Below, piece by piece: positions 1-64,000 of a stretch of 64,000 nucleotides of DNA. The DNA is from Gloeocapsopsis crepidinum LEGE 06123 (GTDB lineage: Bacteria; Cyanobacteriota; Cyanobacteriia; Cyanobacteriales; Chroococcidiopsidaceae). The stretch's first letter is position 1; each line of letters starts with the position of its first letter. The DNA is taken from positions 1 through 64,000 of the forward strand of contig NZ_JADEWN010000021.1 in assembly GCF_015207655.1 (NCBI RefSeq). The letters run 5' to 3'. Position numbers and translations under genes: made by a program. The notes beneath the pieces were generated by a model. The model did no database searches. It saw nothing but the letters and a program-made list of their open reading frames with translations, and was not told the origin of the DNA.

Positions 1-71
1 CTGATTGAGGTGTCACCTTGTGTGTATGCCTTAACTATTTTTTCTCGCAAGTCGAGCGAGTACGGTTTCAT
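1..71 (-). CDS. IS630-family transposase, N-terminal fragment cut by the window edge
   Basis: Read on the minus strand from the ATG at 71, the frame gives MKPYSLDLREKIVKAYTQGD and then TSI to the window edge. This is the usual opening of IS630/Tc1-mariner transposases (a helix-turn-helix that binds the element ends). The fragment starts only about 35 bases after the cimA stop codon, so the element sits directly against the 3' end of cimA. A second ATG ten bases upstream is out of frame. A longer frame spanning 31-234 crosses the cimA end and looks like chance. The rest of the transposase lies outside the window, so I cannot tell whether the element is intact. Family recognition rests on about 23 residues. 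Confidence 0.75.
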   Translation of the reverse strand, partial: MKPYSLDLREKIVKAYTQGDTSI

Positions 72-104
72 TAGACTTCATTTGTGTACTCCTCTTACTG
101 TACC

Positions 105-1739
105 TCATAAACTTGCAATAGGCTGTAATACTGCCTCCGTAGATAAATGTAATAGCAAACCATATTCTAACCCTTCTACTACCGCTTGATAAGAGGCTGC
201 CAAAATATTCGTAGAAACACCGACAGTTGTCCAACGTTGATGATTATTCCGTGATTCTACTAATACACGAGTTTTGGCAGAAGTGCCGCTATGTTCGTCG
301 AGAATTCGTACTTTGTAGTCAGATAGTTCAAATTCTGCAATTTGTGGATAAAAGTTGACTAATGCCTTACGTAATGCTTCATCTAGCGCAGCTACTGGAC
401 CGTTACCTTCTGCCGCTTCTAGAATATCTTGACCGTTGACTGTAACTTTTACTGTTGCTAAAGCACTATTATTTTGCTGTTCAATTCTTGATACTAGATC
501 GCAGTGAACTTGAAAGCCTTTGATTGTAAAAAACTGCTGGCGTTTTCCTAAAGCTTCGCGCATTAATAAGTCAAAGCTAGCTTCAGCAGCTTCAAACTGA
601 TAACCTTCACTTTCTAATTTTTTCAGGTGTTGTAAAATTTGACGAGCAGCGGGGTTTTGTTTATCTAGTTCGATGCCAAAAGTTCGTGCTTTGGCAATGA
701 CATTACTCAGTCCTGCTTGATCGGAAATGACAATGCGGCGACTATTCCCTACCTGTTCAGGTTGAACGTGTTCGTAAGTTAATGGATTGCGTTCAACCGC
801 AGAAACGTGAATACCTCCCTTGTGCGCAAACGCTGAACGTCCAACAAAAGGTGCGTGGTCGTCTGGTGCAAGATTAACAACTTCACTAATGAGACGGCTT
901 GTTTGGGCAAGTTGGGCAAGTTGTTCGGTTTCAATACACGAGTAGCCTAATTTTAGTTGTAGGTTGGGAATAAGCGAACAAAGGTTAGCATTACCACAAC
1001 GTTCGCCATAACCATTCATCGTGCCTTGTACCATTCTCGCGCCTTCGAGGACACCCGCGATCGCATTCGCCACCGCAGTATCAGAATCATTGTGTGTATG
1101 GATACCGATTTGAGGTGAATTTTGATCGCCGACTACCGCAACAACCTCTTTGACCACTGAGCCAACTTCGTGTGGTAAAGTACCTCCATTCGTATCGCAC
1201 AAAACAAGCCATTCAGCACCTGCTGCGATCGCCGCATGAAGTGTTTCTAAAGCATATTCTCGGTTGTACTTAAAACCATCAAACCAGTGTTCAGCATCGT
1301 AAATGACCCGACGTCCTTGGCTACGGAGGTACTCAATCGTATCTTGAATCATTGCCAGGTTTTCTTCTAAGCTGGTTTTTAAGCCTTCAGTAACGTGTAA
1401 ATCCCAAGATTTACCAAAAATAGTTACCCAGCGCGTTCCTGCTGAGAGAATTGCTTGGAGGAGTGGATCTTCTGCTGCAGAGATATGCGGGCGACGAGTA
1501 GAACAAAAAGCCACAATTTCTGCTTGCTGGAGTGGTTCTTCTTGCAATTGCCAAAAAAATTGTACATCCTTGGGATTCGCCCCAGGCCACCCACCTTCGA
1601 TAAATGGTATCCCTAACTGATCTAACCTACGAGCAATTCGCAGTTTATCTTCAATTGACACCGATAGTCCCTCTCGCTGAGTACCATCGCGCAATGTCGT
1701 GTCATAAATCCAAAGTCGATTTGAGGAATTTGCATTCAT
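105..1739 (-). CDS. cimA: Citramalate synthase / 2-isopropylmalate synthase-family protein
   Basis: This 544-residue protein is an acyl-CoA aldol-condensing enzyme of the HMGL-like family. It most likely joins pyruvate and acetyl-CoA to citramalate for isoleucine synthesis. The catalytic opening DTTLRDGTQ is at residues 13-21. The metal-binding HTHND motif is at about 214-218, in a TIM barrel that ends near residue 285. A LeuA-type regulatory dimer domain fills about 410-535. Length and the REGLSVS sequence after the active site fit CimA better than LeuA, but isopropylmalate or homocitrate synthase cannot be fully excluded by eye. The ATG at 1739 is the natural start. The stop lies at the edge of an IS630-like element. 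Confidence 0.85.
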   Translation of the reverse strand: MNANSSNRLWIYDTTLRDGTQREGLSVSIEDKLRIARRLDQLGIPFIEGGWPGANPKDVQFFWQLQEEPLQQAEIVAFCSTRRPHISAAEDPLLQAILSAGTRWVTIFGKSWDLHVTEGLKTSLEENLAMIQDTIEYLRSQGRRVIYDAEHWFDGFKYNREYALETLHAAIAAGAEWLVLCDTNGGTLPHEVGSVVKEVVAVVGDQNSPQIGIHTHNDSDTAVANAIAGVLEGARMVQGTMNGYGERCGNANLCSLIPNLQLKLGYSCIETEQLAQLAQTSRLISEVVNLAPDDHAPFVGRSAFAHKGGIHVSAVERNPLTYEHVQPEQVGNSRRIVISDQAGLSNVIAKARTFGIELDKQNPAARQILQHLKKLESEGYQFEAAEASFDLLMREALGKRQQFFTIKGFQVHCDLVSRIEQQNNSALATVKVTVNGQDILEAAEGNGPVAALDEALRKALVNFYPQIAEFELSDYKVRILDEHSGTSAKTRVLVESRNNHQRWTTVGVSTNILAASYQAVVEGLEYGLLLHLSTEAVLQPIASL

Positions 1740-1918
1740 AGGTAGAAACGGGACAAAAGGTGGAACTTGAAAAAGAGTATTTTAGGAAAATGCCATTAGA
1801 GAAGATCAGTCAATCGGTGAAAATAAACGTAACTTAAAGATCGGTAATTGAACATTAGAAAAATATAGCTATTAACACGGTTCCCATTACCAAACATAAA
1901 ATTTCTATCTACTCACCT

Positions 1919-2260
1919 ATGATAAAAGTGCTAGCTCAAGGAAAGACAATAATTTGCAAACGCAAAGCTAATTTGCGTCAAGTTTTGCTCCAAAATGAGG
2001 TCAATCCTCATAATGGCAATGCCACAATCATTAACTGTCGCGGTATAGGTACTTGTGGTACCTGTGCTGTCTTAATTGAAGGAGAAGTATCAGAAGTCAA
2101 CTGGCGTGACAAAGCACGGCGTTCGCTTCCTCCCCACGATCCTACAAGAAACTTACGTTTGGCTTGTCAAACTCAAGTGTTAGGTGATGTGAAAGTGACA
2201 AAATTTAACGGTTTTTGGGGACAAGGTACAGATATTGTGTGGAACTCAAGAGAGTTATGA
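1919..2260 (+). CDS. 2Fe-2S ferredoxin with C-x5-C-x2-C spacing
   Basis: This 113-residue soluble protein has cysteines at about 40, 46, 49 and 83. The order C-x5-C-x2-C...C is the adrenodoxin-like 2Fe-2S arrangement; plant-type photosynthetic ferredoxin uses C-x4-C-x2-C. It should act as a one-electron carrier, but the partner is not shown by the sequence. The region after the third cysteine is basic (RDKARRS), which is unusual for the acidic photosynthetic ferredoxins. It stands alone, divergent from cimA, with a 179-base AT-rich gap upstream and a repeat element downstream. The start at 1919 is a plain ATG. Confidence 0.8.
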   Translation: MIKVLAQGKTIICKRKANLRQVLLQNEVNPHNGNATIINCRGIGTCGTCAVLIEGEVSEVNWRDKARRSLPPHDPTRNLRLACQTQVLGDVKVTKFNGFWGQGTDIVWNSREL

Positions 2261-2400
2261 GTTATGAGTTTAAGAAAGTTGTGAGTTTAAGAGGGTTGAG
2301 ACAACTCTTTTAATTCAAAACGTGCTAAGGCACCGCTACGCTAACAAAACTAAAAATTCAAAACTTAAAACTAATCACTCATCCCTCACCCCTCCATTAG
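2255..2400. repeat. AT-rich modular intergenic repeat (GAGTTATGAGTT / TTCAAAACTC type)
   Basis: The left arm is made of GAGTTATGAGTTTAAG-like units. The right arm is made of AATTCAAAAC-like units, roughly complementary to the left. Between them lies the module GTGCTAAGGCACCGCTACG, also found near 37.9 kb and, reversed, near 30.06 kb. The end (ATCACTCATCCCTCACCCC) is shared with other copies in this window. Confidence 0.75.
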
Positions 2401-2470
2401 CGTTAGTCTAGAGATAAGCGTGTGAAATTTTGAATTCAATCCGCAGTAGAGGCAAGTCTGCTTTTTAGCA

Positions 2471-4441
2471 ATGACGACAAGTGACATTTTGATTATTGGT
2501 GGTGGCGTTGTTGGTTTAGCGATCGCTGTTGAACTGAAACTTCGAGGGGCTTCTGTGACAGTACTCAGTCGCGACTTTCAAGCAGCAAGTCATGCGGCGG
2601 CGGGGATGCTAGCACCGCAAGCAGAGGCAATTCCTCCTGGGGCAATGCGCGATCTATGCTTAAGATCGCGATCGCTATATCCTGAATGGATCGATAAACT
2701 TGAACAACTTTCTGGTGTCACTACAGGATACTGGGCTTGTGGAATCTTAGCCCCTATGTATCAAGAACCCATTCATACAGTAGAAGACGATGAGGTTGCT
2801 TACTGGCTAGAACGCGATGCAATTAATTTGTATCAATCAGGATTAAGTAGTGATGTGATTGGTGGTTGGTGGTATCCCGAAGATGGACAAGTTGATAATC
2901 GGGCATTGATGCGATCGCTGTGGACAGCTGCAGAGTCCCTGAGAGTCGATTTACAAGACAACGTTACTGTACAAGCAATTCAACAGCAGCAACGACGCGT
3001 TATTGGCTTACAAACTTCGGTGGGTGTCTATCGTGCTGAACATTATGTGTTAGCTGCAGGTGCTTGGTCAAATGAATTATTACCCGTTGCGGTATGTCCG
3101 AAAAAAGGGCAAATGTTATCGCTGCGAGTACCTGAAGGTCATTCTGGATTACCGCTACAGCGAGTTTTGTATGGACCAGATACGTATATTGTGCCGCGCC
3201 GCGATGGCAGAATTATTGTTGGGGCAACGAGTGAAGATGTGGGATTTACACCATACAATACCCCGTTAGGAATTCAAACTCTACTACAGAACGCAACGCG
3301 ATTACTGCCGCAATTACAACATTATCCAATTGATGAATTTTGGTGGGGATTTCGTCCTGCAACACCTGATGAATTACCAATTCTCGGTTCTAGCCCTTGC
3401 CATAACTTGACACTTGCAACTGGGCATTATCGCAATGGTATTTTATTAGCACCAGTAACGGCGAGTTTAATTGCTGAGTACATTTGGCAAAAATCTGATT
3501 CGCTGTTAGAACATTTTCATTTCTCGCGGTTCTACCAAGATAAGAAAGTTACTCCAACGTTGCCAAAATCATCACCAACTCAATATTTATCACCGTCGGC
3601 AAAAATGCAAACTATCGCAAAACCAATAGAGAATTCATTAGTAGACATTGATACTCCTTTAACAATTGCAGGGCAGACGTTTCATTCGCGCTTGATGACA
3701 GGTACAGGAAAGTATCGCAGCATTGAGCAAATGCAGCAAAGTGTTGTCGCCAGTGGTTGCGAAATTGTTACAGTTGCAGTACGTCGCGTCCAAACTAATG
3801 CACCAGGACACGAAGGTTTAGCAGAAGCCTTGGATTGGAATAAAATCTGGATGCTACCTAATACTGCGGGTTGTCAAACAGCAGAAGAAGCAATTCGCGT
3901 TGCGCGTTTGGGGCGTGAGATGGCGAAATTATTAGGGCAAGAAGATAATAACTTTGTCAAACTAGAAGTCATTCCTGACGCCAAGTATTTGTTACCCGAT
4001 CCCATTGGGACATTAGAAGCTGCAGAAAAGTTAGTGAAAGAAGGTTTTGCTGTACTTCCCTATATTAATGCCGATCCGATGCTGGCTAAACGTTTAGAAG
4101 AAGCTGGTTGTGCTACTGTTATGCCTTTAGCTTCGCCTATTGGTTCAGGACAAGGATTGAAAACTACCGCAAATATTCAAATTATCATTGAAAATGCCAA
4201 TGTTCCAGTCGTGGTAGATGCTGGAATTGGAACTCCTAGTGAAGCTGCGCAAGCAATGGAGTTAGGTGCAGATGCTTTGTTAATTAATACGGCGATCGCC
4301 CAAGCTAAAAACCCACCCGCAATGGCACGCGCAATGAGTCTGGCTGCGATCGCTGGACGTCTTGCCTATCTTGCTGGGAGAATCCCTATTAAGGACTATG
4401 CTAGCCCCAGTTCACCACTTTCAGGCACAATTAATAGTTAG
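2471..4441 (+). CDS. thiO/thiG: Bifunctional glycine oxidase ThiO / thiazole synthase ThiG
   Basis: This 656-residue fusion joins two steps of thiamine thiazole synthesis. Residues 1-360 are a FAD-dependent amine oxidase (dinucleotide motif GGGVVGLA at 10-17; [13 protein letters not shown] near 294-306) that should oxidise glycine to dehydroglycine. Residues 394-656 are a ThiG barrel, with MTGTGKY near 409-415, AVRRVQ near 436-441 and FVKLEVIPD near 495-503. The lysine of the last motif matches the family's Schiff-base lysine. A low-complexity linker (about 360-393) separates the halves. ThiO-ThiG fusions are known in cyanobacteria, so the fusion is not new. No thiS lies next door. I saw no TPP riboswitch in the 210-base leader, which instead holds a repeat element. 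Confidence 0.93.
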
Positions 4442-4504
4442 TTTCTGATGACATGATGACAGAGGAGAAGAGAACTGGGATTGAAGAAGCTGGGGGAGAG
4501 TTGG

Positions 4505-4602
4505 AGTTATGAGTTCTCAGTGTTGAGTGTTGAGTTATGAGTTGAGAAAATTCTTCAATTCAAAATTCAAAATTCAAAACTACTCACTAGCCACTCACTC
4601 TT
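4505..4602. repeat. AT-rich modular intergenic repeat, second copy
   Basis: The segment consists of GAGTTATGAGTT and GTTGAGTGTTGAG units followed by three AATTCAAA units, ending in ACTAGCCACTCACTC. It is the same family as at 2255-2400, but without the GTGCTAAGGCACC core. It lies between thiO/thiG and psb34. Confidence 0.75.
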
Positions 4603-4640
4603 AGCATTTTCCTTGTAAAGATTTATAACTAAGATGGTAG

Positions 4641-4652
4641 AGTATATATACT
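4641..4652. promoter_or_regulatory. 12-bp perfect palindrome upstream of psb34
   Basis: AGTATATATACT reads the same on both strands and lies 48 bases before the psb34 ATG. It may be part of the promoter or a regulator site, or may simply be AT-rich sequence. No known motif is claimed. Confidence 0.3.
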
Positions 4653-4700
4653 AGTTGTAATTGCGCTTAGTTAAAATAAGCAGAAAAAAGGATTTTACTC

Positions 4701-4880
4701 ATGCCCTATACCACAGAAGAAGGCGGTCGTCTTAATAACTTTGCCAAAGAACCAAAGATGTATGCAGCAGAACCCCCGAACAAAACACAGCAGCGTAATT
4801 TTGTTATCTGGGGAGTAGTAGCTGCCGTCTTAGTTAGTGGAGTCATTTTTGTCGCCTTCTCGGTATCTAGCGTTAGCTAA
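4701..4880 (+). CDS. psb34: Psb34-like photosystem II assembly protein (Ssl1498 family)
   Basis: This 59-residue single-span protein begins MPYTTEEGGRLNNFAKEP, which matches the cyanobacterial Ssl1498/Psb34 family. It has a soluble N-terminus (1-32) and one membrane helix (about 34-55). Psb34 is known to associate with CP47-containing photosystem II assembly intermediates and to affect high-light-inducible protein binding. The window also carries CP47 (psbB) and an HLIP gene, though not adjacent. The start is an ATG 10 bases after an AAAAAAGGA purine run. It is too short for most ORF filters. Confidence 0.85.
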   Translation: MPYTTEEGGRLNNFAKEPKMYAAEPPNKTQQRNFVIWGVVAAVLVSGVIFVAFSVSSVS

Positions 4881-4909
4881 GAACTAATGCTTACAATCGC
4901 GTAGTTTTC

Positions 4910-4945
4910 AACCAGGTTCCTGAAGTAGTGGACATCTGGTTTTTT
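4910..4945 (+). terminator. Probable rho-independent terminator after psb34
   Basis: The arms AACCAG and CTGGTT pair around a 20-base loop and are followed by TTTT. It sits 30 bases after the psb34 stop and 54 bases before the end of the convergent gene. The loop is large, so the call is moderate. Confidence 0.5.
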
Positions 4946-4998
4946 AGTGCTGATTACTATTTCGCGGAATAAGAATAGAATTGACTCAAAACTCCAAA

Positions 4999-5853
4999 TC
5001 AATCAGGATTTACAGCAGAAAATAGCGCAGAATAATCTGCATCAGAGAAGCCTTGACTAAGGGCAGCTTCGATGATTTGTTGCACTCCTGCGACACCACT
5101 AGTGTTCAAGCCAGAGGCTTCTGCTTCGGCAATAAATAAATTGATGTCTTTGAGTAAGTGTTTTGTCGGAAAGTTAGGATTGTCATAATGACGTTCGACC
5201 ATTCTTGACAATTTTTTGTCGAAGGTAGGCGCATAAAGCGCACTGTTGCGGAGAATTTGCATAAATAATTCCACATCAATTCCTTGACGTAGAATGAGTC
5301 CCAAACTTTGAGCAAAAGCCGTTGTCAGAGAAGCTATGAGTTGATTCAGTGCGAGTTTAACCGCAGCAGCTGTCCCAACTTCACCAATATGCAGTGGTTC
5401 GGAACCAAAGTTTTGCAATAATGGCAACCAACGCTGAAATTGTTCTGGGGTTGCGCCTACCATGACGATTAATTTACCTGCGGTTGCTTCGGGAATACTC
5501 CCTAAAACAGGTGCTTCTAAGTATTCGCCTTTAGCTGCAACAACTTCATCGCGAATTGCTTTGCTATCGGTAGGGGAAATTGTTCCCATTTGAATAATTG
5601 TTCTTCCGGCTAACTCTTGGGAATCTGAAAAAAGTACGCTACGAATCGCGATCGCATCTGTCAGCATTAAAATGATACATTCTGCTGCTTGAGTGACTGC
5701 TTGAGGATGCGTGGCAATTTCTGCACCAGCTTCTTTGAGTGGTGCTAATTTTTCTAATGTCCGGTTGTAGGCAATAAGTTCGAGATTAGCATTTAATAGT
5801 CTTTGTGCCATGGGTAGTCCCATGAGTCCAGTACCGAGAAATCCTACTTTCAT
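4999..5853 (-). CDS. NAD(P)-binding 3-hydroxyacid dehydrogenase family protein (HIBADH/GlyR-like)
   Basis: This 284-residue protein has the beta-hydroxyacid dehydrogenase layout. The Rossmann motif GFLGTGLMGLPMA is at 4-16. The substrate-binding stretch APVLGS is at about 114-119. The catalytic lysine lies in GTAAAVKLALNQ (about 160-171), followed by an all-helical C-terminal domain. Family members reduce or oxidise small 3-hydroxyacids such as hydroxyisobutyrate, glyoxylate, succinic semialdehyde or tartronate semialdehyde. Substrate cannot be read from sequence. It stands alone on the minus strand; a repeat element lies just upstream of its ATG. Confidence 0.8.
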   Translation of the reverse strand: MKVGFLGTGLMGLPMAQRLLNANLELIAYNRTLEKLAPLKEAGAEIATHPQAVTQAAECIILMLTDAIAIRSVLFSDSQELAGRTIIQMGTISPTDSKAIRDEVVAAKGEYLEAPVLGSIPEATAGKLIVMVGATPEQFQRWLPLLQNFGSEPLHIGEVGTAAAVKLALNQLIASLTTAFAQSLGLILRQGIDVELFMQILRNSALYAPTFDKKLSRMVERHYDNPNFPTKHLLKDINLFIAEAEASGLNTSGVAGVQQIIEAALSQGFSDADYSALFSAVNPD

Positions 5854-5862
5854 TGGTTTATT

Positions 5863-5908
5863 CTTTTTGTTTACGTAGACGCGCAGCGGATGCCGTAGGC
5901 TACCACAG
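5863..5908 (-). repeat. Short copy of a palindromic intergenic repeat (GGTAGCCTACGGCA type)
   Basis: Read on the minus strand the element runs from CTCTGTGGTAGCCTACGGCA to GCGTCTACGTAAAC. The same two ends enclose a longer middle at 11039-11112. It sits just 5' of the dehydrogenase gene. Confidence 0.65.
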
Positions 5909-5964
5909 AGACATAGAGATTGCAGAGAGTAGAAAAAAGGATATTGATAATTTATTTGAGATTT

Positions 5965-6378
5965 TTAGCGCCAGTAGGGGCGTCCTTTCCAGAATACGCC
6001 GATAATAATTCCGATTAAACTTGCTTGGTTTAAGTTAAATATGACTGCTGGTAGTGGTAGAAGTGACTTGAGAAATAGAATTACCGCTAAACACAGAACT
6101 AATGCCCACAAAGAACCTGTGTTGATTGAGACTAAGCGATAAAAGCGCTCAAGTAAATAGACTCCTAACGCACCAAGCCCTACAGCGATCGCCAAAGAGA
6201 TAATAATCCCCAGTGGCGGGGCGTATACCAGCATGAGTAAACGTTGAAATACATCTGATTGAATGTATCCCAGGGCGAGGAGAAAGTCTAAAACGATGAC
6301 AATGACAGCAACTAGTAGCGAAACTTGCAGCAGCGATCGCCAAGGTAAAAACTTTAAACTACGCAGAGGATCGCGCAT
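5965..6378 (-). CDS. Conserved integral membrane protein of unknown function
   Basis: From the ATG at 6378 this is a 137-residue protein. It starts MRDPLRSLKFLPWRSLLQ and carries four hydrophobic stretches, including LLQVSLLVAVIVIVLDFLLA, YAPPLGIIISLAIAVGLGAL and WALVLCLAVILFL. It ends in a basic tail, WKGRPYWR. I do not recognise a domain. The frame stays open to a TTG at 6417, but there is no convincing ribosome site for that longer form. The alpha/beta hydrolase gene ends 46 bases upstream on the same strand, so the two may be co-transcribed. Confidence 0.6.
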   Translation of the reverse strand: MRDPLRSLKFLPWRSLLQVSLLVAVIVIVLDFLLALGYIQSDVFQRLLMLVYAPPLGIIISLAIAVGLGALGVYLLERFYRLVSINTGSLWALVLCLAVILFLKSLLPLPAVIFNLNQASLIGIIIGVFWKGRPYWR

Positions 6379-6424
6379 ATGACATGAGATGCTGTAAGAA
6401 TGACCTGATTTTATCAAACTATAT

Positions 6425-7285
6425 CTACGTTGCTAGAAACTCGCGCATATATTGATTGACTAGCTGCGGTTTTTCTTGTTGTACCCAGTGGCTACAATTG
6501 GGAATGTATTTGATTTGCAAGTTTCTAACGTACTTATCTGTACCGTAGGTAAGTTCTTTACCAAGTGCAGTATCGTTTTCACCCCAGATGAGTAATGTCG
6601 GAACTTCTAAAACATCCCAGTTGTGATTGAGTAATCCTTGTTGCCAAACGTTACGGTAGTAATTGAGTGCGGCTGTTAAAGCACCGCGTTTACTGGCTGC
6701 ATCTTTATAGGCGTCTATATCTGCTTGAGTAAAGGCGCTTTTATCGACTGCCATACCTTTGAAAGCTGTCTCAATTGCTTGATAGTCTGAGGCTTGGAGT
6801 AGCATTTCTGGTAGTCCAGGTAGCTGAAAGAAAAACATATAAGCGCTACGCATGAGTTGTTGTGGCGTGCGTAATCCCTCAGCAAATTTGGCTGGATGGG
6901 GTATGTTCATTACAATCAGACGTTCTACCATTTCGGGGTAAGTGTGGGCAAAACTCCACGCGATCGCACCTCCCCAGTCGTGTCCGACTAAAATGCACTT
7001 GTCGTATCCGAGTCCAGTAATGACGCCTTTAATATCTTGCAAAAATTCGCGCATCACATACGCTGACTGTTGTTTCGGTTTGTCGCTATCGTTGTAACCG
7101 CGCAAGTCTAGCGCAACAACTTTATAATCTTTAGCAAACTCTGGTATTTGATGCCGCCATGAGTACCAAAATTCGGGAAACCCATGCAGCATGAGCATTA
7201 AGGCACCATTGCCTTGGGTGACATAGTGCAGTTTGATGCCGTTCGCAGTGATGTATTCATGTTGCCAAGTTTCGATGACAGACAT
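6425..7285 (-). CDS. Alpha/beta-fold hydrolase, epoxide hydrolase-like
   Basis: This 286-residue protein has the motifs of the soluble epoxide hydrolase/haloalkane dehalogenase group. These are HGFPEFWYSW (oxyanion HGxP), DLRGYNDSDKP, the nucleophile elbow GHDWGGAIAW (Asp), the acid region LLIWGENDTALG, and the histidine in NCSHWVQQEKP. The Asp nucleophile and HGFPEFWYSWR favour an epoxide hydrolase over an esterase. The natural substrate is unknown. I chose the ATG at 7285 (MSVIETWQHEY); the frame extends four codons to a TTG at 7297 without need. The gap to the downstream membrane protein is small. Confidence 0.85.
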   Translation of the reverse strand: MSVIETWQHEYITANGIKLHYVTQGNGALMLMLHGFPEFWYSWRHQIPEFAKDYKVVALDLRGYNDSDKPKQQSAYVMREFLQDIKGVITGLGYDKCILVGHDWGGAIAWSFAHTYPEMVERLIVMNIPHPAKFAEGLRTPQQLMRSAYMFFFQLPGLPEMLLQASDYQAIETAFKGMAVDKSAFTQADIDAYKDAASKRGALTAALNYYRNVWQQGLLNHNWDVLEVPTLLIWGENDTALGKELTYGTDKYVRNLQIKYIPNCSHWVQQEKPQLVNQYMREFLAT

Positions 7286-7467
7286 AGTGTTAAGCAAAAC
7301 AATAATGTGCTGTTTAGTCCAGAGTAATCAACTATAAAGGCGATAACAAACTTCTGTAGGTACTTGCGTTGATTAATTTAAGAATTATGCAGTGATTACA
7401 ATCGCAAATTAGACAAGTTAATCTAAATGTATATTGTTAAAAATCATACTAATTAAGTATAAAAAAT

Positions 7468-8283
7468 ATGGCACAACAGCTAACACAACACACTTCATTA
7501 TGGATTGAGATATTAGCACGGTTTGGTCTTGCTGCTAAGGGTGTTGTTTACGGTATTGTGGGATTGCTAGCCGCGCAAGCCGCGTTTGGTACTGGTGGAA
7601 GAACGACAGATACCGAAGGTGCGTTGCAAACAATTATTAACCAGCCGTTTGGTCAATTTTTACTTGCAGCTGTTGCAATTGGTTTAATGGGATACGTATT
7701 GTGGCGGTTTGTCCAAGCTATCAAAGATCCAGAAAACAAAGGCAGTGATGCGAAAGGGATTTTACAGCGAATTGGTTATGCGACAACTGGTGTCATTTAT
7801 GCAGGTTTAGCGCTAAGTGCGGTTAAATTAATTTTAGGTTCTGGTGGTAGTAGTGGCGACTCGACGCAAGAAGATTGGACTGCACGTTTACTCGCACAGC
7901 CTTTTGGACAATGGCTAGTCGGAACTGGTGGCGCGTTCGTGATTGGTATAGGTTTTTATCAATTTTATCGGGCATTTACAGCCAAATTTCGCAAAAAACT
8001 CGATTTACATGAATTAAGCGATACCGAACAAATGTGGATTATCGCGATCAGTCGCTTTGGTTTATTCGCGCGTGGTGTAGTATTTTGTGTCATCGGCTTT
8101 TTCTTGATTCAAGCCGCACGTCAATCGGATGCTAGCGAAGTGCGAGGCTTGGGTGAAGCGTTACAAGCACTTGCACAACAACCTTATGGTTCCTGGATTT
8201 TGGGTATTGTTGCCCTCGGTTTAGTTGCTTACGGCATTAATATGATTGTTCAGGCGCGTTATCGTCGGATTATGGCAACTTGA
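7468..8283 (+). CDS. DUF1206 membrane protein with three two-helix repeats
   Basis: This 271-residue protein is built of three copies of a DUF1206 unit. Each starts with a similar amphipathic/membrane segment: ARFGLAAKGVVYGIVG (about 17-32), QRIGYATTGVIYAGLA (about 104-119) and SRFGLFARGVVFCVIG (about 195-210). Each is followed by a glycine-rich loop and a second helix ending QPFGQ/QPYGS. That gives about six membrane spans. The function of the family is not established. It is the first gene of a run with six-base gaps to the two genes downstream. The upstream 180 bases are AT-rich and hold the likely promoter. Confidence 0.85.
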   Translation: MAQQLTQHTSLWIEILARFGLAAKGVVYGIVGLLAAQAAFGTGGRTTDTEGALQTIINQPFGQFLLAAVAIGLMGYVLWRFVQAIKDPENKGSDAKGILQRIGYATTGVIYAGLALSAVKLILGSGGSSGDSTQEDWTARLLAQPFGQWLVGTGGAFVIGIGFYQFYRAFTAKFRKKLDLHELSDTEQMWIIAISRFGLFARGVVFCVIGFFLIQAARQSDASEVRGLGEALQALAQQPYGSWILGIVALGLVAYGINMIVQARYRRIMAT

Positions 8284-8289
8284 AGAATA

Positions 8290-9396
8290 ATGGCAATTCG
8301 CGGAGTTTGGATAACAAATACTGATAGTCAGGTGCTTCATTCACGGCAAAATATTGCTGAAGCAATGGCATTTTTAGCACAGACAGGGTTTAACGTTGTG
8401 TTTCCTGATGTTTGGAATAGGGGATTCACGCTTTACCCTAGTACAATTATGCGATCGCTGTTTGATGTAGAAATCGACCCACGGTATCAAGGTAGAGATC
8501 CCTTGGCGGAAATCATTGTTGAGGCGCGACGGGTTGGAATTAAAGTGATTCCGTGGTTTGAGTATGGTTTTGCTAGTTCCTATAATTCTAATGGCGGTAC
8601 GATTCTAGCGAAGAAACCAGAATGGGCGGCGCGGGATATTCACGGTAGTTTACTCAACAAAAATGGCTTTGAGTGGATGAATGCACTTGACCCTCAGGTG
8701 CAAGAGTTTATGTTAAATTTGGTGCTGGACGTTGTCAAAAACTATGATGTTGACGGCATTCAAGGTGACGATCGATTACCCGCATTACCTTGCGAAGGTG
8801 GTTACGATTCGAGTACTGTAGAGCGTTACCGTCAAACTTTTGATTGTCATCCGCCGCAGAATCCAAAAGATCCTCAATGGCTACAGTGGCGGGCAAATAT
8901 TTTAACCAATTTCTTGGCGCGTCTTTATCAAGAAATCAAGGCTATTAATTCTAATTTGATAGTATCACTGTCTCCTAATATCTATGACTGGGGGCTAAAA
9001 GAATACCTCCAAGACTCCAAAACTTGGTTAGAACGTGGTTTAGTCGATATTATCCATCCTCAAATTTATCGTCGTGACTTTGCGAGTTACAAACAAGTTG
9101 TCGATCGAGTCACGCAGCAGTTTAATCGCGAACAACTCACCAAACTGTCTCCAGGAATTTTAATTAAGCTGGGTTCTTATCGCATGAGTGCAGAATATTT
9201 GCGACAGGCGATCGCCTACAATCGCAGTCGTGGTATTTCTGGCGAGGTGTTCTTTTTCTACGAAGGGCTGCGCGAAAATAATGATGCTTTAGGGAAGGTG
9301 TTGCGATTGCTTCCGTATAATAATTACAGCGGACAACCTAGATCAAATTTAAGAGGAATTCAAAGTCTATTTCGGTTCCTCCAAAATCGTTTTTGA
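8290..9396 (+). CDS. Glycoside hydrolase-like protein, GHL10 type (family 10 glycosylhydrolase-like)
   Basis: This 368-residue protein starts IRGVWITNTDSQVL and reads as a (beta/alpha)8 barrel of the GHL10-like group (cyanobacterial relatives of DUF187/GHL10 proteins). Recognisable blocks are FNVVFPDVWNRGFTLYPS (about 34-51), KVIPWFEYGFASS (about 86-98), DVDGIQGDDRLPALP (about 152-166) and DIIHPQIYRRDF (about 254-265). Enzymatic activity and substrate are not established for this subgroup. No signal peptide is visible, which is odd for a wall- or glycan-acting enzyme. It lies six bases after the DUF1206 gene and six bases before the DUF2358 gene. Confidence 0.8.
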   Translation: MAIRGVWITNTDSQVLHSRQNIAEAMAFLAQTGFNVVFPDVWNRGFTLYPSTIMRSLFDVEIDPRYQGRDPLAEIIVEARRVGIKVIPWFEYGFASSYNSNGGTILAKKPEWAARDIHGSLLNKNGFEWMNALDPQVQEFMLNLVLDVVKNYDVDGIQGDDRLPALPCEGGYDSSTVERYRQTFDCHPPQNPKDPQWLQWRANILTNFLARLYQEIKAINSNLIVSLSPNIYDWGLKEYLQDSKTWLERGLVDIIHPQIYRRDFASYKQVVDRVTQQFNREQLTKLSPGILIKLGSYRMSAEYLRQAIAYNRSRGISGEVFFFYEGLRENNDALGKVLRLLPYNNYSGQPRSNLRGIQSLFRFLQNRF

Positions 9397-9402
9397 AACG
9401 TA

Positions 9403-9846
9403 ATGAACGCAGAATATCAATCACAAATTGAAAAAGTTATTGTCACACTCAAACAAGATTTACCTACTCTTTTTGAGCAAGATATCTCTTACGACATTTA
9501 TACTCAAGATATCTACTTTCAAGATCCAGTTAATAAATTCAAAAATAAATTAAACTACCGAATTATATTTTGGACTTTACGATTTCACGGTCAGCTATTT
9601 TTTACTGAGATCCACTTCGATCTGCATGACGTATATCAAGCACAAGCAGATACTATTATTGCTAATTGGACAGTGCGAGGCGTATTACGAGTACCTTGGA
9701 AAGCACGCATTTTCTTCAATGGTTACTCAACCTACAAACTCACTCAAGAGGGTTTAATCTATGAACATATAGATCGCTGGGATCGCAAACCCAGCGAGAT
9801 CTTACGGCAGTTTTTTCAAAAAGGTAAAAGCCAAGCTAAAGATTAG
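9403..9846 (+). CDS. DUF2358 family protein
   Basis: This 147-residue protein fits the DUF2358 family of cyanobacteria and plastids, which has an NTF2-like fold. Typical parts are the start SQIEKVIVTLKQDLPTLFEQ, the central YDIYTQDIYFQDPVNKF, and the later WTVRGVLRVPWKARIFFNG...EHIDRWD. The role of the family is unknown. It is the third gene of a short operon. Its end converges with a 46-residue gene on the other strand. The arms AGCCAAG (9829-9835) and CTTGGCT (9862-9868) could pair across the two stop codons. Confidence 0.8.
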   Translation: MNAEYQSQIEKVIVTLKQDLPTLFEQDISYDIYTQDIYFQDPVNKFKNKLNYRIIFWTLRFHGQLFFTEIHFDLHDVYQAQADTIIANWTVRGVLRVPWKARIFFNGYSTYKLTQEGLIYEHIDRWDRKPSEILRQFFQKGKSQAKD

Positions 9847-9853
9847 TAGTTGA

Positions 9854-9994
9854 CTATTTGCCTTGGCTCAAGCGAATGTGTTCCATAATCTGCTGCTTTC
9901 GCTGTTCTGAATAAATCGGAGTTTTGATAAACTCGCCTTTGCTACGAGCGATATGCTCCATAATACGCTTTTGACGATCAGTCATTTCAGCCAT
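9854..9994 (-). CDS. Small 46-residue protein with a duplicated R-x3-IMEHI motif
   Basis: The minus-strand ATG at 9994 opens a 46-residue frame ending at 9854. It holds two copies of one motif: RQKRIMEHIARSKGEF (7-22) and RKQQIMEHIRLSQGK (32-46), joined by a short linker with a TPIYS segment. It is charged, with no membrane segment. I do not recognise it and give no function. The repeat argues that the frame is real despite its size. The gene converges on the DUF2358 operon. No strong ribosome site is visible. Confidence 0.6.
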   Translation of the reverse strand: MAEMTDRQKRIMEHIARSKGEFIKTPIYSEQRKQQIMEHIRLSQGK

Positions 9995-10171
9995 AATGCT
10001 TTAGCTTAATAGTTTAGTGTACTAACAATTTACATTATTTAATAATATCGCATTTTTACAAAAAAAATACTAGGATTAAGCGAACCTTAATTAGGCGCAG
10101 AGAGCACAGACGAAAGAGATCAGGAGAGACATTTCACAAGCGATTTGAGATTGTTATACAAAAAACAAATG

Positions 10172-11032
10172 TTAGTTAGCCACCCCAGCTTGTTGTAAGG
10201 CTTGTGTTAACATTTCTATTAAATTTAAAGTTTCAGCCCACTGAGTTAAATAATTAATATCAATTTTGTCAGCTTGAACTTTTAGCACTCCCAAAACATC
10301 ACGCCATTGTCTATCTGAAACTCCACCACCCATACGATACCAAATGAGTTTTTGTAAAATAATATCTTCTGCAGAAGGTAGCCAAGCTTGTCTTTCAGGA
10401 TTTTGAGTAATAATTAACTGCTGACGCCGTTGCATTTCAGATTGAGCCAAAGGTTGATTCGATAATAAAAAAATGTCTGCTTTTTGCATACTTTCTAGAT
10501 GAATTACATTAAATGAAGACTGGCGTTCAATTGCTTCTGTCACCATTCCTTCATCAATAAAAAAATCCTTACCCATTGCTACCAACAAAGGCGACACATG
10601 AGAAAGCTGTAAATCTGCGACAAAATCTACATCTAAAGTAGCGCGGGGTTCTCCCAAAATAGAACTAGCAACCGAACCGCCAATTAAGTAAGGAATTGCC
10701 AATTTATCAAAAATAGCTGCAATTTTTAAAGCCAATTGTATAGATTCAGCATCCACTATTTTTTCTTGATTGTTTTTGTAAAAACGATTTGCTAAATCAA
10801 TCCCCAACCATCTCACTGCGAGTTGAAACTTAGTTTCTGTTTGACTTATATCAGGAAATTGATTGCGAATACCAATCAGCGCCCATTGTTGAATTCCCTT
10901 CGTTGCTTCATCAACAAGATGCGCTTTTTTCCAAACAGGCATATTCCGAAAAGCCCGCATTAAAAACTTATCAACTTCAGGATGAGTATCCCTTGATTGC
11001 GGTTGATATCCAGCACGAAAAATCTCTCCCAT
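10172..11032 (-). CDS. Nucleotidyltransferase-fold protein with an extra N-terminal domain
   Basis: This 286-residue protein has two parts. Residues 14-85 (DTHPEVDKFLMRAFRNMP... to RWLGIDLANRF) resemble a roughly 100-residue helical protein usually encoded as a separate gene. Residues 95-286 hold a nucleotidyltransferase core, with IGGSVASSILGEPRATLDVDFV at about 117-138. The GGS motif and the metal-binding pair D135/D137 are intact, as in AbiEii/MNT-like enzymes. A toxin role is possible but unproven; no antitoxin partner is adjacent. The gene lies downstream of uvrA on the same strand, separated by a palindromic repeat. Confidence 0.65.
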   Translation of the reverse strand: MGEIFRAGYQPQSRDTHPEVDKFLMRAFRNMPVWKKAHLVDEATKGIQQWALIGIRNQFPDISQTETKFQLAVRWLGIDLANRFYKNNQEKIVDAESIQLALKIAAIFDKLAIPYLIGGSVASSILGEPRATLDVDFVADLQLSHVSPLLVAMGKDFFIDEGMVTEAIERQSSFNVIHLESMQKADIFLLSNQPLAQSEMQRRQQLIITQNPERQAWLPSAEDIILQKLIWYRMGGGVSDRQWRDVLGVLKVQADKIDINYLTQWAETLNLIEMLTQALQQAGVAN

Positions 11033-11038
11033 ACATAT

Positions 11039-11112
11039 TCTCTCTGCGGTAGCCTACGGCAAGCCCTTCGGGTTCGCAGTCACTTCTGCCCACCGCTATG
11101 CGTCTACGTTTC
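11039..11112 (-). repeat. Long copy of the GGTAGCCTACGGCA palindromic repeat
   Basis: On the plus strand it opens CTCTGCGGTAGCCTACGGCA and ends GCGTCTACGTTT, the same ends as the shorter copy at 5863-5908 (which is reversed). The middle contains AAGCCCTTCGGGTT, a small hairpin. It fills the gap between uvrA and the nucleotidyltransferase gene. Confidence 0.7.
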
Positions 11113-14086
11113 ATACTACAATTTTAGGTGGATGCTGCTGCAAAACCTGCTTAATATATTGCCCCGTATAAGATCGTGAATTCTCTGCTACTTCCTCTGG
11201 CGTCCCCGCTGCAACTAATTCCCCACCTTGATCGCCACCTTCAGGACCTAAATCAATAATCCAATCGCTACAACGAATCACATCTAAGTTGTGTTCTATG
11301 ACTAAAATTGAATTACCTTTGTCAACCAAACGTTGCAGAACATCTAATAATTTATGCACGTCATAAAACGATAAACCTGTTGTTGGTTCATCAATTAAAT
11401 ACAAAGTTTTTCCTGTGGCGCGGCGCGATAACTCAGTTGCTAATTTTACTCGTTGCGCTTCACCACCAGATAACGTTGTTGCAGGTTGCCCAAGTTTGAT
11501 GTAGCCTAAGCCAACATCGACTAATGTTTGCAATCGTGTAAAAGCTTTAGGAATATTTTGGAAAACTTCTAAGCTTTCCTCCACCGTCATATCAAGAACA
11601 TCAGCAATTGATTTTTCTTTGTATTTGACTTGCAATGTTTCGCGGTTATATCGCGCACCTTTACAGACTTCACACTGCACATAAACATCAGGAAGAAAGT
11701 TCATTTCAATGACATTGACACCTTGTCCGCCACAAGCTTCGCAGCGTCCACCTTTGACATTAAATGAAAATTGTCCTGGTTTGTAACCTCTGGCTTTGGC
11801 TTCGATTGTTTGACTAAAAACGTCGCGAATTGCATCAAAAACACCTGTGTAAGTAGCAGGGTTAGACCGTGGTGTCCGCCCAATGGGAGATTGATCGATA
11901 ACGATCGCCTTATCAACTGCGTCCAATCCCTCCACCGTCTCTATATGTTGCGGAAATGGAACTTTACGTGTTAAGTGATGCTGTAAAGCAGGATAAAGCA
12001 GTTCGTTAATTAATGTCGATTTACCGGAACCCGAAACTCCTGTGACACAGACAAGTTTACCAAGGGGAATTTCAACATCAATATTTCTTAAGTTATTGCG
12101 GTAGGCGTTTTTCATCACCAGCGATCGCCCATTACCATCGCGCCGCTGTGCGGGTGTTGCAATTGCTTGTCGTCCTGATAAATACGCGCCTGTTAGTGAA
12201 TCTTTGGCTGCGAGTAATGCTTGCAAGTCACCTTGGGCAATAATACTACCACCATGAATTCCCGCACCAGGACCAATATCAACAACATGATCCGCCGCAC
12301 GGATTGTTTCTTCATCGTGTTCGACAACAATCAAGGTATTACCCAAATCGCGTAATCGAGTTAAAGTTCGTAGCAAGCGTCCGTTATCACGTTGATGCAA
12401 TCCAATACTTGGTTCATCTAAAACATAAAGTACACCTGTGAGTCCCGAACCAATTTGCGTTGCTAGACGAATGCGTTGTGCCTCTCCTCCCGAAAGTGTC
12501 ATGGCTGGACGATCTAATGTCAGGTAATCTAACCCTACATCCAAAAGAAACTGCAATCGTGCTTTAATCTCACGTAATACCAAATCTGCAATTTGCATTT
12601 GGCGATCGCTAAGTTCTAAATCATGAACCCGCTGCTGACAATCGCGAATCGAAACTCCGGTAAGATCGAGAATGCGGTATTGTCCTAAACGAACTGCGAT
12701 CGCTTCAGGTTTTAAGCGTTGTCCTTGACAGACTTCACATGGCTGATAGACGAGATACTGTTCGAGTTTTTGTTTTATCAGTTCCGAAGCATCATTATAT
12801 TGTCGCTGCAAAATTGGGATAACACCTGTGTAACGGCGATAATCATTGCGATCGTGGTTCCAAATTGGTTGTTCTGCGCCGTGTAAAATAACGTGTTGTT
12901 GTTCAGGGGTTAATTTCTTCCACAGTGTTTTGAGTTCAAACTCAAAAGCTTGCCCGACACTATAAAGTAAAGAAAGATAGTAAGAATTATCTTTTTCTGA
13001 CCACGGGGCGATCGCGGCATAAACAGGTTGTGCTGGATCGGGAACGACTAATTCTGGTGAAAATGTCCGCAAGCTACCCAAACCATGACAATGGGGACAT
13101 GCACCATATGGCGAATTAAAGGAAAATAACCGTGGTGAGAGTTCTTCCATCACTGCGCCGTGTTCGGGACACGCGAAGTTTTCAGAAAAGACAATTTCTT
13201 TTTCTAGAGGTGATGTCACATACGCTGTAGAGTCCTCTGCTGCTTTCATCTGCGTTGCAGTAGGATGCATAATGACATTATTATCTGCCTCGGAGCGATC
13301 GAGAATCTCAATAACGGCAATTCCCTCGGAACGTCTCAGACAAGTTGTTAGCGAATCAGTTAGACGTTCTGCAATCCCTGGTTTTTTTATTAATCGGTCA
13401 ATAACAACTTCAATATTGTGCGTTTGATTCTTATCGAGTTCAATCGAGTCACTGAGTTCGCGGACTTCCCCATTAATCCGCACGCGGGCAAAACCTTCGG
13501 AAGCAAGGCTAGATAATAGTTTACGATGCGTTCCTTTTTTACCACGCACTACAGGGGCGAGAATCTGAAAGCGAGTGCGATCGGGTAATTCCATAATCCG
13601 ATCGCTCATCTCATCAATTGTCTGCGGTGCAATTGAGCGATCGCAAATTGGACAATGTGGTTTACCAGCACGTCCGAACAATAATCGCAAGTAATCGTAA
13701 ATTTCTGTTACTGTACCAACCGTAGAACGCGGATTGTGTGAAGTTGATTTTTGATCGATCGAAATTGCCGGACTCAAGCCTTCGATTGCTTCAACATCAG
13801 GCTTATCTAATTGTCCTAAAAATTGGCGTGCATAAGCACTGAGAGATTCTACGTAACGCCGCTGTCCCTCGGCAAAAATTGTATCAAACGCCAAAGAAGA
13901 CTTACCGGAACCGGATACACCAGTGAACACGATCAAGCGATCGCGGGGTAACTCTAAATCAAGATTTTTGAGATTATGCTGTCTAGCCCCACGGATACGG
14001 ATCGTATTCTGACTAGCGCGATTAACACCAAGGAGACGATGCCCATTTGCATCCAGCGTGTCTAAGGTTTCAGCAGGGTGAGACAT
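11111..14086 (-). CDS. uvrA: UvrABC excision repair ATPase, UvrA
   Basis: This 991-residue protein is full length for UvrA, the damage-recognition ATPase of nucleotide excision repair. The first Walker A motif, GVSGSGKSS, is at 56-64 and a second, GVSGSGKST, is in the C-terminal half. Both ABC signatures are present ([14 protein letters not shown] and [14 protein letters not shown]), with Walker B blocks [10 protein letters not shown] and [10 protein letters not shown]. Zinc-finger cysteines occur as CPIC, CPEHG/CPHC and CEACGGQG...CEVCKG. The start ATG at 14086 gives a short non-conserved leader of about 25 residues before the conserved [14 protein letters not shown]. Confidence 0.97.
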
Positions 14087-14261
14087 GAGGCAGAGGAAAA
14101 ACCATTGCTTAATGATTTTAGCGTTGCCTTCTAGTTCGCGGTTAAACAGATGTTGTTCTCAGCTTCTCTCTTTAAACTGTAAGCTTGTCCCACACGTGAC
14201 ATAGGTTAATTTGTCTATGCTTTGTTACAAATGAAAGAAAACTTAACAGAAATGGGATTAT

Positions 14262-16847
14262 CTATACAGAGTCCTGAATGAGACTACTAACAGGCAGATG
14301 CAGTGTAAAGCAGCTACCACGTCCTATTTCTGAAGTGACTGTAATATCTCCACCATGTAGTCGTGCTAATCTGCGTGAAAGCGCCAAGCCTAAGCCAGTA
14401 CCTTCGTATTTACGATTTAAGCCACTATCAAGTTGCTGAAACGGTTGAAATAGATTTGGTAAATCTTCGGCTGCAATTCCAATTCCAGTATCAGTAACTG
14501 AGAATGTAACGAAATCTGAGTTTCTGCTGACTTCGAGTGTTACACTTCCTGCTTGAGTGAACTTTACTGCATTATTGATGAGATTAAAAAGAATTTGTTT
14601 GAGACGACGTTTGTCTGCTGTGCAAGTTGTCGCTTCTCGTTGAATAATTAATGATAATTGCAATTTCCTTCTTTGGGCTTTTTCCTGAACGAGAGACAAA
14701 CACTCTTGAGAAACTTCTTCAACAGATAGCATTTCAAGTGTGATATCTTCTTTTCCTGCTTCAATTTTTGATAAATCTAAAAGATCGTTAATTAACTCTA
14801 ATAAATGTTCTCCAGAAGAGTAAATTAATGAGACATATTGTTGCTGTTTTTCATTCAGTTGTCCAAAAATTTGTTTGAGTAGGAGGTTAGAAAAACCGAT
14901 AATTCCTGTTAGGGGAGTACGCAGTTCATGGCTCATGTTAGCGAGGAAGTCAGTTTTTGCGCGATCAGCAGCTTCTGAGAGGAGTTTCTCTTGCTCTAAC
15001 TCTTGCGTGCGTTCTTTAACTAATTGTTCTAGACGTTCGTAACTTTGGGCATTGTAAAGTGCGATCGCTGCTTGATTTGCAATACGTTGCAAAAGTTGAA
15101 TTTCCTCTGGGGTAAATGTCCGGCGAGTTGTAGTAGTTTGCAGTGATAATCCGCCAAAAAACTGATCGCGAATGAAAATTGGGACTCGCAACTCAGAACG
15201 AAGTTGTGCTGTTTGAACAAAGTGTTTTCGCTTAGCATCAACATTGATTTCTGCAAAATTAGGTACATGAAAAACTCGATAGTAAGAAGCATAATGAGTT
15301 GGATTGAGTAATTCAATATACTCAGATATTGGTACTTGCCAATTTAAAACAGAAACAACTTGTACATTTGTTCGCCACTCTTTGATAACACGAATGTGAG
15401 TTGTATTGACTGCAAAAATAATAACGCGATCGACAGCAAAACCTTCACCTGTTAGGTTAACAATTTCTTGTAAAATATGCTCAGGATCGAGGCTAGAATT
15501 AAGTGATTGACTAATATAATTGAGGAGGTGTTCGCGCGATGCTTGTTGTTGTACTTGGTTAAAAAGTTGTGCTTGTTGAAGAGCGATCGCTACTTGTGTT
15601 GCTAACTTCTCAATCAAATCAATTTCACTAAGTTGCCATTGTCGCGATCGCGAACATTGATGCACTGCTAATAATCCCCAGGCATAGTCACCTTGTAAAA
15701 TAGGGACAACCAAGCGAGCTTTGACGTGCAATCGTTGCAGTAATGTGGCAAATTTAGGATCAATGTTTGCTTGAGCAATATTATTAATTTGTTGAACACA
15801 GCCACGCTGACATTCTGCCTGAGTTTCTTGAAACCAAGTGCCGCGAATTTGAATCTCAGGATCTAAAGGCCAATTAGAATCTACAGATGCTGCCACAATT
15901 TTGCCATTACGATTATCCTCGAAACGAAAGATCATCACGCGATCCGCGTACAGAAATTGCCGAACTTCTGCAACAGTTGTGCTGAGAATTTCATCTAAGT
16001 TGAGTGATTGGCGAATTCGAGTCGCAATAGCACTGAGTAGGCGATCGCATTCGGCTTGTTGCTGAAATTGAATTTCAACTTGCTTGCGTGCAGTCACATT
16101 GCGGATAATTCCCTCAAGCGCAATTAACACTCCATCATCGTAGATTGTCACATTGCTTTGTTCTGTCCAAACGATGGCTCCATCTTTACGAATCCACCGC
16201 AAAATGAGTGGTTGAGGCATTTCTCCATCAAGCGATCGCTGCCATAACGGTTGATCGCCTGGATGAACAATTTGTGAAATCAACAACGGATTGTTGTAAC
16301 ATTCTTGCGGCGTATAACCTGTAACTCTAGTAACGGCAGGACTAATGTAATCAAAGCCTGGAGTTGGAGTAAAGCGATAGCGGTAAATAATATCTTGAGC
16401 ATTATCAGCAAGTCGGCGAAATCGTTCTTCACTTTCTTGCAAAGCAATTTCAGCTTGGCGCTTTTGATCGCGGAGCATTTTTTGGTCAACAGCTTGTTTA
16501 ATCGCCTCGCCTAACCGAACCAAACGATCTTTGAGTAAGTAATCAGCTGCCCCTTGCTTCATACACTCGACAGCGACTTCTTCGCTAACACTGCCTGTGA
16601 CAACAATCAATGGAATATCTAATCCTTGTTGCTGCAATATCTGTAAAGCTTGTAGTGCGCTAAATTGCGGCATTCCATAATCTGAGATGATCGCATCCCA
16701 CGTCTGACTCAAGCAGGTGAGATAATCTCTTGCAGTTTCTACGCGCTGCCATTGCGGTTCAATGCCACAAGAACGAAGTTCGTACAGCATGAGTTCCGTA
16801 TCACTCAGCGAGTCCTCTACAATCAAAATCCGCAATAAAGTGGACAT
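14262..16847 (-). CDS. Hybrid sensor histidine kinase: REC-PAS-GAF-GAF-HisKA-HATPase
   Basis: This 861-residue soluble kinase starts with a receiver domain (1-120, acceptor D56 in IISDYGMP). It is followed by a PAS domain (about 142-255), two GAF domains (about 270-425 and 440-600), HisKA with H640 in [10 protein letters not shown], and an HATPase domain with its N, G1 (DTGIGI) and G2 (GTGLGL) boxes. The first GAF resembles a phytochrome/cyanobacteriochrome GAF but has DPKF (364-367) where bilin binders have Cys-His, so it should not bind a bilin covalently there. It starts six bases after a response-regulator gene and is the last gene of a three-gene operon. The N-terminal receiver may take phosphate from the operon's first kinase. 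Confidence 0.9.
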
Positions 16848-16853
16848 AATTTT

Positions 16854-17297
16854 TTAAGATACCGGAGGTTGATTCAGCAGCCGCCAATACAAACCTAACT
16901 GTCGTACAGCCTCCGTGAACTGCTCAAAGTCCACTGGTTTTACGATGTAGCTATTGACTCCTAACTGATAACTTTCGACGATGTCGCGCTCTTCGCGTGA
17001 AGATGTGAGAACGACGACAGGAATAACGCGAGTGCGGGGGTCAGATTTAATTTTCTGGAGAACTTCTAATCCATCAACTTTTGGCAGTTTGAGATCGAGA
17101 AGAATGACCCGAGGACCATTATCAATTGAGCGGTGTGCATAGCTGCCAGTACAAAATATAAAATCGAGGGCTTCTGCACCATCTCGCACTACCTCGATAT
17201 GATTTGTGAGGTGACTACTTTTAAGCGAATGAAGTGTCAGTTCTGCATCACACGGATTATCTTCAACAAGCAAAATTTCAACGGCACTATCTTTCAT
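16854..17297 (-). CDS. Single-domain response regulator, Rcp1 type
   Basis: From the ATG at 17297 this is a 147-residue stand-alone receiver. It has the acidic pair E12-D13, the phosphoacceptor D68 in [13 protein letters not shown]98 in VVLTSS and K120 in YIVKPVDF. The LDLKLPK sequence and the extended C-terminus ([11 protein letters not shown]) are typical of Rcp1-like partners of cyanobacterial phytochrome-type kinases. I reject the longer frame reaching into the upstream kinase gene, because a GAGG ribosome site lies about ten bases before this ATG. It begins 10 bases after the MHYT kinase stop and ends six bases before the next kinase, so it probably relays between them. Confidence 0.9.
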
Positions 17298-17307
17298 CAA
17301 TATTGCC

Positions 17308-19740
17308 TCACAAAGTAAAGTAGAAAGTTGCACCGCGATCGACTTCTGCTGCTGCCCAAACACGCCCCCCATGACGGTGAATAATGCGCTGTACAATAGC
17401 TAAGCCTACACCTGTTCCTTCGTATTCTTCTGCACGATGCAGCCGCTGAAAGACGCCAAAAAGTTTATGGGCATATTGCATATCAAAACCGACACCATTG
17501 TCTTTGACAAAATAAACATGATGTCCGGAAGGAATTGACGATGCATCACTTTCTTGCAGACAACCAACAGTGATGTGCGCAACATCATTTTTGTGCGTAT
17601 ACTTGAAAGCATTCGATAATAAATTTACCCAGACTTGTTTAAGTAAAGCAGGATCGGCTTCACACACAGGTAACTCTTCAATCGTCATTTCGACTTGTCG
17701 GTTTTGTTGTTCGGCTAAATCTTTTAGCACTTGATGCACGATCGCACTCGGTTCAATGCGTTGTTTTTTTAAAGGCGCGCGACTCAGGCGTGAAAATGTC
17801 AGTAGATCGTCAATTAAGCATCCCATTTGCTGCGCATTAGCTTGTACCAATTGCAAGTAGCGTTGCGCATCAGCAGTTAATTGCGGCGTACAATCTTTTA
17901 AAAGAATCCGCGAAAAGCCATTGATGGCGCGTAATGGTGCGCGTAAATCGTGCGATACCGAATAGGAAAAGGCTTCTAGTTCTTTGTTGGCTGTTTCGAG
18001 TTCCGCCGCCCGATTTTGCAAGTCGGCGTTTAAATGAATGATTTCAGCTTCAGCGCGTTTGCGCTCAGCAAGTTCAGTTTGCGCTTGTTGATAAAGTTCA
18101 GATTGTTGAATGGCGATCGCCACTTGGGTTGCCAGTTGCTGGAGAAGATTAATTTCAAGCGGTTGCCATTGGCGTGGTTCTGAACAATGATTGGCGACTA
18201 GTAATCCCCACAGTTGTTCTTCTTTTAAAATGGAGACAACTAAGTTTGCTCGCACCTGTAACTGTGCAAGTAAATCTGCATGACAAGGATTTAATCCTGC
18301 TGTGTAAATATCATCTACAACTTGAATTCTTCCTTGTCGATATAACTCGCGATTAGCAGGATGGCTAAAAAAAGTGTCTTTAATGTTTTTTCCTGCAATC
18401 GCAGCCCATTCGGGTGCTACAGATTCGACCACAACAATGCCACTCCAGTCAGCCTCAAAGCGATAAATAAACACGCGCTCTACTTGGAGAAACTGCCGTA
18501 CTTCGGCTACTGTCGTGTTTAAAATTGTTGCCAAATTCAACGACTGACGGATGCGTCGTGTAATCTCAGCAACTAATAGCTCGCGTTCAGTTTGCTGTAG
18601 CTGGAATTTTGCTGCTTGTATGCGTTCGGTAATATCGCGGTAGGTCGTGACAATGCCTGCAACTGCTGGATCGTGCAAGAGATTATTGACAATGACTTCA
18701 AAATCTCGTACTTGTTCATGTGCGGTGCGCAATCGAAATTCAGCAGAGATATTGACATTTGGATAATTTTTTGCTTTCCCGAGCAGATCTTCGGCGATCG
18801 CCTGATCTTCCTGCAAGACAAAATCAAAGGTATGATGCCACGCATCAGGTTCGTAGCCCAAGATCCGTTTAATCGAGGCGCTGGTGTAATTGACTGTACC
18901 ATCCGCAGCGATCACTGCAATGATATCAGAGGCATTTTGCACCAAAGAACGAAAGCGTTCTTCACTTTGACGTAATGCATCAGCACGCGCAGTCTCTGCA
19001 CTGAGTCGCTGATCGAAAGTAGAAGACACAAGTGCGAGCATCAACACAACTAATGTTGCTACTGCAATTGCAATCCCAAGCAACGTATTATCGATAACTT
19101 GCGCTGTCTCAATCAGCTGTTGATTGTGCTTAAAGCTTACTGCCGCCATTGCCGTGTAGTGCATTCCGGCGATCGCAAAACCCATCACAATCGCACCACC
19201 AACTTGCCATTTACCTTGGGCTGTGGTAGCTTTTTGCAGGCGAAATGCTAGTTGCAGTGCCACTAAAGAAGCACCAATCGCGATCGCTAGTGACAAGGCA
19301 ACTAACTTGGGATCGTATTCTGGAGTTGCTTCTAGGCGCATTGCTGTCATACCTGTGTAGTGCATTGCGGCAATACTCAATCCCATAACGCTACCACCAA
19401 CAATCAGCTGAAGTAAGCCAAATTCACGACTAACAACAAATAAAGCAACACCAGAGGCAATGACAGCAACTGCCATCGAGAGCAACACAAGCGGCAGGTC
19501 ATACGTAATAGCAATTGGAAGATTATATGCAAGCATCGCAATGAAGTGCATCGCCCAGATGCCTACTCCCATAGCGATCGCTCCACCACTTAACCAGAGT
19601 TTCCGAATTTGCCCAGTGGTAACAGTAACGCGTCCAGATAAACTTAGGGCTGTATAGGAAGCAACAATGGCGATCGCAATTGACAGGAATACAAGTCCTA
19701 AATCATGTTGGGACAACAATACATCTGTTGTATCGGACAT
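17308..19740 (-). CDS. Membrane sensor kinase: MHYT-PAS-GAF-HisKA-HATPase
   Basis: This 810-residue kinase has a seven-helix MHYT sensor (about 1-240) with the three metal-binding motifs MHF at 64, MHYT at 126 and MHYT at 193. A PAS domain follows (about 255-375), then a phytochrome/CBCR-like GAF domain (about 390-550), HisKA with H597 in [12 protein letters not shown], and HATPase. The GAF contains NPCHADLL with C486-H487, the position used for bilin attachment in cyanobacteriochromes, plus RANLVVSIL and a W-G-L-L-V block. Covalent bilin binding is therefore possible but unproven. MHYT domains are proposed to sense O2, CO or NO through copper. It is the first gene of a three-gene signalling operon. 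Confidence 0.92.
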
Positions 19741-19889
19741 CGTTTTTACTTACCCCTCTACTTCCCTGCTGTCTATCCATCTTTTAACTCTGAACCGTAG
19801 GTCTGTATAGCATCCTCTGACCTCTGACCCCTATATGACCTGCGCGATAGCAAACAATGCTAACAAACCGTAAAACCGAGTGTCCATAC

Positions 19890-19912
19890 AAAAAAACCTC
19901 TCAAGTGAGAGG
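19890..19912 (-). terminator. Rho-independent terminator of the 1047-residue protein gene
   Basis: On the minus strand CCTCTCACTTGAGAGG forms a tight hairpin followed by seven or eight T. It lies about 35 bases past the stop at 19947, and before the start of the MHYT kinase operon. Confidence 0.85.
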
Positions 19913-19946
19913 CTGTTGTACTTTACAAAGAAAACTGAGCGGATTG

Positions 19947-22900
19947 TTAGCTGAGAACAGCAATCACACCACCCATCGCCGCCGCAATGGCCGAAACAAC
20001 TGCCGTAGCAAAGAGCCACCATGCCGCACTTCCTGCTGCCTTGCGGGTTTCTTCAGCTTGCCGCTGAGCTTGAACTTTAACTTGTTCAAGACGACGTTGT
20101 GCTTCTTGTTGAACTCGCTCTGCACGTTGCAGGACGTTGTTACGCGCACCTTCAATTTGGTCGATAATTCGGTTAGCATCTGCTTCCGAAATGTCCTCGC
20201 GCGAACTCATAATAGCGACGAGTGTTTCGCGGTTAAATGAGCCTAAGCGATCGCGAATTGCATCAAAGCCTGCTTGGGGATCGTCAAACAACTTACGCAC
20301 ATCTTTTTTGATGCCATCGTAGTTCAGTTCAGGGCGATCCAGCGAATTTAAGTAATTACGGATTCTACCGAAAACACCATCAATGACGTCTTGGATGCGG
20401 CGTTGAATTGCCCGTATTTGCTCGACAAATTGATCGCGTACCGCTAAAACCTGATCGACAGTGCGAGCTGCTTCTTCCTCTGACATATCACCCCGTGCTT
20501 GCAGAAGAGCAATGATCGTTGAACGGTCGAAGTGTGATAAGCGATCGCCTAAACTTTCTGCCCCAGCGCGTGGATCGTTGAGCAGTAAGTACAGTTCGCG
20601 CTTAATTGCTTCAGGATTCAACTCATCCTTACCAGTACTGCGCAAGTAGTCTTCCAAGTTTTGTTGGAAGTTTTGCACTCTGGCTTGAGTACGTGCTGCC
20701 AAGCGGCGTGGCGAACGAATAATATCGCGAATCGACACTTGGATTTGATTGATAATTTGGTTAACTTGCTCTTCGCTTAAGTCTTGGCGTTGACTCAAGA
20801 GTTTTACCAAAGTATCGCGATCGACTTGTGCAAGTCGTCGTCGCAGTGCTACAGCACCTGCTTGCGGATTTTCAAAAAGCTTTGCGAAGTCGCGTTGAAT
20901 GCCTTCTGGATTGAGTTCATCTTTACCTGTGTTGCGCAGGTATTCAGCGATCGTCTGTGTCACTGAATCATACTGCTCTTTAGCTTTGCCAGCAACGATT
21001 TGCGGCATATGTGTGATGTCGTACCACGTTCCTTCTACTTGCTGCAAAACTTGGTTGATCTGTTCTTCAGATAAGTCATCACGCTGATTTAATAGCTGGA
21101 ATAAAGTATCGCGATCAAAACGCGACAATCGCGCCTGTACTGCGGCTGCCCCAGCTTGAGGATCTTCCAATAATTTTTGCAGATCGCGCTTGATTCCTTC
21201 AGGATTAAGTTCGTCTTTACCAGTATTACGTAAGTAAGACTCTAAATTAATCCACAGTGTTTCTGCTTGTTGTTTAGCTTGATCCGCAACATTTTGCGAC
21301 TCAAACAAAACTTGCTGGCGGACATCTTCTACCGCAGCGAGGATAGTTTCTGCTTCCTCTGGGGTGATGTCGTTGCGTTGTAGCAGAATTGGTCTTAACG
21401 AACCGCTTTCTAACCGCGCCAGCCGCAAAGTTAGCACTTCATGATCCGTTTCTTCATCCTCTAGTAATGGCTTGAAATCTTGCGCCATTTTTTCAGGAGT
21501 TAAATCTGCTTTACTTGTTACCAAGAGATAACTCTCGACACGACGCTGTAGATCTTGAACTGCTTCTCTTTCTTCTTCTGCTCGAACGATAGTCAATACT
21601 TCTTGACGAATGCTTTCTAGCTGATCGGCAATTTCCTGAATTTTTGCCTGCGTAAAGACACCCCGTTGTTGCAGAAGATCGGCAAAGTCCTGACGTGAAA
21701 TTTGCTCAATCTGACGCCTCACTGTACCTGGATCGGCAGCCGGATCGTAAAGAACATCACGAAATTCTTGGTTAACTTTTTCACGGTTAATCTGCCAAGA
21801 ATAAGTATTAAGCAAATAGTTTTCTACATCTGCCCGAATCGTGTTGTAGGGTACGGCTGCACTTTTGATACCTACTTGATCGGCAACCTTACCAGCTTGA
21901 TCTGTTGCTTTATCTCTTGCTTGCGAAAGCGAACTCAAGATCTTTTCAACATCGAAGTCTGAAAGATCGGCTCTACCCATTACAAGTCCCATCAAGGTTG
22001 TCATTCCTTGCTGAATTGTACTTTGGATAGGTCCTACGCCTCCTGCGGTCGATCCCTGAGTTGTTCCTTTACCGGAACGGACTTCCGCAATTAGCTGATC
22101 TACCTTGGCACTCAATTCATCAGTTTTAGCTTGCCCAGGCTGTGCTGACTTGAGATAATCTACCAACTCACCTAAGCGATCCTTCTGAGGAGCTTGTTGT
22201 GAAACAACTTGTCGCCACACACTTTCAAGTTGATCGACAATGCGGTTAATATCTCGTCTTGAAAGATCAGTACGAGTGCTGACTAATTCTACAAACTTCT
22301 GTCGATCAATATTACGCAGGTCTTCTGTACCTGCAATCTCTCGCAGTTGCGGATCGTTCAACAGGTTTTCAAATTCCTTGCGGATATTAGAGATGTCTAA
22401 TTCGGGAGGACGTAGTGTGTCTAGATAGTCTTCAATATTTTCCCGAATTGTTAGCGGATCAATCGCACTGCCAATTTCACGTCTTACAGCCGCTGCTGCT
22501 GCTTCAGCAGTTGCCACAACTTGATTATTGACAGCCTTTGCGCCTAATGCAGCAGTTGCAGTACCAACAATAGCTTGGAATCCAGATGTTGCTGTATTTA
22601 CAACTGAGCCAATCAGGGAACCTACAGTAGTGGAACTAAACCAAAACAGTAGTAAAAAATATGCACCCCAAATGACAAGTCCGAGAATTGCTCCTAGTCC
22701 CACATCTAGAGTTAACAAGCTTAATTCCACCGCCAAAAGACAAGCAATGAATAAAGCAACACTCACTGTGACTAGTGTCCAAATTCCTACCGCAGTACCT
22801 ATTTTGCGAATTGTCCCTCCGACACTATCAGATCCGCTGCTACTGGAGTCTGAGTCTGAGTCGGAGGAATGACCTAGATAAGAAATGCCAGCTGCAACCG

Positions 22901-23090
22901 AGAGGTTTGTCAACACTAACTGAATGGCAAAGGCAAGAATAACACCAGAAATTAAAGCAACAAAAAATCTCGGTCCTGAGAAAACGAGTGCTGCTTCGGC
23001 TGGTGTTACTGCCCCTGGAGTTACTGGCACCTGTGCTATCCAAGATAGCGCGTGGTCTGGTTCCAGTAGTATTTCCGTATTCTGAAACAT
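19947..23090 (-). CDS. Large membrane protein with about eight 98-residue helical repeats
   Basis: I do not recognise a named family for this 1047-residue protein. Residues 41-66, 97-125 and 128-165 are hydrophobic and make an N-terminal membrane domain. A Ser/Asp-rich loop (74-90) lies between the first two. Repeats follow with a YL motif at about 222, 312 (degenerate), 425, 521, 619, 717, 815 and 913, so the period is close to 98 for the last five. Each runs YLRNTGKDELNPEGIKRD, then LLEDPQAG, RLSRFDRDTLFQLLNQR and DDLSEEQINQVLQQVE. A charged helix (985-1018) leads to a final membrane span (1023-1045). Repeats four to seven are the most alike. The gene has its own terminator and a long upstream region. 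A scaffold or membrane-tethering role is conceivable but only a guess. Confidence 0.85.
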   Translation of the reverse strand: MFQNTEILLEPDHALSWIAQVPVTPGAVTPAEAALVFSGPRFFVALISGVILAFAIQLVLTNLSVAAGISYLGHSSDSDSDSSSSGSDSVGGTIRKIGTAVGIWTLVTVSVALFIACLLAVELSLLTLDVGLGAILGLVIWGAYFLLLFWFSSTTVGSLIGSVVNTATSGFQAIVGTATAALGAKAVNNQVVATAEAAAAAVRREIGSAIDPLTIRENIEDYLDTLRPPELDISNIRKEFENLLNDPQLREIAGTEDLRNIDRQKFVELVSTRTDLSRRDINRIVDQLESVWRQVVSQQAPQKDRLGELVDYLKSAQPGQAKTDELSAKVDQLIAEVRSGKGTTQGSTAGGVGPIQSTIQQGMTTLMGLVMGRADLSDFDVEKILSSLSQARDKATDQAGKVADQVGIKSAAVPYNTIRADVENYLLNTYSWQINREKVNQEFRDVLYDPAADPGTVRRQIEQISRQDFADLLQQRGVFTQAKIQEIADQLESIRQEVLTIVRAEEEREAVQDLQRRVESYLLVTSKADLTPEKMAQDFKPLLEDEETDHEVLTLRLARLESGSLRPILLQRNDITPEEAETILAAVEDVRQQVLFESQNVADQAKQQAETLWINLESYLRNTGKDELNPEGIKRDLQKLLEDPQAGAAAVQARLSRFDRDTLFQLLNQRDDLSEEQINQVLQQVEGTWYDITHMPQIVAGKAKEQYDSVTQTIAEYLRNTGKDELNPEGIQRDFAKLFENPQAGAVALRRRLAQVDRDTLVKLLSQRQDLSEEQVNQIINQIQVSIRDIIRSPRRLAARTQARVQNFQQNLEDYLRSTGKDELNPEAIKRELYLLLNDPRAGAESLGDRLSHFDRSTIIALLQARGDMSEEEAARTVDQVLAVRDQFVEQIRAIQRRIQDVIDGVFGRIRNYLNSLDRPELNYDGIKKDVRKLFDDPQAGFDAIRDRLGSFNRETLVAIMSSREDISEADANRIIDQIEGARNNVLQRAERVQQEAQRRLEQVKVQAQRQAEETRKAAGSAAWWLFATAVVSAIAAAMGGVIAVLS

Positions 23091-23498
23091 GGTATCCTTT
23101 GGTCAAAGCTTAAATCAGCGTAGATTATAAGATTACATGAGAAAAAACTCTGTATCTTTAGCAATACTCAACTTTCTAGCTCAGAGTCTTTGAATCGGAT
23201 AGGCTAAGGCATCCCTCTGAGGTCTGAAAACCTGTATCCTCAACAAAATTAGGTAAGTACAAGAATCAATAAAGTCTAGTAGCTTTCCTTACTCTAACTT
23301 TATTAACCTCCGATAAGATGTAACACTTTATTGAAATCTTTAAAGACTTACACCCTCCAACGGTGGAATTACCACCTTTAAAAATACCCTAAGAATCGCT
23401 CTTTAGACTTGGCTTCATATTATATCTATAGACAGAAAGTGTCACTTAAATAGATCGATACAGTTAAAAGTGTCTAGAGAATTTTTTAGGAGCAAAAT
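23091..23498. other. 408-base gap between two divergent genes
   Basis: This AT-rich region separates the repeat-protein gene (minus) from the HLIP gene (plus) and must hold both promoters. An AGGAG ribosome site lies 7 bases before the HLIP ATG. I searched for a clear HLR1-type direct repeat of TTACA and found none. No ORF or RNA gene is supported. Confidence 0.5.
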
Positions 23499-23696
23499 AT
23501 GGACAGCAACACAAATCTACCTCCAGTCGCTAAAGAGTATAACGGTAAAGATCGTAATGCTTTTCTTTTTGGATGGAATCCCCAAGCTGAACTCTGGAAC
23601 GGACGCCTAGCAATGATTGGTTTCCTTGCTTATTTACTTTGGGATTTAGCAGGCTACAGCGTTCTACGAGATGTACTTCATTTAATCAGCTACTAA
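23499..23696 (+). CDS. High-light-inducible (HLIP/SCP) chlorophyll-binding-like protein
   Basis: This 65-residue protein has the single Lhc-like membrane helix of the HLIP family. The signature ELWNGRLAMIGFLAYL is at about 31-46, with the conserved Glu, Asn and Arg that bind and order chlorophyll in the family. The soluble N-terminus (1-28) is typical. HLIPs protect photosystem II assembly intermediates and chlorophyll synthase under light stress. It is monocistronic, has AGGAG before its ATG, and is followed by a long hairpin. The specific paralogue cannot be named from sequence alone. Confidence 0.93.
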   Translation: MDSNTNLPPVAKEYNGKDRNAFLFGWNPQAELWNGRLAMIGFLAYLLWDLAGYSVLRDVLHLISY

Positions 23697-23703
23697 CTAA
23701 GTT

Positions 23704-23760
23704 GAGTGCGAATATGTTACTAGATAATTACGAATTGATGTTATCAACATATTCGTAACT
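23704..23760 (+). terminator. Hairpin terminator after the HLIP gene
   Basis: CGAATATGTT (23709-23718) pairs perfectly with AACATATTCG (23746-23755), and outer GAGT/ACTC bases extend it. A T-rich tract (TTCTTTGTTTT) follows. The stem is AT-rich and the loop is 27 bases long. Confidence 0.6.
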
Positions 23761-23852
23761 CTTCTTTGTTTTACGTTGGGGAACAATCCATTTATTACAA
23801 AAAGTATATTTCATCTTCTTAATCTATAAAACTGTCAAAGAAGATTAAAATT

Positions 23853-24142
23853 TTAATTGACTGCTTGAGGTAACAAAAACCAAAACCGCGAACCTCCATT
23901 AACCAGAGGTGTATAGCCAATACTTCCGCCCCAGCGTTCTACCGTAATACGGCAAAAATGCAAAAATATAGACCAAGACCACTTCTGCCAGCTTTTTGTT
24001 TGCCTTGAGTAAATTTTTGAAATAAACTTGTAGCAACCTCAGGAGCTACACCATAACCCTCATCATCAACTGCGAACAAAATAGATTCTTTGACAAAGCT
24101 TTATCTTTTGGTGTTTGCTGAGTTCGAGTTAAATGAAGTTTC
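23853..24142 (-). pseudogene. Histidine kinase remnant (C-terminal ATPase domain), frameshifted
   Basis: On the minus strand the segment reads VDDEGYGVAPEVATSLFQKF and then TQGKQKAGRSGLGLYF, the G1 and G2 boxes of an HATPase domain. After a frameshift it continues RITVERWGGSIGYTPLVNGG and ends SRFWFLLPQAVN-stop. The shift is caused by an 8-bp tandem duplication, GCAAAAAT twice at 23952-23967; removing one copy restores the frame. A second frame change lies upstream, near KDKALSK. The kinase N-terminus is absent. It abuts the coiled-coil pseudogene, which is a usual neighbour pattern in cyanobacteria. Confidence 0.8.
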
Positions 24143-24907
24143 TTAATCATTCCCAATCATGTCAAAGTCATTGTTAAGCTACATTGCAGGGTAAGTAAAT
24201 TTGCTAAAGTTGTGCGATCTATTTTTTTAGTGCGTACGTCTTGAATTCCTTTTTCAACTAAATTAATATTTTGTTCGGATTTTTGCCGCATTTCATCATC
24301 GAAACACTTAGATTGTTCGAGAATTTGCTGACGCATATCTCATTATTTCTGTGCTGTTTGCTCATCGAGATGAGATATTCTCTTCTCTAAATTCTTAGTT
24401 GTATCTTTAATATTTTGAGCAATTCCTTATAAGGCTTCGTCGCACTCACTGTGTTCGGTTTTAATTTGTTCAGTTAATGTAGTAAGTTCTTGCTTTATTT
24501 GAGAATCTATAGAGTCTAAACGTTTTTTGTCTCTACTTCTAGTGTTTTAGTAATATCTTTGATACTTTAATTCAAGTTTTTTATCGCTTTATCTCTTGCA
24601 GCTTGCTAAAATTTAATTTCTTTGGTAAGTGAGTCTATTTCTTGTTTAATGTAATCTTCCAAAGAATCTAGCCGTTTTTTCGTATCGTCATGCAAGTTGG
24701 TACATTCTTTAATGAAACGTTCTTCTAGCCGATTAAACTTCTTATCAAATTTCCGAATTTGATTGCTAAATAGAAGATCTCTGGCTTTTTCTAAATTAGC
24801 ACTACCAGCCCTATCACCAGCCGTCAGTTGTGGTTTGTTGCTTGCATTGTGGCTTTGTTTGGTTCAACTGCAACGTAGGTAACGTGTTCTTCTTCTGGTG
24901 TACTCAT
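24143..24907 (-). pseudogene. Degraded gene for a coiled-coil cyanobacterial protein
   Basis: From the ATG at 24907 (MSTPEEEHVTYVAVEP) the frame stops after about 27 codons. In other frames it continues as SANLEKARDLLFSNQIRKFD, RLEERFIKECTNLHDDTKKR and LDSLEDYIKQEIDSLTKEIK. Later pieces are DSQIKQELTTLTEQIKTEH, a MRQQILEQ block, and an end LNNDFDMIGND before TAA at 24143. Several stops (including one in place of an expected Arg) and frameshifts break it. The intact family is a long charged coiled-coil protein found beside sensor kinases. I count at least five disabling changes by eye. Confidence 0.75.
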
Positions 24908-25377
24908 TAATTTGATCCTCGATTACTGAGTTGCATCTCTAACTCATTCTTTTATTCCACACCAGTGGATTTACGCAAGCAAATATAGCACTTGACTTGT
25001 TTAGCAAATGCCAAAGCAAATTAAGCGATAGATATCTAGAAAAAAGAGTGAGCTTGGTTTCAAACACATCATAAAACACTAAGCTTATTAGTCACACTCA
25101 AATTATTTTATCTATAGATGTAGGATATATACGAGTATGAGTGAAACAAGTATTGGCAGTCACGCTACCTATAGCTTTTATCAGCTTCCTTTATTATTAG
25201 GTAATTATGAATGCTTTAATGGAGACTTACGTAAGTGCTACTAAGTAGAAGCTATTAGATAGAGTATTTAGAAACGTTCAACAGTTAAGCTTGAAAACAT
25301 TTATTCTGACTCAGTTTTCTGCTTTAAAAACTCATCTAAGTTTGCAAATACGTAAGTCGTCTTGCTTGATTTGTTGT
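24908..25377. other. 470-base gap with no supported gene
   Basis: The stretch is very AT-rich. A 35-codon frame starting with ATG at 25137 (MSETSIGSHATYSFY) has no ribosome site and no recognisable content, so I do not call it. It lies upstream of the decayed pair and downstream of the carotenoid oxygenase. It is probably leftover sequence plus the lost gene's promoter. Confidence 0.5.
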
Positions 25378-26868
25378 TTAGTAAGCTGGTATAAACAGTT
25401 CAGGCGTAAAGCTACCATGCAACCCATAAGGAATATGATGCTTGAGATGGAGACGGGCGATCGCACCTTGCTCAAAATTACGCGCATCTAAAATCACCAC
25501 ATCCGAACGATGATGTGTCGCATCGTAAACCAGTGCTAATATCCAACCATCATCTTCACCTTCACCATGAGGGCGTTCAACAAAAATTGGTTCGCTGACA
25601 AAGCCACGTGGTGCAGCACTCCACAATTGTCGATGTCCTGTTTCAAGATCAGCTTTGAGAATTGCTTGAAGTGGAGCATTTCCAGTATTCGCGTGCGCTG
25701 CACCCATATATAAGTAACGACAAGGACGCCCGACTTTTTCAGGATGCATGGTGGGAAATTCACAACAGCGTGGTTCAATTAATGCCCGTAATACTGTCTG
25801 CTGCTGTAAGTTGACATGAAAGCGCCACATCTGTCCTGGTTGGAGTGCATCAAAATCAACTTGTTTAAAATCACTTCCGGCTTCGACTTCCGGAAAAGAT
25901 TCATAGCAAATTGAGTCTATAAAAATTTCCTCACCTTGCTCAAACGCATTCGCATGATGAAATACAAAACCAGATTGCGTTTCGAGAATTTGCATTTGTC
26001 GCGATTTATGTCGCGGAATCACAACAATGCGTGTTGGTTGATTTGGCTGAAACTTAATACACTCTCCTGCACCACGCAAACCAAAAACAAAAGGAATTGG
26101 ATTAAATGCGATTGGATTTTGGAAGAAAATACAGTAATTTTCGGTGATGGCAAAATCGTGAATAAAAGCGAACCCAGGAACATTGTGCGCGTGTTGGCGA
26201 ATAACGTTACCAGCCGGATCTAGTTCAAAAATTGTAATGGTTGAAGATAAACCTGGCTTGATCGAGAAGTTGACCATGCATGGTGCGCCATCATCTTGGT
26301 TACACCGAGGATCAATGCGAGGATGGGCGGCAAAAGCTTCACCATCAGCTAAAACACCGTTGAGTGAGTCTTTCCCTAATGTTTCTAATGTTGCTGGATC
26401 GAGGCGGTGGGGATCAGCAGCTTCCCACAGTGCGAGGAGTTTACCACCCCAGTAAACAACGTTAGTATTAGCAATGTTTTTCAGTCGGAGATCAAAAGCG
26501 TTCGCTAGCCAACCACCAGGCTTTTGCGTGCCAAAAACACCACGGTAGAGGATTTTACCTGCTTGTTGTTCTTCTACAAACGCAGCAGTACGCACAAAAC
26601 GATTGCGAAAGTGAGCGCGACCATTGTGAAAAGCGATCGCACTGATCATGCCATCACCATCAAAAGGATGATGTATAGCATTACCATTAACATCTAATAA
26701 CCCAGGACCATTACGAAACAACGTTCCTTGCAGTTCTGGTGGAATTTGCCCCTCAATATCATCAATCCAGTAATCGTATTCAGTTTTAAGAGATTCGTAT
26801 CCTCCTTGCCAATCTTGGCGCTGATAGGAGTGGGTAGGAACTGTAGATGCGCGTTCGTAAAGTTGCAT
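25378..26868 (-). CDS. Carotenoid oxygenase (apocarotenoid-15,15'-oxygenase-like)
   Basis: This 496-residue enzyme of the RPE65/CCD family should cleave apocarotenoids to retinal-type products. The four iron-binding histidines fall at about H182 (AAHPRID), H237 (FIHDFA), H304 (FVFHHANAF) and H484 (PYGLHGSF). Those positions closely match the Synechocystis apocarotenoid oxygenase (183, 238, 304, 484). The N-terminal GTLFRNGPGLLD and HPFDGDGMI blocks are typical. It acts on membrane-embedded substrate from the cytosol. The gene lies 50 bases after the transporter gene on the same strand and may share its transcript. Confidence 0.92.
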   Translation of the reverse strand: MQLYERASTVPTHSYQRQDWQGGYESLKTEYDYWIDDIEGQIPPELQGTLFRNGPGLLDVNGNAIHHPFDGDGMISAIAFHNGRAHFRNRFVRTAAFVEEQQAGKILYRGVFGTQKPGGWLANAFDLRLKNIANTNVVYWGGKLLALWEAADPHRLDPATLETLGKDSLNGVLADGEAFAAHPRIDPRCNQDDGAPCMVNFSIKPGLSSTITIFELDPAGNVIRQHAHNVPGFAFIHDFAITENYCIFFQNPIAFNPIPFVFGLRGAGECIKFQPNQPTRIVVIPRHKSRQMQILETQSGFVFHHANAFEQGEEIFIDSICYESFPEVEAGSDFKQVDFDALQPGQMWRFHVNLQQQTVLRALIEPRCCEFPTMHPEKVGRPCRYLYMGAAHANTGNAPLQAILKADLETGHRQLWSAAPRGFVSEPIFVERPHGEGEDDGWILALVYDATHHRSDVVILDARNFEQGAIARLHLKHHIPYGLHGSFTPELFIPAY

Positions 26869-26917
26869 AGCTAGTGGAAGAGTGATTAGTAGTTAGTGGC
26901 TAGAAAAATGAAGTTCT

Positions 26918-28357
26918 CTATTCAACAGGTTCTTCAGCTGGTTGTTGTAACAATGATTGCGGCACCAACTCAGACATCAATTCGGGTAACAGGCTTTGTC
27001 CAAGATTGGTGGGGGTAGTGTCAGTATCAATCTCCGTAGCAGGTTCGCTGGGCTGAGTTGCATCTGTGGCAGGAAGCCAGCTCAAAAATGGTAGTGGTAA
27101 CAATGTGCTGACATTAGCAATGACAACCAGTATCCAGAGATTACTAAAGTTTGTCTGTGTAATTCCCATCAAATGCATCAGCAATGCGCCGAATTGATAG
27201 GAAAGCAGTCCTCCTAAGTTAGAAATGGACATCAATAAAGCGAATAACGTTGCTTCCACTCCTGGGGGGCACAGACGGGCTGCCAAGACGAGAACTGGCA
27301 TATAAGCAATCTGTCCCATTACTGTGAGAATTAGATTGTCGCCAATACTAAACCAATGGTCATCGATACCTAAAGCGCGGTTAGTATGCGTGACTAACAG
27401 CAGCATACTCATCCCTAGTACTGCTGAAAGTAGGGTACTCCAACCAAAAATGACGCGAAACGGGACATTTTTTAAAAAGCGATGAAATAACCACACTCCA
27501 ACAAGCGAGGCGATACTTGTTACTAAGCGGACTCTTCCTAAAAACTCTGGTTCAAATCCCAATTCGTTGGTGGTGAAGAAGAAGAAGGCTGCATCAGCTG
27601 TAGGAGTTGCTTGCCAAATGAACACAAATGCAGCAGGAAGCCAAATTGCTTTTTGAGTAATTGCTTTGCGTAATTCCTCAAACTGATGCTTGACAGTTGA
27701 CAAATCAGGTTTCTCTGTGATTGGAGACTCCGCAATTAACCAAGCCACTCCAGAGACAATTAACGGAAAAGAAGCGGTAATCCAAAAAATTGTGCGAGTG
27801 GAAAAGTGTTCCAGTAGCAATCCACTAAAATAGGCGGTGATCAAGCCACCAAAAGCTGAAGTACCCCAACACAAAGATTGTAACGACCCGACTTCTCCCT
27901 GTGATTCGGCACGCGCGCGTTCTACTACAAGTGAGTCAACAATCACATCACCGATTGCAACCGACAAGGAGCCAAGTGCGAGTGCCAAGGTGGCGGCAGT
28001 GGAAGTTTGGACAATTGTTGCCAAACCTGCCCAGGAAAGCGCTCCTAAGATGCCAGACAAGATCAAATAGGGACGCCGACGGTAGCCAAGAATAGGCAAT
28101 CCATCTGAGATAAAGCCAAATAATGGCTTAACAATCCAAGGCAACGCCACAATACCAAACAGCGCTGACACTTCAGCTGGGCTTAAACCTAACTCATCTT
28201 TAAGGAAAAAGCTTACCGCCAGCCGCGCCAATCCCAAGATACCTTGCACAAAGTAAACAACTAATATGCCCAGTAACTCTGGAGTTGGTTCGTGACCAAA
28301 AAATAGTGTTTTTGTCAAGGAGTTTTTCAAACTCGTACCACTTAGAGAAATAAACAT
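26918..28357 (-). CDS. Folate-biopterin transporter family (FBT/BT1) membrane protein
   Basis: This 479-residue protein has about 12 membrane helices and the signature of the cyanobacterial/plant FBT transporters: GLARLAVSFFLKDELGLSPA, WIVKPLFGFISDG (about 74-86), GYRRRPYLILSG (about 91-102) and DVIVDSLVVERAR (about 137-149). The C-terminal 60 residues are acidic, Pro/Thr-rich and probably cytosolic. Synechocystis and plant members move folates; the substrate here is inferred. It starts at 28357, 93 bases from the end of the hisB gene on the same strand. Confidence 0.88.
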   Translation of the reverse strand: MFISLSGTSLKNSLTKTLFFGHEPTPELLGILVVYFVQGILGLARLAVSFFLKDELGLSPAEVSALFGIVALPWIVKPLFGFISDGLPILGYRRRPYLILSGILGALSWAGLATIVQTSTAATLALALGSLSVAIGDVIVDSLVVERARAESQGEVGSLQSLCWGTSAFGGLITAYFSGLLLEHFSTRTIFWITASFPLIVSGVAWLIAESPITEKPDLSTVKHQFEELRKAITQKAIWLPAAFVFIWQATPTADAAFFFFTTNELGFEPEFLGRVRLVTSIASLVGVWLFHRFLKNVPFRVIFGWSTLLSAVLGMSMLLLVTHTNRALGIDDHWFSIGDNLILTVMGQIAYMPVLVLAARLCPPGVEATLFALLMSISNLGGLLSYQFGALLMHLMGITQTNFSNLWILVVIANVSTLLPLPFLSWLPATDATQPSEPATEIDTDTTPTNLGQSLLPELMSELVPQSLLQQPAEEPVE

Positions 28358-28450
28358 TGATAATTCTTAATAAATATCAATGCTTACTATAGTATCCATC
28401 TACCCTAGGATGTGTAACCCCTATGACGCCGATGTAAATGTCTACTGTGG

Positions 28451-29101
28451 TTACAAAACCCCCTTTGAACTGGGAATTGCACCCGCCCGTCGGAGATCGA
28501 CTTCCACAGCCATGCGCATGGCTCTAGCAAAGGCTTTAAAGGTCGCTTCGATGATGTGGTGTGAGTTAATGCCATCGAGTTGACGAATATGTAGTGTCAT
28601 TTGACTGTGGTTGACGATCGCCACAAAAAATTCCCGCACAAGTTGAGTATCGTATGTCCCAACACGCTGAGTCGGAATTTGTAAGCCGTAGCTAAGATGA
28701 GGACGTCCAGAGAAATCTAGCGCAACTTGTACTAAAGCTTCGTCTAGGGGTGCAAGAAAGTTGCCGAAACGGACTATACCCTTGCGATCGCCCAACGCTT
28801 TATGAAGCGCTTGCCCTAGAGTAATGCCAACATCTTCGTTAGTGTGGTGATCGTCAATTTCAATGTCGCCTGTTGCTTGGATGTCTAAGTCAATCAAACC
28901 ATGCGACGCGATTTGATGCAGCATATGATCGAGAAAAGGTATGCCTGTTGCTGCTATACACTTTCCTGTGCCATCGAGATTCAAATTAACTTGGACATTA
29001 GTTTCACCTGTAGTACGGTGAATTGAGGCAGTCCGAGCTACCGCGATCTGAGAAATTTCGCTGAGGGTGTCACCCTGACCTAGAGTACTGCTTACCTGCA
29101 T
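28451..29101 (-). CDS. hisB: Imidazoleglycerol-phosphate dehydratase
   Basis: This 216-residue monofunctional HisB catalyses the dehydration of imidazole glycerol phosphate in histidine synthesis. The two manganese-binding histidine motifs are present: [17 protein letters not shown] (near 83-99) and [17 protein letters not shown] (near 177-193), together with [14 protein letters not shown]. The first 20 residues are non-conserved, so an internal start is possible, but the ATG at 29101 is plausible. It lies 89 bases after fabI with a hairpin repeat in the gap. Confidence 0.96.
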
Positions 29102-29155
29102 GGAGTCAAAATTAACTACTAGAAAAATTCTATTACCATGCTACACATTGTGCTT

Positions 29156-29172
29156 GCAGGCGGGATGCCTGC
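29156..29172. repeat. Short GC-rich hairpin GCAGGC-n5-GCCTGC
   Basis: A six-base perfect stem with a five-base loop lies in the fabI-hisB gap. Such GCAGGCRGGATGCCTGC-like palindromes are frequent intergenic repeats in cyanobacteria. No T-run follows on either strand. Confidence 0.5.
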
Positions 29173-29190
29173 GTCTATAGCGTCAATTAA

Positions 29191-29967
29191 CTACATTCCC
29201 ATAATTTGATAGCCAGCATCGACATACAAAATTTGACCAGTAATACCGCTTGCGAGATCGCTACACAAAAAAGCTGCGGCATTACCAACTTCAGTTTGGG
29301 TAACAGTACGCCGCAAAGGAGCAACCTCTTCAACGTGATGAATCATATCCAAAATACCACCAACTGCTGAAGAGGCAAGCGTGCGGATTGGTCCTGCTGA
29401 AATAGCATTGACACGAACATTTTGCGAACCGAGTTCTGAGGCTAAATAGCGGACACTCATTTCTAATCCGGCTTTGGCAATTCCCATGACGTTATAGTTT
29501 GGTACAACGCGATCGCCACCTAAATATGTCAATGTCACAATACTTCCGCCTTCTGTCATCAAAGGTTTTGCGGCTCCACTTAACTGAATGAGGGAATAAG
29601 TGCTAATCTCTAGAGCCTTGGCAAAACCAGAGCGTGAGGTATGACTAAATTCACCACTTAAATCTTCTTTGTTAGCAAAAGCAAGACAATGAATTAGGAT
29701 ATCGAGTTTGCTCCATTTTTCTTGAATTGCGGCAAAGGTAGACTCAATTTGTGCCTCATTTTGAACATCACAGGGAACAAATAAACTGGGATTGAGTGGT
29801 TCTACAAGTTCTGCAACTTTTTTTTCCATCTTTCCCTTGTCATCAGGAAGGTAGCTTACCCCAATATTGGCTCCTGCTTTGTGTAGTTGTTGGGCAATTC
29901 CCCAGGCAATCGAGCGATTGTTAGCAATGCCAGTCACTAAGGCATTTTTTCCAGTTAAATCGAGCAT
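29191..29967 (-). CDS. fabI: Enoyl-[acyl-carrier-protein] reductase (NADH)
   Basis: From the ATG at 29967 (MLDLTGKNALVTGIANNRSI) the protein has 258 residues, the normal FabI length. It performs the last reduction of each fatty-acid elongation cycle. It has the FabI-type glycine motif GIANNRSIAWG, the HCLAFANKEDL block, the active-site Y-x6-K as YNVMGIAKAG, and the C-terminal YVDAGYQIMGM. A frame extension of six codons to a TTG at 29985 is not needed. fabI is followed by hisB on the same strand. Confidence 0.96.
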   Translation of the reverse strand: MLDLTGKNALVTGIANNRSIAWGIAQQLHKAGANIGVSYLPDDKGKMEKKVAELVEPLNPSLFVPCDVQNEAQIESTFAAIQEKWSKLDILIHCLAFANKEDLSGEFSHTSRSGFAKALEISTYSLIQLSGAAKPLMTEGGSIVTLTYLGGDRVVPNYNVMGIAKAGLEMSVRYLASELGSQNVRVNAISAGPIRTLASSAVGGILDMIHHVEEVAPLRRTVTQTEVGNAAAFLCSDLASGITGQILYVDAGYQIMGM

Positions 29968-30007
29968 GGTAGTTAACTTATGCAACCTTCTTGAGGATAC
30001 TGGAATT

Positions 30008-30178
30008 AGGGGCGAGGAGCGAGGGGCGAGGGGCGAGTTTTGAATGCGTGTTAGCGTAGCGGTGACTTAGCACGTTTTGGAAAGCGAAGAAAGGTGCCGG
30101 AGGCATTAGAACTTTCTCAACTCTCTTAAACTCATAACTCATATCTCAACACTTCACGACTCTCTCAGCTTTCTTATA
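30008..30178. repeat. Modular AT-rich repeat in the fabI-ntcA gap, reversed core
   Basis: It begins with purine-rich GAGGGGCGAGGGGCGAG, then the reverse complement of the core seen at 37.86-37.95 kb: GTTAGCGTAGCGGTGACTTA, then GCACGTTTTGGAAAGCGA and GGTGCCGGAGGCATTAG. It ends with CTCAACTCTCTTAAACTC and ACACTTCACGACTC. It separates fabI from the ntcA regulatory region. Confidence 0.75.
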
Positions 30179-30283
30179 AGGACTTGACAAGTTATGCTAG
30201 CTACTAGTGAGCAGACGAATACTAAGTAAATTTATATTAAAGTCTTGATTTAAGGGCAAGGAATTTGTAATTTTAAACTTTAT

Positions 30284-30297
30284 GTAAAGTAGAATAC
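30284..30297 (+). promoter_or_regulatory. Candidate NtcA-binding site upstream of ntcA
   Basis: GTAAAGTAGAATAC fits the NtcA consensus GTA-N8-TAC exactly and lies 102 bases before the ntcA start. Autoregulation of ntcA through such a site is established in several cyanobacteria. I could not define a convincing -10 box at the canonical distance, so this remains a candidate. Confidence 0.5.
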
Positions 30298-30399
30298 AAA
30301 ACCCCGAATGCAACTCGGCTTAAGTGATTTAAGGTCTAAAAGCTGGTGTGGAATGTTGAATTGGTGTAGGCTTTCGAGCATCGGTAAGGGCAAGGATAT

Positions 30400-31071
30400 A
30401 TGGTCGTGACGCAAGATAGACCGCTAGCAGCTGTATTTCGTCAGGTGGGAGCTGGTTCATTTCCACCAGTTGTAGAAACCTTTGAGAGAGGTAAAACTAT
30501 ATTTTTTCCTGGCGATCCAGCCGAAAGAGTGTACTTTCTCATCAAGGGTGCAGTGAAGCTTTCGCGGGTTTATGAGGCTGGAGAGGAAATCACTGTGGCG
30601 CTGCTTCGCGAAAACAGTGTTTTTGGGGTATTGTCACTGCTAACAGGAAACCGCTCGGATCGGTTTTATCATGCTGTGGCTTTTACACCTGTAGAGTTGT
30701 TATCAGCACCAATAGAGCAAGTAGAACAATCTTTAAAAGATAATCCTGAGTTATCTATGTTGATGCTGCGAGGCTTATCTTCGAGGATTTTACAGACAGA
30801 AATGATGATTGAAACTTTAGCGCACCGCGATATGGGATCTCGGTTGGTCAGCTTTTTACTCATTTTGTGTCGTGACTTTGGTGTTCCTAATGCAGATGGC
30901 ATCACAATTGACTTGAAGTTGTCGCATCAGGCGATCGCAGAAGCCATCGGTTCGACTCGCGTAACTGTTACAAGATTACTAGGAGACTTGCGTCAAGAGA
31001 ATATGATTTCAATTCACAAGAAAAAAATTACAGTGCACAATCCAGTGGCGTTGAGTCAACAGTTTAGTTGA
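30400..31071 (+). CDS. ntcA: Global nitrogen regulator NtcA
   Basis: This 223-residue CRP/FNR-family factor is nearly identical in outline to known NtcA proteins. It has an effector-binding beta-roll ([20 protein letters not shown], then [20 protein letters not shown]). The long dimerisation helix is [20 protein letters not shown]. The C-terminal helix-turn-helix is [20 protein letters not shown]. It senses 2-oxoglutarate with PipX and activates nitrogen-assimilation genes through GTA-N8-TAC sites. The ATG at 30400 gives the standard length. An exact site of that type lies 102 bases upstream. Confidence 0.98.
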
Positions 31072-31239
31072 GCAGGTGGGATGATAATAAGTGGCTAGTG
31101 TTAAGAGTGGCTAATAACTAGTACCTAATCACTAGTTCTTCCCCTGCACGTTTGATTCCCATCTCTAAAATTCTTTGCTGACATTAACTTTCTCCTAAAA
31201 GGTAGTAGGCTGTATCTGGAGGGGTATGAAAAGCTAAAA

Positions 31240-32709
31240 ATGACCACCGGATACATCTTAATTGCATCAATTTTAATTTTAGGAGGCGTAATTGCAACGG
31301 TGGGCGATCGCCTAGGTACGCGAGTTGGTAAAGCGCGTTTAAGCTTATTCAATCTTCGCCCCCGCAACACTGCTGTAGTCATCACCATTTTGACTGGAAG
31401 TATTATTTCTGCTTCTACTTTGGCAATTTTATTTGCTGCAGATGAACGTTTGCGTACTGGAGTCTTTGAACTTGAAGAAATTCAAAGTGAACTGCGAGAT
31501 AGACGCCAACAGTTAGAAACAACACGTCAACAACTTGAAGCAACAACTGAAGAAAAAACACAAGTTCAACAAGAATTAGTCCAAGCAAGAGCAGAACAAA
31601 AAGCAGAACAACGAGAAGCCCAGAGAAGAGAAGCAGAAGCACAGCAACGTTTAGAAACAATCAATGAATCATTACAAGCAGCGCGAACACAGCAAGCACA
31701 GACACAAACACAACTGAATCGCACACAAGCACGACAAGCACAGACGCAAGCACAACTGAATCAAACACAAGAACAACTAACTCAGGTTTCTACTCAGTTT
31801 CAACAAGCACAAACAAGGCTGAGAACTGTTTCTCAACGAGCCAAAGAATTGCGTGCAGAAATTCAACAAGTACAAACAGAATTACAGCAGTTAACCGAAC
31901 AGCGAGATCAGCTAAGAGCGCAAATCACTAAGCGGGATCAAGAAATTGCTAAGTTAGATGAAAGTATTACACAACGGGATCAAGTTATTGCACAACGAGA
32001 AAGTCGTCTCAAACAATTAGAAACTCAGCAAAACTATCTAGAACAAGAAGCACAAAACTTAGAAAGAAATTTACAAGTATTGCGACGTGGAAATGTTGCT
32101 TTATTCCGAGGACAAGTTTTATCTGGTGGCGTGGTGCGAATTGTCGATCCTAAAGCTGCTCGTCAAGCAGTCGATCAACTGCTTGTAGAAGCAAATAAAA
32201 CTGCGGTGAGATTCACTCAGCCAGGCATCGAGCAAAATGAGCAAATAGTAAACATCTCTTCTGCACAAGTCGATCAATTGATTAAGCAGATTGATGATGG
32301 TCATGACTATGTTATTCGGATCGTGTCAGCAGGCAACTATGTCTTAGGAGAAAGATCAGTTCAAGTTATTGCAGATGCGGCACAAAACCAAGTTGTTTTT
32401 CGCCCTGGTGATGTCTTAGCTGCTATTTCTGCGAATCCTACTACTATGTCGGACACAGAATTGAGGCAAAGGGTAGAACTTCTATTAGGAGCTTCTAATT
32501 TTCGGGCACAACGAGCAGGTATTTTAGGCGATACAATCCAAATAGGAGACAATCGTATTGAAACACTGATTGGTTTTATCGAACAGTTGAAGCAATACAA
32601 TCAACCAGTAGAAATTCAAGCAGTAGCCGCAGAAGTCACTTACACGTCGGGACCTTTGAAGGTGGAATTATTAGCAATGCAAAATGGGCAAGTTGTGTTT
32701 CGTACTTAG
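31240..32709 (+). CDS. DUF3084 protein: two membrane helices plus long coiled coil
   Basis: This 489-residue protein starts MTTGYILIASILILGGVIAT, a first membrane helix (4-21), followed by the conserved GDRLGTRVGKARLSLFNLRP. A second helix is at 46-66. A long coiled coil (about 75-285) is rich in Gln, Glu and Arg, with QTQAQLNQTQEQLTQ-like repeats. The C-terminal domain (290-489) carries LFRGQVLSGGVVR and ends AMQNGQVVFRT. The function of DUF3084 is unknown. The coiled coil probably faces the cytoplasm. A YqgF-like nuclease gene lies 229 bases downstream, a common neighbour in cyanobacteria. Confidence 0.85.
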   Translation: MTTGYILIASILILGGVIATVGDRLGTRVGKARLSLFNLRPRNTAVVITILTGSIISASTLAILFAADERLRTGVFELEEIQSELRDRRQQLETTRQQLEATTEEKTQVQQELVQARAEQKAEQREAQRREAEAQQRLETINESLQAARTQQAQTQTQLNRTQARQAQTQAQLNQTQEQLTQVSTQFQQAQTRLRTVSQRAKELRAEIQQVQTELQQLTEQRDQLRAQITKRDQEIAKLDESITQRDQVIAQRESRLKQLETQQNYLEQEAQNLERNLQVLRRGNVALFRGQVLSGGVVRIVDPKAARQAVDQLLVEANKTAVRFTQPGIEQNEQIVNISSAQVDQLIKQIDDGHDYVIRIVSAGNYVLGERSVQVIADAAQNQVVFRPGDVLAAISANPTTMSDTELRQRVELLLGASNFRAQRAGILGDTIQIGDNRIETLIGFIEQLKQYNQPVEIQAVAAEVTYTSGPLKVELLAMQNGQVVFRT

Positions 32710-32938
32710 TACTTAATTGAAGGGATTGGGGAGCGGGAAATTGGGGGTCAGAGAATCGCCACTGTCTTAATTGCTTCACGCTTCGCACCTAGAAATAAAT
32801 TGTTCGTTGCTTATTAACTAAAGTTAGGAGCATCAGACCTTTTTGAGGACAGGATTTTTGGTTCCCCTGACCTCGGATCTCTGACTCCCGAACTCTTATG
32901 AAAAAGTGCTTTCTTGAATTGATTTGCAAGGTTTGTCA

Positions 32939-33349
32939 ATGCAGCCAACAATTTTGGGGTTTGATCCAGGACGAGATAAGTGTGGAATAGCAGTGATGGG
33001 GCTAGATCGAACACTGTATTGTCACCAAGTTGTCTTGGCAACAGAGGCGATCGCTGCTATCGAACAACTCCGCCAACAATTCCCTATTTCTCTGATTGTC
33101 ATTGGAGATCAAACAACTGCCAAAAACTGGAAGCAAAAATTAGTAACAAAACTATCTGAACCGCCATCGATTGTAATGGTTGATGAAAGATATACGAGTT
33201 TGGAAGCACGCGATCGCTACTGGCAAATGTTTCCCCCTCAAGGACTGCAACAACTATTACCGCGCGGTTTACGCCAACCACCAAAACCAATTGATGATAT
33301 TGTTGCCATTCTGTTAATTGAACGATATCTCAGTCGGCTAGCACAGTAA
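32939..33349 (+). CDS. YqgF/RuvC-like RNase H-fold protein
   Basis: From the ATG at 32939 (MQPTILGFDPGRDKCGIAVM) the protein has 136 residues. GFDPGRDKCGIAV carries the first catalytic aspartate of the RNase H/RuvC fold. VMVDERYTSLEARDRYW and PIDDIVAILLIERYL carry the later acidic residues. Such proteins are annotated as resolvase-like or pre-16S rRNA nuclease YqgF-like; true YqgF may be encoded elsewhere. I choose the ATG over the TTG at 32924. It follows the DUF3084 gene. Confidence 0.75.
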   Translation: MQPTILGFDPGRDKCGIAVMGLDRTLYCHQVVLATEAIAAIEQLRQQFPISLIVIGDQTTAKNWKQKLVTKLSEPPSIVMVDERYTSLEARDRYWQMFPPQGLQQLLPRGLRQPPKPIDDIVAILLIERYLSRLAQ

Positions 33350-33478
33350 GAGTCGTGAAGTGTTGAGTTATGAGTTCAAGAGAGTTATGAGTGCTGAGTA
33401 GTGAAGTGTTGAGTTTAAGAGAGTTCTTCTAATTCAAAATTCAAAACTCAAAACTAATCACTAGCCACTAGTCACCCT
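33350..33478. repeat. Modular AT-rich intergenic repeat between convergent genes
   Basis: Units GAGTCGTGAAGTGTTGAGTT, GAGTTATGAG and AGAGAGTTC are followed by AATTCAAAATTCAAAACTC and AATCACTAGCCACTAGTCAC. The left and right arms are roughly complementary, which fits a large imperfect hairpin between two convergent stop codons. Confidence 0.75.
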
Positions 33479-33480
33479 TC

Positions 33481-33744
33481 CTAAAGTTCTGCACGGATAG
33501 TAAAGGCGTAGTCTCCTCCTGGTTCGAGTTGATAATCTTTCTGTTCTAAAAAGCGTCCTAGCGGTTCTTTGATGAGAGCACGACCTTGAGAAGGTTTGAC
33601 AGACAGTTCACCACGCCGAAAACACCATTGAAACTGCCATTCAAAATCTCCAGCTCTTACTTCTCCTTCTAACAAGCCATGCTGCCAGGACTGTCGCGTA
33701 ATCCTAACATGGGCAGTGGTTTCAGGTAAACGCTTACGACTCAC
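33481..33744 (-). CDS. DUF3146 family protein, GTG start
   Basis: The conserved part is 87 residues. It starts VSRKRLPETTAHVRITRQSW (the first codon is GTG), then GEVRAGDFEWQFQWCFRRGE, GRALIKEPLGRFL and the end EPGGDYAFTIRAEL. That is the usual DUF3146 length and content in cyanobacteria. The open frame runs a further 91 codons upstream to 34017, but that part has no family resemblance. A purine-rich AGAAGGA lies just before the GTG, although close to it. The function of DUF3146 is unknown. Confidence 0.75.
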   Translation of the reverse strand: MSRKRLPETTAHVRITRQSWQHGLLEGEVRAGDFEWQFQWCFRRGELSVKPSQGRALIKEPLGRFLEQKDYQLEPGGDYAFTIRAEL

Positions 33745-34101
33745 AATCCTTCTTTTCCCAATCTCGACAGCTTGAATCAGATAATTAACTTTCCATTGTG
33801 ACCAGAGACTACTACTCAAAACAAAAGTACAAAGACATAAATTTGCATTTCTGACAATGTAGATTGTTTCAGATGTCAATAGCTTTTGGTGAGAGAACCG
33901 AACACCTTTTGTCCTTAAAACATGATTAGGATCGAGATGATGCGATCGCCTATCTAAATTTATATAGCAATGATTAATATCATTACTCCAACTACGGTCA
34001 AGGTAATGCCTAGCCACTGTTTTAACCCTGAACCCTGAACCCTGCTATGTGTCATCTCGTAAGCACCGCCAATTCAATGCTAATACCAGGAGGTAAGACA
34101 A
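33745..34101. other. 357-base gap upstream of the GTPase gene
   Basis: It holds the open but unconserved extension of the DUF3146 frame, one HIP1-like GCGATCGC, and a triplicated AACCCTGAACCCTG stretch near 34022-34043. The last bases contain a strong AGGAGG ribosome site (34088-34093) for the GTPase. No RNA gene seen. Confidence 0.5.
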
Positions 34102-35643
34102 TTGACTTTTGCATTGCCTGACCCAAGTTCTGATCAAAACAAGTTCCCTTCAAATATAGAGCAGCGATCGCAGCGCGATCAAATGCCATCAGAATCTTTT
34201 GGAGAAAGTAATTCTTCTCTATTGGATGCTTGGGATGATGCAGATTTAGATCAGGCAATTTCGAGTGTTGCTGAGATTCAAGCAGAGTTGAACTATCAAC
34301 AAGCAAAAGATACTTTGCACAATTTAGTCACTAAACTCGATTTGACCTCTCAAGAACGTCGTGGTTTAGAAGCGGAGATTCAACAACTAGAAACGATGCT
34401 TGGCAACTTAGAGCGTCGAGTGTTACAAATTGCTGCCTTTGGTATGGTAGGTCGTGGGAAGTCCTCTTTACTCAATGCTTTAGTAGGACAACAAGTATTT
34501 GAAACTGGTCCACTGCACGGCGTAACACGCACTGCATCGCGGGTAGCTTGGAGCGTTAGTGAACAAAGTATCAATGGCGATCGCTATCAAAAAGCAACGC
34601 TTACGGGTGCGGGGGCTTCTCAAATTGAACTAATTGATACTCCAGGTTTAGATGAGGTTGATGGTGAAACTCGTGCTGAGTTAGCAAGAAAAATTGCTGC
34701 ACAAGCTGATTTAATTTTATTTGCTGTTGCTGGAGACATAACTCAGGTAGAACATGAGGCTTTGTCGCAACTACGGGAAGCTGGTAAGCCAATTTTGCTT
34801 GTCTTCAACAAAATAGATCAATATCCTCAAGCAGATCGCATGGCGATTTATCACAAAATTCGTGACGATCGCGTGCGCAAGTTGCTCTCACCGGATGAAA
34901 TTGTGATGGCGGCGGCTTCTCCGTTGGTAAGGACAGCGGTGCAACGCGCTGATGGAACGCGCGGCGTGCAGTTACGTACAAGCACCCCCCAAGTTGAGGA
35001 ACTCAAGCTGAAAATCTTAGAAATTATGCATCGAGAAGGTAAAGCTTTAGTCGCACTCAACAGTATGCTTTATGCCGACAATATTAACGAGCAACTCGTC
35101 CAGCGCAAGCTCGAAGAGCGCGATCGCAGTGCAAACGAACTCATTTGGCGGGCAGTGATGACTAAAGCAACAGCGATCGCCCTCAATCCACTCACAGTTG
35201 TTGACCTTGTTAGTGGTGCAGTTATAGACATTGCTTTAATTTTGAGTTTATCTAAACTTTATGATATTCCCATGACTCAAACTGGTGCTGCTGGGCTGTT
35301 ACAAAAAATCGCCATCAGTATGGGTGGAATTAGTATTAGTGAACTCTTGGCAAACTTAGGACTCAGTTCGCTGAAATCTTTACTTGGTTTATCTGCGAGT
35401 GCAACTGGTGGTCTTGCTTTAGGTCCTTATGTTTCTGTGGCGCTCACGCAAGCAGGAGTTGCTGGGGTATCTTCTTATGGAATTGGACAAGTTACCAAGA
35501 CTTACTTAGCTAACGGCGCGACTTGGGGTCCGGAAGGTCCTAAAGCAGTTGTCCAAAGCATCTTGGCTTCACTGGATGAAACCTCCATTATCAGTCGCAT
35601 CAAAGATGAACTGCGTAGTAAGTTAGGGGCGAGGGGTGAGTGA
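34102..35643 (+). CDS. Membrane-associated Era/dynamin-like GTPase with DUF697-type C-terminus
   Basis: This 513-residue protein uses a TTG start, supported by AGGAGG eight bases upstream. After a variable N-terminus and a helical segment (about 60-110), the G domain shows GMVGRGKSSL (G1), THGVTRT-like switch residues GVTRTAS (G2), IDTPGLDEVDG (G3) and NKIDQY (G4). The C-terminal half (about 340-490) has hydrophobic helices such as VVDLVSGAVIDIALILSL and GGLALGPYVSVALTQAGVAG, as in DUF697 proteins. The family is common in cyanobacteria, with no settled role; membrane remodelling or ribosome-linked work are guesses. Confidence 0.82.
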   Translation: MTFALPDPSSDQNKFPSNIEQRSQRDQMPSESFGESNSSLLDAWDDADLDQAISSVAEIQAELNYQQAKDTLHNLVTKLDLTSQERRGLEAEIQQLETMLGNLERRVLQIAAFGMVGRGKSSLLNALVGQQVFETGPLHGVTRTASRVAWSVSEQSINGDRYQKATLTGAGASQIELIDTPGLDEVDGETRAELARKIAAQADLILFAVAGDITQVEHEALSQLREAGKPILLVFNKIDQYPQADRMAIYHKIRDDRVRKLLSPDEIVMAAASPLVRTAVQRADGTRGVQLRTSTPQVEELKLKILEIMHREGKALVALNSMLYADNINEQLVQRKLEERDRSANELIWRAVMTKATAIALNPLTVVDLVSGAVIDIALILSLSKLYDIPMTQTGAAGLLQKIAISMGGISISELLANLGLSSLKSLLGLSASATGGLALGPYVSVALTQAGVAGVSSYGIGQVTKTYLANGATWGPEGPKAVVQSILASLDETSIISRIKDELRSKLGARGE

Positions 35644-35768
35644 TTAGTTTTGAGTTTTGAATTTTGAATTAAAAGAGTTTTGAATGCGTGAGTTTTGAAT
35701 TAAAGATTTTTCTCAACTCTCTTAAACTTATAACTCAACACTTCACGACTCAAAACTTCTAGTCTCCC
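35626..35768. repeat. Modular AT-rich intergenic repeat with long inverted arms
   Basis: It opens with AGGGGCGAGGGGTGAGTGA overlapping the GTPase stop, then AGTTTTGAGTTTTGAATTTT and GAGTTTTGAATGCGTG. It closes with CTCAACTCTCTTAAAC and AACACTTCACGACTCAAAAC. The two halves are roughly reverse complements, so a large hairpin between convergent genes is likely. Confidence 0.75.
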
Positions 35769-35782
35769 CCTACTCTTTTCTA

Positions 35783-37567
35783 CTAACGCGGTGGTTGATT
35801 GCGTTGTTCTTGGAATGAACTTAAGACATTACGCACTTGTTGCGCGGCAATATCGCGACCACCTAAACCAAAGGCGATCGCAACGGCGACAGCGACAGCA
35901 CCTAAAAGTAGTCCAAACGCTAAGTTAACAATTTCAGTGGCAATTCCGATTTGTTGTAATGCCAAAGCTGAAACAAACGCAATGATTGCAATGCGTGCTA
36001 CTTGACCTAGTAATTGTGCTTGACGATTGCTAGAGGAACTCACAATCAAACTGTAAGCCAGATTTGCTAAGAATAGCCCGATAGCAAATACAATCAAGCC
36101 AGCCAAAATTCGTCCGAAGATGACAATTAAACCGCTGACAAGAAGTGTCAGTGCTGGAATATTGAGGATATTGACTGCTGCTACAGTCGCAAACAGCATA
36201 ATCCCTACTAAGGTAATAATTCCGACAGCTTCTGATGGCGTGCGTGTTGTAATTGCAGCTGCAGCGTTTTCAGCAGTAGTGCGTTCAGGCTGTAATACAG
36301 TTTCTTGGTCACTACCAGGAGGCGGAATCACAAAGACTTCTTCGGTTCTTCTGACATCAGTAGGAGTACGACGTCTTTGCAAGCCAGACAACCCAATGAT
36401 GGAGAAGATGTTATCAAAGCCCAAGCTGGAGAGAATGTTGGTCACAAGGTCAGCAACAAAGCGCCCCAAGAAATAACCCAAAATGAGAATCAACGCAGCG
36501 GTGAAGATCGCGGGTAGCGCGTTGAGGATTTGCTGTAGCATAGCGATCGCCGGCACAGAAATCGCATTAATTCGCAGGGCATTCAATGCTGCAATTGCTA
36601 CGGGAATCAAAATCAGCACATAGACAATTGTGCCAATAATGCCTGAGAGCGATTGTGTTGATGTACTAGTTCGAGTTCTACCTAACCCGAACCGTTCGCC
36701 CATTTGATCGGCTCCAGTTGATGCCAGTAAATTGGTGACAATTCGGCGGACAACTGTAGCAAGTAACCAACCTGCTGCGGCAATTAAAACTGCTGCCAAG
36801 ATATTTGGTAAGATTAACAGAATCTCATTAACCAAGTTCTGCACTGGTAATAGTGCTTGCTGCAACCCTAATGTATCGAGAACTGGAATGAGAAACAGTA
36901 AAAAGATGAACCAGTAAAGCGCATTACCAATCGTTTCGCTCAGTGACATTTGGTTTGGTTCGCGGGTTTCGTCGGGCGCACGCTGGTCTAAACGTTCATC
37001 TAGTCGTACTGCTTGTAGTCCTCGAACTGTAATCAGCTTTACCAGCGTTGCAATCAGCCATGCAACACCAAACAGTAGCAATGCTCCTATTAACCGAGGA
37101 ATAAAGCCAAGAACGAGATTGAGGAAGTTATTGAGTGGCTGCGATACTGCTTGCAGATTTAATGCTTGTAAAACTGCGATCGCAGTGAATAGGATAATAA
37201 TCCAGAAGACGATGTTGGCAATTAAATTTTCGACTCGCGGTAGATCTCCAGAGTCACCACGCCCAACAAGACCTCCAGCAATTCGGTTATCTAGATTTGT
37301 GCGGCTGAGGAGTCCTTTTGTAATTGATTTTGCGATCGCCGCAATAATCCAGCCGACTATCAAAACTAACAGTGCTGCTAGTAAGCTAGGAAGAAACGCC
37401 CATAAGCCTGCTAGTAAACCTGCTGAGTAGTCCACCGTCGTTTGTAAGGCTTGCCCTGTTTGCTGTAGTGGTTGACTTCCTGGGGCTTGTTGAAATTGCG
37501 CCAGTAGTTGATAGTCTAGAATTGGCACTTTCATCATCGTTGCTATGCCTTGCCAAGTTCCATTCAT
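35783..37567 (-). CDS. MscS-type conserved TM-helix protein without a visible MscS beta domain
   Basis: This 594-residue membrane protein holds repeated segments of the mechanosensitive-channel 'conserved TM helix' type. Examples are LPSLLAALLVLIVGWIIAAI (about 59-78), IPRLIGALLLFGVAWLIATL, LPNILAAVLIAAAGWLLATV and LPAIFTAALILILGYFLGRF. Each is followed by a basic turn such as R-R-I-V-T-N-L-L. About 11 to 13 spans are expected. A cytosolic insertion (about 395-430) is Pro/Thr-rich. I do not see the MscS pore/beta domain, so channel function is uncertain. The first six residues have a second Met nearby, but the ATG at 37567 is natural. Confidence 0.8.
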   Translation of the reverse strand: MNGTWQGIATMMKVPILDYQLLAQFQQAPGSQPLQQTGQALQTTVDYSAGLLAGLWAFLPSLLAALLVLIVGWIIAAIAKSITKGLLSRTNLDNRIAGGLVGRGDSGDLPRVENLIANIVFWIIILFTAIAVLQALNLQAVSQPLNNFLNLVLGFIPRLIGALLLFGVAWLIATLVKLITVRGLQAVRLDERLDQRAPDETREPNQMSLSETIGNALYWFIFLLFLIPVLDTLGLQQALLPVQNLVNEILLILPNILAAVLIAAAGWLLATVVRRIVTNLLASTGADQMGERFGLGRTRTSTSTQSLSGIIGTIVYVLILIPVAIAALNALRINAISVPAIAMLQQILNALPAIFTAALILILGYFLGRFVADLVTNILSSLGFDNIFSIIGLSGLQRRRTPTDVRRTEEVFVIPPPGSDQETVLQPERTTAENAAAAITTRTPSEAVGIITLVGIMLFATVAAVNILNIPALTLLVSGLIVIFGRILAGLIVFAIGLFLANLAYSLIVSSSSNRQAQLLGQVARIAIIAFVSALALQQIGIATEIVNLAFGLLLGAVAVAVAIAFGLGGRDIAAQQVRNVLSSFQEQRNQPPR

Positions 37568-37817
37568 GGTTTTTTAGAGTAAACGTCAGGTGTGAGGAGA
37601 GACACGAGTATTTTTAGCAGATTCGGTTATTCCTGTGAATAATCCTACAGTTGAGTTGGTTTATTTGCGTGTGTTGGTAAGTAAATTACCCAATAAAATA
37701 GAATATTACGTCAATATTCAGATTGATCGCGAATCTTCTGTTTGGCATCTACCTCTATGGGTAAGTATCTCTATAAATTTATTGTTTTCGCTTGATCTTC
37801 CCTTGAGTTGGGCTACA
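37568..37817. other. Upstream region of the TM-helix protein; no supported gene
   Basis: A GTG-started frame of 66 codons at 37635-37835 has no family resemblance and runs into the repeat element, so I leave it out. The stretch otherwise shows only AT-rich sequence and presumably the promoter of the minus-strand gene. With the following repeat it makes a 401-base gap. Confidence 0.4.
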
Positions 37818-37965
37818 GGGAGTTATGAGTGTTGAGTTATGAGTTGAGAAAAATCTAATGCCTCCGGCACCTTTGTTCGCTTTCCAAAACTCTTTAGGAT
37901 TCAAAACGTGCTAAGGCACCGCTACGCTAACAAAATTCAAAACTCTTAAAGAACTCAAATCCTTT
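37818..37965. repeat. Modular AT-rich repeat with the TGCCTCCGGCACC and GTGCTAAGGCACC cores
   Basis: Units in order: GAGTTATGAGTGTTGAG, ATGCCTCCGGCACCTTTG, TTCGCTTTCCAAAAC, then GTGCTAAGGCACCGCTACG and ATTCAAAACTC. The 30.05 kb element carries the same modules on the other strand, but without the CTCTTTAGGATTCAAAAC insert seen here. It sits upstream of the SRPBCC gene. Confidence 0.75.
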
Positions 37966-37968
37966 GAT

Positions 37969-38457
37969 ATGTCCCATAGTCAAGTTTTAGAGCAATCAAT
38001 TGATATGTCCCATAGTCAAGTTTTAGAGCAATCAATTGATATCGATGCGATTCCTACTGTAGTAGATCGTTGTATCACAGATCGAACGCTGATGCATCGC
38101 TGGTTAAATCCTCTATTGCGTTGCGAACCAGTGGGTGATTGGAGTACAAATGTGGGAAGCCGCAGTCGCTTTGTGATTCAAATTCCGCTACTCAAACCGA
38201 CGCTTGATAATGTTGTGATTGAGCGATCGCCTGGGTTAGTGGTGTGGCAATTTCAAGGTTTCTTTCACGGATGCGATCGCTGGGAATGTCAACCAAGGCA
38301 TCAAGGGACGCATCTCGTCAATCACTTTGAGTTTGAAATTCCAAATACTGTTGTTCGCTGGGGCTTTAACACGTTTGCTTTTGCTTTAACACAAAAAGAC
38401 ATGCAAGCTCAGTTACTTCGCTTGAAGCGCTTGGCAGAGCAAATTGAGATGAAGTAG
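37969..38457 (+). CDS. SRPBCC-fold (cyclase/dehydrase-like) protein with duplicated start
   Basis: This 162-residue protein reads as a START/SRPBCC small-ligand fold, with WLNPLLRCEPVGDWS, LKPTLDNVVIERSPGLVVWQ, HLVNHFEFEIPNT and a C-terminal helix (KDMQAQLLRLKRLAEQI). Its first 12 residues, MSHSQVLEQSID, occur twice in a row through a perfect 36-bp tandem duplication (37969-38004 and 38005-38040). Either ATG could start translation, and the protein without the extra copy would be 150 residues. No ligand is known. It stands alone between two repeat elements. Confidence 0.75.
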   Translation: MSHSQVLEQSIDMSHSQVLEQSIDIDAIPTVVDRCITDRTLMHRWLNPLLRCEPVGDWSTNVGSRSRFVIQIPLLKPTLDNVVIERSPGLVVWQFQGFFHGCDRWECQPRHQGTHLVNHFEFEIPNTVVRWGFNTFAFALTQKDMQAQLLRLKRLAEQIEMK

Positions 38458-38459
38458 CA

Positions 38460-38542
38460 TAGTAGGGTTCAGGGAGACTCAGAGTTATGAGTCGTGAAGT
38501 GTTAAGTTATAAAACTTTTTTAAATTCAAAACTCAAAATTCG
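38460..38542. repeat. Modular AT-rich intergenic repeat between convergent genes
   Basis: GGGTTCAGGGAGACTC is followed by GAGTTATGAGTCGTGAAGTG and AAATTCAAAACTCAAAATTC. It is a short copy of the same family, lying between the SRPBCC and SirB1 stop codons. Confidence 0.7.
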
Positions 38543-39367
38543 TTAAAAACTACTACCGAGTTGATTCAAGAGGCGGCGAATGACAGTGGCATCTGAGGCA
38601 TAAGGAACTTTTTCTAGATAGGCTTGTAAGTCACTAACTGCTGCACTCCAGTAACCCAGTTGATAGCGAATTAAACCGCGATCGCGTAGTTCTGTTGGTA
38701 GCTCAGGAAACAATAGTAATATTCTCTCTACTGCTGCGAGTGCTTTTGTTAATTGCTCTTTTTGAAGATGAGCAAACTTCAGATTTGTCAACATACGTGC
38801 TAAAAACTGTCGCCGGCTGACAGCTTCTAAAAAGGAACTTTGCAGCGTCATCGGTTGACCATACATTTGACTGAGTTTTTCTTGACAATCTTCAGGAAAC
38901 AAGATTTCGCCACAATTGAACGGATCGACAAAGATTTCCATTTGTTGAACATTAGGACGAATCAGGAAATGTCCTGGCATTCCAATACCCAACATAGGAA
39001 AATCAATGCGTTTAGTCACTTCTAAGTAAATTAAAGAAAGTGTAATTGGAATTCCTGTCCGTCGTTCAATAACATCGTTGAAGAAACTGTTGCGGGGGTC
39101 GTAGTAGTTACTTGTATTACCAGTAAATCCCAAATCATCATACAAGTAATGATTGACAGTCTGAACAATCCGCAGCGGATACCTTTCGCTAGGCAGCTGT
39201 TCTCGTACTTCTGCTGCCATAGTGTCGAGTGCATTCAGGTATTCTTCAATATCAAGGTGCGGGTATTCTTCTTGGGCGATATAGAGTGCGGCTTTTGCCA
39301 AGTCAATTTGCTCATCTGGTTGATGAGTTTCTTGATAAAAATACTGACGGGCAGGAGGGAAATCCAT
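38543..39367 (-). CDS. SirB1-family protein (transglutaminase-like plus TPR)
   Basis: This 274-residue protein has the SirB1 layout. A helical N-terminal region leads to NHYLYDDLGFTGNTSNYYDP and SFFNDVIERRTGIPITLSL (about 110-128). The core continues VGxPGHFLIR-like GIGMPGHFLIR (about 141-151) and IFVDPFNCGEIL. These are transglutaminase-like core blocks in which the catalytic cysteine is replaced in most members. Two or three TPR-like helical pairs close the protein (about 205-270). Biochemical role not established. It is divergent from the sensor kinase gene. Confidence 0.85.
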   Translation of the reverse strand: MDFPPARQYFYQETHQPDEQIDLAKAALYIAQEEYPHLDIEEYLNALDTMAAEVREQLPSERYPLRIVQTVNHYLYDDLGFTGNTSNYYDPRNSFFNDVIERRTGIPITLSLIYLEVTKRIDFPMLGIGMPGHFLIRPNVQQMEIFVDPFNCGEILFPEDCQEKLSQMYGQPMTLQSSFLEAVSRRQFLARMLTNLKFAHLQKEQLTKALAAVERILLLFPELPTELRDRGLIRYQLGYWSAAVSDLQAYLEKVPYASDATVIRRLLNQLGSSF

Positions 39368-39609
39368 AAGGATTTTATTGGCTACTTGTTCAGGGAACGC
39401 CGCTCGCTAATTGTTAACTAGTAACAAGCAGTACATAACTTTTGAGTAGTATACTGAAAAATCAAGCTTGTTTTAATCTTCCATTAAATTTTAGCGGTAA
39501 TGTAAATCTTACAATTGATTCTAAGCTAGAAACACACTTTAGTTGAAGGTAGAAAGTTTATGCACAAGTTCAGTTAATTAGGTCGCAACTCAAAGCTGAA
39601 TCAAATGTG

Positions 39610-41079
39610 ATGCAACTCAAACAAGCTCGCAAATGGCATAGATTTTTACTCAGTGCTAGAACGCGGATTTTAGCTTGGTATATTGTTTTGATGGCTACCT
39701 CTTCTGTGGTGTCCATTTTTGCAATTCGCCAAGAGTTGTTTACGCGGGTTCAAGAACGAGTTGAGCGCTCGCTGTTGCAAGAAGTGCAGGAGTTTCGTCA
39801 ATTAGTTAAGAGTGTTAATCCAGAGACTAACAAGCCTTTTGAAAGTCATGAGGTGACTGATCTTTTTGATTTATTTGTGGCGCGTAATATTCCTGACGAC
39901 GATGAGTTTTTGTTAACACTGTTCAATGGTCGTTTGTACAAACATAGTCCGAGAGCGTTACCTGAACCGCTAAAACCTGACTCGCCGTTAATTCAACATT
40001 GGGGTCAGCTGACTCAACCAGAGCGAGGACAAATAGACACAACGTTGGGAGAATTGTTGTATTTAGCAGAACCCGTCAGAATTACCTATCAAGCAGAACC
40101 CCTTGAAAGTACAGCGGATGTTCAGGGAGTTTTTGTTGTTGCTCACATAACAGCAGGAGAGCGCGAAGAGGTTGATGAAGCGATCGCAGTTGTTGTTGAG
40201 GTGACAATTATTGTTTTAACAGCAGCCTCGATCCTCGCTTGGGCGATCGCAGGAAGAGTCTTAGCTCCTTTACGTTTATTAACAAAAACAGCTCTTTCTA
40301 TTACCAATGACTCTGATTTAACGCAGCGTATCCCAGTGCAAGGAAGCGATGAAATAGCAGAACTAACGATCACTTTTAATGAAATGATGGATCGGCTAGA
40401 GGATGCTTTTATGAGTCAACGCAATTTTATCAATGATGCAAGCCACGAGTTGCGCACGCCAATCACAATTATTCGCGGTCATCTAGAACTTCTTGGCGAC
40501 GATCCCCAGGAACGGCAAGAAACAATGGAAGTGATCGTTGATGAACTTGATCGGATGAATCGTTTTGTGGATGATTTATTAATTCTGGCTAAGGCTGAGC
40601 AACCTAAGTTTTTATGTTTAGAAACAGTAGATGTTAGGTCATTTACTGAAGAAGTGTACGCCAAAGCGAGAACACTTGCCGCACGTAACTGGCGATTGGA
40701 TAGTAAAGGTTGTGGCTCAATTATTGCTGACCGCCAACGACTCACGCAAGCAATTGTCAATTTGGCTCAGAATGCAACACAACATACTCACACCAAAGAT
40801 GTTATTGCACTGGGTTCCATTGTGAGAAATGGTAAAGCCCGTTTTTGGGTCAGTGATACAGGTCAAGGAATTGCCTACAGCGATCAAAAGCGCGTCTTTA
40901 AACGCTTTGCTCGTGGAGTTAACGGTCGTCGTTCAGAAGGAGCCGGCTTAGGTTTAGCAATCGTTCAAGCGATCGTGACTGCTCATCATGGTCACATAGA
41001 ACTTTCTAGCCAACCTGGTATTGGCTCAACTTTTACGTTAGTTATCCCTGTCGATCCTCCTACGCCTGAATCAAATTAG
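39610..41079 (+). CDS. Two-component sensor kinase: TM-sensor-TM-HAMP-HisKA-HATPase
   Basis: From the ATG at 39610 the kinase has 489 residues. One membrane helix (about 20-40) and a second (about 192-214) enclose an extracytoplasmic sensor domain without a recognised fold. HAMP follows (215-268). HisKA has H279 in NDASHELRTPITIIRG. The HATPase carries VNLAQNATQHT (N box), VSDTGQGI (G1) and GAGLGLAIVQ (G2). The family works with OmpR-type regulators, and one lies 25 bases downstream. The signal sensed is unknown. A GTG one codon upstream is an alternative start. Confidence 0.93.
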   Translation: MQLKQARKWHRFLLSARTRILAWYIVLMATSSVVSIFAIRQELFTRVQERVERSLLQEVQEFRQLVKSVNPETNKPFESHEVTDLFDLFVARNIPDDDEFLLTLFNGRLYKHSPRALPEPLKPDSPLIQHWGQLTQPERGQIDTTLGELLYLAEPVRITYQAEPLESTADVQGVFVVAHITAGEREEVDEAIAVVVEVTIIVLTAASILAWAIAGRVLAPLRLLTKTALSITNDSDLTQRIPVQGSDEIAELTITFNEMMDRLEDAFMSQRNFINDASHELRTPITIIRGHLELLGDDPQERQETMEVIVDELDRMNRFVDDLLILAKAEQPKFLCLETVDVRSFTEEVYAKARTLAARNWRLDSKGCGSIIADRQRLTQAIVNLAQNATQHTHTKDVIALGSIVRNGKARFWVSDTGQGIAYSDQKRVFKRFARGVNGRRSEGAGLGLAIVQAIVTAHHGHIELSSQPGIGSTFTLVIPVDPPTPESN

Positions 41080-41104
41080 CACGTTGAGTATTTACATACT
41101 GCTT

Positions 41105-41773
41105 ATGAGCCATATTCTCATTGCCGAAGATGAACCGCGAATTGCTTCTTTTCTAGAGAAAGGACTCAAAGCAGCTGGTTTTACCACTGCAGTAGCAAAA
41201 GATGGCAATGAAACTGTTCTCATGGTACAGAGCGATCGCTTCGATCTGCTGCTGTTGGATATTGGACTTCCTGGTAAAGATGGTTGGCAAGTTTTAGAGG
41301 AACTACGCGGTTTAGGCGAATATTTGCCCATTATTATTCTCAGCGCTCGTGATGATATTAACGATAAAGTTGCTGGACTCGAAGGCGGTGCCGATGACTA
41401 TGTTACTAAACCTTTTCGCTTTGAAGAGTTAGTAGCGCGGGTGCGATTGCGACTGCGGGATAAGCACGTACCAAAAACTAACGAAGAGATTGTATTGAGG
41501 GTGGGGAACATTACTCTCGACTTACGTACGCGCAAAGCTACGGTAGGCGATCGCTTAGTAGACTTACCAGCTAGAGAATTTACCCTAGCTGAGACTTTTC
41601 TACGTCATCCTGGACAAATTTTGAGTCGCGAACAATTACTCAATCGCGTTTGGGGTTACGATTACGACCCTGGCTCAAATATTGTTGATGTTTATGTAGG
41701 CTACTTACGTAAGAAGTTAGGTGATAAATTCATTGAAACAGTTCGAGGCATGGGTTATCGCTTACGTGGATAA
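41105..41773 (+). CDS. OmpR/PhoB-family response regulator
   Basis: From the ATG at 41105 (MSHILIAEDEPRIASFLEKG) the protein has 222 residues. The receiver has acidic E8-D9-E10, phosphoacceptor D52 in LLLLDIGLPGKDG, the SAR motif at LSARDD and K-P-F at TKPFRFEEL. The winged-helix DNA-binding domain (about 125-221) ends SNIVDVYVGYLRKKLGDKF and RGMGYRLRG. It is the partner of the upstream kinase. The longer TTG-started frame at 41084 lacks a receiver-type start. The glycan cluster begins 228 bases downstream; it could be a target, but this is a guess from position only. Confidence 0.93.
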   Translation: MSHILIAEDEPRIASFLEKGLKAAGFTTAVAKDGNETVLMVQSDRFDLLLLDIGLPGKDGWQVLEELRGLGEYLPIIILSARDDINDKVAGLEGGADDYVTKPFRFEELVARVRLRLRDKHVPKTNEEIVLRVGNITLDLRTRKATVGDRLVDLPAREFTLAETFLRHPGQILSREQLLNRVWGYDYDPGSNIVDVYVGYLRKKLGDKFIETVRGMGYRLRG

Positions 41774-42001
41774 TACTTAATTTATTGAACGAGAGATAGT
41801 TCTGTCAGTGTATCAATAGGCAGTCAAAATGCCTCGATAAATCTTTAATTTAGGGTTAAATAAAATTTTTCTCATAATTTATTCATTCTTCTTTCATCAA
41901 GAATTGTTAAGCTCTTACACAAGATGTAGAATTACACTTTGATCTCCCGTAATTCTGCTGATTTTCTACCACTGAGAGCTTAAAGCAGAGGTTACTCGAC
42001 C

Positions 42002-43252
42002 ATGAGACTGATGGTTTATTCTCACGATACATTCGGTCTCGGCAATATTCGGAGAATGTTATCTATCTGCGAATACTTATTAGAGTCTATTCCTGATGTA
42101 TCAATTTTACTTGTCTCTGGCTCACCTATGCTACATAGTTTTAGGATACCAGCAGGGTTAGACTATATTAAATTACCTTGTATCAATCGCGGCTATTCAG
42201 GCAATTTATCAACGAAGTATCTAGGTACACAAGTAGATGAAACTGTCAAGTTAAGAACAGATATTATTTTAGCTGCAACTGCGAATTTTAAACCAAACTT
42301 ATTTTTAGTAGACAAAAAACCATATGGATTAGATCGCGAGTTAAAACCAACAATTGATTACATCAAGCGCTTTTTACCTCACACAAAACTTGTTCTACTT
42401 TTGCGAGATATTCTAGATTGTCCTGAAGTTACTATAGAAGAGTGGCAAAAGCAGGAATATTACACAGCAATTCAATGGTTTTACGACAAAGTCTTAGTAG
42501 TAGGAACCCCAGAAGTTTTTGATTTTTGCCAAGAATATAAATGTCCTCCTACTGTTGCGTCTAAAATTCAACAGTGTGGCTATATTCGCAAAAAATTTAA
42601 GGAAAATCCCAACGACATATTACATAAATTAGCACTTGAACCACAAGAAAAACTAGTACTTGTTACTCCTGGTGGTGGTGAAGATGGCTATCAATTAGTT
42701 AATACTTATTTATCAGGACTAGCTTTACTACCCGCAACACATCATATCAAAAGTGTAGTTATTGCTGGACCAGAAATGCCGCAATTTCATAAACAGGCAT
42801 TATATCAAATAGCAGAACAGTATTCTCATGTACAAATATGTGAGTTTACAGAGCAACTGAGTGTATACATGAAAAGAGCAAATGTAGTGATTTGTATGGG
42901 AGGGTATAACACCCTTTGTGAAGTCATTTCACTTAACAAAAAAGCAATTGTTGTACCGCGTATTTATCCTGTTGCTGAACAATACATTCGTGCTGAACGT
43001 ATGGCTAACCTGGGGTTAGTGAAAATGATTCATCCGCATAGCTTAACTTCTGAAAATTTAATGCGATCTGTTTTTAGAGAACTTGACAATACTCAAGAAT
43101 GTCAACCTCCATCTATAGATTTAAATGCTCTACCTCGTATTAGTCAATGTATTGAGATGTTGCTGTATAACCAAGTAGTCGATAGTAAGCAGTATTTAAC
43201 TAAGGAGACACAATGGCTAACAACAACAATCCTAAAATCGGTTATCTACTAA
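42002..43252 (+). CDS. MurG-like glycosyltransferase (COG4671 type), first of two
   Basis: This 416-residue protein has a GT-B fold. The N-terminal glycine loop is SHDTFGLGNIRRMLSI (about 7-22), then VDKKPYGLDREL. The C-terminal donor-binding half carries VLVTPGGGEDGYQL (about 218-231), AGPEMPQ and CMGGYNTLCEVISLNKKAI (about 297-315), where the GGYNT and following E match the MurG/GT28 nucleotide-sugar site. Acceptor and donor are unknown. Its last 40 bases overlap the next gene, whose AAGGAG ribosome site lies inside this frame. The 44493 gene is a diverged paralogue. Sequence here is AT-richer than the flanking housekeeping genes. Confidence 0.8.
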   Translation: MRLMVYSHDTFGLGNIRRMLSICEYLLESIPDVSILLVSGSPMLHSFRIPAGLDYIKLPCINRGYSGNLSTKYLGTQVDETVKLRTDIILAATANFKPNLFLVDKKPYGLDRELKPTIDYIKRFLPHTKLVLLLRDILDCPEVTIEEWQKQEYYTAIQWFYDKVLVVGTPEVFDFCQEYKCPPTVASKIQQCGYIRKKFKENPNDILHKLALEPQEKLVLVTPGGGEDGYQLVNTYLSGLALLPATHHIKSVVIAGPEMPQFHKQALYQIAEQYSHVQICEFTEQLSVYMKRANVVICMGGYNTLCEVISLNKKAIVVPRIYPVAEQYIRAERMANLGLVKMIHPHSLTSENLMRSVFRELDNTQECQPPSIDLNALPRISQCIEMLLYNQVVDSKQYLTKETQWLTTTILKSVIY

Positions 43253-44496
43253 AAACATTTCCTAAATTATCAGAAACATTCATTTTAAATGAAATCCTAG
43301 AATTAGAACGTCAAGGAATAAATCTACATATTTTCTCCTTAAGAAAACCTCAAGATGAAAAACATCATGCTGCACTTCAAACACTTAAAGCAGATGTAAC
43401 TTACATTCCATCTTTATTTCCTCGATCTTCGCAAGATATAGTGCATCTGCAAGAAGCTAATGTATTGCTAATGCAACAAAACGTACAAAACTACTTTCAA
43501 TTACTACATTTAGACCACTCAACCACAGAAATAGAGAGCTTAAATATCTTTTTACAAGCGGGGTATTTAGTAAAAGCAATTCGTGAAACAGGAATATGTC
43601 ATCTTCACGCACACTTTATCAATATTCCTACTGCGGTTGCTGAAGTAGCTGCTCACTTATGTGGCATTCCCTATAGTATCACTGCTCATGCAAAAGATAT
43701 CTATTTATCTAAGCCTGAAGTTTTAAATCGGAGAATTAGTCAGGCAAAATTTGTTTTGACTTGTACAAAGTACAACCAACAGTTTTTGCAAAAGCTCTCT
43801 ACTAGTAATACTCCTATTTATCTTAGTTATCATGGTTTAGATTTAGCAAAATTTACTCCCAATATCAAGCAAGAAGTAGTTAAAACATTACCTACTATTT
43901 TAAGTGTTGGCAGATTTTGTGAGAAAAAAGGTTTTCCTCATCTTATTCAAGCCTGTAAACTTCTCAAGGAAAGAAACTATAAGTTCCAGTGCCTCATTGT
44001 GGGTTATGGTCCTCTGCAAACTGAAATTGAACAACTAATTGCTGAGTTGAAGCTAGAACACTGCATATTTCTAGTTGGCAAGATGACTCAAGATGAGTTA
44101 ATTGAGGTGTATCGTCAAGCTGATATTTTTGTTCTTCCTTGTCACATTACAGAAAATGGCGATCGCGACGGAATACCAAATGTGCTTTTAGAAGCAATGG
44201 CAATGAAAGTACCAGTAATTTCTACTAACATATCAGGAATAGTAGAATTAATAGAACATAAAAGAAATGGTATTCTTGTACCTCCAAAAGAGCCTTTTAC
44301 TCTTGCAAAAGAGCTAGAAAATCTTATTAACAATCCGCAATTTAGAAATGTATTAAGTCATCAAGGTAGAGTAGACGTTTCAAGTAACTTTTCTATTAAA
44401 AAAAATACTACAGATTTAAAAAACATCTTTATGTCTGTACTTGCTAAATACCGTTCACAACAACCTGTATTAGAAGCAGAGGTGTCTTTAGTATGA
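43213..44496 (+). CDS. GT4 glycosyltransferase (colanic-acid WcaL-like)
   Basis: This 427-residue GT-B enzyme has the opening GYLLKTFPKLSETFILNEI, shared by exopolysaccharide GT4 enzymes. It has ICHLHAHFINIPTAVAEVAA and SITAHAKDIY in the acceptor half. The donor half has LSVGRFCEKKGFPHLIQAC and the E-x7-E region (HITENGDRDGIPNVLLEAM, about 310-328). It probably adds a hexose to a growing glycan on the inner face of the membrane. It is translationally coupled to both neighbours: 40-base overlap upstream, 4-base ATGA overlap downstream. Confidence 0.88.
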   Translation: MANNNNPKIGYLLKTFPKLSETFILNEILELERQGINLHIFSLRKPQDEKHHAALQTLKADVTYIPSLFPRSSQDIVHLQEANVLLMQQNVQNYFQLLHLDHSTTEIESLNIFLQAGYLVKAIRETGICHLHAHFINIPTAVAEVAAHLCGIPYSITAHAKDIYLSKPEVLNRRISQAKFVLTCTKYNQQFLQKLSTSNTPIYLSYHGLDLAKFTPNIKQEVVKTLPTILSVGRFCEKKGFPHLIQACKLLKERNYKFQCLIVGYGPLQTEIEQLIAELKLEHCIFLVGKMTQDELIEVYRQADIFVLPCHITENGDRDGIPNVLLEAMAMKVPVISTNISGIVELIEHKRNGILVPPKEPFTLAKELENLINNPQFRNVLSHQGRVDVSSNFSIKKNTTDLKNIFMSVLAKYRSQQPVLEAEVSLV

Positions 44497-45674
44497 AAAA
44501 ACTCATGTTTTACTGCCAACATATTTTAGGTATGGGGCATCTTGTTCGCAGTATGGAAATTGTGCGAGGATTAACTAAAGACTTTGAAGTTTGTTTCATC
44601 AACGGCGGACAAGTTGTTGATGATTTTGATATACCTCCAGATGTTCAGGTTGTGAATTTACCTGCCATTAAAACTGATAGTGAATTCAAAGAGCTACAAG
44701 TTGTTGATACTACACAAAACTTAGAAGAAATTCAAGAATATCGCAAGCTCAAACTCTTAAAGATATTTGAGCAATTTCAACCTGACTGTTTGATAATAGA
44801 ACTTTTCCCGTTTGGAAGAAGAAGATTTTCTTTTGAGTTAATTCCCTTACTAGAAAGCGTAAAAGCTTCTCGAAAAAATACAAAAGTGATCTGCAGCCTG
44901 CGTGATATTGTTGTCACTAAGCAAGATCAAGCTCGGCATGAAGAGAAAGTGTGTAAATTAATGAATAAGTATTTTGATATGCTACTTATTCATGGCGATT
45001 CTCAATTTCAAAAACTAGAAGAAAGTTTTTCTAGAGTTAGCGATCTCAAGTGTGAAGTTCACTACACAGGGTATGTTGTTCAAAAAACAAATAACTTATC
45101 TATAAAATTATCAGAAGATATCTTAGAAAAACCTTTAATTTTAGTTTCAGTAGGTGGTGGAAGATTTGGTCATGAATTATTAGATTGTGTCGTCAAAACA
45201 TCTACTATTTTACAAAAAAGAATACCACATCAAATTTTAATGTTTACGGGACCATTTATGCCTGAAGAAAAATATACACAGCTTCAAACGATGGCAGATG
45301 GTTGCAAAAATCTTAAAATCTATCGCTATACTTCAAATTTCCTCAAGTATATGGAAGCTGCTGATTTATCAATTAGCATGGCAGGCTACAACACTACAAT
45401 GAACATTTTAACGACGAAAGTAAGAGCAATGATTCTGCCTTTTACTGGAAATGACGATCGAGAACAAGCACTCAGATCTCAAAAGTTAGAAAACTTAGGA
45501 ATAGTTGATGTTATTCATGCTAGTGAACTAATTCCTGACATCTTTGCTGAAAAGGTTATTACTTGTTTAAACAAGCAACCAAATCAAATTAAAATTGATT
45601 TAGAGGGAGTCATAAAAACTGCCAATTTTGTTAACCAAGTTGTGGAAAAGAAGCACGTAATTGCTAGCTATTAA
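44493..45674 (+). CDS. MurG-like glycosyltransferase (COG4671 type), second of two
   Basis: This 393-residue protein is similar in architecture to the 42002 gene. It opens MKKLMFYCQHILGMGHLVRS with the GxGH glycine loop, then INGGQVVDDFDIP. In the donor half are ILVSVGGGRFGHELLDC (about 221-237), FTGPFMPEEKY and SMAGYNTTMNILTTKVRAM (about 293-311), with GNDDREQALRSQKLENLG after it. It starts with an ATGA overlap with the GT4 gene, so the two are translationally coupled. The donor and acceptor cannot be read from sequence. Confidence 0.8.
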   Translation: MKKLMFYCQHILGMGHLVRSMEIVRGLTKDFEVCFINGGQVVDDFDIPPDVQVVNLPAIKTDSEFKELQVVDTTQNLEEIQEYRKLKLLKIFEQFQPDCLIIELFPFGRRRFSFELIPLLESVKASRKNTKVICSLRDIVVTKQDQARHEEKVCKLMNKYFDMLLIHGDSQFQKLEESFSRVSDLKCEVHYTGYVVQKTNNLSIKLSEDILEKPLILVSVGGGRFGHELLDCVVKTSTILQKRIPHQILMFTGPFMPEEKYTQLQTMADGCKNLKIYRYTSNFLKYMEAADLSISMAGYNTTMNILTTKVRAMILPFTGNDDREQALRSQKLENLGIVDVIHASELIPDIFAEKVITCLNKQPNQIKIDLEGVIKTANFVNQVVEKKHVIASY

Positions 45675-45706
45675 AATAGCTTATTGTAGTTTAGGAGAAA
45701 ATAGTT

Positions 45707-46909
45707 ATGAAGAGAATTTGTATTACTACTTTAGAGTTTCCCCCAGATGTGGGTGGAGTAGGAGAGTCAGTAAACCGAATTGCTCGCCTCCTGCTAGCAT
45801 TAAATTATGAAGTTCATGTAGCAGTGTTTCATTCAAAAGATCGTAAAGTTAGCGCTGATTGCCGCAAACGAGCAAGTTGCGCAACGATTGAGCAAGATGG
45901 CATCTTAGTTCATCGAATTGAACCAGCAATTCGTACTGCTATTTCTACAAAACAAGATTTTTTAAGTGAAATTTATTTACAATTAAAGTTACTGCAACAC
46001 CAGTATCAATTTGATATTTTTCATGCTTTTTTTATTAATGAAACAGGCTATTTAACAACATTAATTGCTAGAGAAAACAACGTACCTGTTATCAATAGTG
46101 TACGGGGAAGCGATTTACACAAACACATCTTTAATCCTACGTTACACGCACAAATGGTGTGGGTATTGGAAAACTCTTCTTGGGTAACTTTTGTGAGCCA
46201 TGATTTGTATAACCGAGCTACATTATTTGCTCCAACAGTTCAAACTAAATCATCAGTATTTTGGAATTCGATTGAACCAATTGATTTTACTCAGCTTCCT
46301 TTACCGCATTTAGTTGATAAACTACAAGGTATTGTGATTGGTTCTGTAGGAAGATTTCGTGATAAAAAAGGAATTGAGTATCTTCTTGATGCTTGTGTAG
46401 AACTTAAAGAAGAAATAGATTTTACTTTACTCTTAGTTGGTGATTTTGCTGAGAAAGAGTGCGAATATTGGCAACAAGAAATTGCCAGCAGTGGCATTAG
46501 CGAAAAGATCTTAATTACTGGTATTGTTGAGCGCAAAGAAGCTTTAGCCTATTTACCGCATATTGATATTTTTGCAATTCCTTCACTACACGACGGTTGT
46601 CCGAATGCCATGCTAGAAGCAATGCTAAGCGGTAGAGCAATTGTAGGCACAAATGTGGATGCAATTGGCGGAATTTTAGTAGATGAAGTAGATGCCTTAG
46701 TTGTTAATCCAGCTTCAAGCGAAGAATTAGCTATCGCATTACGACGTTTGGCTTCTCAACCACAATTACGACATAAACTTGGAGATGCGGCAAAGCGAAA
46801 AGCGATCGCTGCCTTCTCTCCTACAGTTGAACAACAGCATTGGCAAGAAGTTTACCACCAAGTTCTATCTCCTGAAGAATTAGCTTTAATTAGTCTTGGT
46901 GTTGCGTAA
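45707..46909 (+). CDS. GT4 glycosyltransferase
   Basis: This 400-residue GT-B enzyme starts MKRICITTLEFPPDVGGVGE, the usual glycine-rich opening of GT4. It has DIFHAFFINETGYL and SVRGSDLHKHIF in the acceptor half, GSVGRFRDKKGIEYLLDAC in the donor half, and the acidic pair PSLHDGCPNAMLEAMLSG (about 297-314). Several cysteine-rich bits (DCRKRASCATIE) are unusual. An AGGAG lies 8 bases upstream of the ATG. It is the fourth glycosyltransferase of the run. A stem-loop and 150 bases separate it from the GT2 gene. Confidence 0.87.
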   Translation: MKRICITTLEFPPDVGGVGESVNRIARLLLALNYEVHVAVFHSKDRKVSADCRKRASCATIEQDGILVHRIEPAIRTAISTKQDFLSEIYLQLKLLQHQYQFDIFHAFFINETGYLTTLIARENNVPVINSVRGSDLHKHIFNPTLHAQMVWVLENSSWVTFVSHDLYNRATLFAPTVQTKSSVFWNSIEPIDFTQLPLPHLVDKLQGIVIGSVGRFRDKKGIEYLLDACVELKEEIDFTLLLVGDFAEKECEYWQQEIASSGISEKILITGIVERKEALAYLPHIDIFAIPSLHDGCPNAMLEAMLSGRAIVGTNVDAIGGILVDEVDALVVNPASSEELAIALRRLASQPQLRHKLGDAAKRKAIAAFSPTVEQQHWQEVYHQVLSPEELALISLGVA

Positions 46910-46931
46910 GTATGCGGAGTTAGAAGTAGGA

Positions 46932-46959
46932 CTTTTAGTAAAAAAAAATACTAAAAAAG
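46932..46959. repeat. AT-rich inverted repeat between glycosyltransferase genes
   Basis: CTTTTAGTA and TACTAAAAAAG pair around eight A. On the plus strand it is followed by no U-run; on the minus strand it resembles a weak terminator. It could be a pause or processing site within the cluster. Confidence 0.4.
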
Positions 46960-47059
46960 CAGAAATCTGAACAATACTGATCATTTCCTCCTTATTTTTC
47001 CAATACTCCTGTTCTAAACTGACGCTTAATTCTTGCTAACTAGTAAAAAGAGGTATTAC

Positions 47060-48064
47060 ATGAACTCACAAGTCACAATCGTTGTTGTACCACGCGAACG
47101 TTTTAGCTATACACGCGAGTCTTTAGAAAGCATTTACGCTCATACAAAATTTCCCTTTGAGTTAGTTTACGTTGACGGAGGGTCGCCAGCACACATTGAG
47201 AGTTACTTAAAACAGCAAGCCGAGGAAAAGAACTTTAAACTCATCCGTAGCGATCGCTATCTTTCACCCAACCAAGCACGAAACTTGGGAATTCCTGCAG
47301 TGAACAGTAAGTATACTGTCTTCGTAGATAACGATGTTATTGTCACTCCAGGTTGGCTAACTCGTTTAGTACAGTGTGCAGAAGAAACAGAAGCTGCTGT
47401 TGTTGCGCCTTTAGTTTGTATTGGTCAACCAGACGCAGGAATCGTTCATTTAGCCGGTGGAGAAGCCCGCATTGAACTACAGGAGAGAGAGAAAAACGGC
47501 AAAACTAAAACTAGACGTCGCGTTCATGAAAAGCACTACTTTGTCAATCGTCGCCTAGATGATGTCCGCAATCAGTTGCAGCGGATTCAATGTGAGTTTG
47601 CTGAATTTCACTGTGTTTTAGTGCAGACAGATGTATTTACGAAAACTGGCTTACTTGATGAAAAACTGCTAAGCACCCGCGAGCATATTGACTTTAGTAT
47701 GACAGTAGCTCAAGCAGGTGGAAAAATCTACTGCGAACCAGCGTCTATTGTCACCTATGTTCCAGGACCTCCCTTCGAGTTAACTGATATGCCCTTCTTT
47801 ATGCTGCGTTGGAGTGATGCTTGGGAACTCGCAAGTCTCAAACACTTTCGTGAAAAATGGGACGTTACAGAAGATAAATACTTTCAAAAGCGCTACGAAC
47901 GCTTAGGAGAACGACGCTACCAAGCTTTCTTAAAACCATTCATACGTCGCTTTAGTTTTGGTAGACAGAACTACTGGCTAGTACAAAAAATAGTACCCCT
48001 AGAAAGAAAGTTGAATCGCTATATCAGCGATCGCTACCAGCAAAAGCTAGGAGTGAGTAATTAG
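47060..48064 (+). CDS. GT2 glycosyltransferase
   Basis: From the ATG at 47060 the protein has 334 residues. The ribosome site AGAGG is six bases upstream; a TTG at 47033 would add nine unsupported residues. The GT-A fold shows VYVDGGSPAHIESYL, LSPNQARNLGIPAVNSKY and the metal-binding VFVDNDVIVTPGWL (about 86-99). Later blocks are AEFHCVLVQTDVFTKTGLLD and the acidic STREHIDFSMTV, where the E-x-D is typical of the catalytic base region. No membrane helix is present. It likely works in the cytosol on a lipid-linked or protein acceptor, just before the ABC exporter. Confidence 0.87.
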   Translation: MNSQVTIVVVPRERFSYTRESLESIYAHTKFPFELVYVDGGSPAHIESYLKQQAEEKNFKLIRSDRYLSPNQARNLGIPAVNSKYTVFVDNDVIVTPGWLTRLVQCAEETEAAVVAPLVCIGQPDAGIVHLAGGEARIELQEREKNGKTKTRRRVHEKHYFVNRRLDDVRNQLQRIQCEFAEFHCVLVQTDVFTKTGLLDEKLLSTREHIDFSMTVAQAGGKIYCEPASIVTYVPGPPFELTDMPFFMLRWSDAWELASLKHFREKWDVTEDKYFQKRYERLGERRYQAFLKPFIRRFSFGRQNYWLVQKIVPLERKLNRYISDRYQQKLGVSN

Positions 48065-48112
48065 TGCAGACAACTGCATCACACGCTAAAAACCTTCACA
48101 CCCTTTGAGGAG

Positions 48113-49966
48113 ATGAGTCGTCGTCCTAAAAATATCAAAGAAGCATTACCAGGTCTCAGCCGGATTTTTAGCAGATTTGCTCCCCAGATTCGCAAACAAA
48201 AATTGCTGATTGGTGCCTCATTTTTAGCACTGCTTGCAGAAACTGCATTTCGGTTATTAGAACCTTGGCCACTGAAACTCATTTTTGACTACATCATTGT
48301 CAGTGGTTTTCAGACCGAGGCGCTACCAATTCCAGCATTGAGAGGGCTAAATCCTGTCACTTTGTTGACAATATTTACTGGGGCAATTGTGGCGATCGCA
48401 CTCGCACGTGCAGCAGCTGCTTACTGTAGTACTGTGGGCATGGCAATTGCTGCAACTCAAGTCATGACTGAGATTCGCGGGAATCTTTATACTCATCTCC
48501 AACGTCTTTCACTTTCGTTTCATAGCAAAATCAAGTCAGGCGATCTGATTACCCGCGTGACCTACGATGTTGAACGATTGCGGGAAGCCACTGTGACTGC
48601 TGCTTTACCGTTATTCACAAACATCCTCACGCTCATTGGGATGCTGGGGGTCATGTTTTGGTTAAATTGGGAATTAGCAACACTGGCGATCGCTGCTTTT
48701 CCCTTATTTGTCTTTTCTACATTTCGGACAACAAAAAGCATCCAAGGTGTCGCCCGTACACAACGCAAGCGCGAAGGCGCAATGGCGGCGACAGCAGCAG
48801 AAGCGATCGGCGCAATTAAAGTAGTCCAAGCATTATCACTGCAAAAAATTCTTGAAGGTGCATTTGCCAGTCAAAACAAAAAAAGTCTAAAAGACGGCGC
48901 ACGCGTGCAGCGACTCTCTGCGGCACTAGAACGTAGTGTAGAAGCTTTGGTAGCACTGGCAACTGCTTTAGTCTTGTGGCGAGGTGTTCAGCTTGTGTTG
49001 ACACAAGCAATTTCTCCAGGAGACTTGTTAGTTTTCATCAACTACCTGAAAACAGCCTTCAAGCCCATGCGTTACTTGGCAAAGTACACCGGACAAATTG
49101 CCAAAGCGACAGCTTCTGGAGAACGCATTATCGATTTATTAGACGCTGTACCAGATATTCGAGATACACGTGGGGCAATTGCTGCACCACCATTTCGGGG
49201 TAAGGTTCAATTTGAGAATGTCACTTTTGCTTATGAACCTGAACAGCCAGTTCTCCGAAACGTCAGCTTTACTATCAAACCAGGACAGCAAGTAGCATTA
49301 GTTGGTCCATCAGGTGGAGGTAAGTCAAGTTTAGTTAGTTTACTACTACGTCTTTACGATCCTCTAGAAGGACGCATTTTAATTGATGGACGCGATCTGC
49401 GCGAGTATAAACTCGATTCCTTGCGCCAGCAAATTAGTATTGTTTTACAAGACAGCGTGTTATTTGCTGTCAGCGTCCGCGATAACATTTCCTACGGTTC
49501 ACTCACGGCAACCCAACAGGAAATCGAAGCCGCAGCAAAACTTGCTAATGCTCACGACTTTATCATGGCAATGCCCCAAGGATACAACACCGTTTTAAGC
49601 GAACGTGGCTCAACACTATCCGGAGGACAGCGACAACGAATTGCGATCGCGCGTGCAGCAGTTCGTCAAGCGCCAATTGTTATTCTTGATGAACCGACAA
49701 CAGGTTTGGATAATCAAAATGAACGTGCTGTAAGCGAAGCACTTGATAGACTTACGGCTGGACGTACCACTTTCATCATTTCTCACAACTTAAGAACTAC
49801 TGAGCAGGCTGACGTAATTCTTTATATTGAACAAGGAAAAGTTTTAGAAACTGGTACACATCAGGAACTCATCTGTCATGGTGGTCGTTACGCTACCTTG
49901 TATCGGATGCAAGCTGCAATTGGTAACGAAGTCCTAGGAGAAGATTATGCCTTAAAAGCGGAGTGA
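48113..49966 (+). CDS. ABC exporter half-transporter (MsbA-like; fused permease and ATPase)
   Basis: This 617-residue protein has six membrane helices (about 30-330). The nucleotide-binding domain follows (about 360-595): Walker A GPSGGGKSS, Q-loop IVLQDSVLFAV, signature LSGGQRQRIAIARA, Walker B IVILDEPTTGLD and H-loop IISHNL. Half-transporters of this type act as homodimers and flip lipids or lipid-linked sugars outward. Its place directly after five glycosyltransferase genes suggests it exports the product of the cluster. The gap from the GT2 stop is 48 bases. The start ATG at 48113 follows GAGGAG. Peptide or drug export are alternative roles. Confidence 0.9.
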   Translation: MSRRPKNIKEALPGLSRIFSRFAPQIRKQKLLIGASFLALLAETAFRLLEPWPLKLIFDYIIVSGFQTEALPIPALRGLNPVTLLTIFTGAIVAIALARAAAAYCSTVGMAIAATQVMTEIRGNLYTHLQRLSLSFHSKIKSGDLITRVTYDVERLREATVTAALPLFTNILTLIGMLGVMFWLNWELATLAIAAFPLFVFSTFRTTKSIQGVARTQRKREGAMAATAAEAIGAIKVVQALSLQKILEGAFASQNKKSLKDGARVQRLSAALERSVEALVALATALVLWRGVQLVLTQAISPGDLLVFINYLKTAFKPMRYLAKYTGQIAKATASGERIIDLLDAVPDIRDTRGAIAAPPFRGKVQFENVTFAYEPEQPVLRNVSFTIKPGQQVALVGPSGGGKSSLVSLLLRLYDPLEGRILIDGRDLREYKLDSLRQQISIVLQDSVLFAVSVRDNISYGSLTATQQEIEAAAKLANAHDFIMAMPQGYNTVLSERGSTLSGGQRQRIAIARAAVRQAPIVILDEPTTGLDNQNERAVSEALDRLTAGRTTFIISHNLRTTEQADVILYIEQGKVLETGTHQELICHGGRYATLYRMQAAIGNEVLGEDYALKAE

Positions 49967-50060
49967 TAAGTTTAAGAGAGTTATAAGTGTTGAGTTTTGA
50001 GTTATGAGTTAAGAAAATTCAAAATTCAAAACTAACCACTAGCTACTAGTCACTCTTTAC
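49967..50060. repeat. Modular AT-rich intergenic repeat after the ABC exporter gene
   Basis: Units GTTTAAGAGAGTTATAAGTG, TTGAGTTTTGAGTTATGAG and AATTCAAAATTCAAAAC, then ACCACTAGCTACTAGTCAC. It splits the exporter gene from the phosphatase and epimerase, so these may be separate transcripts. Confidence 0.7.
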
Positions 50061-50190
50061 CTCCAAACGCAAAACTTTTGAAATATCTAGAATTGAAATC
50101 ACACTTGTAAGTTATATTCTTGTGCTTTACATGAGAAATGCTGTGGTTCAGCAGAACAAAACTGTATTGTCTTGCAAAGAATAATATCTG

Positions 50191-51420
50191 ATGCTTTGTA
50201 TGTCATCAGCACTGACAACTCTCGATAGGAATAGTTCAATGGACTCGCAGTCTAGTGCAGAATTGGGTTCTACTCGTGTCATTTTGGTGCGTCATGGTCA
50301 AAGTACCTTCAACGCTGAAGGAAGATATCAAGGACGTAGTAATGAGTCGGTGTTAACCGCAAAAGGTTATCAATCAGCTTATCAAACTGGAGTTGCTCTG
50401 CAAAGAATACCAATAGATGCTATCTATACAAGTCCATTGCAACGCGCACTTGAAACGACGCAGGAAATTATTAAAGGAATTAATCCACAGAATAAATCTT
50501 TACTTGAATTCAATATAAATTCTAATCTTACAGAAATTGATTTACCTGCATGGCAAGGAAAAACCTTTGAGTATGTACGCAACAGCTTTGCTGCAGAATA
50601 CAAATGTTGGCAACAACGCCCGCATGAGTTTCAAATTAATAGCCCAAACGAAAATTCAGGCTATCATCATGTTGCAACAGCATTAAAACAGTGCTTTCCA
50701 GTCCTGAACCTTTACGAACAAGCACAACAGTTTTGGCAAATTTTGCCCCACCATCTTGGTAAGACAATATTGGTTGTTAGTCATGGCGGCACAAACCACG
50801 CCCTTATTGGTAGTGCTCTCAATTTGTCACCAGCCCAGTATCATACGATTCAGCAATCAAACTGTGGTATTAGTATTCTGAATTTTCCGGCAAATAGCCA
50901 ATCAGCACAGTTAAGAGGATTAAATTTGACATCACATTTAGGAGAAGTTCTGCCTAAACTAAAAGCGGGAAAGCAGGGATTGCGTTTATTGCTACTTCCT
51001 GTGGATGCGATCGCCTCAAATCAGGTACAGCACTTAGCTGAGTTTCTCAAACCAGTATCAATAGACTTTAGCCTTACTAGCGAACTGTGTATCTCTCAAG
51101 AAATTACTACCCATCTTTTGCAAAACCATCCAACAACAGTTCAACTGCAAGTATCGCGACACAATTTCCCTGTAGTGTGGCAACAAACTATTGATTCGCG
51201 CCGTTCTTCTATATTAACTAATACATTAGTTACCGGTTTAGTCGTTGCTAGCAGTGCCATTATTAAGTGTATTCTAGGTCAAATATTAGGATTAAGCACT
51301 CACAATTTTTGGCGCTTACAATTAAATTCTGGTGACTTAAGTGTTGTTCACTATCCCTTGGGAAACAATTTACCTGTCAGTCAAGCTATAAATTTATCTG
51401 ATAATCAAATAAAGCTCTAG
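50191..51420 (+). CDS. Histidine phosphatase (PGM-like) with a second, degenerate domain
   Basis: This 409-residue protein starts (from ATG at 50191) with a short non-conserved leader. A full histidine-phosphatase domain follows, with ILVRHGQSTFN (RHG at 34-36), IYTSPLQRALETTQ, LTEIDLPAWQGKTFE and VVSHGGTNHALIG. From about residue 240 a second domain of similar size continues (GLRLLLLPVDAIAS...), but no RHG motif is present and it is likely inactive. ATGs at 50200 and 50239 are alternative starts. Such enzymes include phosphoglycerate mutase-like and sugar-phosphate phosphatases; the substrate is unknown. It lies 17 bases before the epimerase. Confidence 0.75.
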   Translation: MLCMSSALTTLDRNSSMDSQSSAELGSTRVILVRHGQSTFNAEGRYQGRSNESVLTAKGYQSAYQTGVALQRIPIDAIYTSPLQRALETTQEIIKGINPQNKSLLEFNINSNLTEIDLPAWQGKTFEYVRNSFAAEYKCWQQRPHEFQINSPNENSGYHHVATALKQCFPVLNLYEQAQQFWQILPHHLGKTILVVSHGGTNHALIGSALNLSPAQYHTIQQSNCGISILNFPANSQSAQLRGLNLTSHLGEVLPKLKAGKQGLRLLLLPVDAIASNQVQHLAEFLKPVSIDFSLTSELCISQEITTHLLQNHPTTVQLQVSRHNFPVVWQQTIDSRRSSILTNTLVTGLVVASSAIIKCILGQILGLSTHNFWRLQLNSGDLSVVHYPLGNNLPVSQAINLSDNQIKL

Positions 51421-51437
51421 CAGCCAGAGAAAATACT

Positions 51438-52433
51438 ATGAAAGTGTTAGTTACAGGAGTTGCCGGATTTGTTGGATTTCATTTAGCACAACGTCTATTA
51501 AATGATGGTGCTCAAGTTTACGGTATTGATAATTTAAATGAATACTATGATGTCAAACTAAAAAAAGATAGATTATCGCAAATCAACAACCATCCTAACT
51601 TTTCGTTTCAGTTTCTCGACTTGATTGATCGTGAAGGACTTTTTGAACTATTTCAAAATTTTCAGTTTGATTATGTAGTAAATTTAGCAGCTCAAGCAGG
51701 AGTACGCTATTCACTTGAAAACCCTTTTGCTTATGTTGATAGTAATTTGTCTGGATTTGTTAATTTATTAGAAGGCTGCCGTCGGAGTAACATTAAACAT
51801 TTAGTATTTGCTTCCTCAAGTTCAGTTTACGGTGCAAACAAAAAAGTTCCTTTTTCTGTTACAGACAACGTAGATCATCCTATTTCTTTGTATGCAGCTA
51901 GTAAGAAAGCTAACGAACTTGTAGCACACGTCTATAGCCATTTATACAATTTACCCACAACAGGACTGCGTTTTTTTACAGTTTATGGTCCTTGGGGTAG
52001 ACCTGACATGGCTTATTTCAAATTTGTACAGGCGATCGCTACAGGAAAGTCGATTGATGTATATAATTTTGGCAAAATGCAGCGTGATTTTACATACATT
52101 GATGATGTCATTGAAGGTGTAGTGCGAGTAATGCACAAACCCCCTCAGCCCCCCAAATTGACTACTGAAGAACAGCCAGAATCAACTGCACCTTATAAAA
52201 TTTACAACATTGGTAACAATAGCCCAGTAGAGTTAATGAAGTTTATTGAAGTTATTGAATGTACTTTAGGAACAAAAGCGCAGAAGAATTTTTTACCCAT
52301 GCAGCCTGGAGATGTACCTGCAACGTATGCAGATGTCGCAGATTTAATCGCAGATGTAGGTTTTAAACCAAATACATCAATTGAAGATGGTATGCAAAAA
52401 TTTATTCAATGGTATACAGACTACTACAAATAA
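51438..52433 (+). CDS. NAD-dependent epimerase, UDP-glucuronate 4-epimerase-like
   Basis: This 331-residue short-chain-dehydrogenase-type enzyme has the NAD motif TGVAGFVGFHLAQRL (6-20), GIDNLNEYYDVKLKKDRL (30-47), LAAQAGVRYSLENP, the S-x24-Y-x3-K set (SSSSVYGA, then YAASKKANE), and YGPWGRPDMAYFKF, which is typical of UDP-glucuronate 4-epimerases making UDP-galacturonate. The end is QWYTDYYK. It would supply a nucleotide sugar to the upstream glycosyltransferases. UDP-glucose epimerase activity is a weaker alternative. The upstream phosphatase is 17 bases away. Confidence 0.87.
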   Translation: MKVLVTGVAGFVGFHLAQRLLNDGAQVYGIDNLNEYYDVKLKKDRLSQINNHPNFSFQFLDLIDREGLFELFQNFQFDYVVNLAAQAGVRYSLENPFAYVDSNLSGFVNLLEGCRRSNIKHLVFASSSSVYGANKKVPFSVTDNVDHPISLYAASKKANELVAHVYSHLYNLPTTGLRFFTVYGPWGRPDMAYFKFVQAIATGKSIDVYNFGKMQRDFTYIDDVIEGVVRVMHKPPQPPKLTTEEQPESTAPYKIYNIGNNSPVELMKFIEVIECTLGTKAQKNFLPMQPGDVPATYADVADLIADVGFKPNTSIEDGMQKFIQWYTDYYK

Positions 52434-52461
52434 TCTGAATGATAATCATATAAGCGATACC

Positions 52462-54012
52462 TCAAGTTGAGTAATCACTGCCAGAACCATACTTCCACGC
52501 ATCGCTCAATCTATGACAGTAGTAACGTGGTACTGGTGGTAAGTTTTTACTCCACAAATGTAGTGGAATAAAGTGAAATAAACTGCTATAGATTCCTAAA
52601 TTCAAATAATGAATTATCCAAGTCAATAAATTACTTAATCCGACTTGAGGAATGACTTTAGCAACTAATATTGGATGGTTAAATCCTGTTTTTAACAGTG
52701 TCTTAGTTAAAGCAGGAAATTGCACGACATCTTGTAAAAATGGTTTTAATACAGAGTCACCTAAAAGATTCATTTCTTGGAAGACGGCTGACAAAAGTTG
52801 ATTAATTTGATCAAAGTCAACTTTTTGATGTACGCCAACACTCATTGCTTTTTGAAATAACCAGGTAACACTGATATTTGGTTGATAGGGTTGTAAAAGT
52901 GCCAAAGCTTCTACAGAAAGGCGATCGCAACTCAGGGCTTCATGAATACCAAAAGTTAACCGCTTCAGGTGACGGATCATAGCCCCAAATCCACCAAAGC
53001 TAACGGGAGATTGACTGCTGCTACTATCTCCAACCGGTAAGATCCGATTCCACGGTAAACGCAATGGATGCTGATAAGAAGGAAAAAAACCAAACAGCGC
53101 TCTTTGCAGTTGTAGCTGATTTAACTCTACATTTTGGTACTCTGGCATTAAACGCAGATAATCCTCAAACAAATCTTCTAAGCTAGGACGACTAGGGTGA
53201 GTATCCAGGTAGGTAAACAAATATGTTGTTCTACCATCGCGTGCCGGAAAAGCTTCCCAAAAGTACTGACATTGCTGCTGTAGCGGTGTAAAAGATACAA
53301 GTAAGTCTCCGGTATCATTTGAGGGAAAGCCAGTAGCACAACTTCCTACAACTAAGCAAACTCCATCAGGTTTTCTCCCCTGTCGTGCTTGCTGAACAAT
53401 TGGGGAAGCATATCCCATCGCATCTAGTAATAAGCGAGTTTGAATTGATTCGTCGTTTGCTGTATTTTTGACGACGACACCATTAGGATGAACCGTGGCA
53501 TTCACAAAAGGTGTGTTCTCAAATAATCTACCTCCAGCCGCCAGAAACTTTGATTTGAGTGTTTCTAATAAATAAACTGGATCGACACCAACATTTAAAA
53601 CATCGCGTATCCAGATTTCTGTACCCTGATGAAAGCTAACGCGGGCAGGATTATATTCTGTGGCGATCGCTTGTTCTAACTCTGCTGTAGTAAGTAGATT
53701 TAACTCTAAGAAAACTTCTAACTCTTGGCGCGAAATATTCCATTCTTGATCTCTACCGCGCAATGTTCCTCTTTCAATCAGTGCAACTCGCCATCCCAAT
53801 TGTGCTAAAGTGCAGCCAATCAAAATTCCTAAGGTTCCACCACAAATAACAACATCCCAGTCAATCTTTTCTAAAGCCTCATCGCTTTGAGTGATCGCTG
53901 TGGGAATAGTAGTATTTTCTTCTCTAATTGATGTCAGTATGCAATCTGTACGGCGTAAACCATTGAGAACATCACCAGGTAATTGAGAAAGAATTTCTTC
54001 AGTAAGGCTCAT
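52462..54012 (-). CDS. cruP: CruP-like FAD flavoprotein (lycopene cyclase family)
   Basis: From the ATG at 54012 (MSLTEEILSQLPGDVLNGLR) the protein has 516 residues. The FAD-binding motif DVVICGGTLGILIGCTLAQL lies near 52-71. It then has ERGTLRGRDQEWNISRQELE, GVDPVYLLETLKSKFLAAGG, LLLDAMGYASPIVQQARQG and ILPVGDSSSSQSPVSFGGFG. These match the CruP family, a lycopene cyclase CruA relative linked to limiting beta-carotene epoxides under stress. The frame extends 31 codons upstream to 54105, without family support. It is alone; the upstream neighbour is the ketosynthase gene on the same strand, 160 bases away. Confidence 0.88.
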   Translation of the reverse strand: MSLTEEILSQLPGDVLNGLRRTDCILTSIREENTTIPTAITQSDEALEKIDWDVVICGGTLGILIGCTLAQLGWRVALIERGTLRGRDQEWNISRQELEVFLELNLLTTAELEQAIATEYNPARVSFHQGTEIWIRDVLNVGVDPVYLLETLKSKFLAAGGRLFENTPFVNATVHPNGVVVKNTANDESIQTRLLLDAMGYASPIVQQARQGRKPDGVCLVVGSCATGFPSNDTGDLLVSFTPLQQQCQYFWEAFPARDGRTTYLFTYLDTHPSRPSLEDLFEDYLRLMPEYQNVELNQLQLQRALFGFFPSYQHPLRLPWNRILPVGDSSSSQSPVSFGGFGAMIRHLKRLTFGIHEALSCDRLSVEALALLQPYQPNISVTWLFQKAMSVGVHQKVDFDQINQLLSAVFQEMNLLGDSVLKPFLQDVVQFPALTKTLLKTGFNHPILVAKVIPQVGLSNLLTWIIHYLNLGIYSSLFHFIPLHLWSKNLPPVPRYYCHRLSDAWKYGSGSDYST

Positions 54013-54172
54013 TTGGGAACATTTGGGAATGAAGGACTTGAGGATATCAACACATACCCTTCGACTAAAGTCGAGGCTACGTAAGCAAAGTGTACCTTCG
54101 TACACTAAAACTAAGATTTTTAACAGTAAGTCTCATGTGCACTCGCATTTTTATAAAGATCTTACAGAAGCT

Positions 54173-55315
54173 TCAATGACGAAATTTTCCCAACCCGACT
54201 ACAGCATTTTGTCCGCCAAAACCAAAACTTAGACAGAGAGTCGAGTGAATTTTACCTTGACGCGATGTATTAACAAAATCTAAATCAAACTCCGGTACTT
54301 GTAAGCCCACGCATGGCGGTAACAATTGATGATGTAATGCCATTAGGCAAAACGCTGTACCTAAAGCACCAGAAGCCCCTAGAGTGTGTCCTGTGGCTCC
54401 TTTTGTAGAACTGACAGCAACTCCTTGGGGAAAGACAGTTTGGAGTAAATTCGCTTCGTTTTGATCGTTAAGCTTGGTTGCCGTACCGTGGGCGTGAATA
54501 TAGTCAATATCTGTTGGAGATAATTTGCTACGCTCTAAACATTGTTTAACAGCTGCGATCGCACTTGTGCTTCTAGGTTCTGGCATATTTGCATGATACG
54601 CATCACACGTTAAACCAAAACCAAGAATTTGACCGTAGATTTTTGCCTGACGTTCTTGTGCTGACTTTGCGGATTCTAAGACAAAAACAGCCGCGCCTTC
54701 TCCTAATACTAATCCTTCTCGATTCCGATCAAAAGGATATGCCCCAGTCTGTGCTAGTGCTCCCATTTTTTGAAAACCAGTTAATGTTAATGGTGTAATC
54801 GCTGCTTCTACCGCACCTGCGATCGCGCTTTGGCATTGTCCAATTTGAATTAATTCATAAGCCTGCGCAATTGCCCAAAGTCCTGTTGCGCACGCTGCCA
54901 TAGGTGCTAGAACAGCATTTTTTGCTCCGATTTGATGTGCAACTGCGATCGCTGGTGTATGCGGTAATGTTTCTAACCAGTGTTCTAATTGTTGCAGATC
55001 GTACTGACTCTGATACTGTCGCGCCAAATTTTCCCAAGATGCTTGATGAGTGCGACTTGAGCCAATAACTACACCACACTCTGGTAATGGTAATTTTAAC
55101 CCTGCATCTTTAATCGCAGATGATACTACTAGTTCAGTAAGATAGCTTAAGTGGGCTGGTTGCTGTGTTATGAGTGCCAATGGTCGTGGTTTTAGTTCAA
55201 GAAATGGTTGCCGCACTCGAACTCCAGAATTCCCAGCGACTAAACTGTGCCAGCTTGTCTTTAAATTTGTGCCTAAAGACGAAACTAAACCAATACCAGT
55301 AACAACAACGTCCAC
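54173..55315 (-). CDS. Beta-ketoacyl-ACP synthase (KAS II/FabF-like), GTG start
   Basis: This 380-residue condensing enzyme is shorter than classical FabF (about 410-415). The thiolase fold shows VVVTGIGLVSSLGTN at the start, active-site cysteine in APMAACATGLWA (about 153-164), and both histidines: HAHGTATKLNDQNE and KGATGHTLGASGALG. It ends SFGFGGQNAVVGLG. Start is GTG; no in-frame ATG is nearby. It starts nine bases after the mnmG stop, so the two are probably co-transcribed. A housekeeping FabF is expected elsewhere; this one may be a second, specialised KAS. Substrate range cannot be read. Confidence 0.87.
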   Translation of the reverse strand: MDVVVTGIGLVSSLGTNLKTSWHSLVAGNSGVRVRQPFLELKPRPLALITQQPAHLSYLTELVVSSAIKDAGLKLPLPECGVVIGSSRTHQASWENLARQYQSQYDLQQLEHWLETLPHTPAIAVAHQIGAKNAVLAPMAACATGLWAIAQAYELIQIGQCQSAIAGAVEAAITPLTLTGFQKMGALAQTGAYPFDRNREGLVLGEGAAVFVLESAKSAQERQAKIYGQILGFGLTCDAYHANMPEPRSTSAIAAVKQCLERSKLSPTDIDYIHAHGTATKLNDQNEANLLQTVFPQGVAVSSTKGATGHTLGASGALGTAFCLMALHHQLLPPCVGLQVPEFDLDFVNTSRQGKIHSTLCLSFGFGGQNAVVGLGKFRH

Positions 55316-55324
55316 GACTAACCA

Positions 55325-57247
55325 TCATGATACCAAAACTGATGGTTGTGCACCACTCCGCGAACGTACCTCTAAATAGACAAGCAACGCATTGACATCA
55401 GCAGGGTTTACACCACCAATTCTTGCAGCTTGCCCAATTGTCAGAGGTTGGACTTTAGCCAGTTTCTCGCGTGCTTCTTTTGAGAGAGTTTCGATGGCAG
55501 CATAATCTAAATCAGGTGGCAGTGGGCGGTGTGCTTGCCGTGAGATTTGGTCAATTTGGTTTTGCTGACGCTGTAAATAGCCAGAATACTTAATATCGAT
55601 TTCAGCACCTTCTTTCTCCACCACATCAAGATTGGGATTTCCTAAACCGTGATGTTCGAGATCTTTGTAGTGAAATCCAGGGCGTCGTAGTAAGTCGGCG
55701 AGTGTAATTGATCCTTTGATTGCTTGTTGTGTTGTTGCGGCGATCGCTCGTCCTACTGGTTCGTGTTCTTTCACTCGTGTAGCATAGAGTCGTTCTTTTT
55801 CCGCCGCAATATTTGCTTGTTTGCGGGTAAAAAGTTCCCACCTACGATCGTCAACTAACCCAATTTCACGCCCTAACGGTGTTAAACGCTGGTCGGCATT
55901 ATCAGAACGCAGTAACAAGCGATATTCTGAACGGCTAGTCAGCATCCGATAAGGTTCGCGCAGATCTTTAGTACACAAATCGTCTACCAAAGTACCGATA
56001 TAACTTTGTTCGCGAGGAAAAACAATCATTTCCTGATGCCGCACATAACGAACGGCATTGATCCCCGCTACAATTCCTTGGGCTGCTGCTTCTTCATATC
56101 CTGTTGTGCCATTAATTTGTCCAGCACAGAATAAACCCGCGACTTTCTTTGTCATTAACGTTGGATAACATTGCGTTGCAGGCAAGTAATCATATTCCAC
56201 CGCATAAGCTGGACGTAGCATCACACAATTTTCGAGTCCTGGAAGCGTGCGCAGCATCTGGAGTTGGATTGCTTCAGGTAAGCCTGTCGAAAAGCCTTGA
56301 ATATAAAGTTCCGGAATATCGCGCCCTTCTGGTTCAATAAAGATCTGATGGCTTTCTTTATCAGCAAAGCGGACAATTTTATCTTCAATACTGGGGCAGT
56401 AGCGCGGTCCTTTGGCATCTACCCAGCCGCCATAAACTGGCGATAAATGAAGGTTATCGCGGATCAGTTGATGTGTTTGGGCGGTGGTGCGCGTCAGGTA
56501 ACAAGGCATTTGCTCGCGTTCTACCCACACATTCGGGTCAAAACTAAACCAACGAACTTCCGAGTCGCCTGGTTGAGGTTCTAATTGAGTGTAATCGAGC
56601 GATCGCTTATCAACTCGTGCTGGCGTTCCTGTTTTTAATCGTCCGGTTTCAAAGCCTAGAGAATTGAGTGTCTCCGTTAGTCCCTCTGCTGCAAATTCCC
56701 CTGCGCGTCCTGCTGGCATTGATTTATTACCAACCCAAATGCGACCACCGAGGAATGTCCCAGTCGTTAAAATCACCGTAGGAGATTTGAATCCGACACC
56801 AAAGTAAGTTTCAACGCCAATAACTTCATCGTTTGCGCCCAACACCAAATCTGTCACCATCGCTTCGCGAATTGTCAAGTTTTCCTGGTTCTCAACAATT
56901 CCTTTCATCACTGCTGCATATTCTCGCTTATCCGTTTGGGCGCGTAATGCCCACACAGCAGGTCCTCTAGAAGAATTGAGTATCCGCTTTTGCAGGTAGG
57001 TACGATCTGCCATTTTGCCAATTTCTCCACCCAAAGCATCGACTTCATGTGTCAATTGCGATTTGGCGGGACCTCCCACAGCAGGGTTACACGGTTGCCA
57101 GGCGATTTTATCCAAGTTCAGGGTCAGCAGTAGCGTCCGACAGCCCAATCGTGCAGTAGCTAGGGCAGCTTCACAACCAGCATGACCTGCTCCGACAACG
57201 ATGACATCAAACGCGTCGATAAATTCTACATTGGTGGGCGATCGCAT
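55325..57247 (-). CDS. mnmG: tRNA uridine-5-carboxymethylaminomethyl modification enzyme MnmG (GidA)
   Basis: This 640-residue FAD protein acts with MnmE to modify U34 of tRNAs. The FAD motif is [19 protein letters not shown] (about 17-35). Then follow [20 protein letters not shown] (about 54-73), [26 protein letters not shown], the [19 protein letters not shown] block near the C-terminal half and the helical end [19 protein letters not shown]. The extra start region (about 12 residues) is short. It lies directly upstream of the ketosynthase gene. Confidence 0.97.
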
Positions 57248-57562
57248 AAGCTATGGCTTTAAATCGGGCAGCTAAGGACTTATATTTAATTCTAATCGTT
57301 CGTCGTTTACAACCAAGACAATGAGCCAAATTGGTCATCAGCAAACTTGTTAGTGGCGATCAAACCCTAGCGGTAACTTTACCTTAGAGAAACAAAATGT
57401 TGAATCCACGCTAGTGGTGTTGTTGCCAGATATCTTCTAACCTCTAAACAAAAGTTGTGTTTTGGGCTTAAGTTAATTGCTAGCAGCTAAAAACTCATCG
57501 CTTTTATAACTTTTCACGCTATTTTAAACAGCAAGTCCCCCTGAGTATAGCTACAGAAGCTT
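57248..57562. other. 315-base gap before the psbB-linked gene
   Basis: AT-rich sequence with no supported gene or repeat; it probably holds the divergent promoters for mnmG (minus) and the 110-residue gene (plus). I see no clear sigma-70 boxes that I would call with confidence. Confidence 0.4.
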
Positions 57563-57895
57563 GTGAAATACTTCTTTCTCACTGATGGCTGGACAGTCTG
57601 CCGAGTATGGGCATCTGATGGTCTATGGAACGAAACCGCATGGCGGCGTCAACCAAATATCCAACGCTTAAATATTTGTCTCGTAGAAGCCAGTGAAAAG
57701 TTGTGGTTATATTGCGTCGAAGACGTAGTATTAACTGTAGAGGTCAAACCGATAGTGAATACTCAAGATAACTTCGCAGTCCAAATTGGTCAAGTAGTCC
57801 TCAAACGCTTGATTAGTGCTGAACAAGTCATTGAGCGACTAGGTGCAGCCGAGGCAATGTGTCAGTTAAAGAGTATTCAATTAGTTGTCCAATAA
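57563..57895 (+). CDS. Conserved hypothetical protein upstream of psbB, GTG start
   Basis: The start is GTG (CTTGTGAAATACTTC). This 110-residue protein opens MKYFFLTDGWTVCRVWASDG, then WNETAWRRQPNIQRLNICLV and VGQVVLKRLISAEQVIERLG. It is acidic and soluble, with no domain I recognise. It stands 210 bases upstream of psbB, and similar proteins are seen at that place in other cyanobacteria, so a link to photosystem biology is possible, but this is only context. The cysteines at residues 13, 40 and 51 are not in a metal motif. Confidence 0.65.
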   Translation: MKYFFLTDGWTVCRVWASDGLWNETAWRRQPNIQRLNICLVEASEKLWLYCVEDVVLTVEVKPIVNTQDNFAVQIGQVVLKRLISAEQVIERLGAAEAMCQLKSIQLVVQ

Positions 57896-58105
57896 GTCCC
57901 ACAACCAGATGGGATCGCTCTTGCAATCGGCACAGGACATAGTTACACTTTTTTAATAATTCTCATTTTTGTTTGTATTTCCGTTGCTTGATTTATGAAT
58001 ACAATCTGTCAACACGCAGTGACGTTTTCTAGCAAGCACCTGGTAATAACAAAAAGTTGAAAAATTGCGTTGTAGACATAATTCACCCTTGGAGGATCGT
58101 AGTCG

Positions 58106-59662
58106 ATGGGACTACCCTGGTACCGAGTACACACAGTCGTCTTGAATGATCCAGGGCGATTGATTTCTGTACACCTCATGCATACTGCGCTTGTCGCAGG
58201 TTGGGCTGGTTCTATGGCCCTGTATGAATTAGCAATTTTTGACTCCAGCGATCCGGTTCTCAACCCCATGTGGCGGCAGGGAATGTACGTGCTGCCCTTT
58301 ATGGCACGCTTAGGCGTTACCGGTTCCTGGGGAGGCTGGAATGTTACAGGGAGTGCTGTAACTGACCCTGGAATTTGGTCATTTGAAGGCGTTGCTGCTG
58401 CCCATATTATTCTATCTGGGCTGTTATTCTTAGCTGCCGTTTGGCACTGGGTTTACTGGGACTTGGAACTGTTTAGAGATCCGCGCACTGGCGAACCCGC
58501 GCTTGATTTGCCGAAAATGTTTGGCATCCACTTGTTTTTATCTGGTCTATTGTGCTTTGGTTTTGGTGCGTTCCACCTTACCGGACTATTTGGTCCAGGA
58601 ATGTGGGTGTCTGACCCATATGGCTTGACTGGTAGCGTTCAACCTGTAGCGCCGGAATGGGGACCTGCAGGGTTTAACCCCTTCAACCCTGGTGGCGTAG
58701 TGGCACACCACATTGCTGCTGGGATCGTTGGTATTATTGCTGGCTTATTTCACCTTTCAGTACGACCACCTGAACGGCTGTACAAAGCCTTACGGATGGG
58801 TAATATTGAAACTGTACTTGCTAGCAGTATTGCCGCAGTATTCTTCGCTGCCTTTGTCGTTGCTGGGACTATGTGGTACGGCAACGCGACTACACCAATC
58901 GAATTGTTTGGTCCTACCCGTTATCAATGGGATGATGGTTATTTCAAACAAGAAATTGACCGTCGTGTACAAGCGAGTGTAGCAGAGGGAGCTTCTTTAT
59001 CTGAGGCTTGGGCAGAGATTCCTGAAAAGCTTGCCTTCTACGACTACATCGGTAATAACCCTGCTAAAGGTGGTCTATTCCGTGTAGGTCCGATGAATAA
59101 AACTAATGGCGTTGCTTTGGGTTGGTTGGGTCATCCGGTCTTTAAAGATGCAGAAGGGCGTGAATTATTTGTCCGTCGGATGCCTGCATTCTTTGAAACT
59201 TTCCCTGTTCTGTTGACTGATGCAGATGGTATTGTCCGTGCTGACATTCCTTTCCGTCGGGCAGAATCTAAGTACAGCTTTGAGCAAGCAGGAATCACCG
59301 TTAGCTTTTATGGCGGTGAGTTAGGCGGACAAACTTTCACAGATCCAACCGATGTGAAAAAGTATGCTCGTCAAGCTCAATTAGGTGAACCCTTCTTATT
59401 TGATGGCGACCAAAGCACCAGATTTGGCGATCTTGGAATCGCTCAGCCTGATGGTGTATTCCGTACTTCTCCTAGAGGTTGGTTTACTTTTGCCCACGCT
59501 ACTTTTGCTTTGTTATTCTTCTTTGGTCATCTCTGGCATGGTTCGCGGACAATCTTCCGCGACGTATTTGCTGGAATTGAAGCAGATCTAGAAGAACAAG
59601 TCGAGTTTGGTTTGTTCCAGAAATTGGGCGATAAGACAACCAGAAAGAAAGAAGCTGTTTAG
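58106..59662 (+). CDS. psbB: Photosystem II CP47 chlorophyll-binding protein
   Basis: This 518-residue core antenna protein of photosystem II is full length. It begins [20 protein letters not shown] and has six membrane helices with the chlorophyll-ligand histidines, e.g. [74 protein letters not shown] and [19 protein letters not shown]. The large luminal loop between helices five and six spans about 260-445. A GGAGG ribosome site lies 12 bases upstream. A two-part hairpin follows the stop, then psbT. Confidence 0.99.
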
Positions 59663-59681
59663 TGCTTCAACATAAATTGTA

Positions 59682-59746
59682 AAGAACGGTAAATAATTGC
59701 TGTGGCAACCATAGCCTTAGTAGTTTTTTAAACCGTTCTTTTCTTT
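59682..59746 (+). terminator. Two-part hairpin terminator/attenuator between psbB and psbT
   Basis: AAGAACGGT (59682-59690) pairs perfectly with ACCGTTCTT (59732-59740), followed by TTCTTTTG. Inside the loop GCTGTGG and CCATAGC can also pair with one G-U, forming a nested hairpin. It would end or attenuate most psbB transcripts before psbT. Confidence 0.65.
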
Positions 59747-59797
59747 TGCTTGGTAAACTATCAATATCAGCTCAGCTTGTAATTAGAAAATTGTCCT

Positions 59798-59896
59798 ATG
59801 GAAAGCGTTGCTTACATTTTAATTCTTGCCTTGGCAATCGGAACTCTGTTCTTTGCGATCGCCTTTCGCGAACCCCCACGCATTCAAAAGAAATAG
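59798..59896 (+). CDS. psbT: Photosystem II reaction-centre protein PsbT
   Basis: The 32-residue single-span protein starts [20 protein letters not shown] and ends [10 protein letters not shown]. This matches PsbT, which sits at the dimer interface of photosystem II and aids recovery from photoinhibition. Residues 4-22 form the helix. The ATG at 59798 is the only sensible start. The psbB-psbT order is conserved in cyanobacteria. No psbN or psbH follows; nrdR is next. Confidence 0.97.
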
Positions 59897-60034
59897 TCAT
59901 CCCTTTTAGTTCTAGCTAGGGATACAAGTGACAACCGCTGCTACCGATTGTGATAGTGGCGGATTGTTTGCATTTTGCCTTGTATTAAGGTAAATAAAGT
60001 CTTAAGAGTAAATTCTTTTAAAGATGCGTTTTTT

Positions 60035-60547
60035 ATGCGCTGTCCATTCTGCCAACATCCTAATCATCGGGTGTTGGAATCACGAGTAACAGAAGCAGGA
60101 CAAAGTATCCGCAGGCGACGTGATTGCCTCAATTGTCAACGTCGCTTTACGACCTATGAGCGTATTGAGTTTCTCCCCATTACAGTTCTAAAACAAAATG
60201 GCGATCGCGAGTGTTTTGATCGCTCAAAACTTCTGCGAGGCATGGTTCAAGCATGTCACAAAACAGGTATTTCTACAGTACAGCTCGAAGCATTAGTAGA
60301 TGAAATTGAATCTGAGCTTCAACAACGCACTTCACGCGAAGTGACTAGTCTAGAAATTGGAGAATTAGTTTTGCACCATCTCAAGTCACTTAGTGAGGTA
60401 GCTTACGTTCGATTTGCTTCGGTATATCGTCAATTTCAAAGCATTCGTGATTTTGTAGATACTTTAGAAGATCTATCGCACCGTAACAGTTCCTCCGCTG
60501 ACATTACAGCAGAAGCCATCAACGATTATGAATTTACTCATTCGTAA
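60035..60547 (+). CDS. nrdR: Transcriptional repressor NrdR
   Basis: From the ATG at 60035 ([20 protein letters not shown]) the protein has 170 residues. A zinc ribbon with C3, C6, C31 and C34 is followed by [13 protein letters not shown] and an ATP-cone domain (about 48-140). The C-terminus is longer than in most NrdR proteins. It senses dATP/ATP and represses ribonucleotide reductase genes. I reject the frame extension of 20 codons at 59975, which is not conserved. Followed by rpsA in the usual cyanobacterial order. Confidence 0.95.
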
Positions 60548-60712
60548 CAATCAGGTATAATGGAGGGTCTGAATACTTGTGCGTATAGATTTGGCTTTCC
60601 TACGCTAGGATTAATTAAAGATGTAGGTGTAAAGCGCTGTTAAGAAGTAGCGTGCATATACATCGATAGGAGGCATAAACTTACGGAGACTAAATACCAG
60701 GAACACATTAGC

Positions 60713-61729
60713 ATGGTCAATCAGAAACAAACTGTCGCAGAAATTGGTTTTACTCACGAGGATTTCGCTGCTCTACTCGATAAGTACGATTATCATTTTA
60801 GTCCTGGGGATACGGTAGCTGGGACAGTATTCAGTATCGAGCCTAGAGGCGCTCTGATTGACATTGGTGCGAAAACAGCGGCATACATCCCCATTCAGGA
60901 GATGTCAATTAACCGCGTAGATTCCCCAGAAGAAGTTTTACAGTCAAACGAAACACGGGAATTCTTTATTCTTACCGATGAAAATGAAGATGGTCAGCTA
61001 ACGCTGTCAATTCGCCGGATCGAGTATATGCGGGCGTGGGAACGGGTACGCCAGTTGCAAACCGAAGATGCTACTGTGCGCTCTAATGTCTTTGCAACAA
61101 ACCGTGGTGGAGCATTAGTTCGCATTGAAGGTCTGCGGGGCTTTATCCCAGGATCGCATATCAGTACTCGTAAACCCAAGGAGGACTTAGTCGGCGAAGA
61201 ACTCCCGCTAAAATTTTTAGAAGTAGATGAAGACCGCAACCGCTTGGTTCTTTCGCATCGCAGAGCCTTGGTTGAACGCAAGATGAACCGCCTAGAAGTC
61301 GGCGAAGTTGTGATTGGTACCGTACGCGGAATTAAGCCTTACGGTGCATTTATTGATATTGGTGGCGTGAGCGGTTTGCTGCATATTTCTGAAATTTCGC
61401 ACGATCACATTGATACGCCCCATAGTGTGTTTAACGTCAATGATGAAGTGAAAGTTATGATCATTGATTTAGACGCTGAACGCGGTCGGATCTCCTTGTC
61501 TACGAAGCAGCTAGAACCAGAACCAGGAGACATGATTAAAAACCGTGACCTGGTGTACGATAAAGCTGAAGAAATGGCTGCTAAGTATCGAGAGCAGATG
61601 CTTGCTAAACAACAAGGAATAACTCTAGAAGAAGCTGAAGTATTGGAAGAGGAAATTCCGGCTGCTACAGAGGAAGAAATTCCTACAGCTAGTGAAGAAG
61701 AAATTCCGGCTGCTATTGACGAGGAGTAA
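60713..61729 (+). CDS. rpsA: 30S ribosomal protein S1, three-domain cyanobacterial form
   Basis: This 338-residue protein has three S1 (OB-fold) domains at about 31-102, 119-185 and 196-266, with key blocks GTVFSIEPRGALIDIGAKTA, ATNRGGALVRIEGLRGFIPG and GTVRGIKPYGAFIDIGGVSG. It binds mRNA during initiation. The C-terminal tail (305-338) has three near-repeats of EEEIPAA, probably flexible and acidic. The leader of 165 bases includes TAGGAGGCATAAAC 40 bases before the ATG, which might be part of its autoregulation. A strong terminator follows. Confidence 0.96.
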   Translation: MVNQKQTVAEIGFTHEDFAALLDKYDYHFSPGDTVAGTVFSIEPRGALIDIGAKTAAYIPIQEMSINRVDSPEEVLQSNETREFFILTDENEDGQLTLSIRRIEYMRAWERVRQLQTEDATVRSNVFATNRGGALVRIEGLRGFIPGSHISTRKPKEDLVGEELPLKFLEVDEDRNRLVLSHRRALVERKMNRLEVGEVVIGTVRGIKPYGAFIDIGGVSGLLHISEISHDHIDTPHSVFNVNDEVKVMIIDLDAERGRISLSTKQLEPEPGDMIKNRDLVYDKAEEMAAKYREQMLAKQQGITLEEAEVLEEEIPAATEEEIPTASEEEIPAAIDEE

Positions 61730-61774
61730 GTCTATTGCTGCGGAATAAGTAACAGTAATTCATACTTGATAACA

Positions 61775-61797
61775 AGAGGGTTGATCCCTCTTTTTTT
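61775..61797 (+). terminator. Rho-independent terminator after rpsA
   Basis: AGAGGG-TTGAT-CCCTCT with a run of seven T: a classic intrinsic terminator, 46 bases after the rpsA stop. Confidence 0.92.
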
Positions 61798-61906
61798 ATG
61801 AACAGGAGCAGAGCCATATCCAGGTGACAACAGATTCATCTACTTCAGCCCACTAGATCGTCCCAATACAGCAAAGATAGAGCAATCTTAAAAGTGAGGT
61901 GATTTT

Positions 61907-62629
61907 TTGGTCACAATTCAGTGCAAAAATGTAACTTTTCAAAATATCCAAGCAATCATCTTTGATAAAGACGGCACGCTGGAAGATTCTGAAGAATATT
62001 TACGTTCTTTAGGGCAAAAGCGATCGCGCCTCATCGATGCCCAAATTCCAGGAATCGGAGAACCTTTATTAATGGCATTTGGAATTAATGGCGATCGCCT
62101 CGATCCAACAGGATTACTTGCCGTCGGTAGCCGTTACGAAACTGAAATTGCCGCAGCAGCTTACATTGCTGAAACAGGGCGGGGGTGGTTAGAGTCACGG
62201 GCGATCGCGCACAATGCGTTTATGGAAGCCGATCAAGTGATTGGGACAACACCTTCACCCTTATTTGTCGGTTCATTAGAAGTCTTACAGGATCTATCGC
62301 AAGCAGGTTTAAAACTAGGAATTCTTTCAGCAGCTTCTACACAGCGCGTAAAAGCCTTTGTGGAATGCCATAAGTTGCAAGACTACGTGCAATTGCAAAT
62401 GGGAGTTGATCAAGGATTGAGTAAACCCGATCCGGCGTTATTTATTCAAGCTTGTCAAAAATTAGGAGTCGCACCTCAGAATACCTTGATGGTAGGAGAT
62501 TCGATAGGTGATATCGAAATGGCACGCAATGCTGGTGCAGCAGGGTGTATTGGGATTTCCTGGAGAACTGCTACACATTTACACTCAGCCGATGTCGCGA
62601 TCGCGCAACTTAATGAAATTCAGATTTGA
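61907..62629 (+). CDS. HAD-superfamily phosphatase, TTG start
   Basis: This 240-residue hydrolase has all HAD motifs: nucleophile and acid in IIFDKDGTLEDSEEY (motif I), LGILSAASTQRVKAF (II), LSKPDPALFIQACQKLG (III) and MVGDSIGDIEMARNAGA (IV). A helical cap (about 30-130) follows motif I, as in phosphoglycolate phosphatase-like enzymes. Substrate unknown; phosphoglycolate is a reasonable guess. TTG start at 61907 supported by GAGGTG six bases upstream; a later start would lose the conserved first strand. It stands just before metK. Confidence 0.85.
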   Translation: MVTIQCKNVTFQNIQAIIFDKDGTLEDSEEYLRSLGQKRSRLIDAQIPGIGEPLLMAFGINGDRLDPTGLLAVGSRYETEIAAAAYIAETGRGWLESRAIAHNAFMEADQVIGTTPSPLFVGSLEVLQDLSQAGLKLGILSAASTQRVKAFVECHKLQDYVQLQMGVDQGLSKPDPALFIQACQKLGVAPQNTLMVGDSIGDIEMARNAGAAGCIGISWRTATHLHSADVAIAQLNEIQI

Positions 62630-62767
62630 CAATCCGACTAAATGTTCGCCGACTTCTGCGATCATCCTTTATTCTTAACTTATCCGTATATTAGAGATGT
62701 TGTGATGATGGCAGACTAACATCATACAAACATCGACACTAATACATCATAAGTTAAGGAGATGCCT

Positions 62768-64000
62768 TTGTCTCGTCGTTATTTTTTTACTTCTGAATCA
62801 GTCACAGAAGGACATCCAGACAAAATCTGCGATCAAATTTCTGACACGATTTTAGATACGCTACTAGCACAAGATCCTGCTAGCCGCGTTGCAGCAGAAG
62901 TTGTAGTCAATACTGGTTTAGTTCTGATTACCGGAGAAATCAGCACCACAGCCCACGTCAACTACGTTGATATTGCGCGGAAGAAAATTGCTGATATTGG
63001 CTATACCGATGCTAATAACGGCTTTTCAGACAATAGTTGTGCGGTTTTAGTCGCTTTAGATGAACAATCGCCTGATATTGCCCAAGGTGTGAATACAGCA
63101 CACGAAAGTCGGCAACAAGATAGCGAAGAACAATTCGATGCGATTGGTGCTGGCGACCAAGGTATCATGTTTGGCTTTGCTTGCAACGAAACACCGGAAC
63201 TGATGCCATTACCGATCAGTCTGGCGCACCGGATTTCCCGCCGCCTTGCTGCTGTACGCAAAACAGGAGATTTAGCTTATTTACGTCCTGATGGGAAAAC
63301 ACAAGTTACTGTTGCTTACGAAGATGGACGTCCAGTCGGGATTGATACAATCCTCATTTCTACTCAGCATACCCCTACAATCGGTGACATCACTGACACC
63401 GACGCTGTACAAGCCAAAATCAAATCTGATTTATGGACAGCGGTAGTAGAACCTGTTTTTGCCGATATAGCGATTAAGCCTAACGACAATACGCGCTTTT
63501 TAGTGAATCCTACTGGTAAGTTTGTCATTGGTGGTCCACAGGGCGACTCAGGACTCACTGGGCGAAAAATTATTGTGGATACCTACGGTGGTTATTCGCG
63601 ACACGGTGGCGGGGCTTTTTCAGGCAAAGATCCTACAAAAGTAGACCGCAGTGCGGCTTATGCGTGTCGTTATGTGGCTAAAAATATTGTTGCTGCTGGG
63701 TTGGCAGAAAAGTGTGAAGTACAACTGAGTTATGCGATCGGCGTCGCACGACCAGTGAGTATTATGATAGAAACCTTTGGTACTGGCAAAACTGAAGAAG
63801 ACCGCTTGCTAGAGTTAGTCAAACAACATTTTGAACTACGTCCTGCAGGTATTATCCATGCTTTCAACTTACAAAAGCTGCCATCTGAACGAGGCGGACG
63901 TTTTTATCAGGACGTCGCAGCTTACGGTCATTTTGGACGCACCGATTTAGATTTACCGTGGGAACGCACCGATAAAGCTGATGTGTTGAAACAAGCTCTT
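62768..64000 (+). CDS. metK: S-adenosylmethionine synthetase, cut at the window end
   Basis: The frame opens [20 protein letters not shown] (first codon TTG at 62768) and is open to the edge, 411 codons of an expected ~420. It has ATP-binding [27 protein letters not shown] (about 121-135), the KTQVTV...GRP block, [20 protein letters not shown] and [19 protein letters not shown]. It makes S-adenosylmethionine from ATP and methionine. AAGGAG lies six bases before the TTG. An ATG at 62762 is in frame but overlaps that ribosome site and would add Met-Pro, so I prefer TTG. A small hairpin precedes in the leader. Confidence 0.97.

Follow-up and report, generated by a model that had tools for sequence, protein, structure and literature searches.

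The window, that is, the whole stretch of 64,000 nucleotides of Gloeocapsopsis crepidinum LEGE 06123 DNA that was analysed, contains on its minus strand a long gene whose product carries membrane helices at both ends and a chain of helical repeats between them. An intergenic region separates this gene from a divergently transcribed gene for a high-light-inducible protein (HLIP; Table 1). HLIPs are cyanobacterial relatives of plant light-harvesting proteins; they bind chlorophyll and carotenoid and protect photosystem assembly.

Table 1. Features of the long gene and its divergent neighbour (positions in the window; residues of the encoded protein).
Feature	Position	Strand	Residues	Remarks
Whole gene	19947..23090	(-)	1047 aa	Conserved without stops in relatives
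TM4	19953..20009	(-)	1028-1046	Hydropathy; preceded by a K/R-rich helix predicted to be continuous with R8
R8	20100..20363	(-)	910-997	Most conserved repeat: 84% A-A and 74% A-B identity
R7	20394..20657	(-)	812-899	HMM
R6	20688..20951	(-)	714-801	HMM
R5	20982..21245	(-)	616-703	HMM
R4	21276..21539	(-)	518-605	HMM
R3	21564..21827	(-)	422-509	HMM
R2	21873..22166	(-)	309-406	HMM; degenerate, 10-aa insertion
R1	22173..22436	(-)	219-306	HMM; sole repeat retained by the short paralog
TM3	22647..22703	(-)	130-148	Hydropathy
TM2	22728..22784	(-)	103-121	Hydropathy
TM1	22911..22967	(-)	42-60	Hydropathy
Shared divergent intergenic region	23091..23498			408 bp; HLR1/RpaB box in many relatives, none recognisable here
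HLIP gene	23499..23696	(+)	65 aa	Divergent neighbour; Pfam PF00504, 24.9 bits, above cut-off; conserved linkage

The long protein and its repeat array

The 1047-residue open reading frame at 19947-23090, reported in a preliminary description of this DNA, proved to be real and is conserved, free of stops, in relatives. Hydropathy analysis gave three transmembrane (TM) candidates at the N-terminus and one at the C-terminus, in agreement with the anchors described at both ends. When the protein was compared with itself, the signal peaked at an offset of 98 residues, and an HMM iterated over homologs, from which the repeat boundaries were taken, refined the "about eight" repeats of the description to exactly eight helical repeats of ~98 residues between TM3 and TM4. 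The YL motif had been correctly placed at residues 521, 619, 717, 815 and 913, and its tyrosines are invariant in 29 homologs. The degenerate copy suspected at about 305-395 turned out to be R2. An HMM built from R5-R8 only scored R1 at 60.9 bits, R3 at 34.8, R4 at 46.0 and R2 at 10.5, and none of 500 shuffles scored above 7.9; R2 is thus degenerate yet above chance.

A full-length AF2 model had low overall confidence (pLDDT 53, pTM 0.30), with a pLDDT of about 75-90 in R3-R4. The predicted helix pattern recurs every 98 residues (630-642/644-656/660-668, 728-740/742-754/758-766, 826-838/840-852/856-864 and 924-936/938-950/954-962), and long helices cross the repeat boundaries, the last of them (969-1046) entering TM4 at low confidence. 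Repeats that differ in structure would have spoken against the preliminary description; the model, at its low overall pLDDT, assigns the same helices to each repeat. Spectrin-type and other helical repeat rods also have long helices that are continuous across repeat boundaries, but neither a sequence match nor a significant fold match to them was found. The best fold match of the repeats (Z 7.6, R4 region) lay within the background for helical models, and neither the full model nor a model of the short paralog gave a match above background in fold searches. An AF2 alignment without proteins from plasmid records was used.

Neither the entire protein nor its separate pieces showed an informative domain when scanned against Pfam, NCBIfam and PHROG, and a sequence search of the PDB gave no match. 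The earlier statement that no function has been described for this protein therefore stands, the one Pfam/NCBIfam exception being a weak half-match of the whole protein to HU (PF00216, 28 bits, profile positions 3-37 of 90; also phrog_379). Helices 1-2 of HU/IHF resemble the two-helix stretch of each repeat, whereas the beta sheet and the DNA-binding arms are absent from the all-helical model of this membrane-anchored tandem array. A complete HU fold was rejected on the partial profile coverage and the absence of strands from the model.

Paralogs, repeat number and family membership

The genome that carries the window encodes two paralogs of ~1050 residues and one of 370, and the repeat is confined there to these proteins. 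A match to the long gene was found in 37 of 60 related genomes and, with the N-terminal 200 residues as query, in 32 of 194 genomes across the phylum. Among 77 genomes of the class, every match listed lay in a long ORF of ~920-1100 residues, except for two in a 259-residue frame (contig G248:C121). All 119 full-length relatives that were counted, 100 of the window type (A) and 19 of type B, with lengths of 1015-1083 residues, contain eight repeats; a single full-length exception was confirmed, in L034. This 1227-residue member (L034:3047-6730) carries ten repeats, apparently through an extra R3-R4-like pair. The identity matrix of A against B repeats was diagonal, each repeat being orthologous to the same-numbered one, which indicates that the array arose before A and B separated and that its repeats have not been homogenised. 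As judged from these sequences, the eight-repeat array is ancient and maintained. In a tree of the N-terminal block, whose root and long branches are uncertain, the short paralogs were nested within the long proteins, together with B (99/94), so that the one-repeat form of cyanobacteria is probably a secondary reduction.

Shorter relatives share the membrane helices. Cyanobacterial proteins of 206-217 residues, among them a paralog from the same genome (L177), consist of the TM1-3 block, homologous to that of the long protein (hhalign probability 96%), and a final TM helix, but have no repeats; their TM2-TM3 loop and C-terminus are positively charged. One-repeat relatives of 361-372 residues in cyanobacteria and of ~300-320 residues in Proteobacteria have the same TM1-3 and TM4. 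With the window protein as tblastn query, residues 43-305 matched a Pseudomonas plasmid "YrzE family protein" (L188; E 2e-8), which holds one full copy of the repeat (E 1e-12 with the HMM from R5-R8 only). The repeat-free relative as query reached rhizobial "PhnA-like" proteins, a match that is weak alone, and a tblastn search of plasmids with the short paralog gave no match, unlike those with the full protein and the repeat-free relative, which reached Proteobacteria. Profile-profile comparison by hhalign against the proteobacterial set gave 99.6% probability (E 6e-23) for residues 1-310, a homologous three-TM block, and 95.7% (E 3.5e-9) for residues 900-1047, the C-terminal TM after its helical linker.

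Taken together, the tblastn and profile-profile matches place the long protein, at the level of sequence, as a repeat-expanded member of an uncharacterised and widespread membrane family, PhnA-like/YrzE-type, both designations being annotation names only. The proteobacterial members likewise show the order TM1-3, helical insert and TM4, but they are short, have zero or one repeat and are without a link to photosynthesis genes. A short helical insert with at most one repeat describes the proteobacterial members seen, although it is not a curated definition; with its eight repeats, the long protein is accordingly a variant and not a standard member. Since relatives with zero or one repeat keep TM1-3 and TM4, the array is best described as an insertion between TM3 and TM4.

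HLIP, carotenoid and stress genes near family members

One to five divergent HLIP genes lie upstream at 88 of the 100 A loci; a few of these loci represent the same genome fetched twice and many come from close relatives within the Nostocales, so that the linkage counts are not independent. In 8 of the 12 A loci without a divergent HLIP gene, the sequence stops no more than 950 bp upstream. No other neighbour of A loci was found at more than about 35 of 100. No HLIP gene was detected near several deeper A-type loci (L023-L028) or near B loci, with the exception of one B locus.

The linked HLIP of the window (23499-23696) belongs to a distinct subfamily, whose members score 98-144 bits, whereas other HLIPs do not exceed ~47. 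Within the 60 related genomes, this subfamily (E < 1e-27) was restricted to genomes with the long repeat protein: it was present in 25 of the 37 with a long-gene match versus 0 of the 23 without (Fisher p 5e-8), and in 7 of 17 versus 0 of 16 when genomes were collapsed by family (p 0.007). The two genes co-occur also where they are not adjacent. A literature search with the HLIP locus tags of Anabaena PCC 7120 found no papers.

The shared intergenic regions were scanned with an HLR1 consensus. Of 88 regions, 36 contained a full 16/16 match, compared with 0 of 880 shuffles; in the window the best match, 12/16, was at chance level. The HLR1/RpaB box has a role at scp/HLIP promoters (PMC6331805). 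In the regions that carry it, this predicted site lies on the HLIP strand, ~160 nt upstream of the HLIP gene, and may thus regulate HLIP alone.

Two further observations concern the DNA beyond the HLIP gene. An ORF at 25378-26868 resembles, by eye, a carotenoid oxygenase, and a similar gene is present in the fetched flanks of L003-L005, L020, L118 and L131. The stretch at ~23890-24960 is without long ORFs; on the minus strand, its frames resemble interrupted pieces of coiled-coil and kinase-like sequence and could possibly be a decayed gene.

The short paralog lies immediately downstream of a helical carotenoid protein (HCP) gene in 4 of 8 genomes. In the genome carrying the window (contig C34), the HCP gene (L022:2252-2782) is followed after 176 nt by the one-repeat paralog (2959-4071) on the same strand, and an HCP gene also precedes the one-repeat paralog in L039, L168 and L169; in L169 its identity was established with Pfam PF09150 (2.8e-59). 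By its arrangement, this pair is a possible operon that would tie the family to carotenoid photoprotection.

Stress genes of the DUF2382 (YsnF/AvaK) and YflT types occur nearby in 8 of 20 loci of paralog B, and DUF2382 genes were found also beside three alphaproteobacterial relatives. In L185, L186 and L189 (Rhizobial/Azospirillaceae), the PhnA-like genes adjoin YsnF/AvaK pairs, and in two cases an L,D-transpeptidase comes next; such stress-type clusters are recurrent. The genome carrying the window also has an HLIP-like helix (G000:C70:14915-15025) about 4 kb away from paralog B, in a 395-residue open frame that may encode a ferrochelatase bearing a CAB tail; G010:C3 shows a comparable match close to paralog B.

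In N. punctiforme, alkane stress induces HCPs and AvaK-type proteins together with an HLIP (PMC7660261). This fits a single stress regulon, of which the repeat-protein gene is a candidate member. Npun_F4818, described as having "four TM, putative transporter" character, is induced under the same stress (PMC7660261). It was considered as a candidate member of the family, but the Nostoc loci that were fetched had no GsiB-like gene next to them.

Candidate functions of the long protein

That family members are linked to genes for HLIPs, carotenoid proteins and stress proteins, a point absent from the preliminary description, is the main functional clue, and it is from these genomic neighbours that a role in photoprotection is suggested. 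We consider the long protein a strong candidate for a photoprotection scaffold that has so far gone unrecognised. Our best explanation, offered tentatively, is that of a stress-linked scaffold in a single membrane, presumably the thylakoid, serving HLIP and carotenoid photoprotection. TM1-3 and TM4 would form one four-helix unit of the PhnA-like/YrzE type, and the eight-module array inserted between TM3 and TM4 would project from one face of the membrane. There it may contact and dock or organise HLIPs, together with the photosystem-assembly or repair complexes that they protect, and the one-repeat paralog would serve the helical carotenoid protein.

In the main rival reading, the protein has a general role in stress: its long helical array would protect membranes by coating or stabilising them when cells dry out or meet oxidative stress, and it would have no specific partner among HLIPs or carotenoid proteins. 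Members of the family are found near YsnF/AvaK (DUF2382), YflT and Usp stress genes as well as near light genes, and photosynthesis-specific partners are impossible for the proteobacterial relatives. Against this, the HLIP linkage is much more persistent than that of other neighbours, a carotenoid protein gene precedes the short paralog, and a fixed number of eight repeats would be expected of a defined structure more than of an unspecific coat. On balance we regard such a general role as rather unlikely.

The preliminary description had proposed that the protein bridges or spaces membranes, with TM1-3 in one membrane, TM4 in another and the array between them. The position of membrane helices at either end of a helical stretch of about 800 residues would be compatible with this, and a fixed repeat number would set a fixed spacing. 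However, in relatives with zero or one repeat the same TM4 lies only tens of residues or one repeat away from the same TM1-3, so that these proteins cannot span two membranes and the ends are most simply read as one four-helix unit in one membrane. An AF2 model of the short paralog (TM helices 35-69, 82-116, 121-157 and 315-369; pLDDT of about 66-83 across the membrane parts) aligned over residues 28-370 to single helical bundles, alignments that are weak evidence and not significant as homology; together with the homology of the family, this medium-confidence model is consistent with packing of TM4 on TM1-3. Loop charges bear on the orientation of the unit. In the proteobacterial forms, K+R values of 2.25 in the TM2-TM3 loop, 3.0 at the C-terminus and none in loop 1 point, by the positive-inside rule, to an N-in/C-in topology with the insert outside, whereas the long cyanobacterial forms show the opposite bias (2.9 in loop 1, 0.8 in loop 2 and 8.3 in the linker before TM4). 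AncM, an anchor between thylakoid and plasma membrane, was also considered for comparison; the papers listed have no bearing on the long repeat protein. Bridging is not supported, and we consider it improbable.

A channel, transporter or transport regulator that is formed by the four TM helices and regulated through the repeats appears more doubtful still: the membrane block is polytopic and its Gly/Ala/Ser-rich stretch after TM3 is strongly conserved, but there are only four TM helices and no transporter family was matched in Pfam, NCBIfam or PDB sequences. We give hardly any credence to a nucleoid or DNA tether acting through the HU-like helices of each repeat, since the weak whole-protein matches that suggest it reach helices 1-2 of HU only, no single repeat passes the HU profile alone, the model has no strands, and acidic residues outnumber basic ones in the protein as a whole (152 D+E versus 116 K+R).

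The photoprotection scaffold can be cast in a stricter form, which we hold to be unlikely as it stands. The long protein would then be a dedicated HLIP membrane scaffold, found so far only in cyanobacteria, whose fixed eight-module platform gathers HLIP-containing photosystem assembly or repair complexes under light stress, and which arose when repeats multiplied within a membrane protein of ancient bacterial stress responses. To our knowledge, what organises HLIPs in the membrane is not settled. A large, conserved and undescribed membrane protein whose gene has an intergenic region in common with genes of one specific HLIP subfamily is a direct and testable candidate for such an organiser, and the PhnA-like/YrzE membrane family, known by annotation only, gains a context in stress and photoprotection.
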